From positions 1 through 51,226 of the forward strand of contig JALWUQ010000039.1 of assembly GCA_026993075.1 (NCBI GenBank): a DNA stretch of 51,226 bases, given 5' to 3'. Of this stretch, positions 1-51,226 are shown piece after piece (positions within the stretch are counted from its first letter, which is position 1; each line of letters starts with the position of its first letter). The DNA comes from Campylobacteraceae bacterium. Its GTDB lineage: Bacteria > Campylobacterota > Campylobacteria > Campylobacterales > JALSKU01. The translations under genes and the position numbers were made by a program. The notes under the pieces are model-generated. The model worked only from the letters and a program-made list of their open reading frames with translations, ran no database searches and was not told where the DNA came from.

Positions 1-684
1 ATTTTATTTAATATTTCCGTTTTGATGATGCATATATCAAGATTTGCCGAAGAGATTATACTTTGGAGCAGCAGTGAGTTCGGGTTTGTTGAGCTTAGTG
101 ATGAGTATTCAACAAGTAGCTCTATAATGCCTCAAAAGAAAAATCCGGATGTTCCGGAGCTTTTAAGAGGGAAAACGGGTAGAGTATATGGCAATCTTAT
201 CTCACTTTTGACTGTTTTAAAAGGCTTACCATTAGCTTACAATAAAGACTTGCAAGAAGACAAAGAGGGTGTTTTTGATAGCATTAAGACAGCTGAAATT
301 TCTATAAAGATATTGACAAAAGCTATTGAGAGCATGAGTGTGAAAAAGAAAAATATGTTAAAAGCTACCAAAAAGGGGCATTTAAGTGCCACTGATTTAG
401 CTGATTATTTGACAACTAAATGTGGATATGCTTTTAGAGATGCTTATAGACTAACCGGAGAGATAGTCGGATATGCCGATGGAGTAGGTAAAGATATGAG
501 TGAGCTTGATATAAAAGAGTTACAAAGTTTTGAACCTAAAATTCAAAATGATGTGATTGAAATACTTCAACTTGAAAATTCAATGAATGCGAGAAATTCA
601 GAGGGAGGAACTTCTGTAAGTTCAACAAAAAAACAGTTAGAATACTTTCAAAGATGGTTAGAAAAAAATAACACTACCTTGTAA
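1..684 (+). CDS. argH: Argininosuccinate lyase, 5'-truncated by window edge
   Basis: Last step of arginine synthesis: splits argininosuccinate into arginine and fumarate (cytoplasmic, fumarase/aspartase superfamily). The frame is open from base 1, so about 227 C-terminal residues are present and roughly half of a normal ~460-residue enzyme lies outside the window. The superfamily signature loop is visible near base 115-150 ([12 protein letters not shown]), which carries the catalytic serine region of this family. It is followed by the helical C-terminal domain and the EGGTS-type ending typical of ArgH. It converges on the hinT-like gene, and its stop codon sits inside a hairpin at 681-712. 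Function is established family knowledge; I see nothing broken in the visible part. Confidence 0.93.
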
Positions 685-712
685 ACCAAGAATTTAGTAA
701 GCCTTGGTTTAC
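681..712. terminator. Hairpin between convergent argH and hinT
   Basis: Perfect 10-bp inverted repeat (681-690 with 703-712) around a 12-nt loop, containing the argH stop codon. It lies between convergent genes, so it could end transcription from both sides. The downstream T-run is weak on the plus strand. Confidence 0.55.
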
Positions 713-728
713 GATGTTATACTTATCA

Positions 729-1085
729 CTATAAATAATTCTTACTTTCATTAGGGGCAAGCTGTGGCCAGATAAGTCTTGTACCTCCGAGAATATGAAA
801 ATGCAAATGCATGACTTCTTGCCCGCCATCTTCTCCATTATTTACAACAAGCCTGTATCCTCTTGTATCAAGTTCAAGTTTCTTTGTCAATTCTTGAATA
901 AAAATTGTCATTTTTGCCATCATCTCAGGTGTTGTATCTTGAAATTTTTCAACATGTTCTTTTGGGATGACCAGGATATGAATGGGAGCTTTTGGGTTTA
1001 TATCATGAAAAGCTAAAAATTCATCATTTTCATAAACTTTATTGGATGGAATTTCGCCTTTGACAATTTTACAAAATATACACAT
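729..1085 (-). CDS. HIT family protein, HinT-like purine nucleoside phosphoramidase
   Basis: A 118-residue histidine-triad protein. The HxHxHxx active-site motif is visible at residues 93-99 (H93, H95, H97), and the N-terminal CxxC pair (C2, C5) seen in many bacterial HinT proteins is present. HinT enzymes hydrolyse AMP-lysine and other nucleoside phosphoramidates in the cytoplasm; the physiological substrate is not settled. ATG start with an AAGGA ribosome site and a good minus-strand -10 box at 1106-1111. It is divergent from pheS across 260 bases. Campylobacter also keeps a HIT gene next to pheS, which supports the assignment. Assignment to Hint rather than another HIT branch is by length and motif only. 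Confidence 0.9.
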   Translation of the reverse strand: MCIFCKIVKGEIPSNKVYENDEFLAFHDINPKAPIHILVIPKEHVEKFQDTTPEMMAKMTIFIQELTKKLELDTRGYRLVVNNGEDGGQEVMHLHFHILGGTRLIWPQLAPNESKNYL

Positions 1086-1105
1086 GAATTATCCTTTTTT
1101 TTCTT

Positions 1106-1111
1106 ATTATA
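1106..1111 (-). promoter_or_regulatory. -10 box of hinT-like gene
   Basis: TATAAT on the minus strand about 20 nt upstream of the HIT start codon. No clear -35, which is usual for sigma-70 promoters in Campylobacterota. Confidence 0.45.
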
Positions 1112-1258
1112 TCCAAAAATTTTAGATTTTATATCTGCTTTTTTTACTTTTTTTGTAAATAAACCTTTGTTTGCTCCCAATATACCATAGTTTAAAAGGT
1201 ATTTTAGGTAGTTTTTTTAATTAAGCCATTTTCCTCTATTTTAACGAAGTTAAGCTAA

Positions 1259-1312
1259 TATAATACAAAAAATTTTAGATTTACTAAAATTTAATATACA
1301 TTGTTGTAAAAT
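1259..1312 (+). promoter_or_regulatory. Candidate promoters of the pheS operon
   Basis: Two possible -10 boxes precede pheS: TATAAT at 1259-1264 and TAAAAT at 1307-1312, the latter 33 bases before the start codon. The 1086-1345 gap is otherwise T-rich and no RNA gene or leader peptide was recognised in it. Confidence 0.35.
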
Positions 1313-1345
1313 AATCGCCCTAATACGAATATTAAGGTAAATTAT

Positions 1346-2338
1346 TTGAATGACTATAAAGACAAAATAAAATCTACCATAGATTTAGATGAGCTTGAGA
1401 AGCTTAGGATTGAAATCTTTGGTAAAAAGGGTGTTTTGGCTTCTTCTTTTATAAAGTTAAAAACTTTGGCAAATGAAGAAAAAAAAGAGTTTGCAAGTAA
1501 GCTCAATATTTTAAAAAAAGAGTTAAGTGACCTTTTGCAAGAAAAAAAAGAGTTTCTTGAGAGAAAAAGAGTGCAAAAAGTTATGCAAAAAGATGGTGTT
1601 GATGTTACTCTTTTTGATGCGGCTTGTGAGAGCGGAGCTTTACACCCGGTTCAAGCAACTATGGATAAAATCATAAATTACTTTTTAAATATGAATTTTG
1701 AAATTCAAGAAGGACCATTGGTTGAGGATGATTTTCATAACTTTGAAGCTTTAAACCTTCCAAAATACCATCCGGCAAGAGATATGCAAGATACTTTTTA
1801 TTTTAAAGATTCAAAACTCTTAAGAACTCATACTTCGCCTGTCCAGATACGCACAATGCTCAAAAAAAAGCCACCTATTAGAGTTATAAGCCCCGGTGCT
1901 GTTTTTAGAAGAGATTTAGACCTTACGCATACTCCTCAATTTCATCAAGTTGAGGGACTTGTGGTGGAAGAAGGAGATAAAGTTTCATTTGCAAATTTAA
2001 AATTTATTCTTGAAGATTTTTTAACTCATATCTTTGGAGATGTTAAAGTTAGATTTAGACCGAGCTTTTTTCCTTTCACAGAGCCTAGTGCTGAAGTGGA
2101 TATAAGTTGTATATTTTGCAAGGGTGAGGGATGTAGGGTTTGTTCGCATACTGGATGGATTGAGATATTAGGTTGTGGGATGGTGGATCCAAATGTTTTT
2201 AGTGCTGTTGGCTATGAAAATGTCAGCGGATATGCTTTTGGACTTGGTATAGAAAGAGTTGCGATGCTACTTCACCAAATACCGGATTTAAGATCACTTT
2301 ATGAAGGAGATTTGAGATTGTTGGAGCAGTTTAAATGA
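1346..2338 (+). CDS. pheS: Phenylalanyl-tRNA synthetase alpha subunit
   Basis: Catalytic alpha chain of the (alpha-beta)2 enzyme that charges tRNA-Phe. It has the usual length (330 residues). The N-terminal coiled-coil (about residues 1-90) binds tRNA. The class II core follows, with motif 2 around [18 protein letters not shown] and motif 3 near the C-terminus ([10 protein letters not shown]). The start is TTG at 1346, chosen because AAGG lies 8 nt upstream and the N-terminus is family-like; no ATG fits. The gene overlaps pheT by 4 bases (ATGA), so the two subunits are translationally coupled. Confidence 0.96.
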
Positions 2339-4668
2339 TAATAACAAGAAATTGGTTAAATGAATGGATGGACATATCAAGTTTTACAAGTGAAAAAATT
2401 TGTGAAACTTTAAATGCAATAGGCTTGGAAGTTGATAGCTTAACAAAGATAAGAATCCCTGAAAAAGTTGTTGTCGGTTTTGTAAAAGAGTGTATTCCTC
2501 ACCCCAATGCGGATAAACTCTCTATATGTCAAGTTGATATTGGAGATACACTTACGCAGATAGTGTGTGGTGCTAAGAATGTAAAAGCAGGGCAATTTGT
2601 ACCCGTAGCTATAATTGGTTGTGCTTTAAATGATAACTTTAAGATAAAAAAAGCAAAATTAAGAGGAGTTGAGTCAAACGGGATGATATGTTCCTCAAAA
2701 GAGATAGGCTTGCCAGAATTAAATGACGGAATATTAGAGCTTGATGAGAGTATAGGCAAACTTATAATCGGTAAAGAACTTTGTGAATATAGTGAATTAA
2801 ATGATGATATAATAGATATAGAATTAACCGCTAATAGAGGTGACTGTCTTAGTGTATTTGGTGTTGCAAGAGACTTGAGTGCTGCACTTGAACAAGAGTT
2901 GCGCTATATAGAAGACATTAAAGATGAAGAAGGAAGTCTTGGAATAGGAAGGATATTGTCTTTAAAAGTAGAAAATGGATGTTCCTCATCTTTATTGTAT
3001 AAAATTTTTACAAAAGATATTCTTGAAAAACCTCTTCTTTTAGAATTGAGACTCTCATTTGTTAATAAAAAAGTAAATAATATATATGATATATATAAAA
3101 CTTATACTACCCACTCAACAGGCGTAATCGTTAAATTATATTCATGTGATAAGATTATAAGTGAAGAAAATAAAAAATGTGAAATAATTTTGCAAAAAGA
3201 TAAAAATGGCGCAGAGCTTATAAAAATCAGAGATAAAATATCATATATAGGTTTAGATGAGAATGAAGAATTTAAGCCAGATGAAGATGATAAAACAATT
3301 ATATTTGAAGAGAGTTATATAAATCCTTTTGAGCTTTCAAAGGTTGGAAAATTTATTGATTCAAAATCTGACGCTACTTTTTATCATTGTAGCAGAGGAA
3401 GTGAGCCAAATCTCCAATTTGGATCAAAGTTTTTCAAAACAATACTAAATAAGTATTCAAAAGTACAGTGGTATAACGGTTCTGAAGTTATTGATAATTT
3501 ACCAGAAGAAGCGATTGTAAATATTTATCAAAATAAAATAAATGATTTAATTGGTATGGATATTGATAAAAACAATATTATAAAAATCTTGAAAAATCTT
3601 GGTTTTGCAATAAATGTTAAAGATGAGTCTGATTTGATAAGTGTAAAAGTACCTTTGCATAGGCATGATATTGTTAATGAGCAAGATATAACAGAAGAGA
3701 TAGTAAGAATGGTTGGAATAGATAATATCAAATCAAAACCATTGGTATTTATAGAATCAAATAATCATAATGAAGCATTGAATAATTACAACAAGAGACT
3801 TTATTTTAGAAAAAAAGCATCATCAGACGGTTTTTTTGAAATTGTAAATTATATATTTACTGACAGTAAAAAAGTAGAATTATTAAATTTACAAAGTCTT
3901 GAGAATTTAAAAGAGTTGGTAAATCCTGTAACAAATGAGCTGAATACCTTAAGAAGTTCTTTGCTTATCGGACTCCTTGAGACTGCAAGCAGGAATATCA
4001 AATATGGTAAGAAAAGTATAAGATTATTTGAGATGGGAAGTATTTTTGACCTAAACAGAAAAGAGAGTTTTGCATTTTCTCTTCTTTTTTCAGGAGAAAC
4101 GCAAAGGGCTTCTATCAGAAATAACGGAAAACCAGACATTATAAGTTTTTTTAATTTTTCTCAAAAAATTTCTTCAATTATCGGAAAGTTTGAAATTCAA
4201 AAAAGCCAAAATAAAAAAAGCTTTTTGTCTCCTTATGAATCAGGGGAAATTATAAAAGATGGTGAAATTATAGGAAATATAGGAAGGCTGCATCTTGATA
4301 TTGAAAATGATTATGCACTACCTGCAACATATTTTTGTGAGATAGATTTTGATAAATTGGTTTTTGCAGATGTCGTTGTAAAAGAATATTCCAAGTATCC
4401 ATCTACCGAACGGGATTTTAGTTTTTTAGTTCCAAAAAATATCACATACAAAGATATAAAAAATATTATTTCTGAGCTTAAGCCAAAAGAGATAATTGGA
4501 TTTTATCCAATTGATATATATGAAAATAAAGAATTTAAAGATAATGTAAGTTTGACAATTAGATTTATTATGCAATCAAATGAAAAAACGCTAAACGATG
4601 AAGATATTACAAAATACAGTACTGTTATTTTAGATGGACTTAAAGCAAAAGGTATAATTCTTAGATGA
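2335..4668 (+). CDS. pheT: Phenylalanyl-tRNA synthetase beta subunit
   Basis: Non-catalytic beta chain of PheRS (777 residues, normal length). Visible domains in order: an EMAP/OB-type tRNA-binding domain at about residues 40-150 ([13 protein letters not shown], then [12 protein letters not shown]), the B3/B4 editing region (poorly conserved here), B5 at about 390-470, the catalytic-like core, and the FDX-ACB anticodon-binding domain at the C-terminus beginning near [11 protein letters not shown]. Overlaps pheS and aroA by 4 bases each. The B3/B4 region looks divergent and AT-rich, so editing competence cannot be judged by eye. Confidence 0.95.
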
Positions 4669-5963
4669 ATTTACTTACGATAAAAAAAGCTAATGAGTTT
4701 GATATTACTATTGATAATATAGCAAGTGACAAGTCTATATCACATAGGTGTGCAATATTTTCACTTTTAAGTGATAAGCCTTCATATATCACTAACTATC
4801 TTCAAGCTGAAGATACTTTAAATACTTTAAAAATAATACAAAATCTTGGTGCAAAAGTTGATGTAAAAAATAATATTATAACAATCATACCACCAAAAAG
4901 TATAATAGAACCTATAACTAGCCTGGATTGTGGAAATTCTGGAACCGCAATGAGACTAATGTGTGGTTTTTTAGCTCAACAAGATGGCTTCTTTGTACTC
5001 GAAGGAGATAAGTACCTCTCAAGCAGACCAATGAAGAGGGTTACTGAGCCTTTAAAAAAAATAGGCGCCATGATAGATGGAAGAGAAGGTGGCAATCTTG
5101 CTCCAGTTGCAATCAGAGGCAATACTTTAAAAGGTTTTAACTATACAAGCCCAATAGCCTCGGCACAAGTAAAAAGTGCTATGATATTATCTGTTTTGCA
5201 TGCTAAAGAGAAATCTTATTATTACGAACCCTTTTTAAGCAGGGATCACACCGAGAGAATACTAAATGCAATGGGTGCAAAAATAAAAAATATCAATAAA
5301 GCAAATAAAAAATGTATTGAGATATGTCCTGTAAATAAACCTTTAAAACCACTTGATATAGAAGTTCCAGCAGACCCTTCCAGTGCATTTTTCTTTGCTG
5401 TTGCTACTGTCATATCAAAAAATTCAAAAATAGTATTAAAAAATATATTATTAAACCCTACTCGTATAGAAGCTTTTGAAGTTTTAAAGAAAATGGGTGC
5501 AGATATCAAATATATCATAAAAAATAGTAAATATGAAACAGTAGGTGATATAATAGTAAAAAGCTCAAGCTTAAAAGGTGTGAATATAAAAGATAATATT
5601 GCCTGGCTTATAGATGAGCTTCCGGCTTTGTCAATTGCTATGAGCGTTGCTGAAGGTGTTAGTACAGTTACAAATGCAAAAGAATTAAGAGTCAAAGAGA
5701 GCGATAGGATAAAAAGTGTTGTGGCAAATCTAAAAGCATGCGGAGTTGATGCAAAAGAGCTTGAGGATGGATATGTTATAAATGGCTCTACAATAAAAAA
5801 TGCACTTATTGACAGCTTCGGTGACCACAGAATAGCTATGAGTTTTGCAATAGCTGGAGTGATAGAAGGTATGAGTATAACTGATATTGAGTGTATAAAG
5901 ACATCTTTTCCAAACTTTTTAGAACTTTTAAGTAAAATCACAAAGGTAGAAAATGCAAATTAA
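4665..5963 (+). CDS. aroA: 3-phosphoshikimate 1-carboxyvinyltransferase (EPSP synthase)
   Basis: Sixth step of the shikimate pathway: joins phosphoenolpyruvate to shikimate-3-phosphate. The 432 residues show the family landmarks: N-terminal SDKSISHR substrate loop, [12 protein letters not shown] in the first third, the RDHTERIL segment near residue 190, and the C-terminal DHRIAMSFA motif. Starts within the pheT stop (ATGA) and overlaps ispH by 11 bases, so it belongs to the same transcript. The same order occurs in Campylobacter. No truncation or missing key residue seen. Confidence 0.95.
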
Positions 5964-6777
5964 ATTGGCACAGAATTATGGATTTTGTTTTGGAGTAAAA
6001 AGAGCCATAAAGATAGCTGAAGAATCACCCAACAGTACAACTATTGGACCTTTAATACACAACAATGAAGAAATAAATAGGTTAAAAAATTCATTTAATG
6101 TTGATACAATACATGATTATTCAAAGGCTAAAAATATAAAAAAGGCTATTATAAGAACTCATGGCATAACAAAAGATAATTTAAAAGATTTAAAAAATAA
6201 TAATATTGATATAGTTGATGCAACTTGTCCGTTTGTCTCAAAACCACAAAAAATCTGTGAGCAAATGAGTGCAAAAGGATATCAAATCATTATATTTGGA
6301 GATATTAAACATCCAGAAGTTCAGGGTGTTATGAGTTATTCAAAAAATGGTGCAACTGTTATTTTGGATAAAGAAGAATTAAAAAATACTGCATTTCAGA
6401 GTAAAGTAGCAGTAATATCTCAGACAACAAGAAAATTTTCAGAATTTTTGGATATTGTTAATTTTATAATACCAAAATGTAAGGAAACAAGAGTTTTTAA
6501 TACAATTTGTAATGCTACATTTGAAAATCAAGAAGCCATAAGAGTTCTTTCTTTGGAGTGTGATGTTATGATCATAATAGGTGGGAAAAACTCTTCTAAT
6601 ACTAAGCAGCTTTATGCTATTTCAAAATCAAATTGTTTTGACAGTTATCTGATAGAAAATGAGCAGGAATTAGAAAAAAAATGGTTTGAAAATAAAAATA
6701 TTTGTGGCATAAGTGCCGGTGCTTCTACTCCTGATTGGATTATTCAAAAGGTTATGAGGAAAATAAAAGAATTATAA
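5953..6777 (+). CDS. ispH: 4-hydroxy-3-methylbut-2-enyl diphosphate reductase
   Basis: Final enzyme of the MEP isoprenoid pathway: reduces HMBPP to IPP and DMAPP with a [4Fe-4S] cluster. The three cluster cysteines are visible at C12 (GFCFGVKRA), C92 (DATCPFV) and C186 ([10 protein letters not shown]). The HPEVQG segment around residue 120 carries a conserved histidine and glutamate of the active site. Length of 274 residues is normal. The start overlaps aroA by 11 bases, with AAAGG just upstream of the ATG. Confidence 0.95.
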
Positions 6778-6780
6778 TGA

Positions 6781-6786
6781 TATAAT
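6781..6786 (+). promoter_or_regulatory. -10 box and leader ahead of rpsA
   Basis: TATAAT lies directly after the ispH stop, giving an untranslated leader of about 80 nt before rpsA. The leader contains small A/T palindromes. S1 autoregulates its own mRNA in other bacteria; whether this leader does so is inference only. Confidence 0.4.
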
Positions 6787-6875
6787 AAAGGGAGATTTTA
6801 AGTTTTAAACTCAGGATTAACTGTAATCTTAAATTTAGAGCTTAAGAGGCTAAAAATTTTACATAAGGAAGTGTG

Positions 6876-8561
6876 ATGGCAGAGGTGAACGATAAAGTTC
6901 AAGCAAACCGGGAGGTTGGCGAAAGTGAAGAAAATTTGGAAGATTTTGCAACAATGTTGGAAGAGTCTTTTAAAAAAGAGACTAGTGGTGAAAATATAGT
7001 TGACGGTGTAATTGTTGATATCAATGAAAATATAGCACTTGTAGATGTCGGCAAGAAAAGTGAGGGAGTGTTAAATATCTCTGAAATTACTGATTTTGAC
7101 GGTAATTTACAATATAAAGTCGGAGACTCCATAAAAGTTATAATTACCGGCTTTAGAAATGAACGACCGAGTGTATCTCATAGAAAAGCTCTTAAAAAAG
7201 AAAAGGTAAAAGAATTTATCAAAAATTATAGCGAAGATAGTGATCTAATTATAGAGGGTAAAGTCGTGGGTAAAAATAGAGGAGGTTTTATTGTCGATAA
7301 TGAACAATCAATAGAATTTTTCTTACCAAGATCACAAGCTGCCTACAGAGATGCAAATGCACTTGTCGGAAAAAATATCAAGGCAAAAGTTATAAAAGTT
7401 GATAAAGATACTGAGTCAATTATAATATCAAGAAAAAAATACCTTGATGATGAAAGAAAAAAGAAAAAAGAATTGATAGATAATTTATTAGAAACCAATG
7501 AGATTATAGAAGGTGTTATCAAAAAAATAACAACTTATGGAATGTTTGTTGATATAGGCGGAGTTGACGGACTTGTTCATTACAGTGAAATAAGCTACAA
7601 AGGACCTGTAAATCCCGCAAGTTTATATAAAGAGGGTGAAAGTGTGGCTGTAAAGGCTATAAAATATGATAAAGAGAAGAGACATTTATCGCTTTCTATA
7701 AAAGCTGTACAAAGTGACCCATGGGAAGGTATAGATGAACAACTTGAAGTTGGAGATGTTATAAAAGTTATAGTTAGCAATATAGAGCCTTATGGCGTTT
7801 TTGTTGATATTGGAAATGATATAGAAGGCTTTTTGCATATAAGTGAAATCTCATGGGATAAAAATATAAAAAATCCTAAAGAATATATTCAAATTGGCGA
7901 AGAAATAGATGTCGAGGTTATCGAAATAGACCCAAATAGCAGAAGGCTCAGAGTTAGTCTTAAAAATTTAAAAACAAAACCTTTTGAAGAATTTTTACAA
8001 AATTATAAAACAGGAGATATTGTAAAAGGTATTATTACAACGATTACAAATTTTGGTGCTTTTGTAAAAATTGACGCGGTTGAAGGATTGCTTCATAACG
8101 AAGATACATCTTGGAATAGAAATGATAAATGTAAAGATTTATATACAGTTGGTGATGAAGTTGAAGTTAAAATTACCAAAATAGACAGAGATAATGAAAA
8201 AATATCTTTAAGTATAAAAGAATTATTGGAAAATCCAGTTCAAAAATATGCTAAAAATCATAAGGTTGGAGAGATTATTGAGGGAACAATACGAGATATG
8301 AAGGATTTTGGTATATTCGTTGAGCTTGAAGATAATGTTGATGCACTTATAAGAAAAGAGGATTTGGGAGATATTTCTTATGATGATTTGAAAATTGGAG
8401 ATAAAATTGAATCAGTGATAGATTTCATAGATGGTCGCAAAAATAGAATAAGACTTTCAGTTAGAAAACTTTCTAAAATGAAAGAAAAGGCAATGTTAAA
8501 TGAAATAAACAAGGATGACAAAATGACACTTGGAGATATCATACAAGATCAATTAAAATAA
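6876..8561 (+). CDS. rpsA: 30S ribosomal protein S1
   Basis: Largest small-subunit protein. It binds mRNA and helps structured messages onto the ribosome. The 561 residues contain six S1/OB repeats, each recognisable by a G-x-F/V-V-D-hydrophobic pattern (for example YGMFVDIGG, YGVFVDIGND, FGAFVKID, FGIFVELED). I start at ATG 6876 rather than the GTG one codon upstream, because AAGGA is 6 nt before it and the MAEVNDK N-terminus looks natural. Same position relative to ispH as in Campylobacter. Confidence 0.95.
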   Translation: MAEVNDKVQANREVGESEENLEDFATMLEESFKKETSGENIVDGVIVDINENIALVDVGKKSEGVLNISEITDFDGNLQYKVGDSIKVIITGFRNERPSVSHRKALKKEKVKEFIKNYSEDSDLIIEGKVVGKNRGGFIVDNEQSIEFFLPRSQAAYRDANALVGKNIKAKVIKVDKDTESIIISRKKYLDDERKKKKELIDNLLETNEIIEGVIKKITTYGMFVDIGGVDGLVHYSEISYKGPVNPASLYKEGESVAVKAIKYDKEKRHLSLSIKAVQSDPWEGIDEQLEVGDVIKVIVSNIEPYGVFVDIGNDIEGFLHISEISWDKNIKNPKEYIQIGEEIDVEVIEIDPNSRRLRVSLKNLKTKPFEEFLQNYKTGDIVKGIITTITNFGAFVKIDAVEGLLHNEDTSWNRNDKCKDLYTVGDEVEVKITKIDRDNEKISLSIKELLENPVQKYAKNHKVGEIIEGTIRDMKDFGIFVELEDNVDALIRKEDLGDISYDDLKIGDKIESVIDFIDGRKNRIRLSVRKLSKMKEKAMLNEINKDDKMTLGDIIQDQLK

Positions 8562-8563
8562 AG

Positions 8564-8569
8564 TATAAT
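8564..8569 (+). promoter_or_regulatory. -10 box upstream of the small secreted protein gene and serA
   Basis: TATAAT immediately after the rpsA stop, about 34 nt before the GTG start at 8603. No -35 recognised. Confidence 0.4.
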
Positions 8570-8602
8570 TTTAGAATTCACAAATGAATAAGGAGCCACA
8601 AG

Positions 8603-9094
8603 GTGAGTAAAAAGATTTTATTTTCTATTTTTGCCTTGCTGTCTCTTTTTGTTATTGTTTTATTGGTTATTTTGCTGAGTAATACAAATAATATTCCAAA
8701 TACTCTAACAAGGCATAAAAATAGTTCTGCTCTTTCGTCTAATTCAAAAATTAAGAATTATACTTGGGCAAAAAAACTTTCAGACTACAAGCAAAGGGAT
8801 TTTATGATGCCTGTTACAGACTTGTTTATCTCAATAAAATTTAAAACAAATAATAAAAAAGTATTTAAAAAGAAAAAAAAGTATTTTAGATTGATAATTT
8901 CCAATCTTGATAATTATTCACTTTTTTGTATTTTACAGGTTTTTGAAAATAAAAAAATTCCTTTTGTTATACAAAAAAGCTATAATAATTCTAAAATATA
9001 TATGAATGCTGATAAAATGATTGATTTAAGTAGCATCTCAAAAGAGTTAATGAAATATAATATAAAATCTAAGATAAAACTTGTTGAGAAATGA
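8603..9094 (+). CDS. Conserved small membrane-anchored protein of unknown function
   Basis: A 163-residue protein with one hydrophobic segment at about residues 5-26, then a basic, Asn/Lys-rich domain predicted to be periplasmic. It could be an uncleaved anchor or a signal peptide. GTG start with AAGGAG 8-9 nt upstream. I recognise no domain. Its place between rpsA and serA matches an uncharacterised gene in the same slot in Campylobacter (the Cj0892c position), so it is likely a genuine conserved protein. The C-terminal half (repeated short beta-like stretches such as SKIYMNADK) gives no catalytic clue. Confidence 0.75.
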   Translation: MSKKILFSIFALLSLFVIVLLVILLSNTNNIPNTLTRHKNSSALSSNSKIKNYTWAKKLSDYKQRDFMMPVTDLFISIKFKTNNKKVFKKKKKYFRLIISNLDNYSLFCILQVFENKKIPFVIQKSYNNSKIYMNADKMIDLSSISKELMKYNIKSKIKLVEK

Positions 9095-9119
9095 GTTTAT
9101 TTTATTGAAAGGTAAAATT

Positions 9120-10706
9120 ATGAGTGTAAATAAAGTTATTGTATGTGATACTATACACCAAAAGGGTATAAAACAGTTAGAATCTGAAGAGGATATTGAA
9201 GTTTTTAATGCAGCTGACTTGCCAAAAGATGAATTATTGGAGCATCTTGGAGGGTTTGATATAGCTATAACAAGAAGTTCAACTCCTGTAAATAAACTTT
9301 TTTTGGAAAAGGCAAGTAGCTTAAAAGCTTTGGTAAGGGCTGGCGTAGGTGTTGATAATGTTGATATGCAAGAGTGTAGTAAAAGAGGCATAATAGTAAT
9401 GAATGTTCCTACTGCAAATACAATAGCAGCAGTGGAAATGACTATGGCACATCTTTTGGCATCAGCAAGATCTTTTACAAATGCAAATAATGACTTAAAA
9501 TTAAATAGAGTTTGGAAAAGAGAGAGTTGGTATGGTATTGAATTGTGTGAAAAAAAACTTGGAATTATCGGTTTTGGCAATATTGGTAGTAGAGTAGCCA
9601 AAAGAGCCAAAGCATTTGGTATGGATATTGTTGCGTATGATCCATATATAAAACCGAAAAAAGCTATTGATATGGGGGTAAAATATACAGAAAATTTAGA
9701 TGATATTTTGGCTTGCGATTTTATAACTATACATACTCCAAAAAATAATGAGACTATCAATATTATTTCTGATAGTGAGATTAATAAAATGAAAAATGGT
9801 GTCAGATTGGTTAATTGTGCCAGAGGTGGGCTATATAATGAAGATGCTCTGTATAAAAATGTAAAAAGTGGAAAAATTGCATATTTGGGCATGGATGTCT
9901 TTGTAAAAGAGCCTGCTGTGAATGATAAATTACTTGATTTGGAGAATATCTCAGTAACACCACATTTAGGTGCAAACACTCATGAATCACAAGAAAAAAT
10001 TGCGACTCAAGCCGCGAGTCAGGCTATAAGTGCAGCTAGAGGGAGTAGCTATCCAAATGCTCTTAATTTACCTATTGATGAAAGCAAAGTCCCATCTTTT
10101 GTAAAACCTTATTTAGAACTAGTTCAAAAAATGGGATCTTTTGCTTCACAGGTTAATAAAGCTTCCATAGATACAATAAAGATTGTTACAGAAGGTGATA
10201 TTTCGGAATATCTCGAATCTATGTTGACATTTGCAATAGTTGGAGCATTAAAAGGCTCTATGGGTGAGCATATAAATTATGTAAATGCTGAATTTGTTGC
10301 TAAAGAAAAGAATATAAAAACTATTACAGAAGTTACAAATACCAGTAGTGCGTTTAAAAACAGTATAGATTTATATCTTAGTACCGATAAAGGTACTACT
10401 GAGATAAAAGGAACTGTTTTTGGTGATGATGTTCAAAGAATAGTCCGTTTTGACGGATTTAATTTAGATATTGAGCCAAAAGGAAAAATGGTTATCTTTA
10501 AAAATACAGATGTACCCGGAGTTATAGGAGATATAGGAACAATTTTATCAAGAAATGGTATCAATATAGCTGATTTTAGACTAGGCAGAGACAATAAAAA
10601 TCATGCACTTTCTGTTATATTGGTTGATAATAATATTTCAAAAGAGGTCTTGCAGGAATTAGGTAAGCTTGCAACTTGTCTTGGAGTTTCTTATGCTGTT
10701 ATATAA
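9120..10706 (+). CDS. serA: D-3-phosphoglycerate dehydrogenase
   Basis: First step of serine synthesis: NAD-dependent oxidation of 3-phosphoglycerate. 528 residues in the long form. Visible: N-terminal substrate domain with VRAGVGVDNVD, Rossmann motif GFGNIGSRVA, the NCARGGLYNEDAL segment with catalytic arginine, GANTHESQEKIA with the catalytic histidine region, then an allosteric-substrate-binding domain and a C-terminal ACT domain (DVPGVIGDIGTILSRNGIN). The start is ATG 9120 with GAAAGG 7 nt upstream; an upstream in-frame TTG at 9081 would overlap the previous gene and lacks a ribosome site. Confidence 0.95.
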   Translation: MSVNKVIVCDTIHQKGIKQLESEEDIEVFNAADLPKDELLEHLGGFDIAITRSSTPVNKLFLEKASSLKALVRAGVGVDNVDMQECSKRGIIVMNVPTANTIAAVEMTMAHLLASARSFTNANNDLKLNRVWKRESWYGIELCEKKLGIIGFGNIGSRVAKRAKAFGMDIVAYDPYIKPKKAIDMGVKYTENLDDILACDFITIHTPKNNETINIISDSEINKMKNGVRLVNCARGGLYNEDALYKNVKSGKIAYLGMDVFVKEPAVNDKLLDLENISVTPHLGANTHESQEKIATQAASQAISAARGSSYPNALNLPIDESKVPSFVKPYLELVQKMGSFASQVNKASIDTIKIVTEGDISEYLESMLTFAIVGALKGSMGEHINYVNAEFVAKEKNIKTITEVTNTSSAFKNSIDLYLSTDKGTTEIKGTVFGDDVQRIVRFDGFNLDIEPKGKMVIFKNTDVPGVIGDIGTILSRNGINIADFRLGRDNKNHALSVILVDNNISKEVLQELGKLATCLGVSYAVI

Positions 10707-10726
10707 AAATATCATTTTTATATAAC
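10698..10726 (+). terminator. Long A/T hairpin after serA
   Basis: Perfect 13-bp inverted repeat (10698-10710 with 10714-10726) around a 3-nt loop, containing the serA stop codon. Its A/T-only stem is weak for a classical terminator, but the position is right. Confidence 0.5.
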
Positions 10727-10761
10727 AATTTCTTATGTTAAAAATTTTATCAGTATATTTT

Positions 10762-10770
10762 TGGTATAAT
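10762..10770 (+). promoter_or_regulatory. Extended -10 promoter of the efflux operon
   Basis: TGGTATAAT, an extended -10 box, 27 nt before the TolC-like start codon and just after the serA hairpin. Best candidate promoter for the downstream efflux genes. Confidence 0.5.
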
Positions 10771-10797
10771 ATCTGACTTTTTATTTTGGAGTTGTAA

Positions 10798-12168
10798 ATG
10801 TACAGAATTATTTGGCTTTTTTTATTGCCTGTTTTTTTGCTTGGGGCAGATTTTGGAGCTTTGAAGAACTTAACTCTTAGTGATGCTGAGAATATTGTTA
10901 AAAAAGATAACTTAGAGATAAGTATAGCAAAATTTAATGCACGGATGAGGGCAATGGATGTGAAAGTTGCCAAAGGGTATAATTACGGCAAATTAGATCT
11001 TACTCAGATATTTGTAAGATCTAATGATGCTCTTAGTGTATTTGGTGCAAAACTTATGAGTAGAGAAGCTACATTTGGAGATTTTGGATTTAGACAATTT
11101 TTATCTCCTCCTCCCGGCACTACAGATATTTTAAAAGTTCAACCGACTGATTTAAACTATCCGGGATATAGAAATCTGTTTCAAACAAAACTTATGTATA
11201 AAGTTCCTATTTATACAGGTGGAAAACTGACTCAGTACAGAAAAATTGCACAAGAGATGGTGATTTTAAGCAAGCTTAATTCTCAAAAAGTTATTTCAAA
11301 AGTTTTATTTCAAACAAAAAAAACTTTTTTTAATATCACTTTACTGGATAATTATATAATAAATTTGAATATTATACTTAAAAATATGAATATTTTAGAA
11401 AATACAGTAAAGAGCATGATAGAAGTGGGATATGCAAAGCATGTCGATTTACTCGAAGTTCTTGCGAAAAAATCAAATGTACTTAGAATGCTAAATCAGG
11501 CAAAAGTTAATAGAAAACTTGCCTATGAGTTTTTATCTTTTTTACTAAATAAAAATGTATATTCGATAGTACATGTTGATATAAAAAAAATTACAATGAA
11601 TATAAGCAAAGCGTTTATTATCTCTAAAAACCTAGATATAAAAATGGCAAAAGTTGGGTTAAAAGTAAGTAAAATGAATATAAAACTAAAAAAATCAGCA
11701 TTTTTACCCCAAATTGGAGCCTTTGGAGCATTTTCATCTGCAGATAAAACTTTTGTAGGTAATTTTAGAAAGCATGATGCTTATACTATCGGTGTTCAGT
11801 TTAAATGGAATTTGTTTAATGGTGGAATCGATAAGAGTAATCTTGAAAAGGCTAGAGTAAAAAGTATGAAGATTGCAGAACAATTAGAGCTTGCTAAAAA
11901 AGGAATTGCTTTAAAAATTGATAAGATAAAGACTCAAATAGAGAGTATCCAATTTGATATAAATAGTTTAAATGAAGAGCTAAAACTCTCTCGTGCAATT
12001 TATAAAAACTATTTAGGAAGATATAAAGAGAAATTAATTTCAATAAATGATGTTATTATAAAACAATCCCAAGAAATTGAGAAAGTTTTAAAACTTGAAA
12101 AAGCCAAGACAAAAAGAAATAAAAAAGTTTTTGAATTGGAAAAAATTGCTAATGGAGATATAAAATGA
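10798..12168 (+). CDS. TolC-family outer membrane efflux protein
   Basis: 456 residues with a cleavable signal peptide (about 1-16, ending LLGAD). A tandem alpha-hairpin architecture of the outer-membrane-factor family follows, with two internal repeats: the LxxAxxIVKKDNLEI start near residue 28 and a second strand/helix set ending QFKWNLFNGGIDKSNLEKAR. Forms the outer-membrane channel for the adaptor and RND genes that follow. Overlaps the adaptor gene by 4 bases (ATGA). The transported substrate cannot be told from this protein. Confidence 0.88.
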   Translation: MYRIIWLFLLPVFLLGADFGALKNLTLSDAENIVKKDNLEISIAKFNARMRAMDVKVAKGYNYGKLDLTQIFVRSNDALSVFGAKLMSREATFGDFGFRQFLSPPPGTTDILKVQPTDLNYPGYRNLFQTKLMYKVPIYTGGKLTQYRKIAQEMVILSKLNSQKVISKVLFQTKKTFFNITLLDNYIINLNIILKNMNILENTVKSMIEVGYAKHVDLLEVLAKKSNVLRMLNQAKVNRKLAYEFLSFLLNKNVYSIVHVDIKKITMNISKAFIISKNLDIKMAKVGLKVSKMNIKLKKSAFLPQIGAFGAFSSADKTFVGNFRKHDAYTIGVQFKWNLFNGGIDKSNLEKARVKSMKIAEQLELAKKGIALKIDKIKTQIESIQFDINSLNEELKLSRAIYKNYLGRYKEKLISINDVIIKQSQEIEKVLKLEKAKTKRNKKVFELEKIANGDIK

Positions 12169-12977
12169 GATTAAAATCAAAAAATATTTTTAAGATTATC
12201 ATTGTCATGATGCTGTGTGCATTAAGTGCCGAAGCTGTTGATTTGACTCTTACAGGAAGTGTTATGTCAGATAATAGAAAAATAATAACGAGTAGATATA
12301 TGGGTTTTGTTATAAAAGTTGGACCAAGTGAAGGAGAAAGTGTAAAAAAAGGTACTCTGCTTTACGAAATCGATTCAAAAGAGATTGATAGTGCAAAGAC
12401 ACAAGTTGAGCTTGCTATTGAACAGGCAAAGCTGGCTTTGTCTATGTATATAAATCAATATCAAAATGTAAAATTAAATCTTAGCAGATATAAAAGACTT
12501 TATAAGCAGGATATGGTTTCTAAGTATCAGGTTGAAAATCTCCAATTAGCAGCTAAAAATCTAAGAGACTCAGTGAATATTGCTAAAAAACAGGTTGAGC
12601 AAGCTCAGGCAAAATTAAAAGAGGTTGATAATCAATATAAATATCTTAGGATAAAAGCACCAAATAATTCAGTTGTTGTAGCAAGAAACATAAAAGTTGG
12701 TGAAATGGCAATGCCTGGCATGCCAGCTTACATATTGTCCGATTTAAGTGATTTAAGAATTGTAACGCAAATATCTGAAGATAATTTGAAATATATAAAA
12801 TTAGGAAAAAAAGTTATGATTAATATACCATCTGCTGGATTAAAAGAGGTAGGTACAGTTTCTGCAATTGTACCAAGTTCAAACCCTTTAACTCACTCTT
12901 TTCAAATCAAAATAAAATTTAACAAGAAGAATAAAGAGATATATCCCGGAATGTACGCAACTGTAACAGTGAGGTAA
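12165..12977 (+). CDS. Short periplasmic adaptor (HlyD/RND membrane fusion protein)
   Basis: 270 residues: signal peptide (about 1-25), a split biotinyl-lipoyl half-motif around residues 45-65 (GFVIKVGPSEGESVKKGTLL), a coiled-coil hairpin at about 80-165, the second lipoyl half (YKYLRIKAPNNSVV), and a beta-barrel domain ending PGMYATVTV. It bridges the RND pump to the TolC channel. It stops after the beta-barrel and lacks the membrane-proximal domain of larger adaptors (usually 350-400 residues), so it is a minimal version. It is 2 bases from the RND gene. Confidence 0.87.
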   Translation: MRLKSKNIFKIIIVMMLCALSAEAVDLTLTGSVMSDNRKIITSRYMGFVIKVGPSEGESVKKGTLLYEIDSKEIDSAKTQVELAIEQAKLALSMYINQYQNVKLNLSRYKRLYKQDMVSKYQVENLQLAAKNLRDSVNIAKKQVEQAQAKLKEVDNQYKYLRIKAPNNSVVVARNIKVGEMAMPGMPAYILSDLSDLRIVTQISEDNLKYIKLGKKVMINIPSAGLKEVGTVSAIVPSSNPLTHSFQIKIKFNKKNKEIYPGMYATVTVR

Positions 12978-12979
12978 GC

Positions 12980-14617
12980 ATGGAAAATAAAAATAAAAAT
13001 AAAGATTTTAAAGTCAATGACATTGCCGGCAAACTTGCAAAATATTTTTTGCACAGCCCCTTAACTCCAATATTAGCGGTTTTTATTTTGGCACTTGGAT
13101 ATCTTTCTTTAGTGGTGACTCCAAGAGAAGAAGATCCTCAAATAAGCATAAGTGGCGGCTCTGTTATTGTTGCCCTGCCGGGTGCAACTCCTAAAGAGAT
13201 TGAAAATGTTATTGTTAATCCGCTTGAGAGAAAATTAAAAGAAATTAAGGGAATAGATCATATTTATGGTGTCAGCATGAATAATGTAGGTGTTGTTAAT
13301 GTAATGTATAAAATAGGTCAAAACAGGGAAATATCAAATCTTAAACTATATGATAAGGTAATGCAAAATATGGATAAACTTCCAAAAGGTGCAATGCAGC
13401 CGTTTGTAAAACCTTTTGATATTGATATAGATATTCCCATTGTTACTATTGCATTTTATCCAAAAGATAAAAAGGTAACAAATACTATTATCTATAAAAC
13501 CGTAAGAGATATACAGCAAAGAATGAATGCAATCAAAAATGTTGCCAAAACATCCTTAAAAGGAGTACATAAAGAACAGTATAATATAAAAGTTAATCTC
13601 TATAAGCTTAGTGGATATCATATTTCATTGGCTCAGATAGCAAATGCCTTAAAATCATTGGCTTATGATGTACCAAATATAAAAGATAGAACAAAAAATG
13701 GTAAATTGGTAGTTTTTGGTATAAAAAATGCTATTGAAAATGCCAATGATATTAAAAATATAATAATTGCTAAGTATTTGGGCTCTCCTGTATATCTAAG
13801 AGATGTGGCAACTGTAAAACGAGGTACTAATTTCCAAGACAAGAGAAATGCTGATATTATATTTAGAAAAAAAGATGGTAAATTCAGTAAAAGTATAGAT
13901 CAAGTTACTTTGACTATTTCAAAATTGAAAGGAACAAATGCGGTTGTTGTAGCCAAAGCAGTACAAAAAGAGTTAAAAACTTTTCAAAAAACTTTAAATA
14001 AGCAAGGAATTGGCTATATACTTACTAGAAATTATGGAAAAAGAGCAGATGATGCTGTAAATGAACTTGTTTTTCATCTTTTGATTTCTATAGTGATTAT
14101 AGCAGTTCTTCTAATATTTGTACTTGGATGGAGAGAGTCGATAATTGTTACTTTTACGGTTCCAGCTATTTTTGCTATAACCTTGTTTATTGCTTACTTA
14201 ACGGGTCAGACAATCAATAGAATAACTCTGTTTGCCTTTTTGTTAAGTCTGGGCTTATTAGTAGATGCAGCAATTATAGTTATAGAAAATATTCATAGAC
14301 ATTTGCACTCACATGACTCAGTTGATAAAGATTTGGATGAAATTTTGATTGAAGCTACGGATGAAATAGGTCCTCCTACAAATATTGCAACATTTGCTAT
14401 CATTTTAACAATGATTCCAATGGCTTTTGTTGGACAAATGATGGGGCAGTTTATGAAGCCGATACCCGAAAATGTACCTGTTGCTTTAGTGGCATCTTTA
14501 GTTATTGCATATATTTTTACCCCATACCTTTCAAGGTTACTGCTTAAAAAACCAAAGCTGCATCATCATCACCATCATTTTGACAAAAAGCAAAGTGAAA
14601 ATGGAGATAAACAATGA
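12980..14617 (+). CDS. RND efflux pump, N-terminal half (split gene)
   Basis: 545 residues matching the first of the two internal repeats of an RND permease (a full pump is about 1030-1060). TM1 is at about 25-45, the TPREEDPQIS start of the porter domain follows, and TM2-TM6 are near 370-520. TM4 carries VDAAI (D429, A430): one proton-relay aspartate is kept, and the second one found in AcrB is alanine, as in heavy-metal-type pumps. The protein ends in a hydrophilic tail with six consecutive histidines (residues 528-533). Its stop overlaps the ATG of the second half (ATGA). Substrate unknown. Confidence 0.88.
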   Translation: MENKNKNKDFKVNDIAGKLAKYFLHSPLTPILAVFILALGYLSLVVTPREEDPQISISGGSVIVALPGATPKEIENVIVNPLERKLKEIKGIDHIYGVSMNNVGVVNVMYKIGQNREISNLKLYDKVMQNMDKLPKGAMQPFVKPFDIDIDIPIVTIAFYPKDKKVTNTIIYKTVRDIQQRMNAIKNVAKTSLKGVHKEQYNIKVNLYKLSGYHISLAQIANALKSLAYDVPNIKDRTKNGKLVVFGIKNAIENANDIKNIIIAKYLGSPVYLRDVATVKRGTNFQDKRNADIIFRKKDGKFSKSIDQVTLTISKLKGTNAVVVAKAVQKELKTFQKTLNKQGIGYILTRNYGKRADDAVNELVFHLLISIVIIAVLLIFVLGWRESIIVTFTVPAIFAITLFIAYLTGQTINRITLFAFLLSLGLLVDAAIIVIENIHRHLHSHDSVDKDLDEILIEATDEIGPPTNIATFAIILTMIPMAFVGQMMGQFMKPIPENVPVALVASLVIAYIFTPYLSRLLLKKPKLHHHHHHFDKKQSENGDKQ

Positions 14618-16287
14618 AATTATTTGAAAAATTAATTTATTCTATACTTAGCAGTAAGATTAAAAAAACAGTTGTATTTGTATTGATTTTTGCTTCATTG
14701 ATAGGGACTATCATGATGCTTCCGACTAAAATGGTTTTAGCAAAAATGCTGCCTGGAAAAAGTGCAAATACTTACTCCATATATGTAAATACACCAACTG
14801 GAAGTTCAGTCGAGCAGACCAAAAGTATAACACAATGCGTGAGTGGTATTTTAAGACATGAAAAATATATTACAAATATGGAAGTTTATTTAGGCCAGGG
14901 TGCACCACTTAACTATGCAGGACTTGTAAAAGGTTCAGCATTTAAAAGAGGTGAAAATGTTGCAGAGATGGTTATTAACCTGAGTGATAAACATAAAAGA
15001 GAGGAAAAATCTTATGACATGGTTCATAGATTAAGGCCGGTTATACAAAAAAAATGTCAAAACCTGATACCGGGTACTCATATCAAAATGATTCAGATGC
15101 CAGCAGGTCCTCCTACTCTTGCCTCCATAGTTGTTGAGCTTTACAATCATAATATACACGATGATAGAAAAATGGCAAAAAGAATAGCCAAAGTTTTGAA
15201 AAGTACAAAAGGATTGGTTGATGTTGATATCATGGAGGATGATATTTATAACAGATTTAGCATAATCATAAATAAAAACAAAGTTTTAAGATCCGGTCTG
15301 TCAATAAAACAGATAAATAAAATACTCTATCTCGCTTTTCAAGGTGTAGAAGTTACAGTTAAAAATAGCCCTGATACACCTGATCAGATCCCTCTTTTTG
15401 AAGTTTTAAGCGGAAAGACAAAGAAACTTAAAAAATTTAGTAAAAACGAATTGCTTGCAAAGCTAAGTTCATTAAAACTTATGAATAAAAGAGGCATGAT
15501 GATACCTCTTAGTGAAGTAGTTTCTATAAAAGAGGTAAAAAGTAAACCTAGTATAATGCAAAAAGATTTAAGAAGAATGACAAATATCACTGCTGAGACC
15601 GACGAAGTTTCACAAGTTTATCCTTTGATTGATGCAAGAGATAAAATAATCAAAGAATTTTCTAAAGATTATTATATCAAAAAAGAGAGTATTGCTAATT
15701 TTACACATATGTTTGATTTGCATTTGACAAATAAAAAAACTGGCGAAAGATTTGATTTGGTTTGGAATGGAGAGATGAAAGTTACACTTGACACTTTTAG
15801 AGATTTGGGACTCGCATTTATAGCTGCACTTGTTTTGATATTTTTATTATTGGTTGTTTACTATGAAAGTTTTAGAATAAGCGGTATAATCTTATTTGGT
15901 AGTTTTTTATCCATTATAGGTGTAATTTTTGGCCACTGGGTAATGAATCTTTTTACTAGAGATACATTTTATCTAACGGCAACTTCATTAATAGGATTTA
16001 TTGCCCTTATGGGTATAAGTTCGAGAAATTCACTTTTACTGATAGATTTTGCAAAATCGTTAATGAAAAAAGGTATCGAAAAAAGAGAGGCTATAGCGGT
16101 TGCTACTGCAACAAGAGCAAAGCCTATCATGCTAACGGCGGCAGCGATTATATTAGCGAGTATTTTACTCGCAGGCGATCCTATATTTGGCGGCTTAGGG
16201 GTTGCTCTTATATTTGGTACTATTGCAGCGGTTATAGTATCGTTAATATTTGTTCCGATTTTGATGGATAATACAAAAGCAATTTAG
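14614..16287 (+). CDS. RND efflux pump, C-terminal half (split gene)
   Basis: 557 residues equal to the second RND repeat: one N-terminal TM (about 18-38), a porter domain, then TM8-TM12 in the last third. In the TM10 position the sequence is SSRNSLLL, so R471 stands where AcrB has lysine 940. The TM11 RAKPIMLTA segment (R501) fits the AcrB arginine 971 position. The start is supported by GGAG 7 nt upstream and by a TAA only two codons before the ATG in this frame, which argues for a true second start. Needs the first half to make a pump. Confidence 0.87.
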
Positions 16288-16295
16288 GAGAAAAA

Positions 16296-16871
16296 ATGGC
16301 AACATATTCAATGGGTGATTTAAGAAAAGGTTTAAAAATAGAATTAAATAATGTACCATATAAAATAGTAGATTATCAACATGTAAAGCCTGGGAAAGGG
16401 GCAGCATTTGTAAGAGTAAAAATGAAATCTTTTGTTAACGGTAAAGTAATTGATAAAACATTTCATGCCGGAGATAAATGCGAATCACCTGATCTTGAAG
16501 ATAAGACAATGCAATATCTTTATAATGATGGAGAAATGTTGCATTTTATGGATACAACTACTTATGAGCAGATTGCATTAAGTGAAGATCAAGTAGGTGA
16601 TGCAAATCAATGGTTGATTGATGGGATGAATGTAGATATACTTTTTTATAATGGAAATGCCATTGGTGTTGAAGTAGCTTCAGTAGTGGAGCTTAAGATA
16701 GTACAAACTCCACCAAATTTTAAAGGTGATTCACAAGGTGGTAAGAAGCCAGCCACTCTTGAAAGCGGTGCGGTAGTACAAATACCATATCATATACTTG
16801 AGGGTGATACCATAAGAGTGGATACTACAAAAGGAGAGTATCTAAGTAAAGTTGAGACAAAAGATAAGTAA
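16296..16871 (+). CDS. efp: Elongation factor P
   Basis: Rescues ribosomes stalled on polyproline stretches. 191 residues with three beta-barrel domains, beginning [12 protein letters not shown]. The lysine that receives a modification in other bacteria is present at K34 in the [10 protein letters not shown] loop. The C-terminal domain ends [12 protein letters not shown] as expected. It lies 8 bases after the RND gene with its own GGAG site, so it may share the efflux transcript; no promoter was seen between them. The modification enzyme (EpmA or other) is not in this window. Confidence 0.95.
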
Positions 16872-16899
16872 AAGTATAAAATCACTAAAAGGAGAGACC

Positions 16900-17457
16900 A
16901 TGGCAAAGGTATTGGTTCCGTTGGCAAATGGATTTGAAGAGATTGAAGCTATGAGTATTATTGATATTTTAAGTAGAAGCGGGGTTGATGTTGTTGTTGC
17001 AGGACTTGAAAAAAGAGAAGTTGAGGGTGCAAATACCGGTATGAAATTTATAGCTCATACTGTGCTTGATGAAGTTGATGTAAAAAAGCTTGATATGATA
17101 GTTTTACCGGGAGGTTTACCAGGAGCTGAATACTTGGCTAAAAGTGAGAAAGTAAAAAGTATCATTAAAGAACTCTCAGATAAAAATAAACCAATCGGTG
17201 CTATTTGTGCAGCACCCTGGGCATTAAAAGAAGCAGGTATCCTTGAGGGGAAAAAACATACAAACTATCCCGGTTTTGAAAGTCATACGGGAATTAAAGG
17301 GTATATCGATACTCAAAAAGTTGTAAAAGATGGCAATATTATAACTTCAAGAGGTCCCGGTACTGCTATTTGTTTTGCTTTGGAGATTGTAAAAATGCTT
17401 CAAGGAGATGATGCATATAACCAGTTAAAAGAGGGATTATTGGTTGATTTTTGTTAA
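16900..17457 (+). CDS. DJ-1/PfpI family protein
   Basis: 185-residue cytoplasmic DJ-1/ThiJ/PfpI member. Visible: the N-terminal ANGFEEIEAM with the conserved acidic residue, and the nucleophile elbow GAICAAPWAL with the catalytic-type cysteine. The family includes deglycases, chaperones and glutathione-independent glyoxalases; the exact activity here is not decidable. ATG 16900 is chosen because AAAGGAG precedes it; an upstream in-frame codon at 16852 would overlap efp. Confidence 0.88.
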   Translation: MAKVLVPLANGFEEIEAMSIIDILSRSGVDVVVAGLEKREVEGANTGMKFIAHTVLDEVDVKKLDMIVLPGGLPGAEYLAKSEKVKSIIKELSDKNKPIGAICAAPWALKEAGILEGKKHTNYPGFESHTGIKGYIDTQKVVKDGNIITSRGPGTAICFALEIVKMLQGDDAYNQLKEGLLVDFC

Positions 17458-17504
17458 TTAATTTTTTAGCTAAAGTTTAGAATGAAAATCTTGAATATTT
17501 CGTT

Positions 17505-17564
17505 TTTGCTAATAGGCAAAGCTTTAACGATGAATTTTCAAAGATTTATATCTTTGAAAAGGAG
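17505..17564 (+). promoter_or_regulatory. Hairpin-RBS module, copy 1 (upstream of rmuC)
   Basis: Mini-hairpin TTTGCT-AATA-GGCAAA (17505-17520), AGCTTTA box, then an 11-bp hairpin (17535-17545 with 17550-17560, loop TTAT) whose 3' arm runs straight into GGAG (17561-17564), 8 nt before the rmuC ATG. Shares most bases with copies at 35035 and 51159, and differs from them by indels in the linker and the hairpin loop. It holds a 13-codon frame (ATG at 17530) ending one base before the rmuC ATG. Proposed cis-acting 5' UTR element; no known RNA family recognised. Confidence 0.6.
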
Positions 17565-17572
17565 ATTTTAGG

Positions 17573-19240
17573 ATGAATAATATAAATATTGACTATGAAG
17601 TTATAACAATAATCTTTATAGTTATCATTTGCTTTGCTGCTCTTGGTTTTTGGATACGAAATATTTTTAAAATACACCTGAGTGATAAATTAAATGAAGT
17701 TGAAAAAGAATTAAATGAAAAAAAAGAGTTAGTAGCTCAAATACCGTTCTTAAATGACAATATTAAAAATTTAAAATATGAAAAAAACTTATTAAATGAT
17801 ACTCTAAACAGTTTAAAAGATAAATTATCTCAAAAAGAAGTTATTATTGCTGAAAATGAAAAAGACAAACAAAGCTACCTATTGAGCATAAATGAAAAAG
17901 AAAATACTCTACAAAAACTAAAAGTTGAAAATCGTGAATTAAATAATAATATAGATATTTTGAAAGATAAAATATCAGATTTTAAAATAGCAGTTGAAAA
18001 AACAGATAATAAAAACAGGCAATTAAATGAACAATTAAGTTATTTTAAAAATGAAATACATGAAATAAAAACTATTAATGATGAGCTAATAAAAGAAAAA
18101 AATATACTTATACAAGAAAAATCAAAGTTTGAGGCAAATTTACTTTCTTTAAGAGAAAATAATAAAAAACTTCAAGATGATTTTGACAATCAAAGTAAAA
18201 AGTTAGAATTAAAACTAAATGAAATTATGCAACAAACAATAGATAGCAAAATTAAAAAATTTGATGAAACATCTATGAAGTCGCTTGATAATATTTTAAA
18301 GCCGTTTAAAAATAATATAGATTCGTTTCAAAGGCAAATTAGAGATTCTCAAGAAAATAGTACAAAAAAATTTGCAGAACTTTCAAAAGAGATTGAAATG
18401 GTTGCTAAAGCCGGTATAAATATATCAAATGAAGCACAAAATTTAACACAAGCATTAAAAGGGAAAAAACAAGCCCAGGGCAGTTGGGGTGAAATGATAC
18501 TTGATAGTGTGCTTGAATATTCAGGTCTTTTAAAAGGTGTTCATTATGATAAACAAGAGAGTTACAGAGATGAAAAAAAGGAATTAAAAAGGCCTGATGT
18601 GATTGTGAAATTGCCGCAAAATAGGACTATTATAATAGATTCTAAAGTTTCTTTAAATGATTATGATAATTATATAAAAGCTGAAAGTGATGAGAAAAAA
18701 ATATTTTATGCAAAAAATATTTCAACAGCTTTTAAAAATCATATAGATATACTCAATTCAAAGGATTATGCTCATTACAAAATAGGAACTTTACAATATA
18801 TCTTTATGTTTGTTCCGATTGAGGGTGCATTTGCAACGGCTGTTCAAAATGACCCTGGATTGTACGAATATGCCCTTAGAAAACATATAGCCATCGTTAC
18901 GCCATCAACTCTTACAATTTCACTTAGAACTATATATCTTTATTGGCAAAGCGAGCAGTCAACTTCTTTGGCGGTAAAGCTATTTGATGAAGCAGGTAAA
19001 CTTTATGATAAAATGGTTGGATTTAGTGATAGTTTTAGAAAGATAGGAAATCAAATCCAAACGCTGCAAAATAGCTTTGAAACAGCAAATACACAGCTTG
19101 CTAAAGGTAATGGTAATGTTTTAAAACGAGTGGAAAATTTAAAAAAATTAGGGGCAAAAACTACAAAATCATTAAAAAATTCAAAAGTAGATTATGAAGA
19201 TTTTGATGAAGAAAATATAGAAGTTAAAATGCTTACTTAA
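17573..19240 (+). CDS. rmuC: DNA recombination protein RmuC homologue
   Basis: 555 residues: N-terminal membrane helix at about 10-28, a long Lys/Glu/Asn-rich coiled coil at about 35-230, then the RmuC domain (about 280-500), a PD-(D/E)xK-type nuclease fold with RPDVIVKLP and IIIDSKVSLNDY giving the D...DxK pattern. RmuC limits inversions at short repeats and is a presumed nuclease. Its leader is the hairpin-RBS module ending GGAG 8 nt before the ATG. Confidence 0.88.
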   Translation: MNNINIDYEVITIIFIVIICFAALGFWIRNIFKIHLSDKLNEVEKELNEKKELVAQIPFLNDNIKNLKYEKNLLNDTLNSLKDKLSQKEVIIAENEKDKQSYLLSINEKENTLQKLKVENRELNNNIDILKDKISDFKIAVEKTDNKNRQLNEQLSYFKNEIHEIKTINDELIKEKNILIQEKSKFEANLLSLRENNKKLQDDFDNQSKKLELKLNEIMQQTIDSKIKKFDETSMKSLDNILKPFKNNIDSFQRQIRDSQENSTKKFAELSKEIEMVAKAGINISNEAQNLTQALKGKKQAQGSWGEMILDSVLEYSGLLKGVHYDKQESYRDEKKELKRPDVIVKLPQNRTIIIDSKVSLNDYDNYIKAESDEKKIFYAKNISTAFKNHIDILNSKDYAHYKIGTLQYIFMFVPIEGAFATAVQNDPGLYEYALRKHIAIVTPSTLTISLRTIYLYWQSEQSTSLAVKLFDEAGKLYDKMVGFSDSFRKIGNQIQTLQNSFETANTQLAKGNGNVLKRVENLKKLGAKTTKSLKNSKVDYEDFDEENIEVKMLT

Positions 19241-19263
19241 TCGGCTTTTTTATATCATTTTTG

Positions 19264-19269
19264 TATAAT
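19264..19269 (+). promoter_or_regulatory. -10 box of dnaE
   Basis: TATAAT 25 nt upstream of the dnaE ATG and just after the rmuC stop, followed by AGGGGA as ribosome site. Confidence 0.45.
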
Positions 19270-19294
19270 ATTGTAAAATATTACAGGGGAAACT

Positions 19295-22200
19295 ATGAGC
19301 CAAGTTCAATTCACTCATCTTCATCTACATACAGAATACTCACTTCTTGATGGTGCAAATAAAATAAAGCTTTTGGCTAAAACATTGAAAAAGCAAGGTG
19401 TTAAAAGTGTTGCTATAACTGATCACGGTAACATGTTTGGTGCACTTGATTTTTATAAAACCATGAATGCTGAAGGTATAAAGCCTATAATTGGAATGGA
19501 AGCATATATTCACAACAGTGAAGATATATCCAATAAAAGCACAAGGCAAAGGTTTCATCTTTGTTTGTTTGCTAAAAATGAGATAGGTTATAAAAACCTT
19601 ATGTATCTAAGTTCTCAAAGTTATATTAATGGATTTTATTATTATCCTCGTATCAATAAAAAATTACTTAAAGAGCATAGTGAAGGGCTTATTTGTTCAT
19701 CTGCTTGTCTTCAAGGCGAGGTAAACTGGCAATTAAATACAAATAGCGAAAAAAATAAAAAATTTGGCGCAAAGGGTTATGAAAAAGCAAAAGAAATAGC
19801 ACTTGAATATAAAGAGATATTTGGCGATGATTTTTATCTTGAATTAATGAGACATGGTATAAATGATCAATTATATATAGATGAACAAGTTATAAAACTT
19901 TCACTTGAGAGTGGTATCAAGATAATAGCTACAAATGATACTCACTATTTAAGGCAAGAAGAAGCTGATGCGCATGAGGCTTTTATGTGTATAGCTATGA
20001 ATAAAGAGTTTGATGATCCTAAAAGACTTAGGCATTCAGTTCATGAGTTTTATCTTAAATCTCCCGAAGAAATGAGTAAACTATTTAGCGATATACCTGA
20101 AGCCATAGAAAATACTGCTGAAATAGTAGAAAAATGTAACTTAAAGCTTCATTTGGGTAATCCGACTCCCCCTAAATTTAAATTTACACAAGAGTATGCA
20201 AAAGCAGAGGGTCTTGACTTTCATAATGATGATGAATATTTTACATATAAGTGCTGGCAAGGATTGCAAGAGAGATTTAAATATGTGCCAAAAAAGGAGC
20301 ATCAAAGATACAAAGACAGACTTAAAGTTGAGATTGATATCATAAATTCTATGAAATTTCCAGGATATATGCTTATAGTTTGGGATTTTATAAGAGAAGC
20401 AAAAAAAAGAGGAGTCCCTGTAGGTCCCGGGCGAGGTTCGGCAGCTGGAAGCTTGGTAGCTTTTTCTCTTTTTATAACTGATATAGATCCTATGAAATAC
20501 AATCTACTTTTTGAGAGATTTTTAAACCCTGAAAGAGTAAGTATGCCTGATATTGATGTTGATTTTTGTCAGGCGAGGCGAGGGGAGATCATAAACTATG
20601 TTGTTGAAAAATATGGTAGGTATAATGTAGCTCAAGTTATAACATTTGGTAAACTTTTAGCAAAAGGAGTTATAAGAGATACAGCAAGAGTTCTTGGAAT
20701 GCCTTACAGTGAAGCTGATAAAATGGCCAAATTGATTCCTGATGAGCTCGGTATAACACTGGAAAAAGCTTATAAAAAGGAGCCTAAGCTAAAAGAGCTT
20801 GTGGAAAATGATTCATCAGCAGCGAGAGTTTGGAAGTTTGCACTTTCTCTGGAAGGATTAAATAGAAATGCAGGCATGCATGCAGCCGGTGTAGTTCTTA
20901 GCAATGAAGAGTTATGGAATAAAACTCCTTTATACAAACCATCAGGCGAAGAAACTTTGATAACTCAATATTCATTGAAATATCTTGAAGATGTGGATTT
21001 GATAAAATTTGACTTTTTGGGACTTAAAACTTTAACTGTTATTGATAATGCACTAAAACTCATAAAAAAAAGATATAACAAGGATATAAATTTTTCTACA
21101 ATAGACATGGATGATGAAAAGGTTTATAAGCTTATACAAAGTGGTAATACTTTGGGTCTTTTTCAGATAGAATCAAGTGGAATGAAACAGTTGAACGAGC
21201 GACTTCAGCCTACTACTTTTGAAGACATTATAGCTGTTTTAGCACTTTACAGGCCAGGTCCTATGGAGAGTGGGATGCTTGATGATTTTGTTGAAAGAAA
21301 GCATGGAAGAGCTCCCATACTTTATGCATTTCCTGAACTTGAACCGATACTTAAGCCTACTTACGGTGTCATAGTTTACCAAGAACAAGTTATGCAAATA
21401 GTTCAAACCATTGGAGGATTTTCTCTTGGTGGGGCGGATGTGGTAAGACGGGCGATGGGTAAAAAGATAAAATCTGAAATGGATAGACTAAAAGATGAAT
21501 TTGCAAATGGCGCAGTTAAAAAGGGATTTGATAGAAAAAAATCAGAAGAACTTTTTGATTTGATTGTTAAATTTGCAGGATACGGATTTAACAAGTCTCA
21601 CTCGGCTGCTTATGCTATGATAACATTTCAGACGAGCTACTTAAAGGCTTATTTCCCACAAGAGTTTATGGCGGCACTTTTAACAAGCGAACAAGATAAT
21701 ACCGATAAAATTGTTAAATATGTAGATGAAGTTAAAAGACTCGGTATAAAACTTTCTCCTCCTGATGTGAAAAAGAGTTTTGTGGAATTTTCAGCTATAA
21801 AAGAGGATGGCGAAGAGGTTGTACTTTTTGGACTTGGTGCTATAAAAGGTGTTGGTAAAACCGCTATAAAAAGTATTATCGAAGCAAGAGAAGAGAAGCA
21901 ATTTGAAAGCTTGAATGATTTTATCTCAAGAGTAGATACCGGTAAAGTCAATAAAAAAGTTTTAGAATCTCTCATAAAATCAGGAAGCTTTGACAGTTTT
22001 AAATACTCAAGAAGAGCATTGCTTGATAATATTGAAAATATTGTAAATGCCGGAGCTGAATGTGCAAGAGCTAAAAAAATGGCAGAAAATTCTCTCTTTG
22101 GAGACAGTAAAGAGATGGTGACTGCAAGATTAGAGATAGAAAATCTTACAGAGTTTAATCCAAGAGATATATTAGATCTTGAAAAAGAGACTATGGGCTT

Positions 22201-22792
22201 TTACATATCTGGTCATCCACTTGATAGTTACAGAGAAGAGATAGGTAAAATCCCGCATGTACTCTCAAGCGAGATTGATACCATTGCCGATGGTTCTAAA
22301 GCTCTGTTTATAGGAAAAGTTGAAGATGTTACCACTAAGATAAGTAAAAAAGGTAATAAATTCGGTATTTTAAATATTATGGATTTTCATGGCAATATAG
22401 AGATTACCGTATTTGAAAAAATGTTAAATAAGATTGAAAGTATGGATTTAAATGATCCTATGGCTTTTAAAGTTCAAGTAAATAAAGATGAAAGATTTAC
22501 AAGAATAAGAGTTTTAAAACTTATGAGCCTTGAAGAGTCAAAAAAGGAAAATATACATGTAAAAATAGTAGAAAAACCAAAAGAGCCTATCTTTATAAAA
22601 ATAAAACTTTCCCATGAGCTTGATATATTAAATAGGCTTTATAATATAATAAGAAATAATCAAGGAAACAGAGAGTTGAGACTTGTCATTAGTTCAAAAA
22701 GGCAAGATGTAATACTAAATCTAAGTGACAGGGTTAGTGAATCTATTATAAATGAATTATCAAAAATTACTGAAATTGAAGAGGTCGCTTAG
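19295..22792 (+). CDS. dnaE: DNA polymerase III alpha subunit
   Basis: Replicative polymerase catalytic chain, 1165 residues (normal). The N-terminal PHP domain begins FTHLHLHTEYSLLDGANK. The palm motif PDIDVDFCQARR, near residue 420, holds two catalytic aspartates. The fingers, beta-binding and helix-hairpin-helix regions follow, and an OB domain lies at about 1000-1080 (ALFIGKVEDVTTKISK). The C-terminal stretch is short and Lys/Glu-rich. Its stop overlaps the end of the convergent flgS gene by 4 bases. Confidence 0.97.
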   Translation: MSQVQFTHLHLHTEYSLLDGANKIKLLAKTLKKQGVKSVAITDHGNMFGALDFYKTMNAEGIKPIIGMEAYIHNSEDISNKSTRQRFHLCLFAKNEIGYKNLMYLSSQSYINGFYYYPRINKKLLKEHSEGLICSSACLQGEVNWQLNTNSEKNKKFGAKGYEKAKEIALEYKEIFGDDFYLELMRHGINDQLYIDEQVIKLSLESGIKIIATNDTHYLRQEEADAHEAFMCIAMNKEFDDPKRLRHSVHEFYLKSPEEMSKLFSDIPEAIENTAEIVEKCNLKLHLGNPTPPKFKFTQEYAKAEGLDFHNDDEYFTYKCWQGLQERFKYVPKKEHQRYKDRLKVEIDIINSMKFPGYMLIVWDFIREAKKRGVPVGPGRGSAAGSLVAFSLFITDIDPMKYNLLFERFLNPERVSMPDIDVDFCQARRGEIINYVVEKYGRYNVAQVITFGKLLAKGVIRDTARVLGMPYSEADKMAKLIPDELGITLEKAYKKEPKLKELVENDSSAARVWKFALSLEGLNRNAGMHAAGVVLSNEELWNKTPLYKPSGEETLITQYSLKYLEDVDLIKFDFLGLKTLTVIDNALKLIKKRYNKDINFSTIDMDDEKVYKLIQSGNTLGLFQIESSGMKQLNERLQPTTFEDIIAVLALYRPGPMESGMLDDFVERKHGRAPILYAFPELEPILKPTYGVIVYQEQVMQIVQTIGGFSLGGADVVRRAMGKKIKSEMDRLKDEFANGAVKKGFDRKKSEELFDLIVKFAGYGFNKSHSAAYAMITFQTSYLKAYFPQEFMAALLTSEQDNTDKIVKYVDEVKRLGIKLSPPDVKKSFVEFSAIKEDGEEVVLFGLGAIKGVGKTAIKSIIEAREEKQFESLNDFISRVDTGKVNKKVLESLIKSGSFDSFKYSRRALLDNIENIVNAGAECARAKKMAENSLFGDSKEMVTARLEIENLTEFNPRDILDLEKETMGFYISGHPLDSYREEIGKIPHVLSSEIDTIADGSKALFIGKVEDVTTKISKKGNKFGILNIMDFHGNIEITVFEKMLNKIESMDLNDPMAFKVQVNKDERFTRIRVLKLMSLEESKKENIHVKIVEKPKEPIFIKIKLSHELDILNRLYNIIRNNQGNRELRLVISSKRQDVILNLSDRVSESIINELSKITEIEEVA

Positions 22793-23805
22793 AGAATGAT
22801 ATTGAATCCTTTTTTATTATCTAAAAGCACAATATCTGCATTATGTGCTTTTATGATTTCCAAAGAAAGGGCTAAGCCTAAGCCATGACCTTTAGTTTTT
22901 GTTGTTTTAAATGGCTCATAAAGTATATTTTTATTTTCTATTTGTGGCGCTGAGTCCAATATCTCAAAGATATTTTTTGTGCTTTCTTGTTTAAAACTTA
23001 ATGTTATAAAACCATTTTCATTTTCATCATCCTCGATGGCATCAATAGCATTGAAAATAAAGTTCTGTAAAACTATAGATAAAAGATCAAAATCAGCTTC
23101 AATCATAATTCTGGGAAAATCAAAATCAATTTTTATATTTTTTGAATAACTATAGTATGATATTGCCAAATTTAAATCATCAACCAAAGAATCAATAAAA
23201 AATTTACTTTTATTTATACTTACACCCTTTGTAAAAAGTAAGGTTGCTTTTATAATTCGCTCAACCCTCCAAATAGCTTTTCTAATCTCAGAAACCAAAG
23301 GCTTATTTTTTTCTTCTACTTTTTTATAAAGAGTTGATGCGATAAGAGATACTGAGCCAATTGGATTTCTTATTTCATGTGAGAGGTGAGCAGCTATTTG
23401 ACCCATTGAAGCTAATCTTTCACTTCTTTTTTCCTGGGTTATATCAGTAGCACTAATAATTTTTTTACCATAGGCACTATTTATTTTGATGAGATAGTAA
23501 ATATTGTTATACTCTATTTCATAATTTTTTTTATTAATATCAAGATGATTTATAAGTCCTTTACTCTTTTTTGCCTCTGAATTTTGTAAAAAAATATCGC
23601 CGCTATCTTCTATAACCCATATTGCATTTGGCAAAGATTCTACTATTTGTTTTAAAAAATTTTGAAGATTATTATATGAATTACTTAACTCTTTGTACTC
23701 TTTCTCTACCGCGTAAGTTTGTTCTATAAGTCCCTCTAAAGTTTGTTTAAAAAATTCTTTTTCTTTTGTATCCAAGCTTTCAAGCATTTTTTTATCAATC
23801 ATCAT
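22789..23805 (-). CDS. flgS: FlgS-like flagellar sensor histidine kinase
   Basis: 338-residue soluble histidine kinase, the same size and layout as Campylobacter/Helicobacter FlgS. It has an N-terminal helical region (1-60), a PAS-like stretch (about 60-125), the H-box HLSHEIRNPIG with H143 as phosphorylation site, an N-box (NFIFNAIDAIED), and a C-terminal ATP lid GHGLGLALS. The G1 box reads DSAPQI rather than DxGxGI, a degenerate form. With the regulator FlgR (not in the window) FlgS signals flagellar export assembly to sigma-54 genes. Overlaps the upstream DUF234 gene by 11 bases, so they are co-transcribed. Confidence 0.8.
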   Translation of the reverse strand: MMIDKKMLESLDTKEKEFFKQTLEGLIEQTYAVEKEYKELSNSYNNLQNFLKQIVESLPNAIWVIEDSGDIFLQNSEAKKSKGLINHLDINKKNYEIEYNNIYYLIKINSAYGKKIISATDITQEKRSERLASMGQIAAHLSHEIRNPIGSVSLIASTLYKKVEEKNKPLVSEIRKAIWRVERIIKATLLFTKGVSINKSKFFIDSLVDDLNLAISYYSYSKNIKIDFDFPRIMIEADFDLLSIVLQNFIFNAIDAIEDDENENGFITLSFKQESTKNIFEILDSAPQIENKNILYEPFKTTKTKGHGLGLALSLEIIKAHNADIVLLDNKKGFNIIL

Positions 23806-24790
23806 TTAGCCTTTTAAAATCTTTTATATCAAAAAGCATCACATTTTCAAGATCCTTCTTATATAGTGAATTGCTAAAACCGTTTTTGGAAAATAGAGCA
23901 AATTTTATAATATCGTAATTTAGATTTTTAGCCTTATATTCCAATTTTCTTAACACATTTTTACATATTTTTTGATTTGTCCATTTACATTCTCCTATGA
24001 TAAATTTATGGTTTATATCTCTTGCTAAAAGATCAAGTTCTATAGTTTTATCCCAATATCCACCACTTTCAATGATGCTTAAACCATATCTTTTATCTTT
24101 TAGAAGTTCATTTGAAAGTTCTTCAAAAGTCAAGCTCACGAATTTGTCAAAATTTTTCTCTAAATTTCCAATAGTACTTTTGTATATTCCTTTTTCAAGT
24201 TCATTTTCAAAAGGAGATATAAAAGTATACCAAAATCTATAGATATTTTTTATAAATTTTATCTTATCTTCAGCAACATATCCTCTTAACTCTTTTTTTA
24301 ATAATTTATATATTGTTTTATCCGGTAGTTTTTCTCTTGTTGCCTCTTTTTTTATAATTTCTAATTCATAAAGTTTTTTATAGATGGCTCTACCTCTGTT
24401 TTGCGATATATTTTTGTTTGTTCTGTATAAGGCATACTGTTTTCTGTCTCCTAAGGCGATTTTATGTAATATCGTATTTACTTCATTTTGTGATTTTAAG
24501 TCATCATAAAGCTTAAAATATTTTCTTAATCTAAGGTGATTGTCAATAATATTTACTCTAATACTTTCAAAAATATTTTCTTTTATATCTATCGTCTCAA
24601 GCTTAAACCCGTCAAAAACCGCGAAATTTTCTATTTGTTCTTTTATATTGAGATATGGAAATAATATATTAAATTTCTTAAAATTATTTTTTATATTTTG
24701 CATAGAGTATTTTACTGTAAAAATATTAAACTTTCGATAGAATTTAACAAGTGATGCAACAATACAAGGAGTTTGAAAAGAGTTTATCAT
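23795..24790 (-). CDS. DUF234 protein with PD-(D/E)xK-like core
   Basis: 331 residues resembling the DUF234 domain that usually ends archaeal-type DEXX-box ATPases, but no Walker A ATPase is present. A winged-helix-like middle (about 105-175) precedes the C-terminal nuclease-like core: IELDLLARD (D) and GECKW (ExK) near residues 255-275, the pattern of PD-(D/E)xK folds. It is translationally coupled to flgS (11-base overlap). The first ATG at 24790 has no good ribosome site; a second ATG at 24703 is possible. Function unknown; nuclease activity is inferred from the motif only. Confidence 0.65.
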   Translation of the reverse strand: MINSFQTPCIVASLVKFYRKFNIFTVKYSMQNIKNNFKKFNILFPYLNIKEQIENFAVFDGFKLETIDIKENIFESIRVNIIDNHLRLRKYFKLYDDLKSQNEVNTILHKIALGDRKQYALYRTNKNISQNRGRAIYKKLYELEIIKKEATREKLPDKTIYKLLKKELRGYVAEDKIKFIKNIYRFWYTFISPFENELEKGIYKSTIGNLEKNFDKFVSLTFEELSNELLKDKRYGLSIIESGGYWDKTIELDLLARDINHKFIIGECKWTNQKICKNVLRKLEYKAKNLNYDIIKFALFSKNGFSNSLYKKDLENVMLFDIKDFKRLNDD

Positions 24791-24808
24791 TTAAAAGGAG
24801 AATTGAAG

Positions 24809-27478
24809 ATGATGTATCTAAGTGGAAAATATCGTGAGTTTTACGAAGTCATTACTAGTGTATTACCAAAAAAAAGAGTATTTACGGATGCTTTGCATAC
24901 TTTGACTTATGGAAGTGATGCATCATTTTACAGGATGATTCCTAAAATTATTATATTTGTAAAAAAATCAAATGAAGTTCAAGAAATATTAAAGATATCA
25001 AATATGTTGAATATTCCTATTGTTTTTAGAGCCGCCGGTACTTCACTTTCCGGATAAGCTATAAGTGATAGTGTTTTAATTGTAACTTCAAGGGGTTGGA
25101 AAGATATAAGAGTAGGAAACAAGGCTGCGACTATAACGCTTTTATCTTCTGTTACAGGAGATAGTGCAAATATGGCTTTAAGTAAATTTTGCAAAAAGAT
25201 AGGACCTGATCCTGCATCCATAAAATCATGTATGATTGGAGGAATAGTGGCCAATAACGCAAGCGGTATGTGTTGTGGAGTAGATCAAAATTCATACAAA
25301 ACGCTTAAAAATATGAAAATTATACTGCAAGACGGGACAAGATTGGATACATCCAATGAAGTAAGCAGAAATAAATTTTTAAAAACTCATCATCAATTTT
25401 GTGAAAAATTGCTTCGTTTAAGAGATAAGATTTTAAAAGATGAAAAACTAGTTAAACTTATCAAAAGAAAATATAAAATAAAAAATACTTGCGGATACAG
25501 TATAAATGCATTGATTGATTTTGATAATCCTGCTGATATACTTTTGCATCTGATGATAGGGAGTGAGGGAACTCTTGGCTTTATTGAAGAAGTTACTTAC
25601 GATACAGTCGAGGATCTTCCTTTTAAGGCTATCTCTTTAATGCTCTTTAAAGATATAAAAACTGCTGCAAATGCCGTACAAAGACTCAAAAAAATTCCTC
25701 GAAGTGAAGTTCCTGCGGCTGAACTTATGAATAGGGCATCTTTAAGAAGCATCCAAAACAAACAAGGTTTGGAATTTTTAAAAAGTTTGGATGAAAAAGT
25801 GGCTGCTTTATTGGTAGAGACAAGATCAACTCAAAAATCAGACTTACAACTGCAAATGAATAAAATTATAAATATTTTAAAAGGCTTACCAACAATCAAA
25901 CCTATAGTTTTTAGTGATGATGTAAAAATCTACCAGAAATACTGGAATATAAGAAAAGGATTGTTTCCTTAAATCGGAGCTATGAGAAAACAAGGCACCA
26001 CTGCTGTTATAGAAGATATTGCTTTTCCTATGGAAAAACTTGATGTTGCCACTTTAAAGCTTCAAGCATTGTTTAAAAAGTATGATTATGATGAAGCTAT
26101 CATTTTTGGACATGCACTTGATAGCAACTTGCATTTTGTTTTTACACAGGATTTTTCTATCCCGCAAGAGGTTTTAAGATATAAAAATTTTATACAAGAA
26201 GTTACAGATATGGTGGCGGTTAATTATAAAGGAAGCTTGAAAGCAGAACATGGGACAGGGAGAAATATGGCTCTTTTTGTTGAGCTTGAATGGGCTAAAA
26301 AAGCATACGATATTATGAAAAAAATAAAAGATATATTTGATTCTAAATATCTTTTAAATCCGGGTGTTTTGATAAATAATGATAAAGATATATATCTTAA
26401 AAATCTAAAACCGCTATATCCTACAAATCCTTTGGTTGATAAGTGTATAGAGTGTGGCTTTTGTGAGCCTGTCTGTCCTTCAAATGCTTTAACTCTTACT
26501 CCAAGACAAAGGATAGTTGCTAACAGAGAGATGAGTAGATTTGCTCACATAAGTAAATACAGCAATACACTTGAAATATTGCAAAAACTGTATAAGTATG
26601 ATGGCAAGCAAACATGTGCTACTTGTTCACTTTGCTCGACAAGTTGTCCAGTTGAGATATATGTTGCAAATCTGACAAAAGAGTTAAGAGAAAAAAATAT
26701 AGGAAAATTTTCTAAAAATATAGCAAATCATTATAGTGCCACTTTGAATATAGCTAAATTTGCTCTTGATATAAATTCATTGACCGGTTTTGTATTTGGT
26801 GAGAGAATTATGCAAAAAAGTATGGATTTTTTAAGGAAAGCGACACATGGCAAAGTTCCAAAATATTCTTTATATATCCCAAAAAGATCACATTTTTCAG
26901 CCAATAAATTTTTAAAAAACAGAGGTGGTGAAAAAGTAGTATATTTTACATCTTGTATATGTAGAACTTTTGGCAATCAAAAAGAAAGTGATGAGAAGCT
27001 TGAGCTTTATGAAGTGATAAATACATTGATAAACAGAGCCGGTTATGAGATAATTATCCCTAAAAATATAGAAAATCTTTGCTGTGGAACTCCTTTTAGC
27101 TCAAAAGGTTATAAAGAGGAAGCAAATTTGCAATTGAAAAATCTTGAAAATGCTCTTTTTGATGCAAGCGAGGGAGGGGAGTTTCCTATACTTTGTGAAA
27201 CTTCTCCTTGTGTAAAAGCTATGATGCAAGGGTTTAAAAGTAAATTAAAAGTATATGAGCCTATAGAATTTACCTTAAAATTTCTTTCTCCCAAATTGAA
27301 GTTTAAAAAGATTTCTGAGAGTATCGCCATCCACTCAACTTGCTCCACTGTAAAAATGGGTTTAAAAGAGAAGTTTTTTGAATTAGCAAAAATGTGCAGT
27401 GATGATGTTATAATTCCAAAAGATGTAACATGTTGTGGCTTTGCCGATGACATAAGTATAACTCAATATTTTATTTAG
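24809..27478 (+). pseudogene. FAD-linked D-lactate/glycolate-type dehydrogenase with Fe-S domain, broken
   Basis: One reading frame encodes a fused FAD-binding (GlcD/Dld-type) and 4Fe-4S/CCG (GlcF-type) oxidoreductase, interrupted by in-frame TAA at 25055-25057 and 25970-25972. The first stop falls in the FAD-binding GTSLSG-stop-AISDS motif where relatives carry Gln (CAA to TAA). The second falls in GLFP-stop-IGAMRK. Both sides of each stop remain homologous, so these are point changes, not frameshifts. The ferredoxin motifs (CIECGFCEPVCPS, CATCSLCSTSCPV) and the first CCG motif (CCGTPF) survive. After the second (CCGFADD) the protein ends about 8 residues later, losing a usual tail of roughly 80-100 residues. 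Start ATG 24809 has AAGGAG 8-9 nt upstream. Confidence 0.85.
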
Positions 27479-27518
27479 TAGAGAAATGTACAAGAGCAAA
27501 TAGAGCTTAATATAACTT

Positions 27519-27553
27519 GACCTTACTTGCTATGTGCTAAAATAAGTAAGATC
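27519..27553. repeat. Imperfect inverted repeat after the dehydrogenase pseudogene
   Basis: GACCTTACTT (27519-27528) pairs with AAGTAAGATC (27544-27553) at 9 of 10 positions. It could be a weak terminator, or a relic of a mobile element, since GACCTTAC also forms the end of the element at 28698-28819. The rest of 27479-27598 shows nothing. Confidence 0.35.
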
Positions 27554-27598
27554 GGTTATTAAGTTTTAAAGCTGTCAATTTACACTAATTTAATGCAA

Positions 27599-28228
27599 TT
27601 ATTTTATAAATTCAACCACTTTATCAAAAGGAAGTCTTAATTTTTTTGGCTGAGGATTTAGTCTGTATCCAAAAGGAAGTACCATTGCAACTTGAAATTT
27701 CTTTGTATCAAGCTTTAAAATTTCCTCAACTTTTTCTTTTTCAAATCCCTCCATAGGGCAAGAATCTATCCCTATAAAAGCAGCACCACTCATCATATTT
27801 GCTGCTGCTATGTATGTTTGTCTTGCAGTCCAACAATATATATTTTCATCACTACTTAATGTTTTTTTCAAATGGCTGGCATATCGTTGCATATACATCT
27901 GAAGTGATTTTTTTGGCATATTTCGTCTTTTAAATCTTTTTTCAACTTCACCTGATTCTATTTTAACACTTTCAATCCCTGCTAAAACAATCACAAGGTG
28001 TGAACAAGAAGTAATTTGCACTTGATCCCAACATGCCGGTCTAAGTTTTGCTTTCAATTCATCATTTGTAATAACTAAAAATTTCCAAGCTTCCATGCCA
28101 AATGATGATGGAGATTTTCTTCCAATTTCAAGTATATAGTGCATATCCTCGTCAGATATCTTTTTAGTCTCATCAAAAACTTTGCAAGCATGTCTAAAAT
28201 CCATCGCATCCATAAATTTGTTTTGCAT
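27599..28228 (-). CDS. Nitroreductase-family NAD(P)H-dependent flavin oxidoreductase
   Basis: 209-residue FMN-binding nitroreductase of the NfsB-like branch. Visible: the N-terminal FRHACKVFDETKKI with the phosphate-binding arginine region, RKSPSSFGMEAWKFLV (the SPSS..W pattern of the family), and the SCPMEGFEKEKVEEIL segment. It reduces quinones, nitro compounds or similar electrophiles; the natural substrate is unknown. Divergent from the HxlR regulator, which probably controls it through the sites at 28289-28348. A minus-strand TATAAT lies at 28261-28266. Confidence 0.9.
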   Translation of the reverse strand: MQNKFMDAMDFRHACKVFDETKKISDEDMHYILEIGRKSPSSFGMEAWKFLVITNDELKAKLRPACWDQVQITSCSHLVIVLAGIESVKIESGEVEKRFKRRNMPKKSLQMYMQRYASHLKKTLSSDENIYCWTARQTYIAAANMMSGAAFIGIDSCPMEGFEKEKVEEILKLDTKKFQVAMVLPFGYRLNPQPKKLRLPFDKVVEFIK

Positions 28229-28260
28229 TTTTATTCCTTTTATTTTAAATTGATTTGAAA

Positions 28261-28266
28261 ATTATA
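28261..28266 (-). promoter_or_regulatory. -10 box of the nitroreductase gene
   Basis: TATAAT on the minus strand, 33 nt upstream of the start codon; AAAAGGA ribosome site follows. The CTTAC half-site at 28289-28293 lies at about its -35 position. Confidence 0.45.
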
Positions 28267-28288
28267 ACTGTAGTAAACTTTAATATCC

Positions 28289-28348
28289 CTTACAATATTT
28301 TAGGTAAGTAATATAAAATAAAGTTTAATATGCTATAATATTACTTAC
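28289..28348. promoter_or_regulatory. Probable HxlR operator and hxlR promoter
   Basis: A perfect 11-bp inverted repeat, GTAAGTAATAT (28304-28314) and ATATTACTTAC (28338-28348), centres 34 bp apart (about three helical turns), plus an extra CTTAC half-site at 28289-28293 that mirrors GTAAG at 28304. The right arm overlaps the hxlR -10 box TATAAT (28334-28339). A repressor bound here would block hxlR and could reach the nitroreductase promoter. Confidence 0.65.
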
Positions 28349-28358
28349 AAGGATTAAT

Positions 28359-28703
28359 ATGTATTTTATAAATGAGAAAGAGTACACATGCCCCGTATCC
28401 ATAACACTTGATATCTTTAATGACAGATGGAAATTATCTGTTATTTGGTATCTTTTAAAAAGTAAAAAAAGATTTAAAGAATTAAGTGATGACATTAGTG
28501 AAATAAGTCAAAAAACGCTTACTGTCAAACTAAAAGAATTAGAAGAAAAAAACATAATTCATAGAGAAGTTTTTGCTCAAGTACCCCCTAAAGTTGTTTA
28601 TTCTTTGACGTCAATCGGACAAAAACTAAAACCAGTATTAATGAATATGTATGAATGGGGAGAGGAGTATGTCAAGGAGAATGGAGAATTAGTTAAAAAC
28701 TGA
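28359..28703 (+). CDS. HxlR-family winged-helix regulator
   Basis: 114 residues in the HxlR/YodB pattern: YTCPVSITLDIFNDRWKL with conserved C11, RFKELSDDISEISQKTLTVKLKEL as the winged-helix recognition region, and a hydrophobic dimer helix at the end. In YodB-type members the N-terminal Cys senses quinones or diamide; that role is inferred here. It is divergent from the nitroreductase, the common regulator-target layout. Its TGA stop lies inside the left end of the 122-bp MITE-like element. Confidence 0.9.
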   Translation: MYFINEKEYTCPVSITLDIFNDRWKLSVIWYLLKSKKRFKELSDDISEISQKTLTVKLKELEEKNIIHREVFAQVPPKVVYSLTSIGQKLKPVLMNMYEWGEEYVKENGELVKN

Positions 28704-28819
28704 CCTTACGCACTTTTTTCTCGAAAAGTCCTACTTTTCGTAAGCTTCAAAGAGTTGTAGGGACTTTGAGTTTCTGCCACAATAGAAAGCTTTGCTCATT
28801 ATAGTGCGTAAGGTCAGTT
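28698..28819. mobile_element. MITE-like element with 17-bp terminal inverted repeats
   Basis: 122 bases bounded by perfect 17-bp inverted repeats (28698-28714 and 28803-28819, core GACCTTACGCACT). TTAAAA flanks both ends (28693-28698 and 28818-28823) as a possible target duplication that partly overlaps the repeats. The interior folds into hairpins: CGAAAAGT/ACTTTTCG at 28722-28740, and CAAAG/CTTTG. No coding capacity. It fits a non-autonomous insertion element; a large bidirectional terminator between hxlR and the exporter gene is the alternative. No transposase is in the window. Confidence 0.6.
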
Positions 28820-28828
28820 AAAATAAGA

Positions 28829-28834
28829 TATAAT
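28829..28834 (+). promoter_or_regulatory. -10 box of the TauE-type exporter gene
   Basis: TATAAT ends 5 bases before the ATG at 28840, so the transcript would start at or within a base or two of the start codon. It lies just outside the MITE-like element. Confidence 0.4.
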
Positions 28835-28839
28835 ACCAA

Positions 28840-29571
28840 ATGGAATATTTAGGATACTTTGGAGTAGCACTGTTTTTTTCTTCACTACTGTCGATGGCTG
28901 GCACTGGGGCAGCAGCAGCAATTATCCCATCACTCGGGATGCTTGGCATTGGTTTCAATCTATCAAAAGCGTCTGGATTATTTGCTGGATTATGTACCTC
29001 AACAACTTCTACGGCTTTAAATTTAAAACACAAAATTATAGATATCAGATTTTCTCTCCCCATAGCAGTTGGAATGCTTCTTTTCTCACCTCTTGGTGCA
29101 CAGTTTTCGCGTTATCTTGATGTCAATGTTGTCAAAAGTATCTTTATCATATTTTTAATCTTCAGTGGCTCGATGATGATGTTTGCAAAAAAAGAGTTGA
29201 ATGTAAATATAGAAAAAGTATGGATCTTCGCACTTATAGGAGTTGGTGTAGGGTTTATGGCAGGTATGTTAGGATTAGGCGGTGGTAATATATTACTTCC
29301 TGTGCTGATTCTTTTAGGTATTGATGCAAAAAAAGCAGCAGTAACTGCTAGTTTCGCCATACCACTCTCCGCAACTGTATCATTTATAAGTTATATGACT
29401 TTTGTGCATATAGATTGGCTTTTGATAACAGCAGTATCTTTGGGTGCTGTTATAGGAGGTATAATCGGAAATTCTATGATGTATTTTAAATTATCTTCAG
29501 ATCACATTAGAAAACTTGTTGCTTTTATATTGTATATTCTGGCAATCAAAATGAGTTATGATCTTTTTTGA
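28840..29571 (+). CDS. TauE/SafE-family membrane exporter
   Basis: 243 residues, seven to eight predicted membrane helices, in two internal repeats. The glycine-rich GMLGLGGGNILLPVL segment at about residue 140 and the N-terminal SMAGTGAAAAIIPSLGML are typical of the TauE/SafE (DUF81) family, which exports sulfite or sulfur-containing organic anions or has unknown substrates. No Shine-Dalgarno precedes the ATG; the next in-frame ATG (residue 19) lacks one as well. The MITE-like element sits 20 bases upstream and probably replaced the original leader. Confidence 0.85.
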   Translation: MEYLGYFGVALFFSSLLSMAGTGAAAAIIPSLGMLGIGFNLSKASGLFAGLCTSTTSTALNLKHKIIDIRFSLPIAVGMLLFSPLGAQFSRYLDVNVVKSIFIIFLIFSGSMMMFAKKELNVNIEKVWIFALIGVGVGFMAGMLGLGGGNILLPVLILLGIDAKKAAVTASFAIPLSATVSFISYMTFVHIDWLLITAVSLGAVIGGIIGNSMMYFKLSSDHIRKLVAFILYILAIKMSYDLF

Positions 29572-29601
29572 GTAGATATTGACTAAAAATACTATTACTT
29601 A

Positions 29602-30507
29602 TTACAAATTTGAAACCAAAAGATAAAAAACAGGTAGTGTCATAAAAGAAAAAAGAATACCATAGCCTACTATGGCATTTGTTAGTCTTGGAGAAAGGTT
29701 TGCTATATTTGCCATGATGCCGGCTGTTATCATAGGTCCCATTCCGGCTTCTAAAATACTGACTTTTACTATATTATTCATATCTGTAAAAATCAAACAA
29801 ATTATCAGTGCAATTAACGGAGCAAATACTGTTTTCATAAGAATAGCTATAAAAAGTGGTTTTCTTTCATCTTTTGGAACTTTTAGGTGGAGTTGAAATC
29901 CTACTGAAAGTAGTGCAAAAGGAACAAGAGTTTTACTTAAGTTTTGAAGTAAAAAGATGATTATACTATTATACTCGATACCTTTTATGATAAATGCTAT
30001 GAGTAGAGATAAAAAAGGAGGAAATAATATAATTTTTTTGATGATTTCTTTAAGATTAAATATGCTGTTTTGCGAATATAAAGCAACAACAACGGAACCA
30101 TAGGTAGAAAGTATTAAAAAAGAGCCCAACTGATCATAAATAAGTGCATACGAAACATATTTTTCTCCGAAAAAAAGCTGGATGAATGGTACTCCTAAAA
30201 AGGAAGTATTGCCAAGTATACCAACTAAAAGCAAACTTCCTATTTCTTCTTTTTTTAAATTATATTTTTTAGCGATTAATATGATAGCAATGGATGTGAT
30301 AAATGTTATAATCCATGGCAAAACAATCGGTGCTAAAGTATCGTTTGATATATGCAGATATGGTATCTTAAGTAATATTAGTGACGGCAAAGAGATATAA
30401 ATTATGAGAATATTTAAAGTTTTTGCAAAATTAAACCGCCCAAACTTTACAAATTTTAAAACAAATCCAAGGGTGAAAGAAATAAATATTATAAGTATAT
30501 TAGCCAT
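29602..30507 (-). CDS. AEC-family transporter
   Basis: 301 residues, about ten predicted membrane helices, auxin-efflux-carrier (AEC) family. Characterised bacterial members move malate, malonate or other small organic acids. Landmarks: ISLPSLILLK in the first third and GILGNTSFLGVPFIQ, the Asn-containing break in the helix typical of the family, at about residues 93-107. It is 36 bases downstream of the uracil permease gene on the same strand and may share its transcript, although no functional link is obvious. Confidence 0.85.
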   Translation of the reverse strand: MANILIIFISFTLGFVLKFVKFGRFNFAKTLNILIIYISLPSLILLKIPYLHISNDTLAPIVLPWIITFITSIAIILIAKKYNLKKEEIGSLLLVGILGNTSFLGVPFIQLFFGEKYVSYALIYDQLGSFLILSTYGSVVVALYSQNSIFNLKEIIKKIILFPPFLSLLIAFIIKGIEYNSIIIFLLQNLSKTLVPFALLSVGFQLHLKVPKDERKPLFIAILMKTVFAPLIALIICLIFTDMNNIVKVSILEAGMGPMITAGIMANIANLSPRLTNAIVGYGILFSFMTLPVFYLLVSNL

Positions 30508-30543
30508 ATTTTTTATAAAGGCATGGAGGAAGAATCCGCCATG

Positions 30544-31824
30544 TCAAATATCTAATAATTCACCGCTGATAGTGTCATTTTCGGTATCATCAAGTCTGGG
30601 TTGAGGCAGAATGAGATTTAGTATGATTCCTACTATCGCACCAAGTCCTATACCGCTAAATCCAACACCACCAAAGTTAAAGCTCATCCCTCCTATAGCA
30701 AAAACAAGTATAATTGAAAGTATTATCATGTTTCTAGGACAGGATAGATTGGTTTTTGAGTTTGCCAAAGTTGCCATTCCGACTGAAGCTATGATGCCAA
30801 AAAGAAGTAACAATATTCCACCCATTACAGGAACAGGGATAGTTTGTAAAAAGCCGCCCAATTTTCCAAAAAACGCTAAAACTATAGCAAATATGGCTGC
30901 CCAAGTCATAATAGCAGGATTGTAAGATTTGGTTATAGTCACAGCACCTGTTACTTCTGAGTAAGTTGTATTTGGAGGGCCTCCTAAAAAAGCAGCCGCG
31001 CTTGTGGCTAAACCGTCGCCTAAAAGTGTATTTTGTAATCCCGGATTTTTTAGATAATCCTCCTTTGCAACATGAGAAATTGCCAGTATATCGCCTACAT
31101 GCTCAACCGCAGGGGCTATGGCAATAGGTAAGATATATATGATAGCTTCCCAGTTTAATTTTGGAAATACAAAATCAGGAACTGCAAAAAGAGGGGCTTT
31201 TGAGAGTGTATGAAAATCAATAATTCCAAAAAATAAAGATGTTATATATCCTACTGTAACACCTATTAGTATCGGTAAAAGTCTTATCATACCTTTTCCA
31301 AGCAGAGTTGCTAATATCGTAGCGATAAGTGAAATCATGGATATTATAATAGCTGTATTAAAAGGAATAAGCTGTATTTTTCCATCTCCTGTGTGTCCGG
31401 TTGCCATGTGAACAGCCACAGGAGCCAAGATAAGACCAATGGTCATGATAACTGGTCCAACAACAATAGGAGGTAAAAGTTTGTGTATGAAAGCACTTCC
31501 TTTTATTCTAATAAGAATACTAAGAACTACATAAACAATTCCAGCAGCAGCCAATCCGCTTAAAGTTCCAGCTACTCCCCACTTTTGAACGCCATATATG
31601 ATAGGTGCTATAAAAGCAAAAGAAGAGGCTAAAAATATTGGTGGAACATTTTTTCTATTTATGATTTGAAATATCAAAGTTCCAAGTCCTGCTGTAAAAA
31701 GAGCGACATTACTGTTTAATCCGGTAAGAATAGGAACTAAAACCAATGCCCCAAATGCAACAAATAAAAATTGCAAACCTACAACCCAATCTTTTAGTTT
31801 AAAATGATAGTCAGTCGGCTTCAA
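30544..31824 (-). CDS. uraA: Uracil permease (nucleobase:cation symporter-2 family)
   Basis: 426 residues with 12-14 predicted membrane helices. The NCS2 signature region is visible: PAVEHVGDILAIS with the conserved glutamate, and GGPPNTTYSEVTGAVTITK, the family motif in which the second glutamate contacts uracil. The start is TTG at 31824, preceded by GAGGAG at about 8 nt; no ATG fits the N-terminus. It is divergent from upp, so uptake and salvage of uracil are encoded together. Confidence 0.92.
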   Translation of the reverse strand: MKPTDYHFKLKDWVVGLQFLFVAFGALVLVPILTGLNSNVALFTAGLGTLIFQIINRKNVPPIFLASSFAFIAPIIYGVQKWGVAGTLSGLAAAGIVYVVLSILIRIKGSAFIHKLLPPIVVGPVIMTIGLILAPVAVHMATGHTGDGKIQLIPFNTAIIISMISLIATILATLLGKGMIRLLPILIGVTVGYITSLFFGIIDFHTLSKAPLFAVPDFVFPKLNWEAIIYILPIAIAPAVEHVGDILAISHVAKEDYLKNPGLQNTLLGDGLATSAAAFLGGPPNTTYSEVTGAVTITKSYNPAIMTWAAIFAIVLAFFGKLGGFLQTIPVPVMGGILLLLFGIIASVGMATLANSKTNLSCPRNMIILSIILVFAIGGMSFNFGGVGFSGIGLGAIVGIILNLILPQPRLDDTENDTISGELLDI

Positions 31825-31857
31825 AGAGATCTCCTCAAAATAATTTTAAATTTTAAG

Positions 31858-31929
31858 ATTATACAATAATGAATATTATATTTTTATCAATATGTAAACG
31901 ATTTTTAGAGATAATGACTCTATTATAAT
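31858..31929. promoter_or_regulatory. Divergent promoters between uraA and upp
   Basis: Minus-strand TATAAT at 31858-31863 for uraA, 33 nt from its start. Plus-strand TATAAT at 31924-31929 before upp, which would place the transcript start on top of the GGAG ribosome site, so the real upp start may come from further upstream. No riboswitch or attenuator was recognised. Confidence 0.35.
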
Positions 31930-31943
31930 TTGGAGTTGTAAAA

Positions 31944-32582
31944 ATGAATGCACATATTTTAAATCACCCGTTAATAGATCATAAAATGGCACTTTTAAGA
32001 GATGAAAAAAGAAGGATGCCTGAATTTAAAATGTTATTGGATGAGATAGGCTTTTTGATGGTATATGAAGTAACAAAAAACTTAAATCTTGAGGAGACGG
32101 TTATAAAAACCCCAGTAGCTGCAACAAAAGCCAAAAAATTGGAAAATCATCCTATATTGGTAACTATTTTAAGAGCTGGGCTTGGGCTTCTTGATCCGTT
32201 TATGAAACTTATGCCAAACTCTAAAGTGGGATTTTTAGGGATGGATAGAGATGAGGTAACTTTACAGCCGAGGAGTTATTATGATAAAATTCCAATGCAG
32301 GCACTTAAAAATAAAGTTTTATTGATTGACCCGATGCTTGCTACCGGTGGTTCAGCACTTAATGCCATAGACTTTTTGGTAGAAAAAGGAGTTAAAGATA
32401 TAACTTTTATATGTTTAGTCGCAGCACCAGAGGGTATAAAAGCTATAAATGATAAATATCCTTATATTGAGATATATGTAGCCGCACTTGATGATAGATT
32501 GAATGATAAAGGCTATATAGTACCAGGGCTTGGTGATGCCGGAGATAGGATATTTGGTACTGAGGATAATGAAAACTTATAG
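31944..32582 (+). CDS. upp: Uracil phosphoribosyltransferase
   Basis: Pyrimidine salvage: uracil plus PRPP gives UMP. 212 residues, normal length. The PRPP-binding loop is visible as LLIDPMLATGGSA at about residues 130-142, and the uracil-binding C-terminal GDAGDRIFGT is present. Divergent from the uracil permease and followed 8 bases later by argD. Confidence 0.96.
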   Translation: MNAHILNHPLIDHKMALLRDEKRRMPEFKMLLDEIGFLMVYEVTKNLNLEETVIKTPVAATKAKKLENHPILVTILRAGLGLLDPFMKLMPNSKVGFLGMDRDEVTLQPRSYYDKIPMQALKNKVLLIDPMLATGGSALNAIDFLVEKGVKDITFICLVAAPEGIKAINDKYPYIEIYVAALDDRLNDKGYIVPGLGDAGDRIFGTEDNENL

Positions 32583-32590
32583 GAGATATA

Positions 32591-33772
32591 ATGTTGGAAC
32601 AAATGGATAAAGAGTATGTTATGCATACTTACGGAAGAAATTATGTCAATTTTAAACATGGAAAAAATGCAACTTTATATGATGAAAATAATAAAGATTA
32701 TATAGACTTTACAAGTGGTATAGGTGTAGTAAGTATCGGACACAGCAATGATGTTCTCTCAAACGCGATATGTACACAAGCTAAAAATATTATACACATT
32801 TCAAACCTGTTTTTGATAGAGCCACAGGCTAAACTTGCCAAAAAAATGGTAGAACTTTGTGGGTTTGATATGAGAGTTTTTTTTGCAAACAGTGGAGCTG
32901 AAGCAAATGAAGGAGCTATAAAAATAGCAAGAAAATATGGAGAAGTTGAGGGTGAGCCTAAAAGATACAAAATCATTACTTTAGAAAATTCTTTTCACGG
33001 AAGAACTATAACTGCATTAAAAGCAACCGGACAAGAAAAAATGCATAACTTTTTCGGTCCATTTCCAGATGGCTTTGTGTATGCAAAGGATATGGATGAA
33101 GTGCTTGGACTTTGTGATGATAAATGTGTAGCTGTTATGCTGGAGCTTGTTCAAGGCGAGGGAGGAGTTGAACCGCAAGATAAAGAAAAAATACAATATC
33201 TATCTAAGTGTTTGAAAGAAAAAGATATTTTGCTTATAGTTGATGAGGTGCAAACAGGTATTTACAGAACCGGTGAATTTTTTGCTTCAAATTTATATGA
33301 GATAGAGCCAGATATTATAACTGTTGCAAAAGGGTTAGCTGGTGGAGTTCCAATCGGAGCTGTTATGACTAATCTAAAAGATATTTTTTCTCCAGGAGAC
33401 CATGGAAGCACATTTGGTGGCAACTACCTTTCAAGTGCTGCAGCAAATGCTGTTTTGAAAATTTTGGAAAATGATAAAACAAGTGGTAAGCTTGATGAGA
33501 GAATGCTTTATTTTAGTGATAAATTAAATAAATTTGCAAAAAATCATAAAGAGTTTATAGATAAAGTAGTTGGACTTGGACTTATGAGAGGACTTAGAAT
33601 AAACAGTAGTGATAACTTGACAAAAATAATCAATAAAAGCTTTCAAGAAGGAGTTTTACTTTTAAAAGCAGGACGAAATACTTTAAGATTTTTACCACCA
33701 CTTACTATAAGTCAAGAAGAGATTGATTTGGGATTTGAAAGACTTGAGAATGCTTTTAAAAATATTTCTTAG
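32591..33772 (+). CDS. argD: Acetylornithine aminotransferase
   Basis: PLP-dependent class III aminotransferase of arginine synthesis (N-acetylornithine to the semialdehyde; often also succinyl-diaminopimelate in lysine synthesis). 393 residues. Visible: SGAEANEGAIKIAR, the ENSFHGRT segment, the LLIVDEVQTG PLP-contact strand and the Schiff-base lysine in TVAKGLAGGVPIGA near residue 250. The gene end overlaps the next gene by 23 bases. Confidence 0.93.
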   Translation: MLEQMDKEYVMHTYGRNYVNFKHGKNATLYDENNKDYIDFTSGIGVVSIGHSNDVLSNAICTQAKNIIHISNLFLIEPQAKLAKKMVELCGFDMRVFFANSGAEANEGAIKIARKYGEVEGEPKRYKIITLENSFHGRTITALKATGQEKMHNFFGPFPDGFVYAKDMDEVLGLCDDKCVAVMLELVQGEGGVEPQDKEKIQYLSKCLKEKDILLIVDEVQTGIYRTGEFFASNLYEIEPDIITVAKGLAGGVPIGAVMTNLKDIFSPGDHGSTFGGNYLSSAAANAVLKILENDKTSGKLDERMLYFSDKLNKFAKNHKEFIDKVVGLGLMRGLRINSSDNLTKIINKSFQEGVLLLKAGRNTLRFLPPLTISQEEIDLGFERLENAFKNIS

Positions 33773-34940
33773 TATTGCCGTTAGCACTGTATTTTTGAAT
33801 GCAGCTCAATATGATATATTGTCAAAAACAAAAAGAGGTATTATAGAAAACGAAAAAAAGCAAAATAAAAAAAATAGTGATATTCTAAAATTTGACTGGA
33901 TTAATCCAATAACCGGATCTTACTCTCATACTATTAGCACACAAACTTCACCAAGTCAAACTATTGACAATCTTTCTATATCTTTAAATCAACCTATTTT
34001 TAGAAGCGGAGGGATATATTATGCTATAAAGTATGCAAATGCGAATAGAGAATTTCTTAAATTTGCAACTTCTTTGAGTGAAAAATCACTTTTATTTAAT
34101 GCTTATACAATACTTTTGAATTTAAAAAATCTTAATTTAAGTATAAAAAAACAAAAATTATTGATCAAGAATGCAGTGATAAATATAACTGTAAAAAAAG
34201 AACAATACCTCAAAGGTTTAATCGACAGTAGTTTTTTAGATAATGCAATATTCAATAAAAATTCCCTTGATATTGGACTTTTAAATATGCAATCTTCTAA
34301 AGTTGATTTGGAAAAACAATTTAAAGTGATAAGCTCACTTAATTATAAAACTATAAAGCTGCCACATTTAAAACTACTAAATTTATCTAAATTTTTGAAA
34401 TCCAACTTAGTTCTTAAAGACTCAATGGCCAATATAAAACAGACAAATTATCTTAAAAAAATGACTATATCAAAGTATTTACCAACTGTTTCGCTTTTTG
34501 CTAACTATAATAGCAGCAGAATCAGTTATATAGGAACTGTTCATGATAGTTACAAGCAATATGGTATAAATATATCTATGCCTTTATTTGATATAAACAG
34601 AGGTAAAAATATACAATTACAAAAGTTGAAATACTTAAAATCAAAACTTGAAATGATTGATAAAAAACATCAAGAAAAAGAGTTGTATAAATCAATAGTT
34701 GAAAAAATTAAAATATATCATAAAAAGATAGCATTGGCAAAGAAACAAGAACACCTTTATGCTTCGTTGCTTAGTAGCACAAAAGATTTATACAAAGCAG
34801 GTGAAAAAACTGTATATGATGTGGATACCATGCAAAATTCATTAAGAAGCACAAAGATTGATAAATATATTTATCAAAATGATATTGATTTATTGTTACT
34901 TAGCTTATATGCACATCTTGATGATAAACAAAAATTATGA
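33750..34940 (+). CDS. Orphan TolC-family outer membrane protein
   Basis: 396 residues with a signal peptide (about 1-17, VFLNAAQ), then the long alpha-helical repeats of the outer-membrane-factor family: first repeat near 40-200, and second repeat near 230-390 with LYKAGEKTVYDVDTMQ. I start at ATG 33750; the frame is open further upstream but that lies inside argD. It overlaps argD by 23 bases. No adaptor or inner-membrane pump accompanies it, so it may serve a partner elsewhere. Low sequence identity to the 10798 TolC by eye. Confidence 0.8.
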   Translation: MLLKIFLSIAVSTVFLNAAQYDILSKTKRGIIENEKKQNKKNSDILKFDWINPITGSYSHTISTQTSPSQTIDNLSISLNQPIFRSGGIYYAIKYANANREFLKFATSLSEKSLLFNAYTILLNLKNLNLSIKKQKLLIKNAVINITVKKEQYLKGLIDSSFLDNAIFNKNSLDIGLLNMQSSKVDLEKQFKVISSLNYKTIKLPHLKLLNLSKFLKSNLVLKDSMANIKQTNYLKKMTISKYLPTVSLFANYNSSRISYIGTVHDSYKQYGINISMPLFDINRGKNIQLQKLKYLKSKLEMIDKKHQEKELYKSIVEKIKIYHKKIALAKKQEHLYASLLSSTKDLYKAGEKTVYDVDTMQNSLRSTKIDKYIYQNDIDLLLLSLYAHLDDKQKL

Positions 34941-35087
34941 TTTTTATACTCTTGCTGATAGGCAAAGCTTTAGTGAGAGGAATTTTCAAAGATTTTACAT
35001 CTTGATGATAAACAAAAATTATGATTTTTATACTCTTGCTGATAGGCAAAGCTTTAGTGAGAGGAATTTTCAAAGATTTTACATCTT
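34913..35087 (+). repeat. 84-bp tandem duplication at the TolC/methyltransferase junction
   Basis: Two identical 84-base units (34913-34996, 34997-35080) followed by a third ACATCTT (35081-35087). The unit holds the last codons and stop of the TolC-like gene and the first two-thirds of the hairpin-RBS module. ACATCTT occurs both in the TolC coding end and in the module hairpin, which marks a 7-nt slippage junction. The first module copy lacks its 3' hairpin arm and ribosome site. Confidence 0.95.
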
Positions 35088-35097
35088 TGAAAAGGAG
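35035..35097 (+). promoter_or_regulatory. Hairpin-RBS module, copy 2 (upstream of methyltransferase)
   Basis: Mini-hairpin TTGCT-GATA-GGCAA (35036-35049), AGCTTTA box (35050-35056), 11-bp hairpin (35067-35077 with 35083-35093, loop TTTAC), then GGAG at 35094-35097, 8 nt before ATG 35106. Nearly identical to the copy at 51159. The incomplete duplicate of its 5' part is at about 34951-34996. Confidence 0.6.
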
Positions 35098-35105
35098 AAA
35101 TAAAT

Positions 35106-36131
35106 ATGAAGCTTAGTGAATTTATGGAAAAATGGCTTTACGATAAAGATGGGTATTATGCACAATACAAAGAGATAGGTAAAAAAGGAGATTTTTATAC
35201 ATCAGTCAGTAGTAGTATGTTTTTTGGAGGAAGTATTGCAAAAAAGCTTCTTAAAACTATAAAAGAAGGTTTTTTAACTGAAAATTCAACTGTTTTGGAG
35301 ATAGGTGCTCATAAAGGATATCTTTTAGCTGATATTGTTCAGTTTATATTTACTCTTGAACCGAAACTTATACAAACTTTAAAATTTGCCATTTTAGAGC
35401 CACAACCCAAACTTCAAGAAATTCAAAAAAGATATTTAAGAGAGTCATTTGATGATATGATAAAGTTTGACTTTTTTTCATCCTTTGATGAGATATCTTT
35501 AGAGTCTTCTTTTGTGGTTGCAAATGAGATATTTGATGCGTTTGCTTGTGAGGTTGTAAAAGATGATAAAATGCTTTATATAAATGATGATTTAAGTCCT
35601 TATTTTGATAAGCTTTCACCATTTATAAAAAATTTATCAAAAAGATATAGTATTAAAAATGGTGAGATAAGTGTTGGATATGAAGAATTTGCAAAAAATT
35701 TATCTAAAAGTATAAAGAGATTTGAATTTATTGCATTTGATTATGGAGAAAAAGAAGCAAGAAGTGATTTTTCTCTTAGAGTTTACGATAAACACAAAGT
35801 TTATCCTTTTTTTTCACTCACAAAATTTGCAAAAGATGATAAACTTATGCATAATGGAATTGATTTAAAGTCACTGTACAAAAAAAGCGATATAACATAC
35901 GATGTACACTTTACCCACTTGATAGATGCTTTTAAAAATGCAGATATAAGAAATACAGAATATATGACTCAAATGAAAGCATTGGTGGAGTTTGGACTTA
36001 TAGAATTGCTTGAACTGTTAAAACAAAATAGCAGTGAAAAAACCTATTTAAATGAACTAAATAAAGTTAAGATGCTTATAGATCCAGCCTTTTTGGGAGA
36101 GAGATTTAAGTGTATAATTTTTAGAAAATGA
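35106..36131 (+). CDS. MidA/NDUFAF7-like SAM-dependent methyltransferase (COG1565)
   Basis: 341 residues. It opens with the family hallmark GYYAQYKEIGKKGDFYTSVSS (GDF-Y-TS) and then the SAM motif TVLEIGAHKGYLLADIV near residue 65. VVANEIFDAFACEVV matches the N-E-x-x-D-A segment of MidA proteins. The mitochondrial relative methylates a complex I subunit; the bacterial target is unknown. It is preceded by the hairpin-RBS module with GGAG 8 nt before the ATG. Confidence 0.85.
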   Translation: MKLSEFMEKWLYDKDGYYAQYKEIGKKGDFYTSVSSSMFFGGSIAKKLLKTIKEGFLTENSTVLEIGAHKGYLLADIVQFIFTLEPKLIQTLKFAILEPQPKLQEIQKRYLRESFDDMIKFDFFSSFDEISLESSFVVANEIFDAFACEVVKDDKMLYINDDLSPYFDKLSPFIKNLSKRYSIKNGEISVGYEEFAKNLSKSIKRFEFIAFDYGEKEARSDFSLRVYDKHKVYPFFSLTKFAKDDKLMHNGIDLKSLYKKSDITYDVHFTHLIDAFKNADIRNTEYMTQMKALVEFGLIELLELLKQNSSEKTYLNELNKVKMLIDPAFLGERFKCIIFRK

Positions 36132-36160
36132 TCTCTCCCTTTTAGCCAACTTTCTAAAAA
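36118..36160 (+). terminator. Weak inverted repeat at the methyltransferase gene end
   Basis: TTTTTAGAAA (36118-36127) and TTTCTAAAAA (36151-36160), 10 bp, with a 23-nt loop spanning the stop codon. A/T-rich and without a clear T-tract, so only a tentative terminator. Confidence 0.3.
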
Positions 36161-36202
36161 TAATTGATTTTTTACTAAAACATTGTGTTAGCTTATCTTG
36201 GA

Positions 36203-36208
36203 TATAAT
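36203..36208 (+). promoter_or_regulatory. -10 box of csd3
   Basis: TATAAT 26 nt upstream of ATG 36234. It rules out the in-frame ATG at 36198, which would lie upstream of the transcript start. Confidence 0.5.
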
Positions 36209-36233
36209 GATAAAATTTTTTAAGGATAGTGTA

Positions 36234-37457
36234 ATGATTCGATTTTTAATTATTTTGATTTTGCCTATTATAGCATTTGCATCGCAAGTGCAGTACTTAA
36301 GGTGGGATGGAAACTCATATCTTCAATTTTTACAGGAAAATCATTTACCTTTAAAACAATTATATTATAACTTAAGTGGCGATAATCAACGAGCTATAGC
36401 TGAAATACAAAAAGGAACCCATTATCAAGTTTTAAAAGACTCTAATGGTACTGTAGAGCAGGTGTTGATACCTGTAAGTGATGAGCTTCAGATACATATA
36501 GTTAAAAACAATGTACATTCAACCTTTAAATTGATACCTATCATAAGTACAACAAAACAAGAAGGCTTTGTTCTACATATCAATAATTCACCATATTATG
36601 ACATTTTAAAAGATACAAATTCCAGAAGTTTAGCTTCAATATTTCTTGATAGTTTTAAAAAATCTATAAACTTTAAAAGAGATATTCACAAAGGCGATAA
36701 AGTTGTAATGATTTATGATCAAAAGTATCGTTTCGGTCATGTTTTTTCTATGCCAAAGCTTTTAGCAGCAATGGTACAAACAGGTAAAACTAAACATTAT
36801 GTATATAATTTTCATGGAAGATATTATGACGGTAGAGGACACCAACTACAAGGATTTATCTTTATAAGACCGGTAAAAGGTGGCTGGATTAGTTCAACTT
36901 TCTCACTTAGAAGATGGCAACCTATTTTACATATTTACAGACCACATTTTGGTGTTGATTATGCTGTAGTGATAGGAACCCCTATACATGCGGCAGCATC
37001 TGGAAAGATTATTTATGCCGGATGGATAAGAGGATATGGAAATGTTATAAAAATATCAAATGGCGACGGATATGTAACTTTATATGCTCATCAAAAACGC
37101 TTTAAAAGAGGCATTAGAGTAGGTAAATATGTAAAACAGGGGCAGACTATAGGCTATGTAGGCGTCACGGGACTTTCTACTGGGCCTCATTTGCATTTTG
37201 GAGTTTACAGATATGGCAGAGCTATCAATCCAGAGCTTGTTGTGCAAAAAGCAACAAAAAGGCTTTGGGGAAAAGCAAAAAAATCTTTTATTGCTTATAA
37301 AGAAAAAATGGATAAAAATATAGATAGATATATTCTTAAAAATACACCTCCTCCTGTTATAAAACCATTTCAATCAATGTGCAAGTTAAATATCTCAAAA
37401 CTTAACCCCATGGAATCTTATCATCAACAAATACAACAAAGGATAAAAATGCATTAG
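36234..37457 (+). CDS. csd3: Csd3/Pgp3-like M23 peptidoglycan peptidase
   Basis: 407 residues, close to the Helicobacter pylori Csd3 length. Signal peptide at about 1-16 (IIAFAS); the LYYNLSGDNQRAIAEIQ segment and the PVSDELQIHIVKN stretch resemble Csd3's N-terminal domains. LytM zinc-site residues are visible: H238 and D242 (HFGVDYA), and H319 and H321 (GPHLHFGV). Csd3 trims peptidoglycan stems and cross-links and shapes helical cells. Start ATG 36234 is chosen for AAGGA 7-8 nt upstream and the promoter at 36203. It ends one base before the convergent acpS. Confidence 0.92.
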   Translation: MIRFLIILILPIIAFASQVQYLRWDGNSYLQFLQENHLPLKQLYYNLSGDNQRAIAEIQKGTHYQVLKDSNGTVEQVLIPVSDELQIHIVKNNVHSTFKLIPIISTTKQEGFVLHINNSPYYDILKDTNSRSLASIFLDSFKKSINFKRDIHKGDKVVMIYDQKYRFGHVFSMPKLLAAMVQTGKTKHYVYNFHGRYYDGRGHQLQGFIFIRPVKGGWISSTFSLRRWQPILHIYRPHFGVDYAVVIGTPIHAAASGKIIYAGWIRGYGNVIKISNGDGYVTLYAHQKRFKRGIRVGKYVKQGQTIGYVGVTGLSTGPHLHFGVYRYGRAINPELVVQKATKRLWGKAKKSFIAYKEKMDKNIDRYILKNTPPPVIKPFQSMCKLNISKLNPMESYHQQIQQRIKMH

Positions 37458-37835
37458 TTAGTGATAGAGCAGATGAAATTGTTTGTCACTTTTTATTAAT
37501 GCAATAGCTATGGCATATTTTTTTTCATGGGTTATTGAGAGCGAAGTTTCGGTGATTGAGTATTTATCAATGATTTGTTTTGGAAGAGTGAAGTAGGGGG
37601 CATTTTGTTTTGTTTTATGAATTTGTATATCATGAAAAGAAAGCTCTTTTCCAATTCCAGTTCCAAGAGCTTTTGAGATGGCTTCTTTGCTTGCAAAAAA
37701 ACCAGCTATTGTATGTATCTTTTTTTTTGAAAGATTTATCTCATTTTGATTTAAAAATCTCTCAAGTGCTTTATCTTTAAATTTTTTATAAAATCCCTCA
37801 AATCTTTCAATATCAACTATATCAATTCCAACCAT
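37458..37835 (-). CDS. acpS: Holo-[acyl-carrier-protein] synthase
   Basis: Transfers phosphopantetheine from CoA to acyl carrier protein. 125 residues with the family motifs MVGIDIVDIERF (Mg-binding aspartate) and the FASKEAISKALGTGI helix. The C-terminal ALIKSDKQFHLLYH tail is slightly longer than usual. It directly abuts fliL (no spacer), the same pair as in Campylobacter. Confidence 0.94.
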   Translation of the reverse strand: MVGIDIVDIERFEGFYKKFKDKALERFLNQNEINLSKKKIHTIAGFFASKEAISKALGTGIGKELSFHDIQIHKTKQNAPYFTLPKQIIDKYSITETSLSITHEKKYAIAIALIKSDKQFHLLYH

Positions 37836-38363
37836 CTACTGAACAACAAATTCTGTAAAATATATATTTTTTATACTTCCATCCGCTAAAACACTGTTTA
37901 TTCTGTCCACAAGCTCATCTTTTAGTTTCTCTTTTCCTCTGCCTGTGCTAACTTCCTGATATGTTTTAGATGTTAGAGTTCGTATAACTATATCGCGTAT
38001 CAAAGGCTTTTTCTTATCAAGCTCAGCTGTTAGTTTGGCATCACTGAGTTCTAAATCCATCTTTACTTTTAAAAATCTTGATCCATTTTGACTCAGTAAA
38101 TTTACTATAAATTGATCAAGCGGATATACAGGTCCTATTTGGGTTAAATCAGAATTCCTGCTTATAACTCTATTTTGAGTATTAGTTTGGGCCTGAGCTT
38201 GTGGTGTATTGTTTATTTGTGATTGAGTATTGTCTGAAAGTAAAAAATAAGCAGCTATGCCACCTCCTACTAAAATTAGTACCAAAAGTATAATTATAAT
38301 AATTAATACTAATTTTGATCCTGATTTTTTTGGTTCTTCGTCAACTTTTTTTTCTTCAGCCAT
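37836..38363 (-). CDS. fliL: Flagellar basal-body-associated protein FliL
   Basis: 175 residues: short cytoplasmic lysine-rich start, one membrane helix at about 18-43, a Gln/Asn-rich linker, and a periplasmic stomatin-like domain beginning IGPVYPLDQFIVNLLS. FliL supports stator torque around the flagellar motor. The pair fliL-acpS is conserved in Campylobacterota. A weak minus-strand TATAAC lies upstream. Confidence 0.93.
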   Translation of the reverse strand: MAEEKKVDEEPKKSGSKLVLIIIIILLVLILVGGGIAAYFLLSDNTQSQINNTPQAQAQTNTQNRVISRNSDLTQIGPVYPLDQFIVNLLSQNGSRFLKVKMDLELSDAKLTAELDKKKPLIRDIVIRTLTSKTYQEVSTGRGKEKLKDELVDRINSVLADGSIKNIYFTEFVVQ

Positions 38364-38428
38364 AAAATTCCTTTACTTGATATATACAGTTATATCGGAT
38401 GTTTTATAAATTATTTTAGTTTATTAAA

Positions 38429-38719
38429 TTAGTCAATAGAGCATTTATCTATATTTAACTCTTTAATTATTGATTCAAAAAAAGCTCCCGATTCTTTATC
38501 GTAGTCATCATGAAATTCTAAGATAAAAACACCTTCATCATTATTATCATCATCATGCTCAATCATAATATCTGGAGAAACTTCAAAATGCTTAATCGCT
38601 TTTGTTACAACACTATTTATTTCTTTGCTCTGCTCTTCATTAAAATACTTAATTTCAAGCATAGCATATCTTTCTTCCATCTCATGATAAGCTCTCATAC
38701 AAGCTTTTTTCTTACCCAT
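38429..38719 (-). CDS. Small conserved hypothetical protein
   Basis: 96 residues, acidic, no signal peptide or membrane segment. It has a helical N-terminus (MGKKKACMRAYHEMEER) and an Asp-rich loop IEHDDDNNDEG at about 54-64 that could bind metal. I do not recognise the family. Good AAAGG ribosome site and a TATAAT promoter at 38770-38775 make it likely to be a real single-gene transcript between radA and fliL. Confidence 0.65.
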   Translation of the reverse strand: MGKKKACMRAYHEMEERYAMLEIKYFNEEQSKEINSVVTKAIKHFEVSPDIMIEHDDDNNDEGVFILEFHDDYDKESGAFFESIIKELNIDKCSID

Positions 38720-38769
38720 TTTTAACCTTTGTTATTAATTGACCTTATTGCAAAATAAATCATAAAAAA

Positions 38770-38775
38770 ATTATA
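38770..38775 (-). promoter_or_regulatory. -10 box of the 96-residue hypothetical gene
   Basis: Minus-strand TATAAT giving a leader of about 44 nt. Nothing else recognised in 38720-38843. Confidence 0.4.
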
Positions 38776-38843
38776 TCAAAATAATTTAAAATAAGCTATA
38801 AAGTTATCTTTAATTATATGGTTAAAGTATATTTGCATAAGAT

Positions 38844-40193
38844 TTACATCCAGTCAATCAGTTTTGAAACTTCATTTACTTCATAGCATTTTAGTTCGCT
38901 GATATTGCTTGTAGGCTTTTTAGGTACTACTGCTTTTTTAAAATTTTGCATTTTTGCTTCTTTGAGTCTTAAGTCAAGATTGAAAATATCTCTAATATTA
39001 CCTATAAGAGTAATTTCTCCTAAAAAGATTGTGTCTTTGCTAAGTGGTCTATTGTTAAAACTGCTAAGTATTGCAGCCACCACAGCAAGATCACATGCGG
39101 TCTCATTTATTTTAATGCCTCCTGAAATATTTATAAAAACATCATAATGATTAAACGGAAGTTCTATCTTTTTTTCTAGTAATGCTAAAAGCATGTTAAG
39201 TCTATTCAATTCAAAGCCGGTTGCACTTCTTTTTGGGTTGGGAAAGTTGCTTTCGCTTACTAAAGCCTGAATTTCAAGTATAATAGGTCTTGTTCCCTCC
39301 ATCGCAACTGTTATAGCTGAGCCAGGTGATGAATTTTCTCTTGTAAAAAATTTTTTAGAGATATTGCTTGCACTTATTAAACCTTTTTGGCTCATTTCAA
39401 ATATTCCAATTTCACTAGTTGATCCAAATCTGTTTTTAAAACCTCTTAAAAGTCTTAATTCTTTTGATGCGTCTCCTTCAAAATACAAAACAGTATCAAC
39501 CATATGTTCTAATATCCTAGGACCAGCTATTGTGCCATCTTTTGTGATATGTCCTATGATAAAAATGGCGATATTTTTCTCTTTTGCATATCTCATAAGT
39601 TCAAAAGTAATTTCTCTTACTTGAGATACACTTCCAGGTGCTGCGGTCAATTTTTCAGAATATATTGTCTGTATCGAATCTACTATGATAACAGCATAAT
39701 CACTATTATGGCATTCAGCCAAGATATTTTCCATTTTTATTTCTGTTAGCAAAAATATATCTGAGTGGTTGACTTCCAATCTGTTTGCTCTTAGCTTTAA
39801 TTGTGATTTTGATTCTTCTCCACTTATGTAAAGTACTTTTTTTCCTGAGTTTGCCAAATTTCCAGCTATCTTTAATAGAAGTGTAGATTTGCCTACTCCG
39901 GGGCTTCCGCCAATAAGCACCAAACTTCCAGGGACTATACCGCCGCCAAGCACTAAATCTAACTCTTTTGAATGAGATGAATATCTCTGTATTACATCTT
40001 CTTTAATTTTTGCTAATGATTGAGCTTTTTCATAGTTTGCCGTAGCACTACCCATCTGTTTCAAAACTTCTATTTGTGTTTTATTAAGCTCAATTATTTG
40101 TTCCCAAGTACCACAATTTGGACATTTACCCATCCATTTTGATGTTTGATATCCACAAGCTTGACATTCAAAAAGTTGTTTTGATTTAGCCAT
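38844..40193 (-). CDS. radA: DNA repair protein RadA
   Basis: 449 residues: N-terminal C4 zinc finger (C10, C13, C24, C27), RecA-like ATPase with Walker A GGSPGVGKST at about 95-104, the RadA-specific KNRFG motif at 253-257, and a C-terminal Lon-protease-like domain. RadA is a branch-migration helicase acting with RecA. It overlaps ftsY by 8 bases and is the last gene of the tlpA-ftsY-radA run, the order found in Campylobacter. Confidence 0.96.
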   Translation of the reverse strand: MAKSKQLFECQACGYQTSKWMGKCPNCGTWEQIIELNKTQIEVLKQMGSATANYEKAQSLAKIKEDVIQRYSSHSKELDLVLGGGIVPGSLVLIGGSPGVGKSTLLLKIAGNLANSGKKVLYISGEESKSQLKLRANRLEVNHSDIFLLTEIKMENILAECHNSDYAVIIVDSIQTIYSEKLTAAPGSVSQVREITFELMRYAKEKNIAIFIIGHITKDGTIAGPRILEHMVDTVLYFEGDASKELRLLRGFKNRFGSTSEIGIFEMSQKGLISASNISKKFFTRENSSPGSAITVAMEGTRPIILEIQALVSESNFPNPKRSATGFELNRLNMLLALLEKKIELPFNHYDVFINISGGIKINETACDLAVVAAILSSFNNRPLSKDTIFLGEITLIGNIRDIFNLDLRLKEAKMQNFKKAVVPKKPTSNISELKCYEVNEVSKLIDWM

Positions 40194-41073
40194 CTGTTTC
40201 GCTTAAGTAAAATGAATCAAGCAAGCTGTCTATATATTCTTCGGCATCAAATTTTACCAAATCATCCTCTTTCTCTCCTACTCCAATATAAAGTATTGGA
40301 AGTTTTAATTCATTTGCAATACTAAAGAGTGCTCCTCCTTTTGCTGTACCGTCTAATTTTGTTATTATAATGGCATCTATACCTACTATCTCTTTAAAAG
40401 CTTTTGCTTGAGAAATTGCAGAGTTTCCTTGCGTACCGTCTAAGATCAAAATCTTTCTGTGAGGAGTTCCACTTTTTGCTTTATCGCAAATTCTAACTAT
40501 TTTTTTTATCTCATTTGAGAGATTTGTTTGGTTATGAAGTCTTCCGGCGGTATCTACTAAAACATTATCAAAATTTTTTGCAATAGCTGATTTAATGGTA
40601 TCAAAGGCTACAGCTGAAGGGTCATGACCTTGTTTTGTTGCAACTATTGGAATGTCAAGTTTTATAGCCCATCTTCTAAGTTGTTCAACTGCGGCAGCCC
40701 TAAAGGTATCGGCTGCTCCTAAAATAACTTTTTTATTTTCATTTTTGTATAATTTTGCCAATTTGGCGATAGTTGTTGTCTTTCCAGCTCCGTTTACTCC
40801 AAGTATTAACTCAACAAAAGGTTTTTGCTCTATATTTTTTATATTTGTATTTTCAATAAAAAAAGATAACAAGACTCTTTTTAAATCACTTCGTTCGATG
40901 AGATTTGAAGGTGGCAGATAGTATAAAACTTTTTCTACTACCTCGTATGTTACATCAGCTTCAAGTAAAATATCTTCTATTTCATCTTTTGGAATTTTCT
41001 CTTTTTTTTCTGGTGCAATATTTTTGATAGCATCAATAGTTTTGCCTAAAGATTTTTTTATAAAGCTAAACAC
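40186..41073 (-). CDS. ftsY: Signal recognition particle receptor FtsY
   Basis: 295 residues: short N-domain with no long acidic A-domain, then the SRP GTPase with G1 GVNGAGKTTT (92-101), the DTFRAAAVEQL segment, DTAGR and TKLDGTAKGG. Docks ribosome-SRP complexes at the membrane. Overlaps radA by 8 bases and the thioredoxin gene by 1 base. Confidence 0.96.
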   Translation of the reverse strand: MFSFIKKSLGKTIDAIKNIAPEKKEKIPKDEIEDILLEADVTYEVVEKVLYYLPPSNLIERSDLKRVLLSFFIENTNIKNIEQKPFVELILGVNGAGKTTTIAKLAKLYKNENKKVILGAADTFRAAAVEQLRRWAIKLDIPIVATKQGHDPSAVAFDTIKSAIAKNFDNVLVDTAGRLHNQTNLSNEIKKIVRICDKAKSGTPHRKILILDGTQGNSAISQAKAFKEIVGIDAIIITKLDGTAKGGALFSIANELKLPILYIGVGEKEDDLVKFDAEEYIDSLLDSFYLSETDG

Positions 41074-41645
41074 TATTTTATAACCTTTTTTAAATCAGAA
41101 TTTATCATTTCTTCGGGAATAGCCCCAAGATAGTGAGTGACAATATCCCCTTTTTTATTGTACAAAATCATAAATGGAATATTTTGAACTTCTCCCATCA
41201 TTGATGAAAGTTTATAATTGTTTGGGCCGTTTGTTATGATGTAATTTATGGAGTTATATTTTATGAAGCTTTTGATTTCACTGTCTGGTTTATTATTTTC
41301 TAATAAAATAGATATGATTTGTAATTTATTTTTATATTTTTTTTGTAAATTCACAAGATGCGGTATTTCGGCTTTACAGGGAGGACACCAAGTAGCAAAA
41401 AAATCCAATAAAATTACTTTATTTTTTACTCCTTTTATTTTTAAATTATTACCATTTTTTATAAGTGTCAATTCATTACCATCAACTGTATGAAGCGTTA
41501 TTTGATTTGCATTATTAAGTTTAGTTTGTTTGACTACGGTTGAGTTTTTTGCTTTTTTTGTGTTATTAGTATTATTTTTATGGTTTTCACAGCCGCTAAA
41601 AACTAAAATACTCATCAATATAATAATAAATGAAATTTGTTTCAT
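41073..41645 (-). CDS. TlpA/ResA-like thioredoxin lipoprotein
   Basis: 190 residues. Lipoprotein signal ending VFSGC (C19), an Asn/Lys-rich linker, then a thioredoxin fold with active site WCPPC (C87, C90) and the cis-Pro region (NIPFMIL). Likely a periplasmic membrane-attached thiol reductase, for example for cytochrome c maturation. First gene of the run with ftsY and radA; promoter TATAAT at 41675-41680 on the minus strand. Confidence 0.88.
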   Translation of the reverse strand: MKQISFIIILMSILVFSGCENHKNNTNNTKKAKNSTVVKQTKLNNANQITLHTVDGNELTLIKNGNNLKIKGVKNKVILLDFFATWCPPCKAEIPHLVNLQKKYKNKLQIISILLENNKPDSEIKSFIKYNSINYIITNGPNNYKLSSMMGEVQNIPFMILYNKKGDIVTHYLGAIPEEMINSDLKKVIK

Positions 41646-41674
41646 TGGTAACCTTATGTGTAAAATATTTCGAT

Positions 41675-41690
41675 ATTATACCAATATAAA
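41675..41690. promoter_or_regulatory. Back-to-back promoters between thioredoxin and 5-FCL genes
   Basis: Minus-strand TATAAT at 41675-41680 (30 nt from the thioredoxin start) and plus-strand TATAAA at 41685-41690 (28 nt from ATG 41718). The 72-base gap holds nothing else obvious. Confidence 0.4.
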
Positions 41691-41717
41691 ATAAAAAATG
41701 ACCAAAGGATATGAATT

Positions 41718-42371
41718 ATGTTTGTAAAAAAGAAAGTTTTTAGACAAGAATGCAAAAAGAAACTTGAAAAAAGTGCTAAAATTGCAAAAATATACAAAGA
41801 TAAGAAAGTTCAAAATAAGCTTTATGAGATTATAAAAAGTATAAAAGTTCAAAATATCTTATTGTATATACCTATGGGTTTTGAAGTAAATATAAATGAT
41901 TTTATAAAAAAAATGCGTAAATTATGTAACATATTTGTGCCATTTATGGAAGGTGTCAGTTTTAAAATTGTAAAATACAGACTGCCATTGAAAAAGAAAA
42001 GATTTTCTATAAAAGAGCCAAATAATTCTTTTTTTAAAAATAAAAGAATTGATATAGCTATAGTTCCTGTTTTAGGAGTTGGTGCGAACTATAAAAGAGT
42101 TGGTTTTGGCAAAGGCATGTATGATAGATTTTTTGCGAATCTTGAGTATAAGCCGATAATAATTTTTGTTCAGATTGAAAAATGTTTTAATAAAAAAGTT
42201 ATCACAAGCACATACGACATACAATCTGATTTTTATGTAACTCCTGAAAAAATTTATATTACAAGGGGAAAGCAGTATGTTAATAGAGATTTCTATAGCC
42301 GCCGCAAGTGTACTCATAGGAGGAGTAGTAGGCGCATTAATACAAAAGCAGTTAGAAACTTCAAAATTTGA
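41718..42371 (+). CDS. 5-formyltetrahydrofolate cyclo-ligase family protein
   Basis: 217 residues; converts 5-formyl-THF to 5,10-methenyl-THF with ATP. Visible: basic N-terminal helix (FRQECKKKLEK), YIPMGFEVN substrate region, and the ATP loop GFGKGMYDRF near residue 135. The last 32 residues lie in a second frame over the start of rny (95-base overlap) and look like random basic sequence. Same neighbour pair in Campylobacter. Confidence 0.85.
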   Translation: MFVKKKVFRQECKKKLEKSAKIAKIYKDKKVQNKLYEIIKSIKVQNILLYIPMGFEVNINDFIKKMRKLCNIFVPFMEGVSFKIVKYRLPLKKKRFSIKEPNNSFFKNKRIDIAIVPVLGVGANYKRVGFGKGMYDRFFANLEYKPIIIFVQIEKCFNKKVITSTYDIQSDFYVTPEKIYITRGKQYVNRDFYSRRKCTHRRSSRRINTKAVRNFKI

Positions 42372-43845
42372 GGTTTATGAAGCAGGAGCAAAAGCAAAAG
42401 CAAAAGCGATTGAACATGAAGCAGAAATCATACTTAGAAATGCAACTTTGCAAGCAAAAGATTTGGAGTTGGAAGCGAAAAATAAATTTGAAGAGCAAAA
42501 CATAAACTTAAAAAAAGAGTATGAGCTTAAAATGGTTCAACTTGAGAAAAAAGATGAAACTCTAAATGAATTATTTAAAGATGAATTGAAAAATATAACT
42601 AAAGAAAAAGATGAAATCAAAAATATCAAAAAAGAGGTAGAGCAAAAAGTATTAGAAGTTAAAGATCTCAAACAAGAGTATAAAGCAAAAATTGCGGAAG
42701 CATTATCGGTTCTTGAGCAATCAGCCGGTCTAACTGAAAAAGAAGCAAAAAATATTGTACTTAAAAAAGTTGAGGAGAAATCTCGTGATGAAATAGCTCA
42801 TATAGTTAGAAAATATGAAGAGCAGGCTAAGCAAGAAGGAAAGAAAAAAGCCAATTTTATTTTAGCTCAAGCTACTACGAGATTTGCCGGTGATTTTGCT
42901 GCAGAAAGGCTTATCAATGTGGTCAATCTTCCAAATGATGACTTAAAAGGAAGGATTATTGGTAAAGAGGGAAGAAATATAAAAACTCTTGAAATGCTTT
43001 TAGGAGTCGATGTTATCATAGATGATACACCTCAAGCCATCATATTAAGTAGTTTCAATCTTTACAGAAGAGCAATAGCTACTAAAGTTATAGAATTATT
43101 GGTTGAAGACGGTAGGATTCAGCCAGCAAGAATAGAAGATATTTACAAAAAAGTTAAAGCTGAATTTGAACAAAATTTATTGGAAGAGGGGCAAGATATT
43201 GTTATAGATATGGGACTCAATAAAATACATCCGGAAATAGTGAAACTTATAGGGAGATTAAAATTTCGTGCAAGTTATGGACAAAATGCACTTGGACATT
43301 CTCTTGAAGTTGCACATTTAGCCGGTATTATCGCAGCAGAACTTGGAGGAGATGAAAAACTTGCTAAAAGAGCAGGGCTGCTCCATGATATCGGTAAAGC
43401 ATTAACTCACGATTTTGCGGGCAGCCATGTGGATTTAGGCGGGGATTTGTGCAAAAGATATAAAGAGCATTCTGTTGTGATAAATGCCATATATGCCCAC
43501 CACGGACATGAAGAACCAAAAAGTATAGAAGCAGCAGCGGTTTGCGCAGCAGATACTTTAAGTGCGGCAAGACCTGGAGCTCGAAGAGAAGTGCTTGAGA
43601 GCTTCTTAAAAAGAGTTCAAGAGATAGAAGAGATAGCAACTTCTAAAAACGGTATAAAACAAGCCTATGCTATAAATGCCGGAAGAGAAGTGAGAGTTAT
43701 TGCCAATGCAAAACTTGTAAATGACGATGAAGCTGTCTTGATATCTAAAGAGATAGCAAAAGAGATAGAAGAAAAAGTACAATATCCTGGTGAAATAAAA
43801 GTAAATGTTATAAGAGAGTTAAGAGCTGTTGGGTATGCAAGGTAA
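42277..43845 (+). CDS. rny: Ribonuclease Y
   Basis: 522 residues: N-terminal membrane anchor (about 3-23), long coiled coil to about residue 200, KH domain (GRIIGKEGRNIKTLEMLLG), and HD phosphodiesterase domain with the LLHDIGKA motif (H370, D371). Membrane-bound endonuclease that starts mRNA decay where RNase E is absent. Start ATG 42277 has AAGGGGA upstream, inside the 5-FCL gene, so the pair is coupled. Confidence 0.96.
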   Translation: MLIEISIAAASVLIGGVVGALIQKQLETSKFEVYEAGAKAKAKAIEHEAEIILRNATLQAKDLELEAKNKFEEQNINLKKEYELKMVQLEKKDETLNELFKDELKNITKEKDEIKNIKKEVEQKVLEVKDLKQEYKAKIAEALSVLEQSAGLTEKEAKNIVLKKVEEKSRDEIAHIVRKYEEQAKQEGKKKANFILAQATTRFAGDFAAERLINVVNLPNDDLKGRIIGKEGRNIKTLEMLLGVDVIIDDTPQAIILSSFNLYRRAIATKVIELLVEDGRIQPARIEDIYKKVKAEFEQNLLEEGQDIVIDMGLNKIHPEIVKLIGRLKFRASYGQNALGHSLEVAHLAGIIAAELGGDEKLAKRAGLLHDIGKALTHDFAGSHVDLGGDLCKRYKEHSVVINAIYAHHGHEEPKSIEAAAVCAADTLSAARPGARREVLESFLKRVQEIEEIATSKNGIKQAYAINAGREVRVIANAKLVNDDEAVLISKEIAKEIEEKVQYPGEIKVNVIRELRAVGYAR

Positions 43846-43852
43846 ATTAAAA

Positions 43853-44149
43853 CTATTTACCTATTACCTTACCTATTTGTTTGATTTGTTTATCGCTTAG
43901 TCTAGAAGCAAATCCTTTCATTATAGAATTTGATTTTGATTTTTTAAAGCTTTCTAATGCTTTTATAATCTCTTTTTTGCTCATATTTCTTACTATCTTA
44001 GACCTGCCCAATGCTCTTTTTTCAAAATTTTTTCCATGGCAATTCTTGCAAACGGAAATGATTGAGGAAAAAGAGGGTGCACAAAGCACAACTAAAGTAA
44101 AAGAAATTTTAGATATTGACTCTATGAAAAAGACTCTACTAACAGCCAC
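43853..44149 (-). CDS. Small monoheme c-type cytochrome
   Basis: 98 residues with one heme site CKNCH (34-38) and the class-I layout seen in Campylobacterota c553-type cytochromes: CHGKNFEKRALGRSKIV, then an axial-methionine candidate in the NSIMKGFA stretch and LSDKQIKQIGKVI at the end. The start is GTG 44149, with GGAG 9 nt upstream, overlapping the end of the preceding gene by 11 bases. The signal sequence is unusual (IESISKISFTLVVLCAPSFS) and less basic than normal. Last gene of the reductase operon, so a candidate periplasmic electron donor. Confidence 0.75.
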   Translation of the reverse strand: MAVSRVFFIESISKISFTLVVLCAPSFSSIISVCKNCHGKNFEKRALGRSKIVRNMSKKEIIKALESFKKSKSNSIMKGFASRLSDKQIKQIGKVIGK

Positions 44150-44429
44150 CTGATGGCTCCATTCCAACAAGATAATCACTAATACTTAAAATTTTTCCTT
44201 TTTTTGTGATAATGACTTTATCTTTTCCGGTATCTGTTTTTACAATGACTTGGTATTTTTTTGATTTAATTTTCTTTATAGACAAAATTTTTATTTTCGC
44301 TTGGCCATACTGTTTTATAATACTTGATTTTATAACAGGAGGTACTTGAATATTATCTTTTGCCAACAAAGCACTTGAGCTAATCAGTAAAGTAGTTAAA
44401 ATAAAAATATTTATAAATCTTTTAAACAC
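44139..44429 (-). CDS. Secreted small protein with C-terminal Gly-Cys, paralogue 2
   Basis: 96 residues: signal peptide (about 1-23, SSSALLAKD), then a compact basic domain IIKQYGQAKIKILSIKKIKSKKYQVIV with the alternating pattern of a PepSY-like fold, and the ending EPSGGC, so its only cysteine is the last residue. GTG start with GAGGAG 6 nt upstream. Tandem paralogue of the 44451 gene and part of the reductase operon. Function unknown; a sulfur-carrier or redox-thiol role for the terminal Cys is inference. Confidence 0.75.
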   Translation of the reverse strand: MFKRFINIFILTTLLISSSALLAKDNIQVPPVIKSSIIKQYGQAKIKILSIKKIKSKKYQVIVKTDTGKDKVIITKKGKILSISDYLVGMEPSGGC

Positions 44430-44450
44430 AATAAACTCCTCAAAATTTTA

Positions 44451-44741
44451 TCAACACCCGTTTCCAACATTATCGCTAAAGGAAAGATCGTTAACAATGC
44501 TGTAGATTTTTCCTTTTTTATCTATTGTTACCTTATCATGCTCTTGGTTAAATTTTATTTTTACAAGATATTTTCCGGTTTTTAATTTTTTAATTGAAAT
44601 AAAAGAGATTTTTTTATTTTTATACTGTTTCATAATACTTGATTTTATGATTTTAGGGATAGATAACTCTTTAGCAAAGACAGAATTTAAACTCATCAAA
44701 AAAAGTATTATAAAAATCTTTTTCATAAAATCTTTTAACAT
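44451..44741 (-). CDS. Secreted small protein with C-terminal Gly-Cys, paralogue 1
   Basis: 96 residues: signal peptide (about 1-23, NSVFAKE), domain with IPKIIKSSIMKQYKNKKISFISIKK, and ending NVGNGC with a single terminal cysteine. It aligns along its whole length with the neighbour at 44139 (same length, IKSSIxKQY, KKGKI, final GC), so they are tandem duplicates. First ATG 44741 is kept because its 5' DNA matches the start of the paralogue. No strong Shine-Dalgarno. Possible own promoter at 44755-44760. PepSY-like by pattern only; function unknown. Confidence 0.75.
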   Translation of the reverse strand: MLKDFMKKIFIILFLMSLNSVFAKELSIPKIIKSSIMKQYKNKKISFISIKKLKTGKYLVKIKFNQEHDKVTIDKKGKIYSIVNDLSFSDNVGNGC

Positions 44742-44754
44742 AGTAAATCTTTCT

Positions 44755-44803
44755 ATTATAGTGTGCCTACTAAAAGAAAAGAAGGATAACTTTTAGCAGG
44801 CAC
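44755..44803 (-). promoter_or_regulatory. Strong hairpin after the catalytic subunit gene plus -10 box
   Basis: On the minus-strand RNA, 44803-44790 and 44776-44763 form a continuous 14-bp stem with one G-U pair and a 13-nt loop, starting 9 nt after the catalytic-subunit stop. There is no T-tract. A TATAAT at 44760-44755 follows, 14 nt before the next ATG. It may protect the upstream mRNA end while allowing separate output of the small genes. Confidence 0.5.
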
Positions 44804-44811
44804 TGAAAAAT

Positions 44812-47800
44812 CTAAGCTTTAACTAACCCTACAAATGAATCATAGAAAACTGCTGAACCGCCTACTAAATCCTCAAGTGTAGAATTTTTTAAAGCCGTAT
44901 CAACTTTCATTGACGCATTCGGACATAGTCCGCTTTCTCTTGCTTTCTCACCTTTTATGACTTTACCATCGATCATAACATCTCTAGCGCCATAAGCCCA
45001 GTGGCCAAAACTCCAGGAAACATTTATAACTCCAGGTCTTAGTCCCTCAACAACTTCAACTTTTCCTATCATAGGTTTAGTTTTACCATTTCCCAAATCC
45101 CAATTTCCGCTTGGATTATCAGCAGAAACAATTTTTGCTTTATCTCCATTTTTAAAGCCCATACTAAGTGCTGTTTGGCTATTTAGCACAATAGTATTTT
45201 CAGGCATTACAGCTTGTAACCAATAATCAACAGCTTGAGTTCTTGATTGACCACCTGTTATTGGTTTATAAGTTATAAGACGAAGTGGATAAGCAGAACT
45301 TCCAGTAACCGGTTTTCCACCATAATCAACCGCAGGATGATACTTACTTATTCCACTAAATTTCTTACCTGTAAAAGAGTGTCTAGTAGTTCCAACCGGC
45401 TCACTATAGAAGTTAAACTGTTTTCCAAATTTATGTAAAATATAAACACTATTTTCTACATTTTTAGTATAATTTGAATAATCTTCACCTCTAACACCAC
45501 GATTTAGCAAATAGACTACCTTTTTAAACCAATTCTTACCATTTGCATCTATACAGGCTTTTTCCCATTTTGCTATATCAAATGTAGCTGGAGTCATATG
45601 TCTTCTTGCTTTTTTAAATATAGCCATCTCTTTATCATCAGCTTCAGGCAAATCATCACCTTTGTGATCTCCTGCAGCCATATTTGCAGCCATTTTGAGA
45701 AACCAATCTTCCACTCTTTTAAGTGGTTTTCCACCTTCAAAAACATTATCCCCATATCCTGGAAGCTTTAACTTTTCAGCAAATGCCAATAACATTGATT
45801 CATATCCTGCATGCTGTTTCTCACCAAATATTTGAACAGTCTCAGTTAAAGGCTCAATTGTAGGTTGTCTCATTTTTGACATTTTTGTAACTGCCACTAC
45901 TGTAGTGTGTGGTGTCCCCCATCTTTCCCAGATTGCATAATCAGGAAAAATATAATCAGCATACATGCTGCTTTCACCAATGGTTACATCATTTGCAACA
46001 TAAAGAGGAGTCTTATTTAAATCAAGTATTGTCTCCATTGACATATGTGCTGCCGGATTTGATAATAAAGGAGTACCCATAACAGTCATTAAAATCTTGA
46101 TTCCGTATGGATAGGCATCATCAAGAGAAGGGATTGCCTCTTGATAAACATTTCCTGTGTGAGGAAACCAAGGTCTTTTAGCAGGATAGCCATTTTTTTG
46201 AAAATCTGTACTATTTTCATAGTATGAGCCTTCTCTGGTTATTTTATGACCAAATGATTTGGTTTTTCCGGGAAATGCATCTTTTTTAAGATTAAATGGA
46301 CCACCTTTGCTTCCATCTTCGTGATAGTGACCGCCACCAGACATTAACCCACCATTATAATCAATGTTTCCAACTAACATATTTAAATATATTACAGCCA
46401 TACCGTTATAATATCCGTTTGTATGCTGGACAACACCTCTGTACATCTCAGCACCGACTTGTCTTCCATATTTTTCATATTTAGTGTATTCTCTAACTAA
46501 TTCAATAATCTCTTTATCGCTTACTCCTGCTTCCTTTGCCCACTCTTGTATGGATTTACTCATAGCATACTCTTTAACCATCTGTAGTTCAGATTTAACT
46601 TTTATGCCATTTAACTCACCTGAGAAAAAGAGGTCTCCAACAACAGGATTTAGTTTATCATTAGTATTGAATGCTATAGGTTTGCCATTTTTAGTAGTTA
46701 CAAACTCATCACTGCTTCCCATTCCAAGATCGCTTGCTCTTAGTTTTTTACCTGGACCATCTTTATCAAATTTTATCAAGTGTGTTGCACTTGTCCAGCT
46801 AAGTTCTTTATTTTTATGAGCAGCTGCCACATTTGAATTTTCCAAGAAAGATTTTCTTATCTTATTGTTTTCAAACATCCATCTTATCATGCCATAGATA
46901 AGAGCAGCGTCGCCACCTGGACGAACCGGAACCCATTTCCAGGCTTTAGCAGCTGTTTTGGAAAATCTTGGATCTACGACAGCTATCTTGTATCCATCTT
47001 TTATAATGGCATTTGTCATAAGATTTGCCATTACAGGAGGTCCAAAATTTGCCTCAACTGCACCTGTTCCAAAATATATTACAAATCTTGAATTTCTAAA
47101 ATCAGGTTTTAACTGTTCACTAGCAGGTTTCCATTTTCCGCCACCAAGATACTGGCTTGTAACTTGCTTGTATGCTATATGGTGAGACTGTTCGCAAACT
47201 GTTGTGTGTTCCATAAAATTTATACTACCATAAGCAGCTTGTTGCCATCTTTTTGCGAACTCTTTTCTTCCGTGCTCCATTCTTCCAGCAAGCATCAAGC
47301 ACTGGTTATTTTTTGGACCATGATCTGGTTGGTCTGGATTTATCAAATAATGTAAATTGTCTTTATGTTTTGCTTTGAAAGCGCTAAGACTCATTTTGCC
47401 TTTTCCTACATTCATGGCATCTCCTGCCATCTCTTTTGCTATTTTAGGATCTTTTAAAGCTCTTACTTGTCTAAGTCCTTCTACAACTCTGTTTTCCTCA
47501 CCTGGGACATTGGCAAAAAGTTTACCACCTTCGACTACTTCTGTGACAGCTTGATCAAATGGTATAACTTTCCATTTATTTTCACCTCTTTTACCGTCTC
47601 TTTTTAAAACTTTTACTACTCTGTAGGGATCATACATGGTTTGGATTCCAGCTTGTCCTTTAGGACAGATTCCGGCATCTATCTTGGCTCCGACTTGAAC
47701 ATCAGTTGATGTTGGAATCGGGGAATTTAAGTTTTGAATTGAGTAAGGATTGCCATCAATCTTAACTGCAACTCCATCTTCAATCTTAACTTTGATAGGA

Positions 47801-48003
47801 CAATCTGTATGACACTGAAGACAAACAGAATAAATAACATTTTCGGCATCATTTAAAGGATAGTCTATATGACTTCTTCCAAAACCAGAAGTTTTTACCG
47901 TTTCAATGGCATTCAAACATGCAACAGACCCACCCAGTAAAGCAGAAGTCTTTAAAAAAGCTCTTCTGTTCATTGTTTTATTTTCTATATTTTTACTTTT
48001 CAT
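44812..48003 (-). CDS. Periplasmic molybdopterin reductase catalytic subunit (PsrA/TtrA/SrdA class)
   Basis: 1063 residues of the DMSO-reductase superfamily. Tat signal NRRAFLK at 12-18, then a hydrophobic stretch. The [4Fe-4S] site is C61, C64, C68 and C113. The presumed Mo-ligand cysteine is C270 in HTTVCEQSHH. A C-terminal molybdopterin-binding domain holds NSQTALSMGFKNGDKAKIV. The size is nearer tetrathionate (TtrA), selenate (SrdA) or SreA-type enzymes than the ~750-residue PsrA/PhsA. Likely reduces a sulfur or chalcogen compound in the periplasm; the substrate is not decidable by eye. Overlaps the NrfD gene by 4 bases. Confidence 0.88.
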   Translation of the reverse strand: MKSKNIENKTMNRRAFLKTSALLGGSVACLNAIETVKTSGFGRSHIDYPLNDAENVIYSVCLQCHTDCPIKVKIEDGVAVKIDGNPYSIQNLNSPIPTSTDVQVGAKIDAGICPKGQAGIQTMYDPYRVVKVLKRDGKRGENKWKVIPFDQAVTEVVEGGKLFANVPGEENRVVEGLRQVRALKDPKIAKEMAGDAMNVGKGKMSLSAFKAKHKDNLHYLINPDQPDHGPKNNQCLMLAGRMEHGRKEFAKRWQQAAYGSINFMEHTTVCEQSHHIAYKQVTSQYLGGGKWKPASEQLKPDFRNSRFVIYFGTGAVEANFGPPVMANLMTNAIIKDGYKIAVVDPRFSKTAAKAWKWVPVRPGGDAALIYGMIRWMFENNKIRKSFLENSNVAAAHKNKELSWTSATHLIKFDKDGPGKKLRASDLGMGSSDEFVTTKNGKPIAFNTNDKLNPVVGDLFFSGELNGIKVKSELQMVKEYAMSKSIQEWAKEAGVSDKEIIELVREYTKYEKYGRQVGAEMYRGVVQHTNGYYNGMAVIYLNMLVGNIDYNGGLMSGGGHYHEDGSKGGPFNLKKDAFPGKTKSFGHKITREGSYYENSTDFQKNGYPAKRPWFPHTGNVYQEAIPSLDDAYPYGIKILMTVMGTPLLSNPAAHMSMETILDLNKTPLYVANDVTIGESSMYADYIFPDYAIWERWGTPHTTVVAVTKMSKMRQPTIEPLTETVQIFGEKQHAGYESMLLAFAEKLKLPGYGDNVFEGGKPLKRVEDWFLKMAANMAAGDHKGDDLPEADDKEMAIFKKARRHMTPATFDIAKWEKACIDANGKNWFKKVVYLLNRGVRGEDYSNYTKNVENSVYILHKFGKQFNFYSEPVGTTRHSFTGKKFSGISKYHPAVDYGGKPVTGSSAYPLRLITYKPITGGQSRTQAVDYWLQAVMPENTIVLNSQTALSMGFKNGDKAKIVSADNPSGNWDLGNGKTKPMIGKVEVVEGLRPGVINVSWSFGHWAYGARDVMIDGKVIKGEKARESGLCPNASMKVDTALKNSTLEDLVGGSAVFYDSFVGLVKA

Positions 48004-49172
48004 TTTTCCTCTCCTGCTGTTTGATATATTGGTAAAATTGCTTTACCTATCATAAATACTAACATGACAACAGCTACGATAAATGACACTACTTGCCATT
48101 CCATAATTGATGGTAGATAACTAAATGTTAGTCTGCTGTTTACCCAAGCACCAGCGATACCTTTTATTTCCGGATCAAGCATACCAGGAATTACAATATT
48201 TAATCTTACTGCTAAGAAACTACCTGCTATGAGTAGTCCAGCAAGTGCAATAGCACCTGGTGATTTTGATTTGAATATTAGTAAAATTCCTGGAATTACT
48301 ACACCGATTAATAAATGAACTATCCAAAATGTATACCAATAATGTCCAAATAAAATTTGTGACCAAATGTGTCCTTCTCCAAATTGAGAATAGAAAGTAC
48401 CCATATATACTTCTGATAATTCTAAAATTTCATCTAAAATCAAAAGTGCTAAAGTTGTTTTTCCCAAAAATATCATCATTTTTGTAAAATCATCTTTTGA
48501 AAGTTTCGGCCTCCAAATATATGCAACTGTACAAAAAAGTGCACCGCCACTTAAGAATGCTCCAGCTAAAAATACAACCGGCAACATTGGTCCATGCCAA
48601 TAAGGTTTTGATATCAGATTTGAGAAGACACCACCGACACCTCCGTGAAATGCAAATGCCAAAGGAATACTCCAAATACCAAATGCTATAAGAATATTTT
48701 TAATAGTTTTTCGTTTTTCTCCTGTAACTTGTTCGTGTCTAATGGCAAAATATAATTCTATACAAAGAGTTACAAAGTATGCACTGTATAAAACAGCCAT
48801 CCAACCCATCATTGAGTGGAGATTTGGATCAAGTATAAGACTAAAAGCTCTTAATGGATGTCCGAGATCAACTCCAACTGAGATCATAGCACCGACTAAA
48901 GTTGCAATGGCTACTAATAAAGCCATTTTTCCAACGGTTTTAACAGCTTTTATATGGAAAACATAAGTCATAACAGATATCATTAATGCTCCTGCAGATA
49001 AACCTATAAGCCAAATATAAGATGCAATCCAAAGACCCCAAGGAAAGTATGAGCCATAGTTTGTATGAATATGACCATTTACCAATCTATCTATAAAACC
49101 TGGAATTCCCCATGCTCCAAAACCGATAATTAAAATCCAAGTGATTATATTTCCTATTTTATTTCTTGTCAT
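48000..49172 (-). CDS. NrfD/PsrC-family quinone-interacting membrane subunit
   Basis: 390 residues, about nine to ten predicted membrane helices, with the NrfD pattern in the first third (YFPWGLWIASYIWLIGLSAG). Anchors the complex and passes electrons between the menaquinone pool and the Fe-S subunit. It sits between the ferredoxin gene (9 bases) and the catalytic gene (ATGA overlap), with AGGAGG upstream. Typical B-C-A gene order. Confidence 0.9.
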   Translation of the reverse strand: MTRNKIGNIITWILIIGFGAWGIPGFIDRLVNGHIHTNYGSYFPWGLWIASYIWLIGLSAGALMISVMTYVFHIKAVKTVGKMALLVAIATLVGAMISVGVDLGHPLRAFSLILDPNLHSMMGWMAVLYSAYFVTLCIELYFAIRHEQVTGEKRKTIKNILIAFGIWSIPLAFAFHGGVGGVFSNLISKPYWHGPMLPVVFLAGAFLSGGALFCTVAYIWRPKLSKDDFTKMMIFLGKTTLALLILDEILELSEVYMGTFYSQFGEGHIWSQILFGHYWYTFWIVHLLIGVVIPGILLIFKSKSPGAIALAGLLIAGSFLAVRLNIVIPGMLDPEIKGIAGAWVNSRLTFSYLPSIMEWQVVSFIVAVVMLVFMIGKAILPIYQTAGEEK

Positions 49173-49181
49173 TTCATCCTC

Positions 49182-50138
49182 CTACTTAATATAATACACA
49201 CTTGGGTGTGTACCTTCTTCTTCTTTGAGTCTAAAAGCATTAGGTAGAGCGATTAATTCTGCCACTAAACTTTCAGGATCACTGCCATCTCCAAAATATG
49301 TAGCTCTTCCTATGCAAGTTACAACACATTCAGGAAGCATTCCTTTATCAATTCTTGGGATACAAAAGTGACATTTTCTGGCATTACCTATAGGAGATTT
49401 ATCTTTTTCTCTTTTCCAGTCTTTTGCATACTCAAATGAAGCTTCGTTTTCATATTTAATAGCTTTGGCTTTACCCAATAATGACTCTGGTGCATCAGCA
49501 GCATCATCAATATATTCCAAACCAAAGTCAAATGTTCTCGCATTATAAGGACATGCGTTTATACAATATCTACAACCGATACATTGATCATAATCAATTA
49601 CCACGATGCCATCTGGTCTTTTCCATGTAGCAACAGCTGGGCAAACAGGAACACAAGGAGGTTCATCACACTGCATACAAGGTCGAGGCAAAGTTACATG
49701 TCCTACATTTGGATATGTTCCCACTTCTCCTTGTATTACGGGTCTGTATATGACTCCTGGTGGCAGTTTGTTTTCAGCCGCACAAGAGACAGAACATGCA
49801 TCACAGCCGACACATTTTCTCAAATCTATAACCATATTCCATTTTCTTTGTTCAATTGGTTTTTTGAGTGCTCTTTGCATATCTCTCATCATTCTGAGAA
49901 TTGCATCTTCACCAGGTTGTTGTGGCGGTAATTTAAACGGTTCAAATGGTAAAGCAACATTTAGATTACTTCCATCTTCTTTTGCTTTGGCTGAAGTAGG
50001 AGCTAAAGCACTAATAACTCCCGTTGCAACCAATCCACCAAATACGCCTTTGCTAAACTTTTCCAGAAATTCTCTTCTGGAACTATCTGTTTCTAAAGTC
50101 AACTCTTCGCTAACTTTTGAAAGCTCTTCTTTGCTCAT
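49182..50138 (-). CDS. Four-cluster ferredoxin-like electron-transfer subunit
   Basis: 318 residues. The N-terminus has a twin-arginine motif (SRREFL, 20-25) and a hydrophobic stretch, so this subunit carries its own Tat signal. Four Cys clusters follow: [11 protein letters not shown] (C109, C112, C115, C119), [24 protein letters not shown] and CHFC...C, for four [4Fe-4S] centres as in PsrB/TtrB/DmsB. Carries electrons from the NrfD subunit to the molybdenum subunit. First gene of the operon, with AAAGGAG upstream. Confidence 0.92.
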
Positions 50139-50169
50139 GGCAACTCCTTTAAAGCAGATTTCAAAATAA

Positions 50170-50199
50170 CAGTATATAATTGAAGTTCAATTATAACTG
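50170..50199. promoter_or_regulatory. Hyphenated palindrome in the reductase/phnD divergent region
   Basis: A core 21-bp palindrome TATAATTGAA-G-TTCAATTATA (50175-50195) extends to 50170-50199 (CAGT...ACTG) with one bulged base. It also contains a minus-strand TATAAT, so a regulator bound here would cover the promoter of the reductase operon. The rest of 50139-50280 has a small GCCT/AGGC hairpin (50239-50252) followed by T-runs before the phnD-like gene. Confidence 0.55.
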
Positions 50200-50280
50200 A
50201 CCTATATGGCGCAATAACTGTTCCATATTTTATAGAATGCCTGTATTTAGGCTTTTTAAATTTTTTTAAAGGATTTTAAA

Positions 50281-51147
50281 ATGAATTTTGGACAAAAATT
50301 TTCCACAGGTGGTAAAATTTTTACCACTTTGATTATACTTTTTATGCTTTTTTCATCGGTTTACGCAAAAAAAATTACATTTGCTTTTACAGGTACCACT
50401 TTGAAAGAAGATTTAAAAACTTATCTTTTGTGGCAAAGATATTTGGAAAAAAATTCTCATTTTGATATAGGGATAAAATTTGCTAGAACTTATGCAGAAG
50501 TTATATCAAGTATAAAAGATGAAAAAACCGATATTGCTTATGTATGCAGTTCAACTTATATGATTCTAAGAGATAAAAAAAATGCAAGATTATTAGCAAT
50601 TCCTATAATAAATGGTAAAGATAAGTACTACTCTTATGTTATTGCTCTAAAAAAAAGTAAATATAAAAGCTTGCTTGATTTTAAAGGAAAAATATATGCT
50701 TTTACTGATCCAGGATCTAATTCAGGAGCTATAGCCCCAACTTATTTTTTATTAAAAAAAGGATACAAGGTAAATACTTTTTTTAGAAACTTAGTTTATA
50801 CTTATGACCATGGCGAATCTATAAAAGCAGTAATAGACGGTTTTGTAGATGGGGCAAGTGTGGATAGTTTGGTTTATACACAGTATATAAAAAAACATCC
50901 AAGTGCTACAAAAAAGTTAAGAATTGTTCAAAAGTTGGGATCTTTTACCATTTCTCCTATAGTAATAAGATATAACATCAACAAAAAAGAGTTTAAAAAA
51001 CTTCAAGATTTGTTTTTGAATATGAATAAAACAAAAATAGGAAAAGAGATACTAAATCATTTAAATATTGAGAGGTTTGTAAAACCTTCCAATCAGGAAT
51101 ATACTAAAATTTATCAAATGCAAAAATATATAAAAGAGCATAAGTGA
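50281..51147 (+). CDS. PhnD-type periplasmic substrate-binding protein
   Basis: 288 residues: signal peptide (about 1-30, SSVYAKK), then a two-lobed type II binding protein of the PhnD family. TDIAYVCSSTYMIL lines the ligand cleft, and YAFTDPGSNSGAIAPTYFLLKKG is the family signature. No ABC permease or ATPase follows within the window. PhnD-like proteins or domains serve as sensors for TtrS and ArxX/ArrX-type systems next to tetrathionate or arsenic respiration genes, so a sensory role is plausible here (inference). Confidence 0.85.
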   Translation: MNFGQKFSTGGKIFTTLIILFMLFSSVYAKKITFAFTGTTLKEDLKTYLLWQRYLEKNSHFDIGIKFARTYAEVISSIKDEKTDIAYVCSSTYMILRDKKNARLLAIPIINGKDKYYSYVIALKKSKYKSLLDFKGKIYAFTDPGSNSGAIAPTYFLLKKGYKVNTFFRNLVYTYDHGESIKAVIDGFVDGASVDSLVYTQYIKKHPSATKKLRIVQKLGSFTISPIVIRYNINKKEFKKLQDLFLNMNKTKIGKEILNHLNIERFVKPSNQEYTKIYQMQKYIKEHK

Positions 51148-51158
51148 AGTATTCATTC

Positions 51159-51220
51159 TCGCCGATAGGTATAGCTTTAGTTCAAGGAATTTTCAAAGAT
51201 TTTACATCTTTGAAAAGGAG
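51159..51220 (+). promoter_or_regulatory. Hairpin-RBS module, copy 3 (window end)
   Basis: Mini-hairpin GCC-GATA-GGT (51161-51170), AGCTTTA box, 11-bp hairpin (51190-51200 with 51206-51216, loop TTTAC), then GGAG (51217-51220). By the 8-nt spacing of the other copies, the next start codon should be at about 51229, just past the window. Differs from copy 2 at about six positions, mostly in the linker. Confidence 0.6.
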
Positions 51221-51226
51221 ACATTA

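Follow-up and report, generated by a model that had tools for sequence, protein, structure and literature searches.

A six-gene operon in a 51,226-nucleotide stretch of DNA from a Campylobacteraceae bacterium (the window, which is the whole stretch analyzed) probably encodes an alternative respiratory arsenate reductase of the Ttr clade, which, judged from sequence comparisons, would have replaced ArrA under the same arsenic-sensing (ArrXSR) control. The original prediction had assigned the operon to sulfur or selenium species. This substrate class is probably wrong, because the sensor, the promoter, the gene neighborhood, the displacement of ArrA and the active-site motifs point to arsenic. 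The operon also codes for two small exported proteins, P1 and P2, with a terminal cysteine, and as far as we could find in the literature this Cys-tailed carrier type is undescribed for any molybdopterin reductase.

The open reading frames of the window and their domains bear out the predicted set of six genes, which lie on the minus strand in the order B-C-A-P1-P2-cytochrome. The B subunit (positions 49182-50138, 318 amino acids) is a four-cluster (4Fe-4S) ferredoxin with the N-terminal Tat-type signal SRREFL, and its best NCBIfam matches are TtrB (178 bits) and DsrO (177 bits), both under the cut-offs. The C subunit (48000-49172, 390 amino acids; PF03916, 110 bits) is a NrfD-type quinol-oxidizing membrane anchor, and the 3' end of its gene overlaps the start of the gene for the A subunit (44812-48003, 1063 amino acids), which is the Mo-bisPGD catalytic subunit with the Tat signal RRAFLK, the cysteine Mo ligand C270 and the 4Fe-4S motif C61-C64-C68-C113. 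These genes are followed by two Sec-exported proteins of 96 amino acids each, P1 (44451-44741), which ends in NVGNGC, and P2 (44139-44429), which has a GTG start and ends in EPSGGC, and by a small periplasmic monoheme c-type cytochrome (43853-44149) with CKNCH as its CxxCH motif. The start of the cytochrome gene is probably the GTG at position 44149, overlapping the stop codon of P2, and the listed start of this reading frame at 44179 is probably too early.

The cytochrome scored 23 bits against PF13442 (cut-off 27), while 29 bits were obtained for the ortholog in genome G422, where two genes stand between the P gene and the cytochrome gene. It is kept in most of the orthologous loci with DNA downstream and is absent in G061; in G399 the contig ends before the place where it would lie. 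In G398, the cytochrome is followed by a secreted protein with a rhodanese domain. A near-identical operon (95-99%) is present in the independent metagenome assembly WFMT01000186, and the pair of P proteins is thus not confined to the contig under study.

Against the TtrA model NF011567, the A subunit scored 455 bits, as compared to a cut-off of 1750 bits and 2076 bits for a true TtrA, and by this score it is not a TtrA equivalog. Its score against the ArrA model NF041714 was 125 bits with a curated cut-off of 1600 bits, under which the ArrA controls from Campylobacterota likewise fall (1067-1082 bits), and against the PhsA model it reached 174 of 694 bits. The low PhsA score and the gene order BCA rather than ABC argue against the PhsA/PsrA type. 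Nor is the protein a canonical ArrA, as seen from the order BCA rather than CAB and from AGRM at the position where ArrA has (R/K)GRY. In the phylogenetic tree, its lineage lies outside TtrA and ArrA, and the branch that parts it from ArrA and Phs is starred. The order BCA in combination with a Tat signal on B is a hallmark of the Ttr clade (PMC2500031), and this order and a Tat-like signal on B are both present in the operon. The Ttr clade already contains an alternative arsenate reductase (PMC10100899, PMC7331816), but its members catalyze different reactions (with tetrathionate, selenate or arsenate), and membership alone does not tell the substrate. This versatility counts against arsenate, as do the distance to ArrA and the (R/K)GRY motif, of which only half is kept.

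The active-site region has features in common with ArrA. The GR at the position of the RGRY motif and the sequence GHWAYG (as FGHWAYG, in the C-terminal region) are found in the A subunit as in ArrA, and TtrA has neither. A CExSHH segment, which is absent from TtrA, is common to the A subunit and a Citrobacter homolog encoded beside arsRDABC. Two cysteines outside the cofactor sites, C817 and C1027, are invariant in four orthologs.

Upstream of the operon, on the plus strand (50281-51147), lies a divergent gene for a putative periplasmic sensor of arsenic oxyanions (X; PF12974), which, being on the other strand, went unmentioned in the earlier description of this DNA. By its sequence, X belongs to the ArrX/AioX-type arsenic sensors. 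The best match in PDB is ArrX (6x6b, 127 bits), with lower scores for AioX (111 bits) and PhnD (64 bits). All seven residues of the AioX pocket, of which one is the arsenic-binding cysteine (PMC5908839), are present in X according to an alignment with ArrX, AioX and the AioX of the same genome (Tyr88, Cys106, Tyr131, Ser161, Ser163, His192 and Asp210 in AioX numbering). The sensor domains of TtrS lack this cysteine. The pocket residues of ArrX do not fix ligand specificity by themselves (PMC5908839). The loop at V56/F57 of AioX reads T-T in X, polar as in ArrX, and V-V in the AioX of the same genome. The sensor tree has three clades and an unreliable root and does not decide whether X is nearer in descent to ArrX or to the local AioX. 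A kinase and an AtoC-type sigma54 regulator follow X just beyond the window, and are 34% and 43% identical, respectively, to the AioS/AioR-like pair that is encoded next to aioBA in this genome. The regulatory genes thus represent a separate ArrX-type sensor, a kinase and an AtoC-type regulator, rather than TtrS (a PhnD-kinase fusion) and TtrR. For Epsilonproteobacteria, an ArrR of AtoC/sigma54 type has been reported (PMC5908839).

A sigma54 promoter of the -24/-12 type (TGGAACAGTTATTGC; 50211-50225, minus strand) is predicted upstream of B, and an imperfect palindrome (CCTAAATACAGG; 50240-50251, minus strand) is a candidate binding site (UAS) of the sigma54 regulator. Taken by themselves, the sigma54 hexamers do not reach significance in the window (1 match versus 0.41 expected); the combination of palindrome and sigma54 site was obtained in 1 of 28,000 shuffled promoters. 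In all 8 orthologous operons examined, the sigma54 site is conserved some 85-90 bp away from B, and an element of the CCCTAWWTTTAGGG type is located 10-14 bp upstream of it in 7 of 8 BCA promoters and in 6 of 6 arrCAB promoters. At the sequence level, the UAS and -24/-12 promoter of the operon match the design of the canonical arrCAB promoters in the sister genera.

Relatives of X with about 50% identity stand divergent to arrCAB in genera g24 and g47. ArrA was identified in all 6 tested genomes from these genera with the sensor-arrCAB arrangement, and in none of the 12 genomes with the BCA operon. In G422, a PstS-like protein and an MCP follow the operon and are 57% and 44% identical, respectively, to the pair that follows arrCAB in G265; further downstream are a cytochrome, ArsR, ArsB and ArsP. 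AioA is present in 6 of the 12 genomes with the BCA operon, as compared to 9 of 397 in the class, which also speaks for arsenic. Genes of the ars type were seen adjoining the operon in only 1 of the 12 genomes, a point against this reading.

P1 and P2 are 44% identical to each other, and the single cysteine of each is the last residue. As anticipated in the original prediction, this cysteine is conserved and the proteins co-occur with the reductase: the terminal GC is present in all 21 complete homologs, which come from related genomes, and every reliable homolog adjoins an ortholog of the A subunit, with identities for the latter from 99% down to about 75-80%. Among the reliable homologs, none that lacks the cysteine or stands away from a molybdopterin reductase was found. 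The conservation of the C-terminal GC goes beyond chance, since these residues account for 2 of only 7 invariant columns among the 21 complete homologs, for which the mean column identity is 52%. The P2 orthologous group is also present in genus g27 and in G422 (clade support 98/93), while the placement of P1 in the paralog tree was not resolved. P proteins were found with none of 36 more distant homologs of the A subunit. Their absence from the closest homolog at 45% (G411) and from the Citrobacter enzyme indicates that the enzymes of the wider lineage can do their chemistry without the arms. The distribution outside the Campylobacterota was sampled through plasmids, and P1 had no match among 72,556 of these. 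Searches with P1 and P2 against Pfam, NCBIfam and PDB sequences gave nothing above the cut-offs, and no described Psr, Phs, Ttr, Srd or Sre system was found to have such proteins, in line with what had been stated at the outset. Nor was a sulfur-carrier analog alongside tetrathionate reductase found in the literature. Weak HMM matches away from the operon (L003, L004, L008-L031, L094-L107) were on inspection unrelated proteins or DsbG-like N-domains. A second P protein without the GC end in G399 was set aside as a probable assembly chimera, being encoded by a frame near the contig end with last residues that match no relative.

In an AlphaFold2 model, P2 consists of a helix and a four-stranded sheet with a disordered tail. 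The top Foldseek matches to this fold are the N-terminal domains of Helicobacter Dsb proteins (E 0.016-0.09, probability 0.95-1.0), and hhalign gave an 83% match of the P profile to DsbG-like proteins in Campylobacterota, with the signal peptide included in the aligned region. Weak matches to PF11396 (PepSY_like, DUF2874) were obtained for 9 of 21 P members (best E 0.0012), and P1 and P2 of the window scored 14-15 bits, below the cut-off of 28.3 bits. We model P1 and P2 as a putative DsbG-N/PepSY-like domain with a flexible C-terminal tail, of which an exposed cysteine arm is a fair reading. The arm had been likened to the swinging cysteine of DsrC; the arm itself is consistent with the disordered tail in the model, but no resemblance to DsrC was found, and P1 and P2 have no match to DsrC/TusE in Pfam or NCBIfam. 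There was also no profile match to SoxY, the arm ends in GGC-COOH as compared to GGCGG, and no SoxZ adjoins.

We infer the substrate, the direction of the reaction and every step that involves P1, P2 or the cytochrome. X would bind arsenate in the periplasm and pass the signal by way of the kinase to the AtoC/sigma54 regulator, which would turn on the BCA-P-P-cytochrome operon from the UAS and the -24/-12 promoter. The NrfD-type C subunit would oxidize menaquinol, and electrons would pass via B to the Mo-bisPGD of A, which would carry out the periplasmic reduction of arsenate (or a thioarsenate) to arsenite. P1 and P2 would serve as periplasmic carrier domains with a free cysteine on the flexible C-terminal arm. 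Most likely, the arms would bind thiophilic arsenic species, either the As(III) product or a thioarsenic substrate, at the reductase and pass them on, and the cytochrome c would probably exchange electrons with the complex or keep the arms reduced. Provided that the enzyme is an arsenate reductase, we give arsenic-binding arms not quite an even chance; a redox or assembly role for P1 and P2 is possible but doubtful, and acceptance by the arms of sulfane sulfur from thioarsenate or polysulfide is rather unlikely. It speaks against the binding of arsenic that a single C-terminal cysteine holds As(III) only weakly, except where two or three arms come together. Tentatively, P1 and P2 might be periplasmic carriers dedicated to arsenic or thioarsenic species, the first of their kind in a respiratory chain, in the form of paired DsbG-N-like domains with a terminal cysteine that delivers substrate to, or takes As(III) from, an alternative arsenate reductase of the Ttr clade, one that took over from ArrA under ArrXSR control.

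Other substrates would also agree with parts of these data. A reductase for sulfur species (polysulfide, sulfur, thiosulfate or tetrathionate), in which P1 and P2 are persulfide carriers that give sulfane sulfur to A and have their closest mechanistic counterparts in SoxY (GGCGG arm) or Sud from Wolinella, would fit the placement of A, B and C in the Ttr clade, the SoxY-like logic of the cysteine arm and the rhodanese-domain protein in G398. We consider it improbable, since the sensor is of the arsenic subfamily and not TtrS-like, the promoter and regulator are in common with arrCAB, the TtrA motifs in the active site are replaced, G061, G420 and G422 have separate TtrA-like genes, and the genome of the window has three Psr/Phs-like enzymes. 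Reduction of thioarsenate in sulfidic water, with the arm taking the sulfane sulfur (Cys-SSH) as As(V)-S is converted to As(III) and the electrons handled by A and the cytochrome, would join an arsenic sensor with a persulfide-type arm, and the arsenic-plasmid relative in Citrobacter has no arms; no sequence feature is specific to thioarsenate, however, and with a chemistry that is speculation this variant is distinctly improbable. Still less is to be said for an SrdBCA-type selenate reductase whose arms bind selenium intermediates, which is hardly to be expected: SrdBCA is a member of the same clade with the same gene order (PMC7331816), but no selenium gene was found in the neighborhood of the operon, and calorimetry showed no binding of selenate by the tested members of the sensor family (PMC5908839).

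The enzyme might also work in the opposite direction, as an arsenite oxidase linked to quinone, like ArxA within the Arr group. XSR sensors (AioX, ArxX) also regulate arsenite oxidases, the periplasmic cytochrome could accept electrons, and AioA turns up often in these genomes. However, the motif XGRGWG, which in ArxA stands in place of the (R/K)GRY of ArrA (PMC6549141), is not seen in A, where AGRM is aligned to this position, the C-terminal FGHWAYG is as in ArrA, the loop of X is ArrX-like, and aioBA, together with an XSR system dedicated to it, is already present in the genome of the window; we therefore regard this direction as very improbable. A different type of alternative concerns the role of P1 and P2 alone and is compatible with an arsenate reductase. 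As truncated DsbG-type N-domains, they could be assembly or redox partners and not carriers, with the cysteine in a mixed disulfide with A or keeping the heme cysteines of the cytochrome reduced during maturation. The fold and profile matches to Dsb proteins and the invariant C817 and C1027 of A are consistent with such a role, but a lone cysteine is unable to resolve a disulfide by itself, proteins of this kind are not required for the maturation of other CxxCH cytochromes and Ttr-clade enzymes, and the operon in G061 has P but no cytochrome, all of which makes it unlikely.

The existence of arsenate respirers that lack ArrA is a recognized puzzle (PMC9751042). Arsenate respiration is usually inferred from arrA, and genomes with the BCA operon are therefore scored as non-respirers of arsenate. 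If the arsenate reading is correct, the operon would represent a bacterial, regulator-supported arsenate reductase of the Ttr clade and a case in which one enzyme has taken the place of another while the sensor stayed the same, and the question would become testable in relatives.

Cysteines at or near a flexible C-terminus are found in SoxY and in DsrC, which is cytoplasmic, while Sud in Wolinella is a periplasmic carrier beside a reductase; P1 and P2 have no profile match to any of these, the cysteine is their very last residue, and unlike DsrC they are Sec-exported, with a DsbG-N/PepSY-like fold in the model. The helix and four-stranded sheet are in common with the N-terminal dimerization domain of DsbC/DsbG and with PepSY_like (DUF2874), but all scores are under the curated cut-offs, and P1 and P2 have the terminal cysteine arm instead of a thioredoxin domain. 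The clade of TtrA, SrdA and the alternative (archaeal) arsenate reductase, with tetrathionate reductase TtrBCA, selenate reductase SrdBCA and the arsenate reductase of Pyrobaculum aerophilum, likewise has the order BCA, Tat signals on A and B, a NrfD-type C and a cysteine Mo ligand, and TtrA is the best-scoring model for the A subunit of the operon. The operon differs from these by a lineage outside the TtrA branch, by the ArrA-like motifs and by XSR in place of TtrSR, with P1, P2 and the cytochrome as additions. The BCA reductase on Citrobacter/Enterobacter plasmids (e.g., NZ_CP024882, beside arsRDABC) is 32% identical over 97% and shares the gene order and CExSHH, with GHWGYG in its sequence; it has no P proteins, cytochrome or XSR, and is followed by a 193-amino-acid protein without an evident signal peptide. 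The AioX/ArxX/ArrX sensors resemble X in sequence, in the seven pocket residues and in the S and R gene partners, but stand beside Aio, Arx or Arr, whereas X stands beside a Ttr-clade enzyme. As compared to canonical ArrCAB/ArrXSR, A is not ArrA, the order is BCA and not CAB and RGRY is only partly kept, whereas the homologous divergent XSR, the same UAS and sigma54 promoter, and GHWAYG are found here as well.

The six genes of the original prediction, a reductase operon with two Cys-tailed secreted proteins and a cytochrome, were recovered as described among the open reading frames of the window, all on the minus strand and in the predicted order. The genes for the ferredoxin subunit B (49182-50138), the NrfD-type anchor C (48000-49172) and the catalytic subunit A (44812-48003) are followed by P1 (44451-44741), P2 (44139-44429) and the cytochrome; the frame of the latter ends at 43853 and likely starts with the GTG at 44149, in overlap with the stop codon of P2. 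P1 and P2 are Sec-exported paralogs of 96 amino acids (44% identity), in which the sole cysteine is the last residue. Both A and B carry Tat-type signals, which together with the BCA gene order is a hallmark of the Ttr clade (PMC2500031).

The divergent gene at 50281-51147 on the plus strand does not encode a transporter component; it is followed by genes for a kinase and an AtoC/sigma54-type regulator, located just outside the window (contig positions 51371-54409). The best PDB match to its product, X, was ArrX (127 bits), followed by AioX (111 bits), with PhnD distant at 64 bits, and the alignments show each of the seven pocket residues of AioX to be kept, among them the arsenite-bonding cysteine. 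X is thus predicted from its sequence to be a sensor of the AioX/ArxX/ArrX type, which changes the interpretation of the operon toward arsenic. The aioBA genes of the same genome have their own divergent sensor-kinase-regulator trio, 43, 34 and 43% identical to X and its kinase and regulator, respectively, and a Rieske subunit (locus L118 on contig G000:C17, 5988-8969 and 1961-5876; AioA scored 1016 bits, cut-off 359).

The nearest sensors in sister genera, about 50% identical to X, are encoded divergently to arrCAB, and some of these loci adjoin ArsP-like and arsenate-reductase-like genes. ArrA was identified in 6 of 6 such genomes, as compared to none of the 12 genomes with the BCA operon (Fisher p about 5e-5, uncorrected for kinship); this absence rests on the assemblies at hand, which include several fragmented MAGs. 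Common to the BCA and arrC promoters is a candidate regulator-binding palindrome (CCCTAWWTTTAGGG type), which precedes the sigma54 (-24/-12) site by 10-14 bp. This combination was found in 7 of 8 BCA and 6 of 6 arrC promoters, versus 1 of 28,000 shuffled promoters; the aioBA promoter region in the genome of the window does not contain it. Another palindrome, ATAATTGAACTTCAATTAT, is located between the sigma54 promoter and B (50170-50200), where the operons of genus g27 have a different sequence.

In the related genome G422, the two genes after the P gene correspond to the pair that lies behind arrCAB in G265, with 57% identity for the PstS-like protein and 44% for the MCP; this pair could serve as a sensor for arsenate or phosphate taxis. 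Next come genes for the cytochrome, ArsR, ArsB (454 bits) and ArsP. This arsenic island (locus L162 on G422:C94, 5072-12439), immediately downstream of the genes for the reductase and a single Cys-tailed protein, also encodes a thioredoxin-like and a metallo-beta-lactamase-fold protein. AioA was present in 6 of the 12 BCA genomes, versus 9 of the 397 sampled across the class; the p-value for this difference is indicative only, since the genomes are related. Rather than the sulfur or selenium substrate class suggested originally, the sensor type, the arrCAB-like promoter and the gene neighborhood point toward arsenic.

Profile and tree analyses place A in the Ttr clade, outside TtrA and distant from ArrA, where it forms a separate lineage together with a homolog in G411 (45% identity); assignments to TtrA, ArrA or Psr/Phs were rejected. 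Three BCA-operon genomes also contain a separate TtrA-like gene. An alternative arsenate reductase, the second of its kind, has been described within the Ttr clade (PMC10100899, PMC7331816), and a TtrA-like enzyme of Pyrobaculum has been proposed as an arsenate reductase (PMC9751042). The BCA operon of G411 (genus g24; locus L158 on G411:C2, 1297-9160), in which A has the GHWAYG motif, lacks a Cys-tailed protein, is followed by genes for a response regulator and for a probable sensor kinase, and links the lineage of the window to simpler operons. Enterobacterial plasmids (such as NZ_CP024882.1, 4124-9519) encode a Ttr-clade BCA reductase adjoining arsRDABC, for which the only annotation is molybdopterin-dependent oxidoreductase; it is a candidate for the arsenate reductase still to be found in arsenate-respiring Citrobacter strains without ArrA. 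The top-scoring plasmid homologs of A, about 32% identical, are encoded in two haloarchaeal BCA operons with a TorD chaperone and lack the GR and GHWAYG motifs. The organism of the window is rich in periplasmic reductases, with three Psr/Phs-like Tat-exported molybdoenzymes (G000:C28, 10827-16638; C83, 6853-8118), two of them near each other on one contig, as well as NapA, a TorA-type reductase and formate dehydrogenase.

Among 397 genomes of the class, the only true carriers were those of the window, G331 and G061; with 44 genomes from the family of G331 and nine from that of the window, A orthologs were identified in 12 genomes (99% to about 75-80% identity). The A gene of G422 is split over several contigs with partly overlapping fragments, which suggests a strain mixture. 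At least one Cys-tailed protein directly follows A at every orthologous locus with downstream DNA. Both are present in the lineage of the window and most of genus g27, while G061 has only the EEGC type and G422 only the SGGC type; in the paralog tree the P2 group is supported (98/93) and P1 has no firm placement. As anticipated, the C-terminal Gly-Cys is conserved, in 21 of 21 complete proteins (seven invariant columns overall), and co-occurs with the reductase: all five matches to the refined P profile of at least 109 bits in 397 genomes of the phylum fall within the BCA operon, with no other above 23 bits. Beyond the phylum, the search covered plasmids. No small Cys-ended reading frame was found downstream of more distant A homologs at 36 loci, two of which have less than 300 bases of downstream DNA.

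The AlphaFold2 model of the P protein (21-row alignment) contains a signal helix, one helix and a four-stranded sheet (blocks at pLDDT 86-91), with a disordered Cys-bearing tail (pLDDT about 51). The top PDB fold matches to this model were N-terminal dimerization domains of Helicobacter Dsb proteins and DsbG, followed by DUF2874/BLIP-like proteins; because the E-values are 0.016-0.3, we treat the predicted likeness to DsbG as no more than a lead. When profiles were compared, DsbG-like proteins of Campylobacterota matched with 83% probability, but the aligned region takes in the signal peptide. By profile, P1 and P2 are not members of the DsrC, SoxY or PepSY_like families. It is plausible that the P proteins are dimerizing thiol-arm proteins.

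We propose that arsenate sensed by X would induce the BCA operon, and that menaquinol electrons would pass via C, B and A to arsenate in the periplasm, with the cytochrome exchanging electrons with the complex. The arms of P1 and P2 may handle thiophilic arsenic, be it the As(III) that A releases or, in sulfidic water, thioarsenic species; this arm chemistry is the weakest part of the mechanism. The cysteine could possibly carry a persulfide, most naturally with thioarsenates, and a secreted rhodanese-domain protein encoded after the cytochrome in G398 (locus L159 on G398:C4, 12208-13014) bears on such a sulfane-sulfur role; a function in maturation or redox chemistry is also possible.

No description of a Ttr-clade reductase that is controlled by ArrXSR and has Cys-tailed partners was found in a literature search that covered few subscription papers. 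Compared to known systems, X has the arsenite-bonding pocket cysteine, whereas PhnD and the TtrS sensor domains lack it, and a distant kinship of P1 and P2 with the DsbG N-domain is possible. Among its active-site features, A shares with ArrA the GHWAYG motif near the C-terminus, which is absent from TtrA and TtrA-like proteins, as is the Gly-Arg that ArrA has at the RGRY position, read AGRM in A. The Mo-ligand Cys segment of A, EHTTVCEQSHH, is nearly equal to that of the Citrobacter homolog encoded beside arsRDABC.
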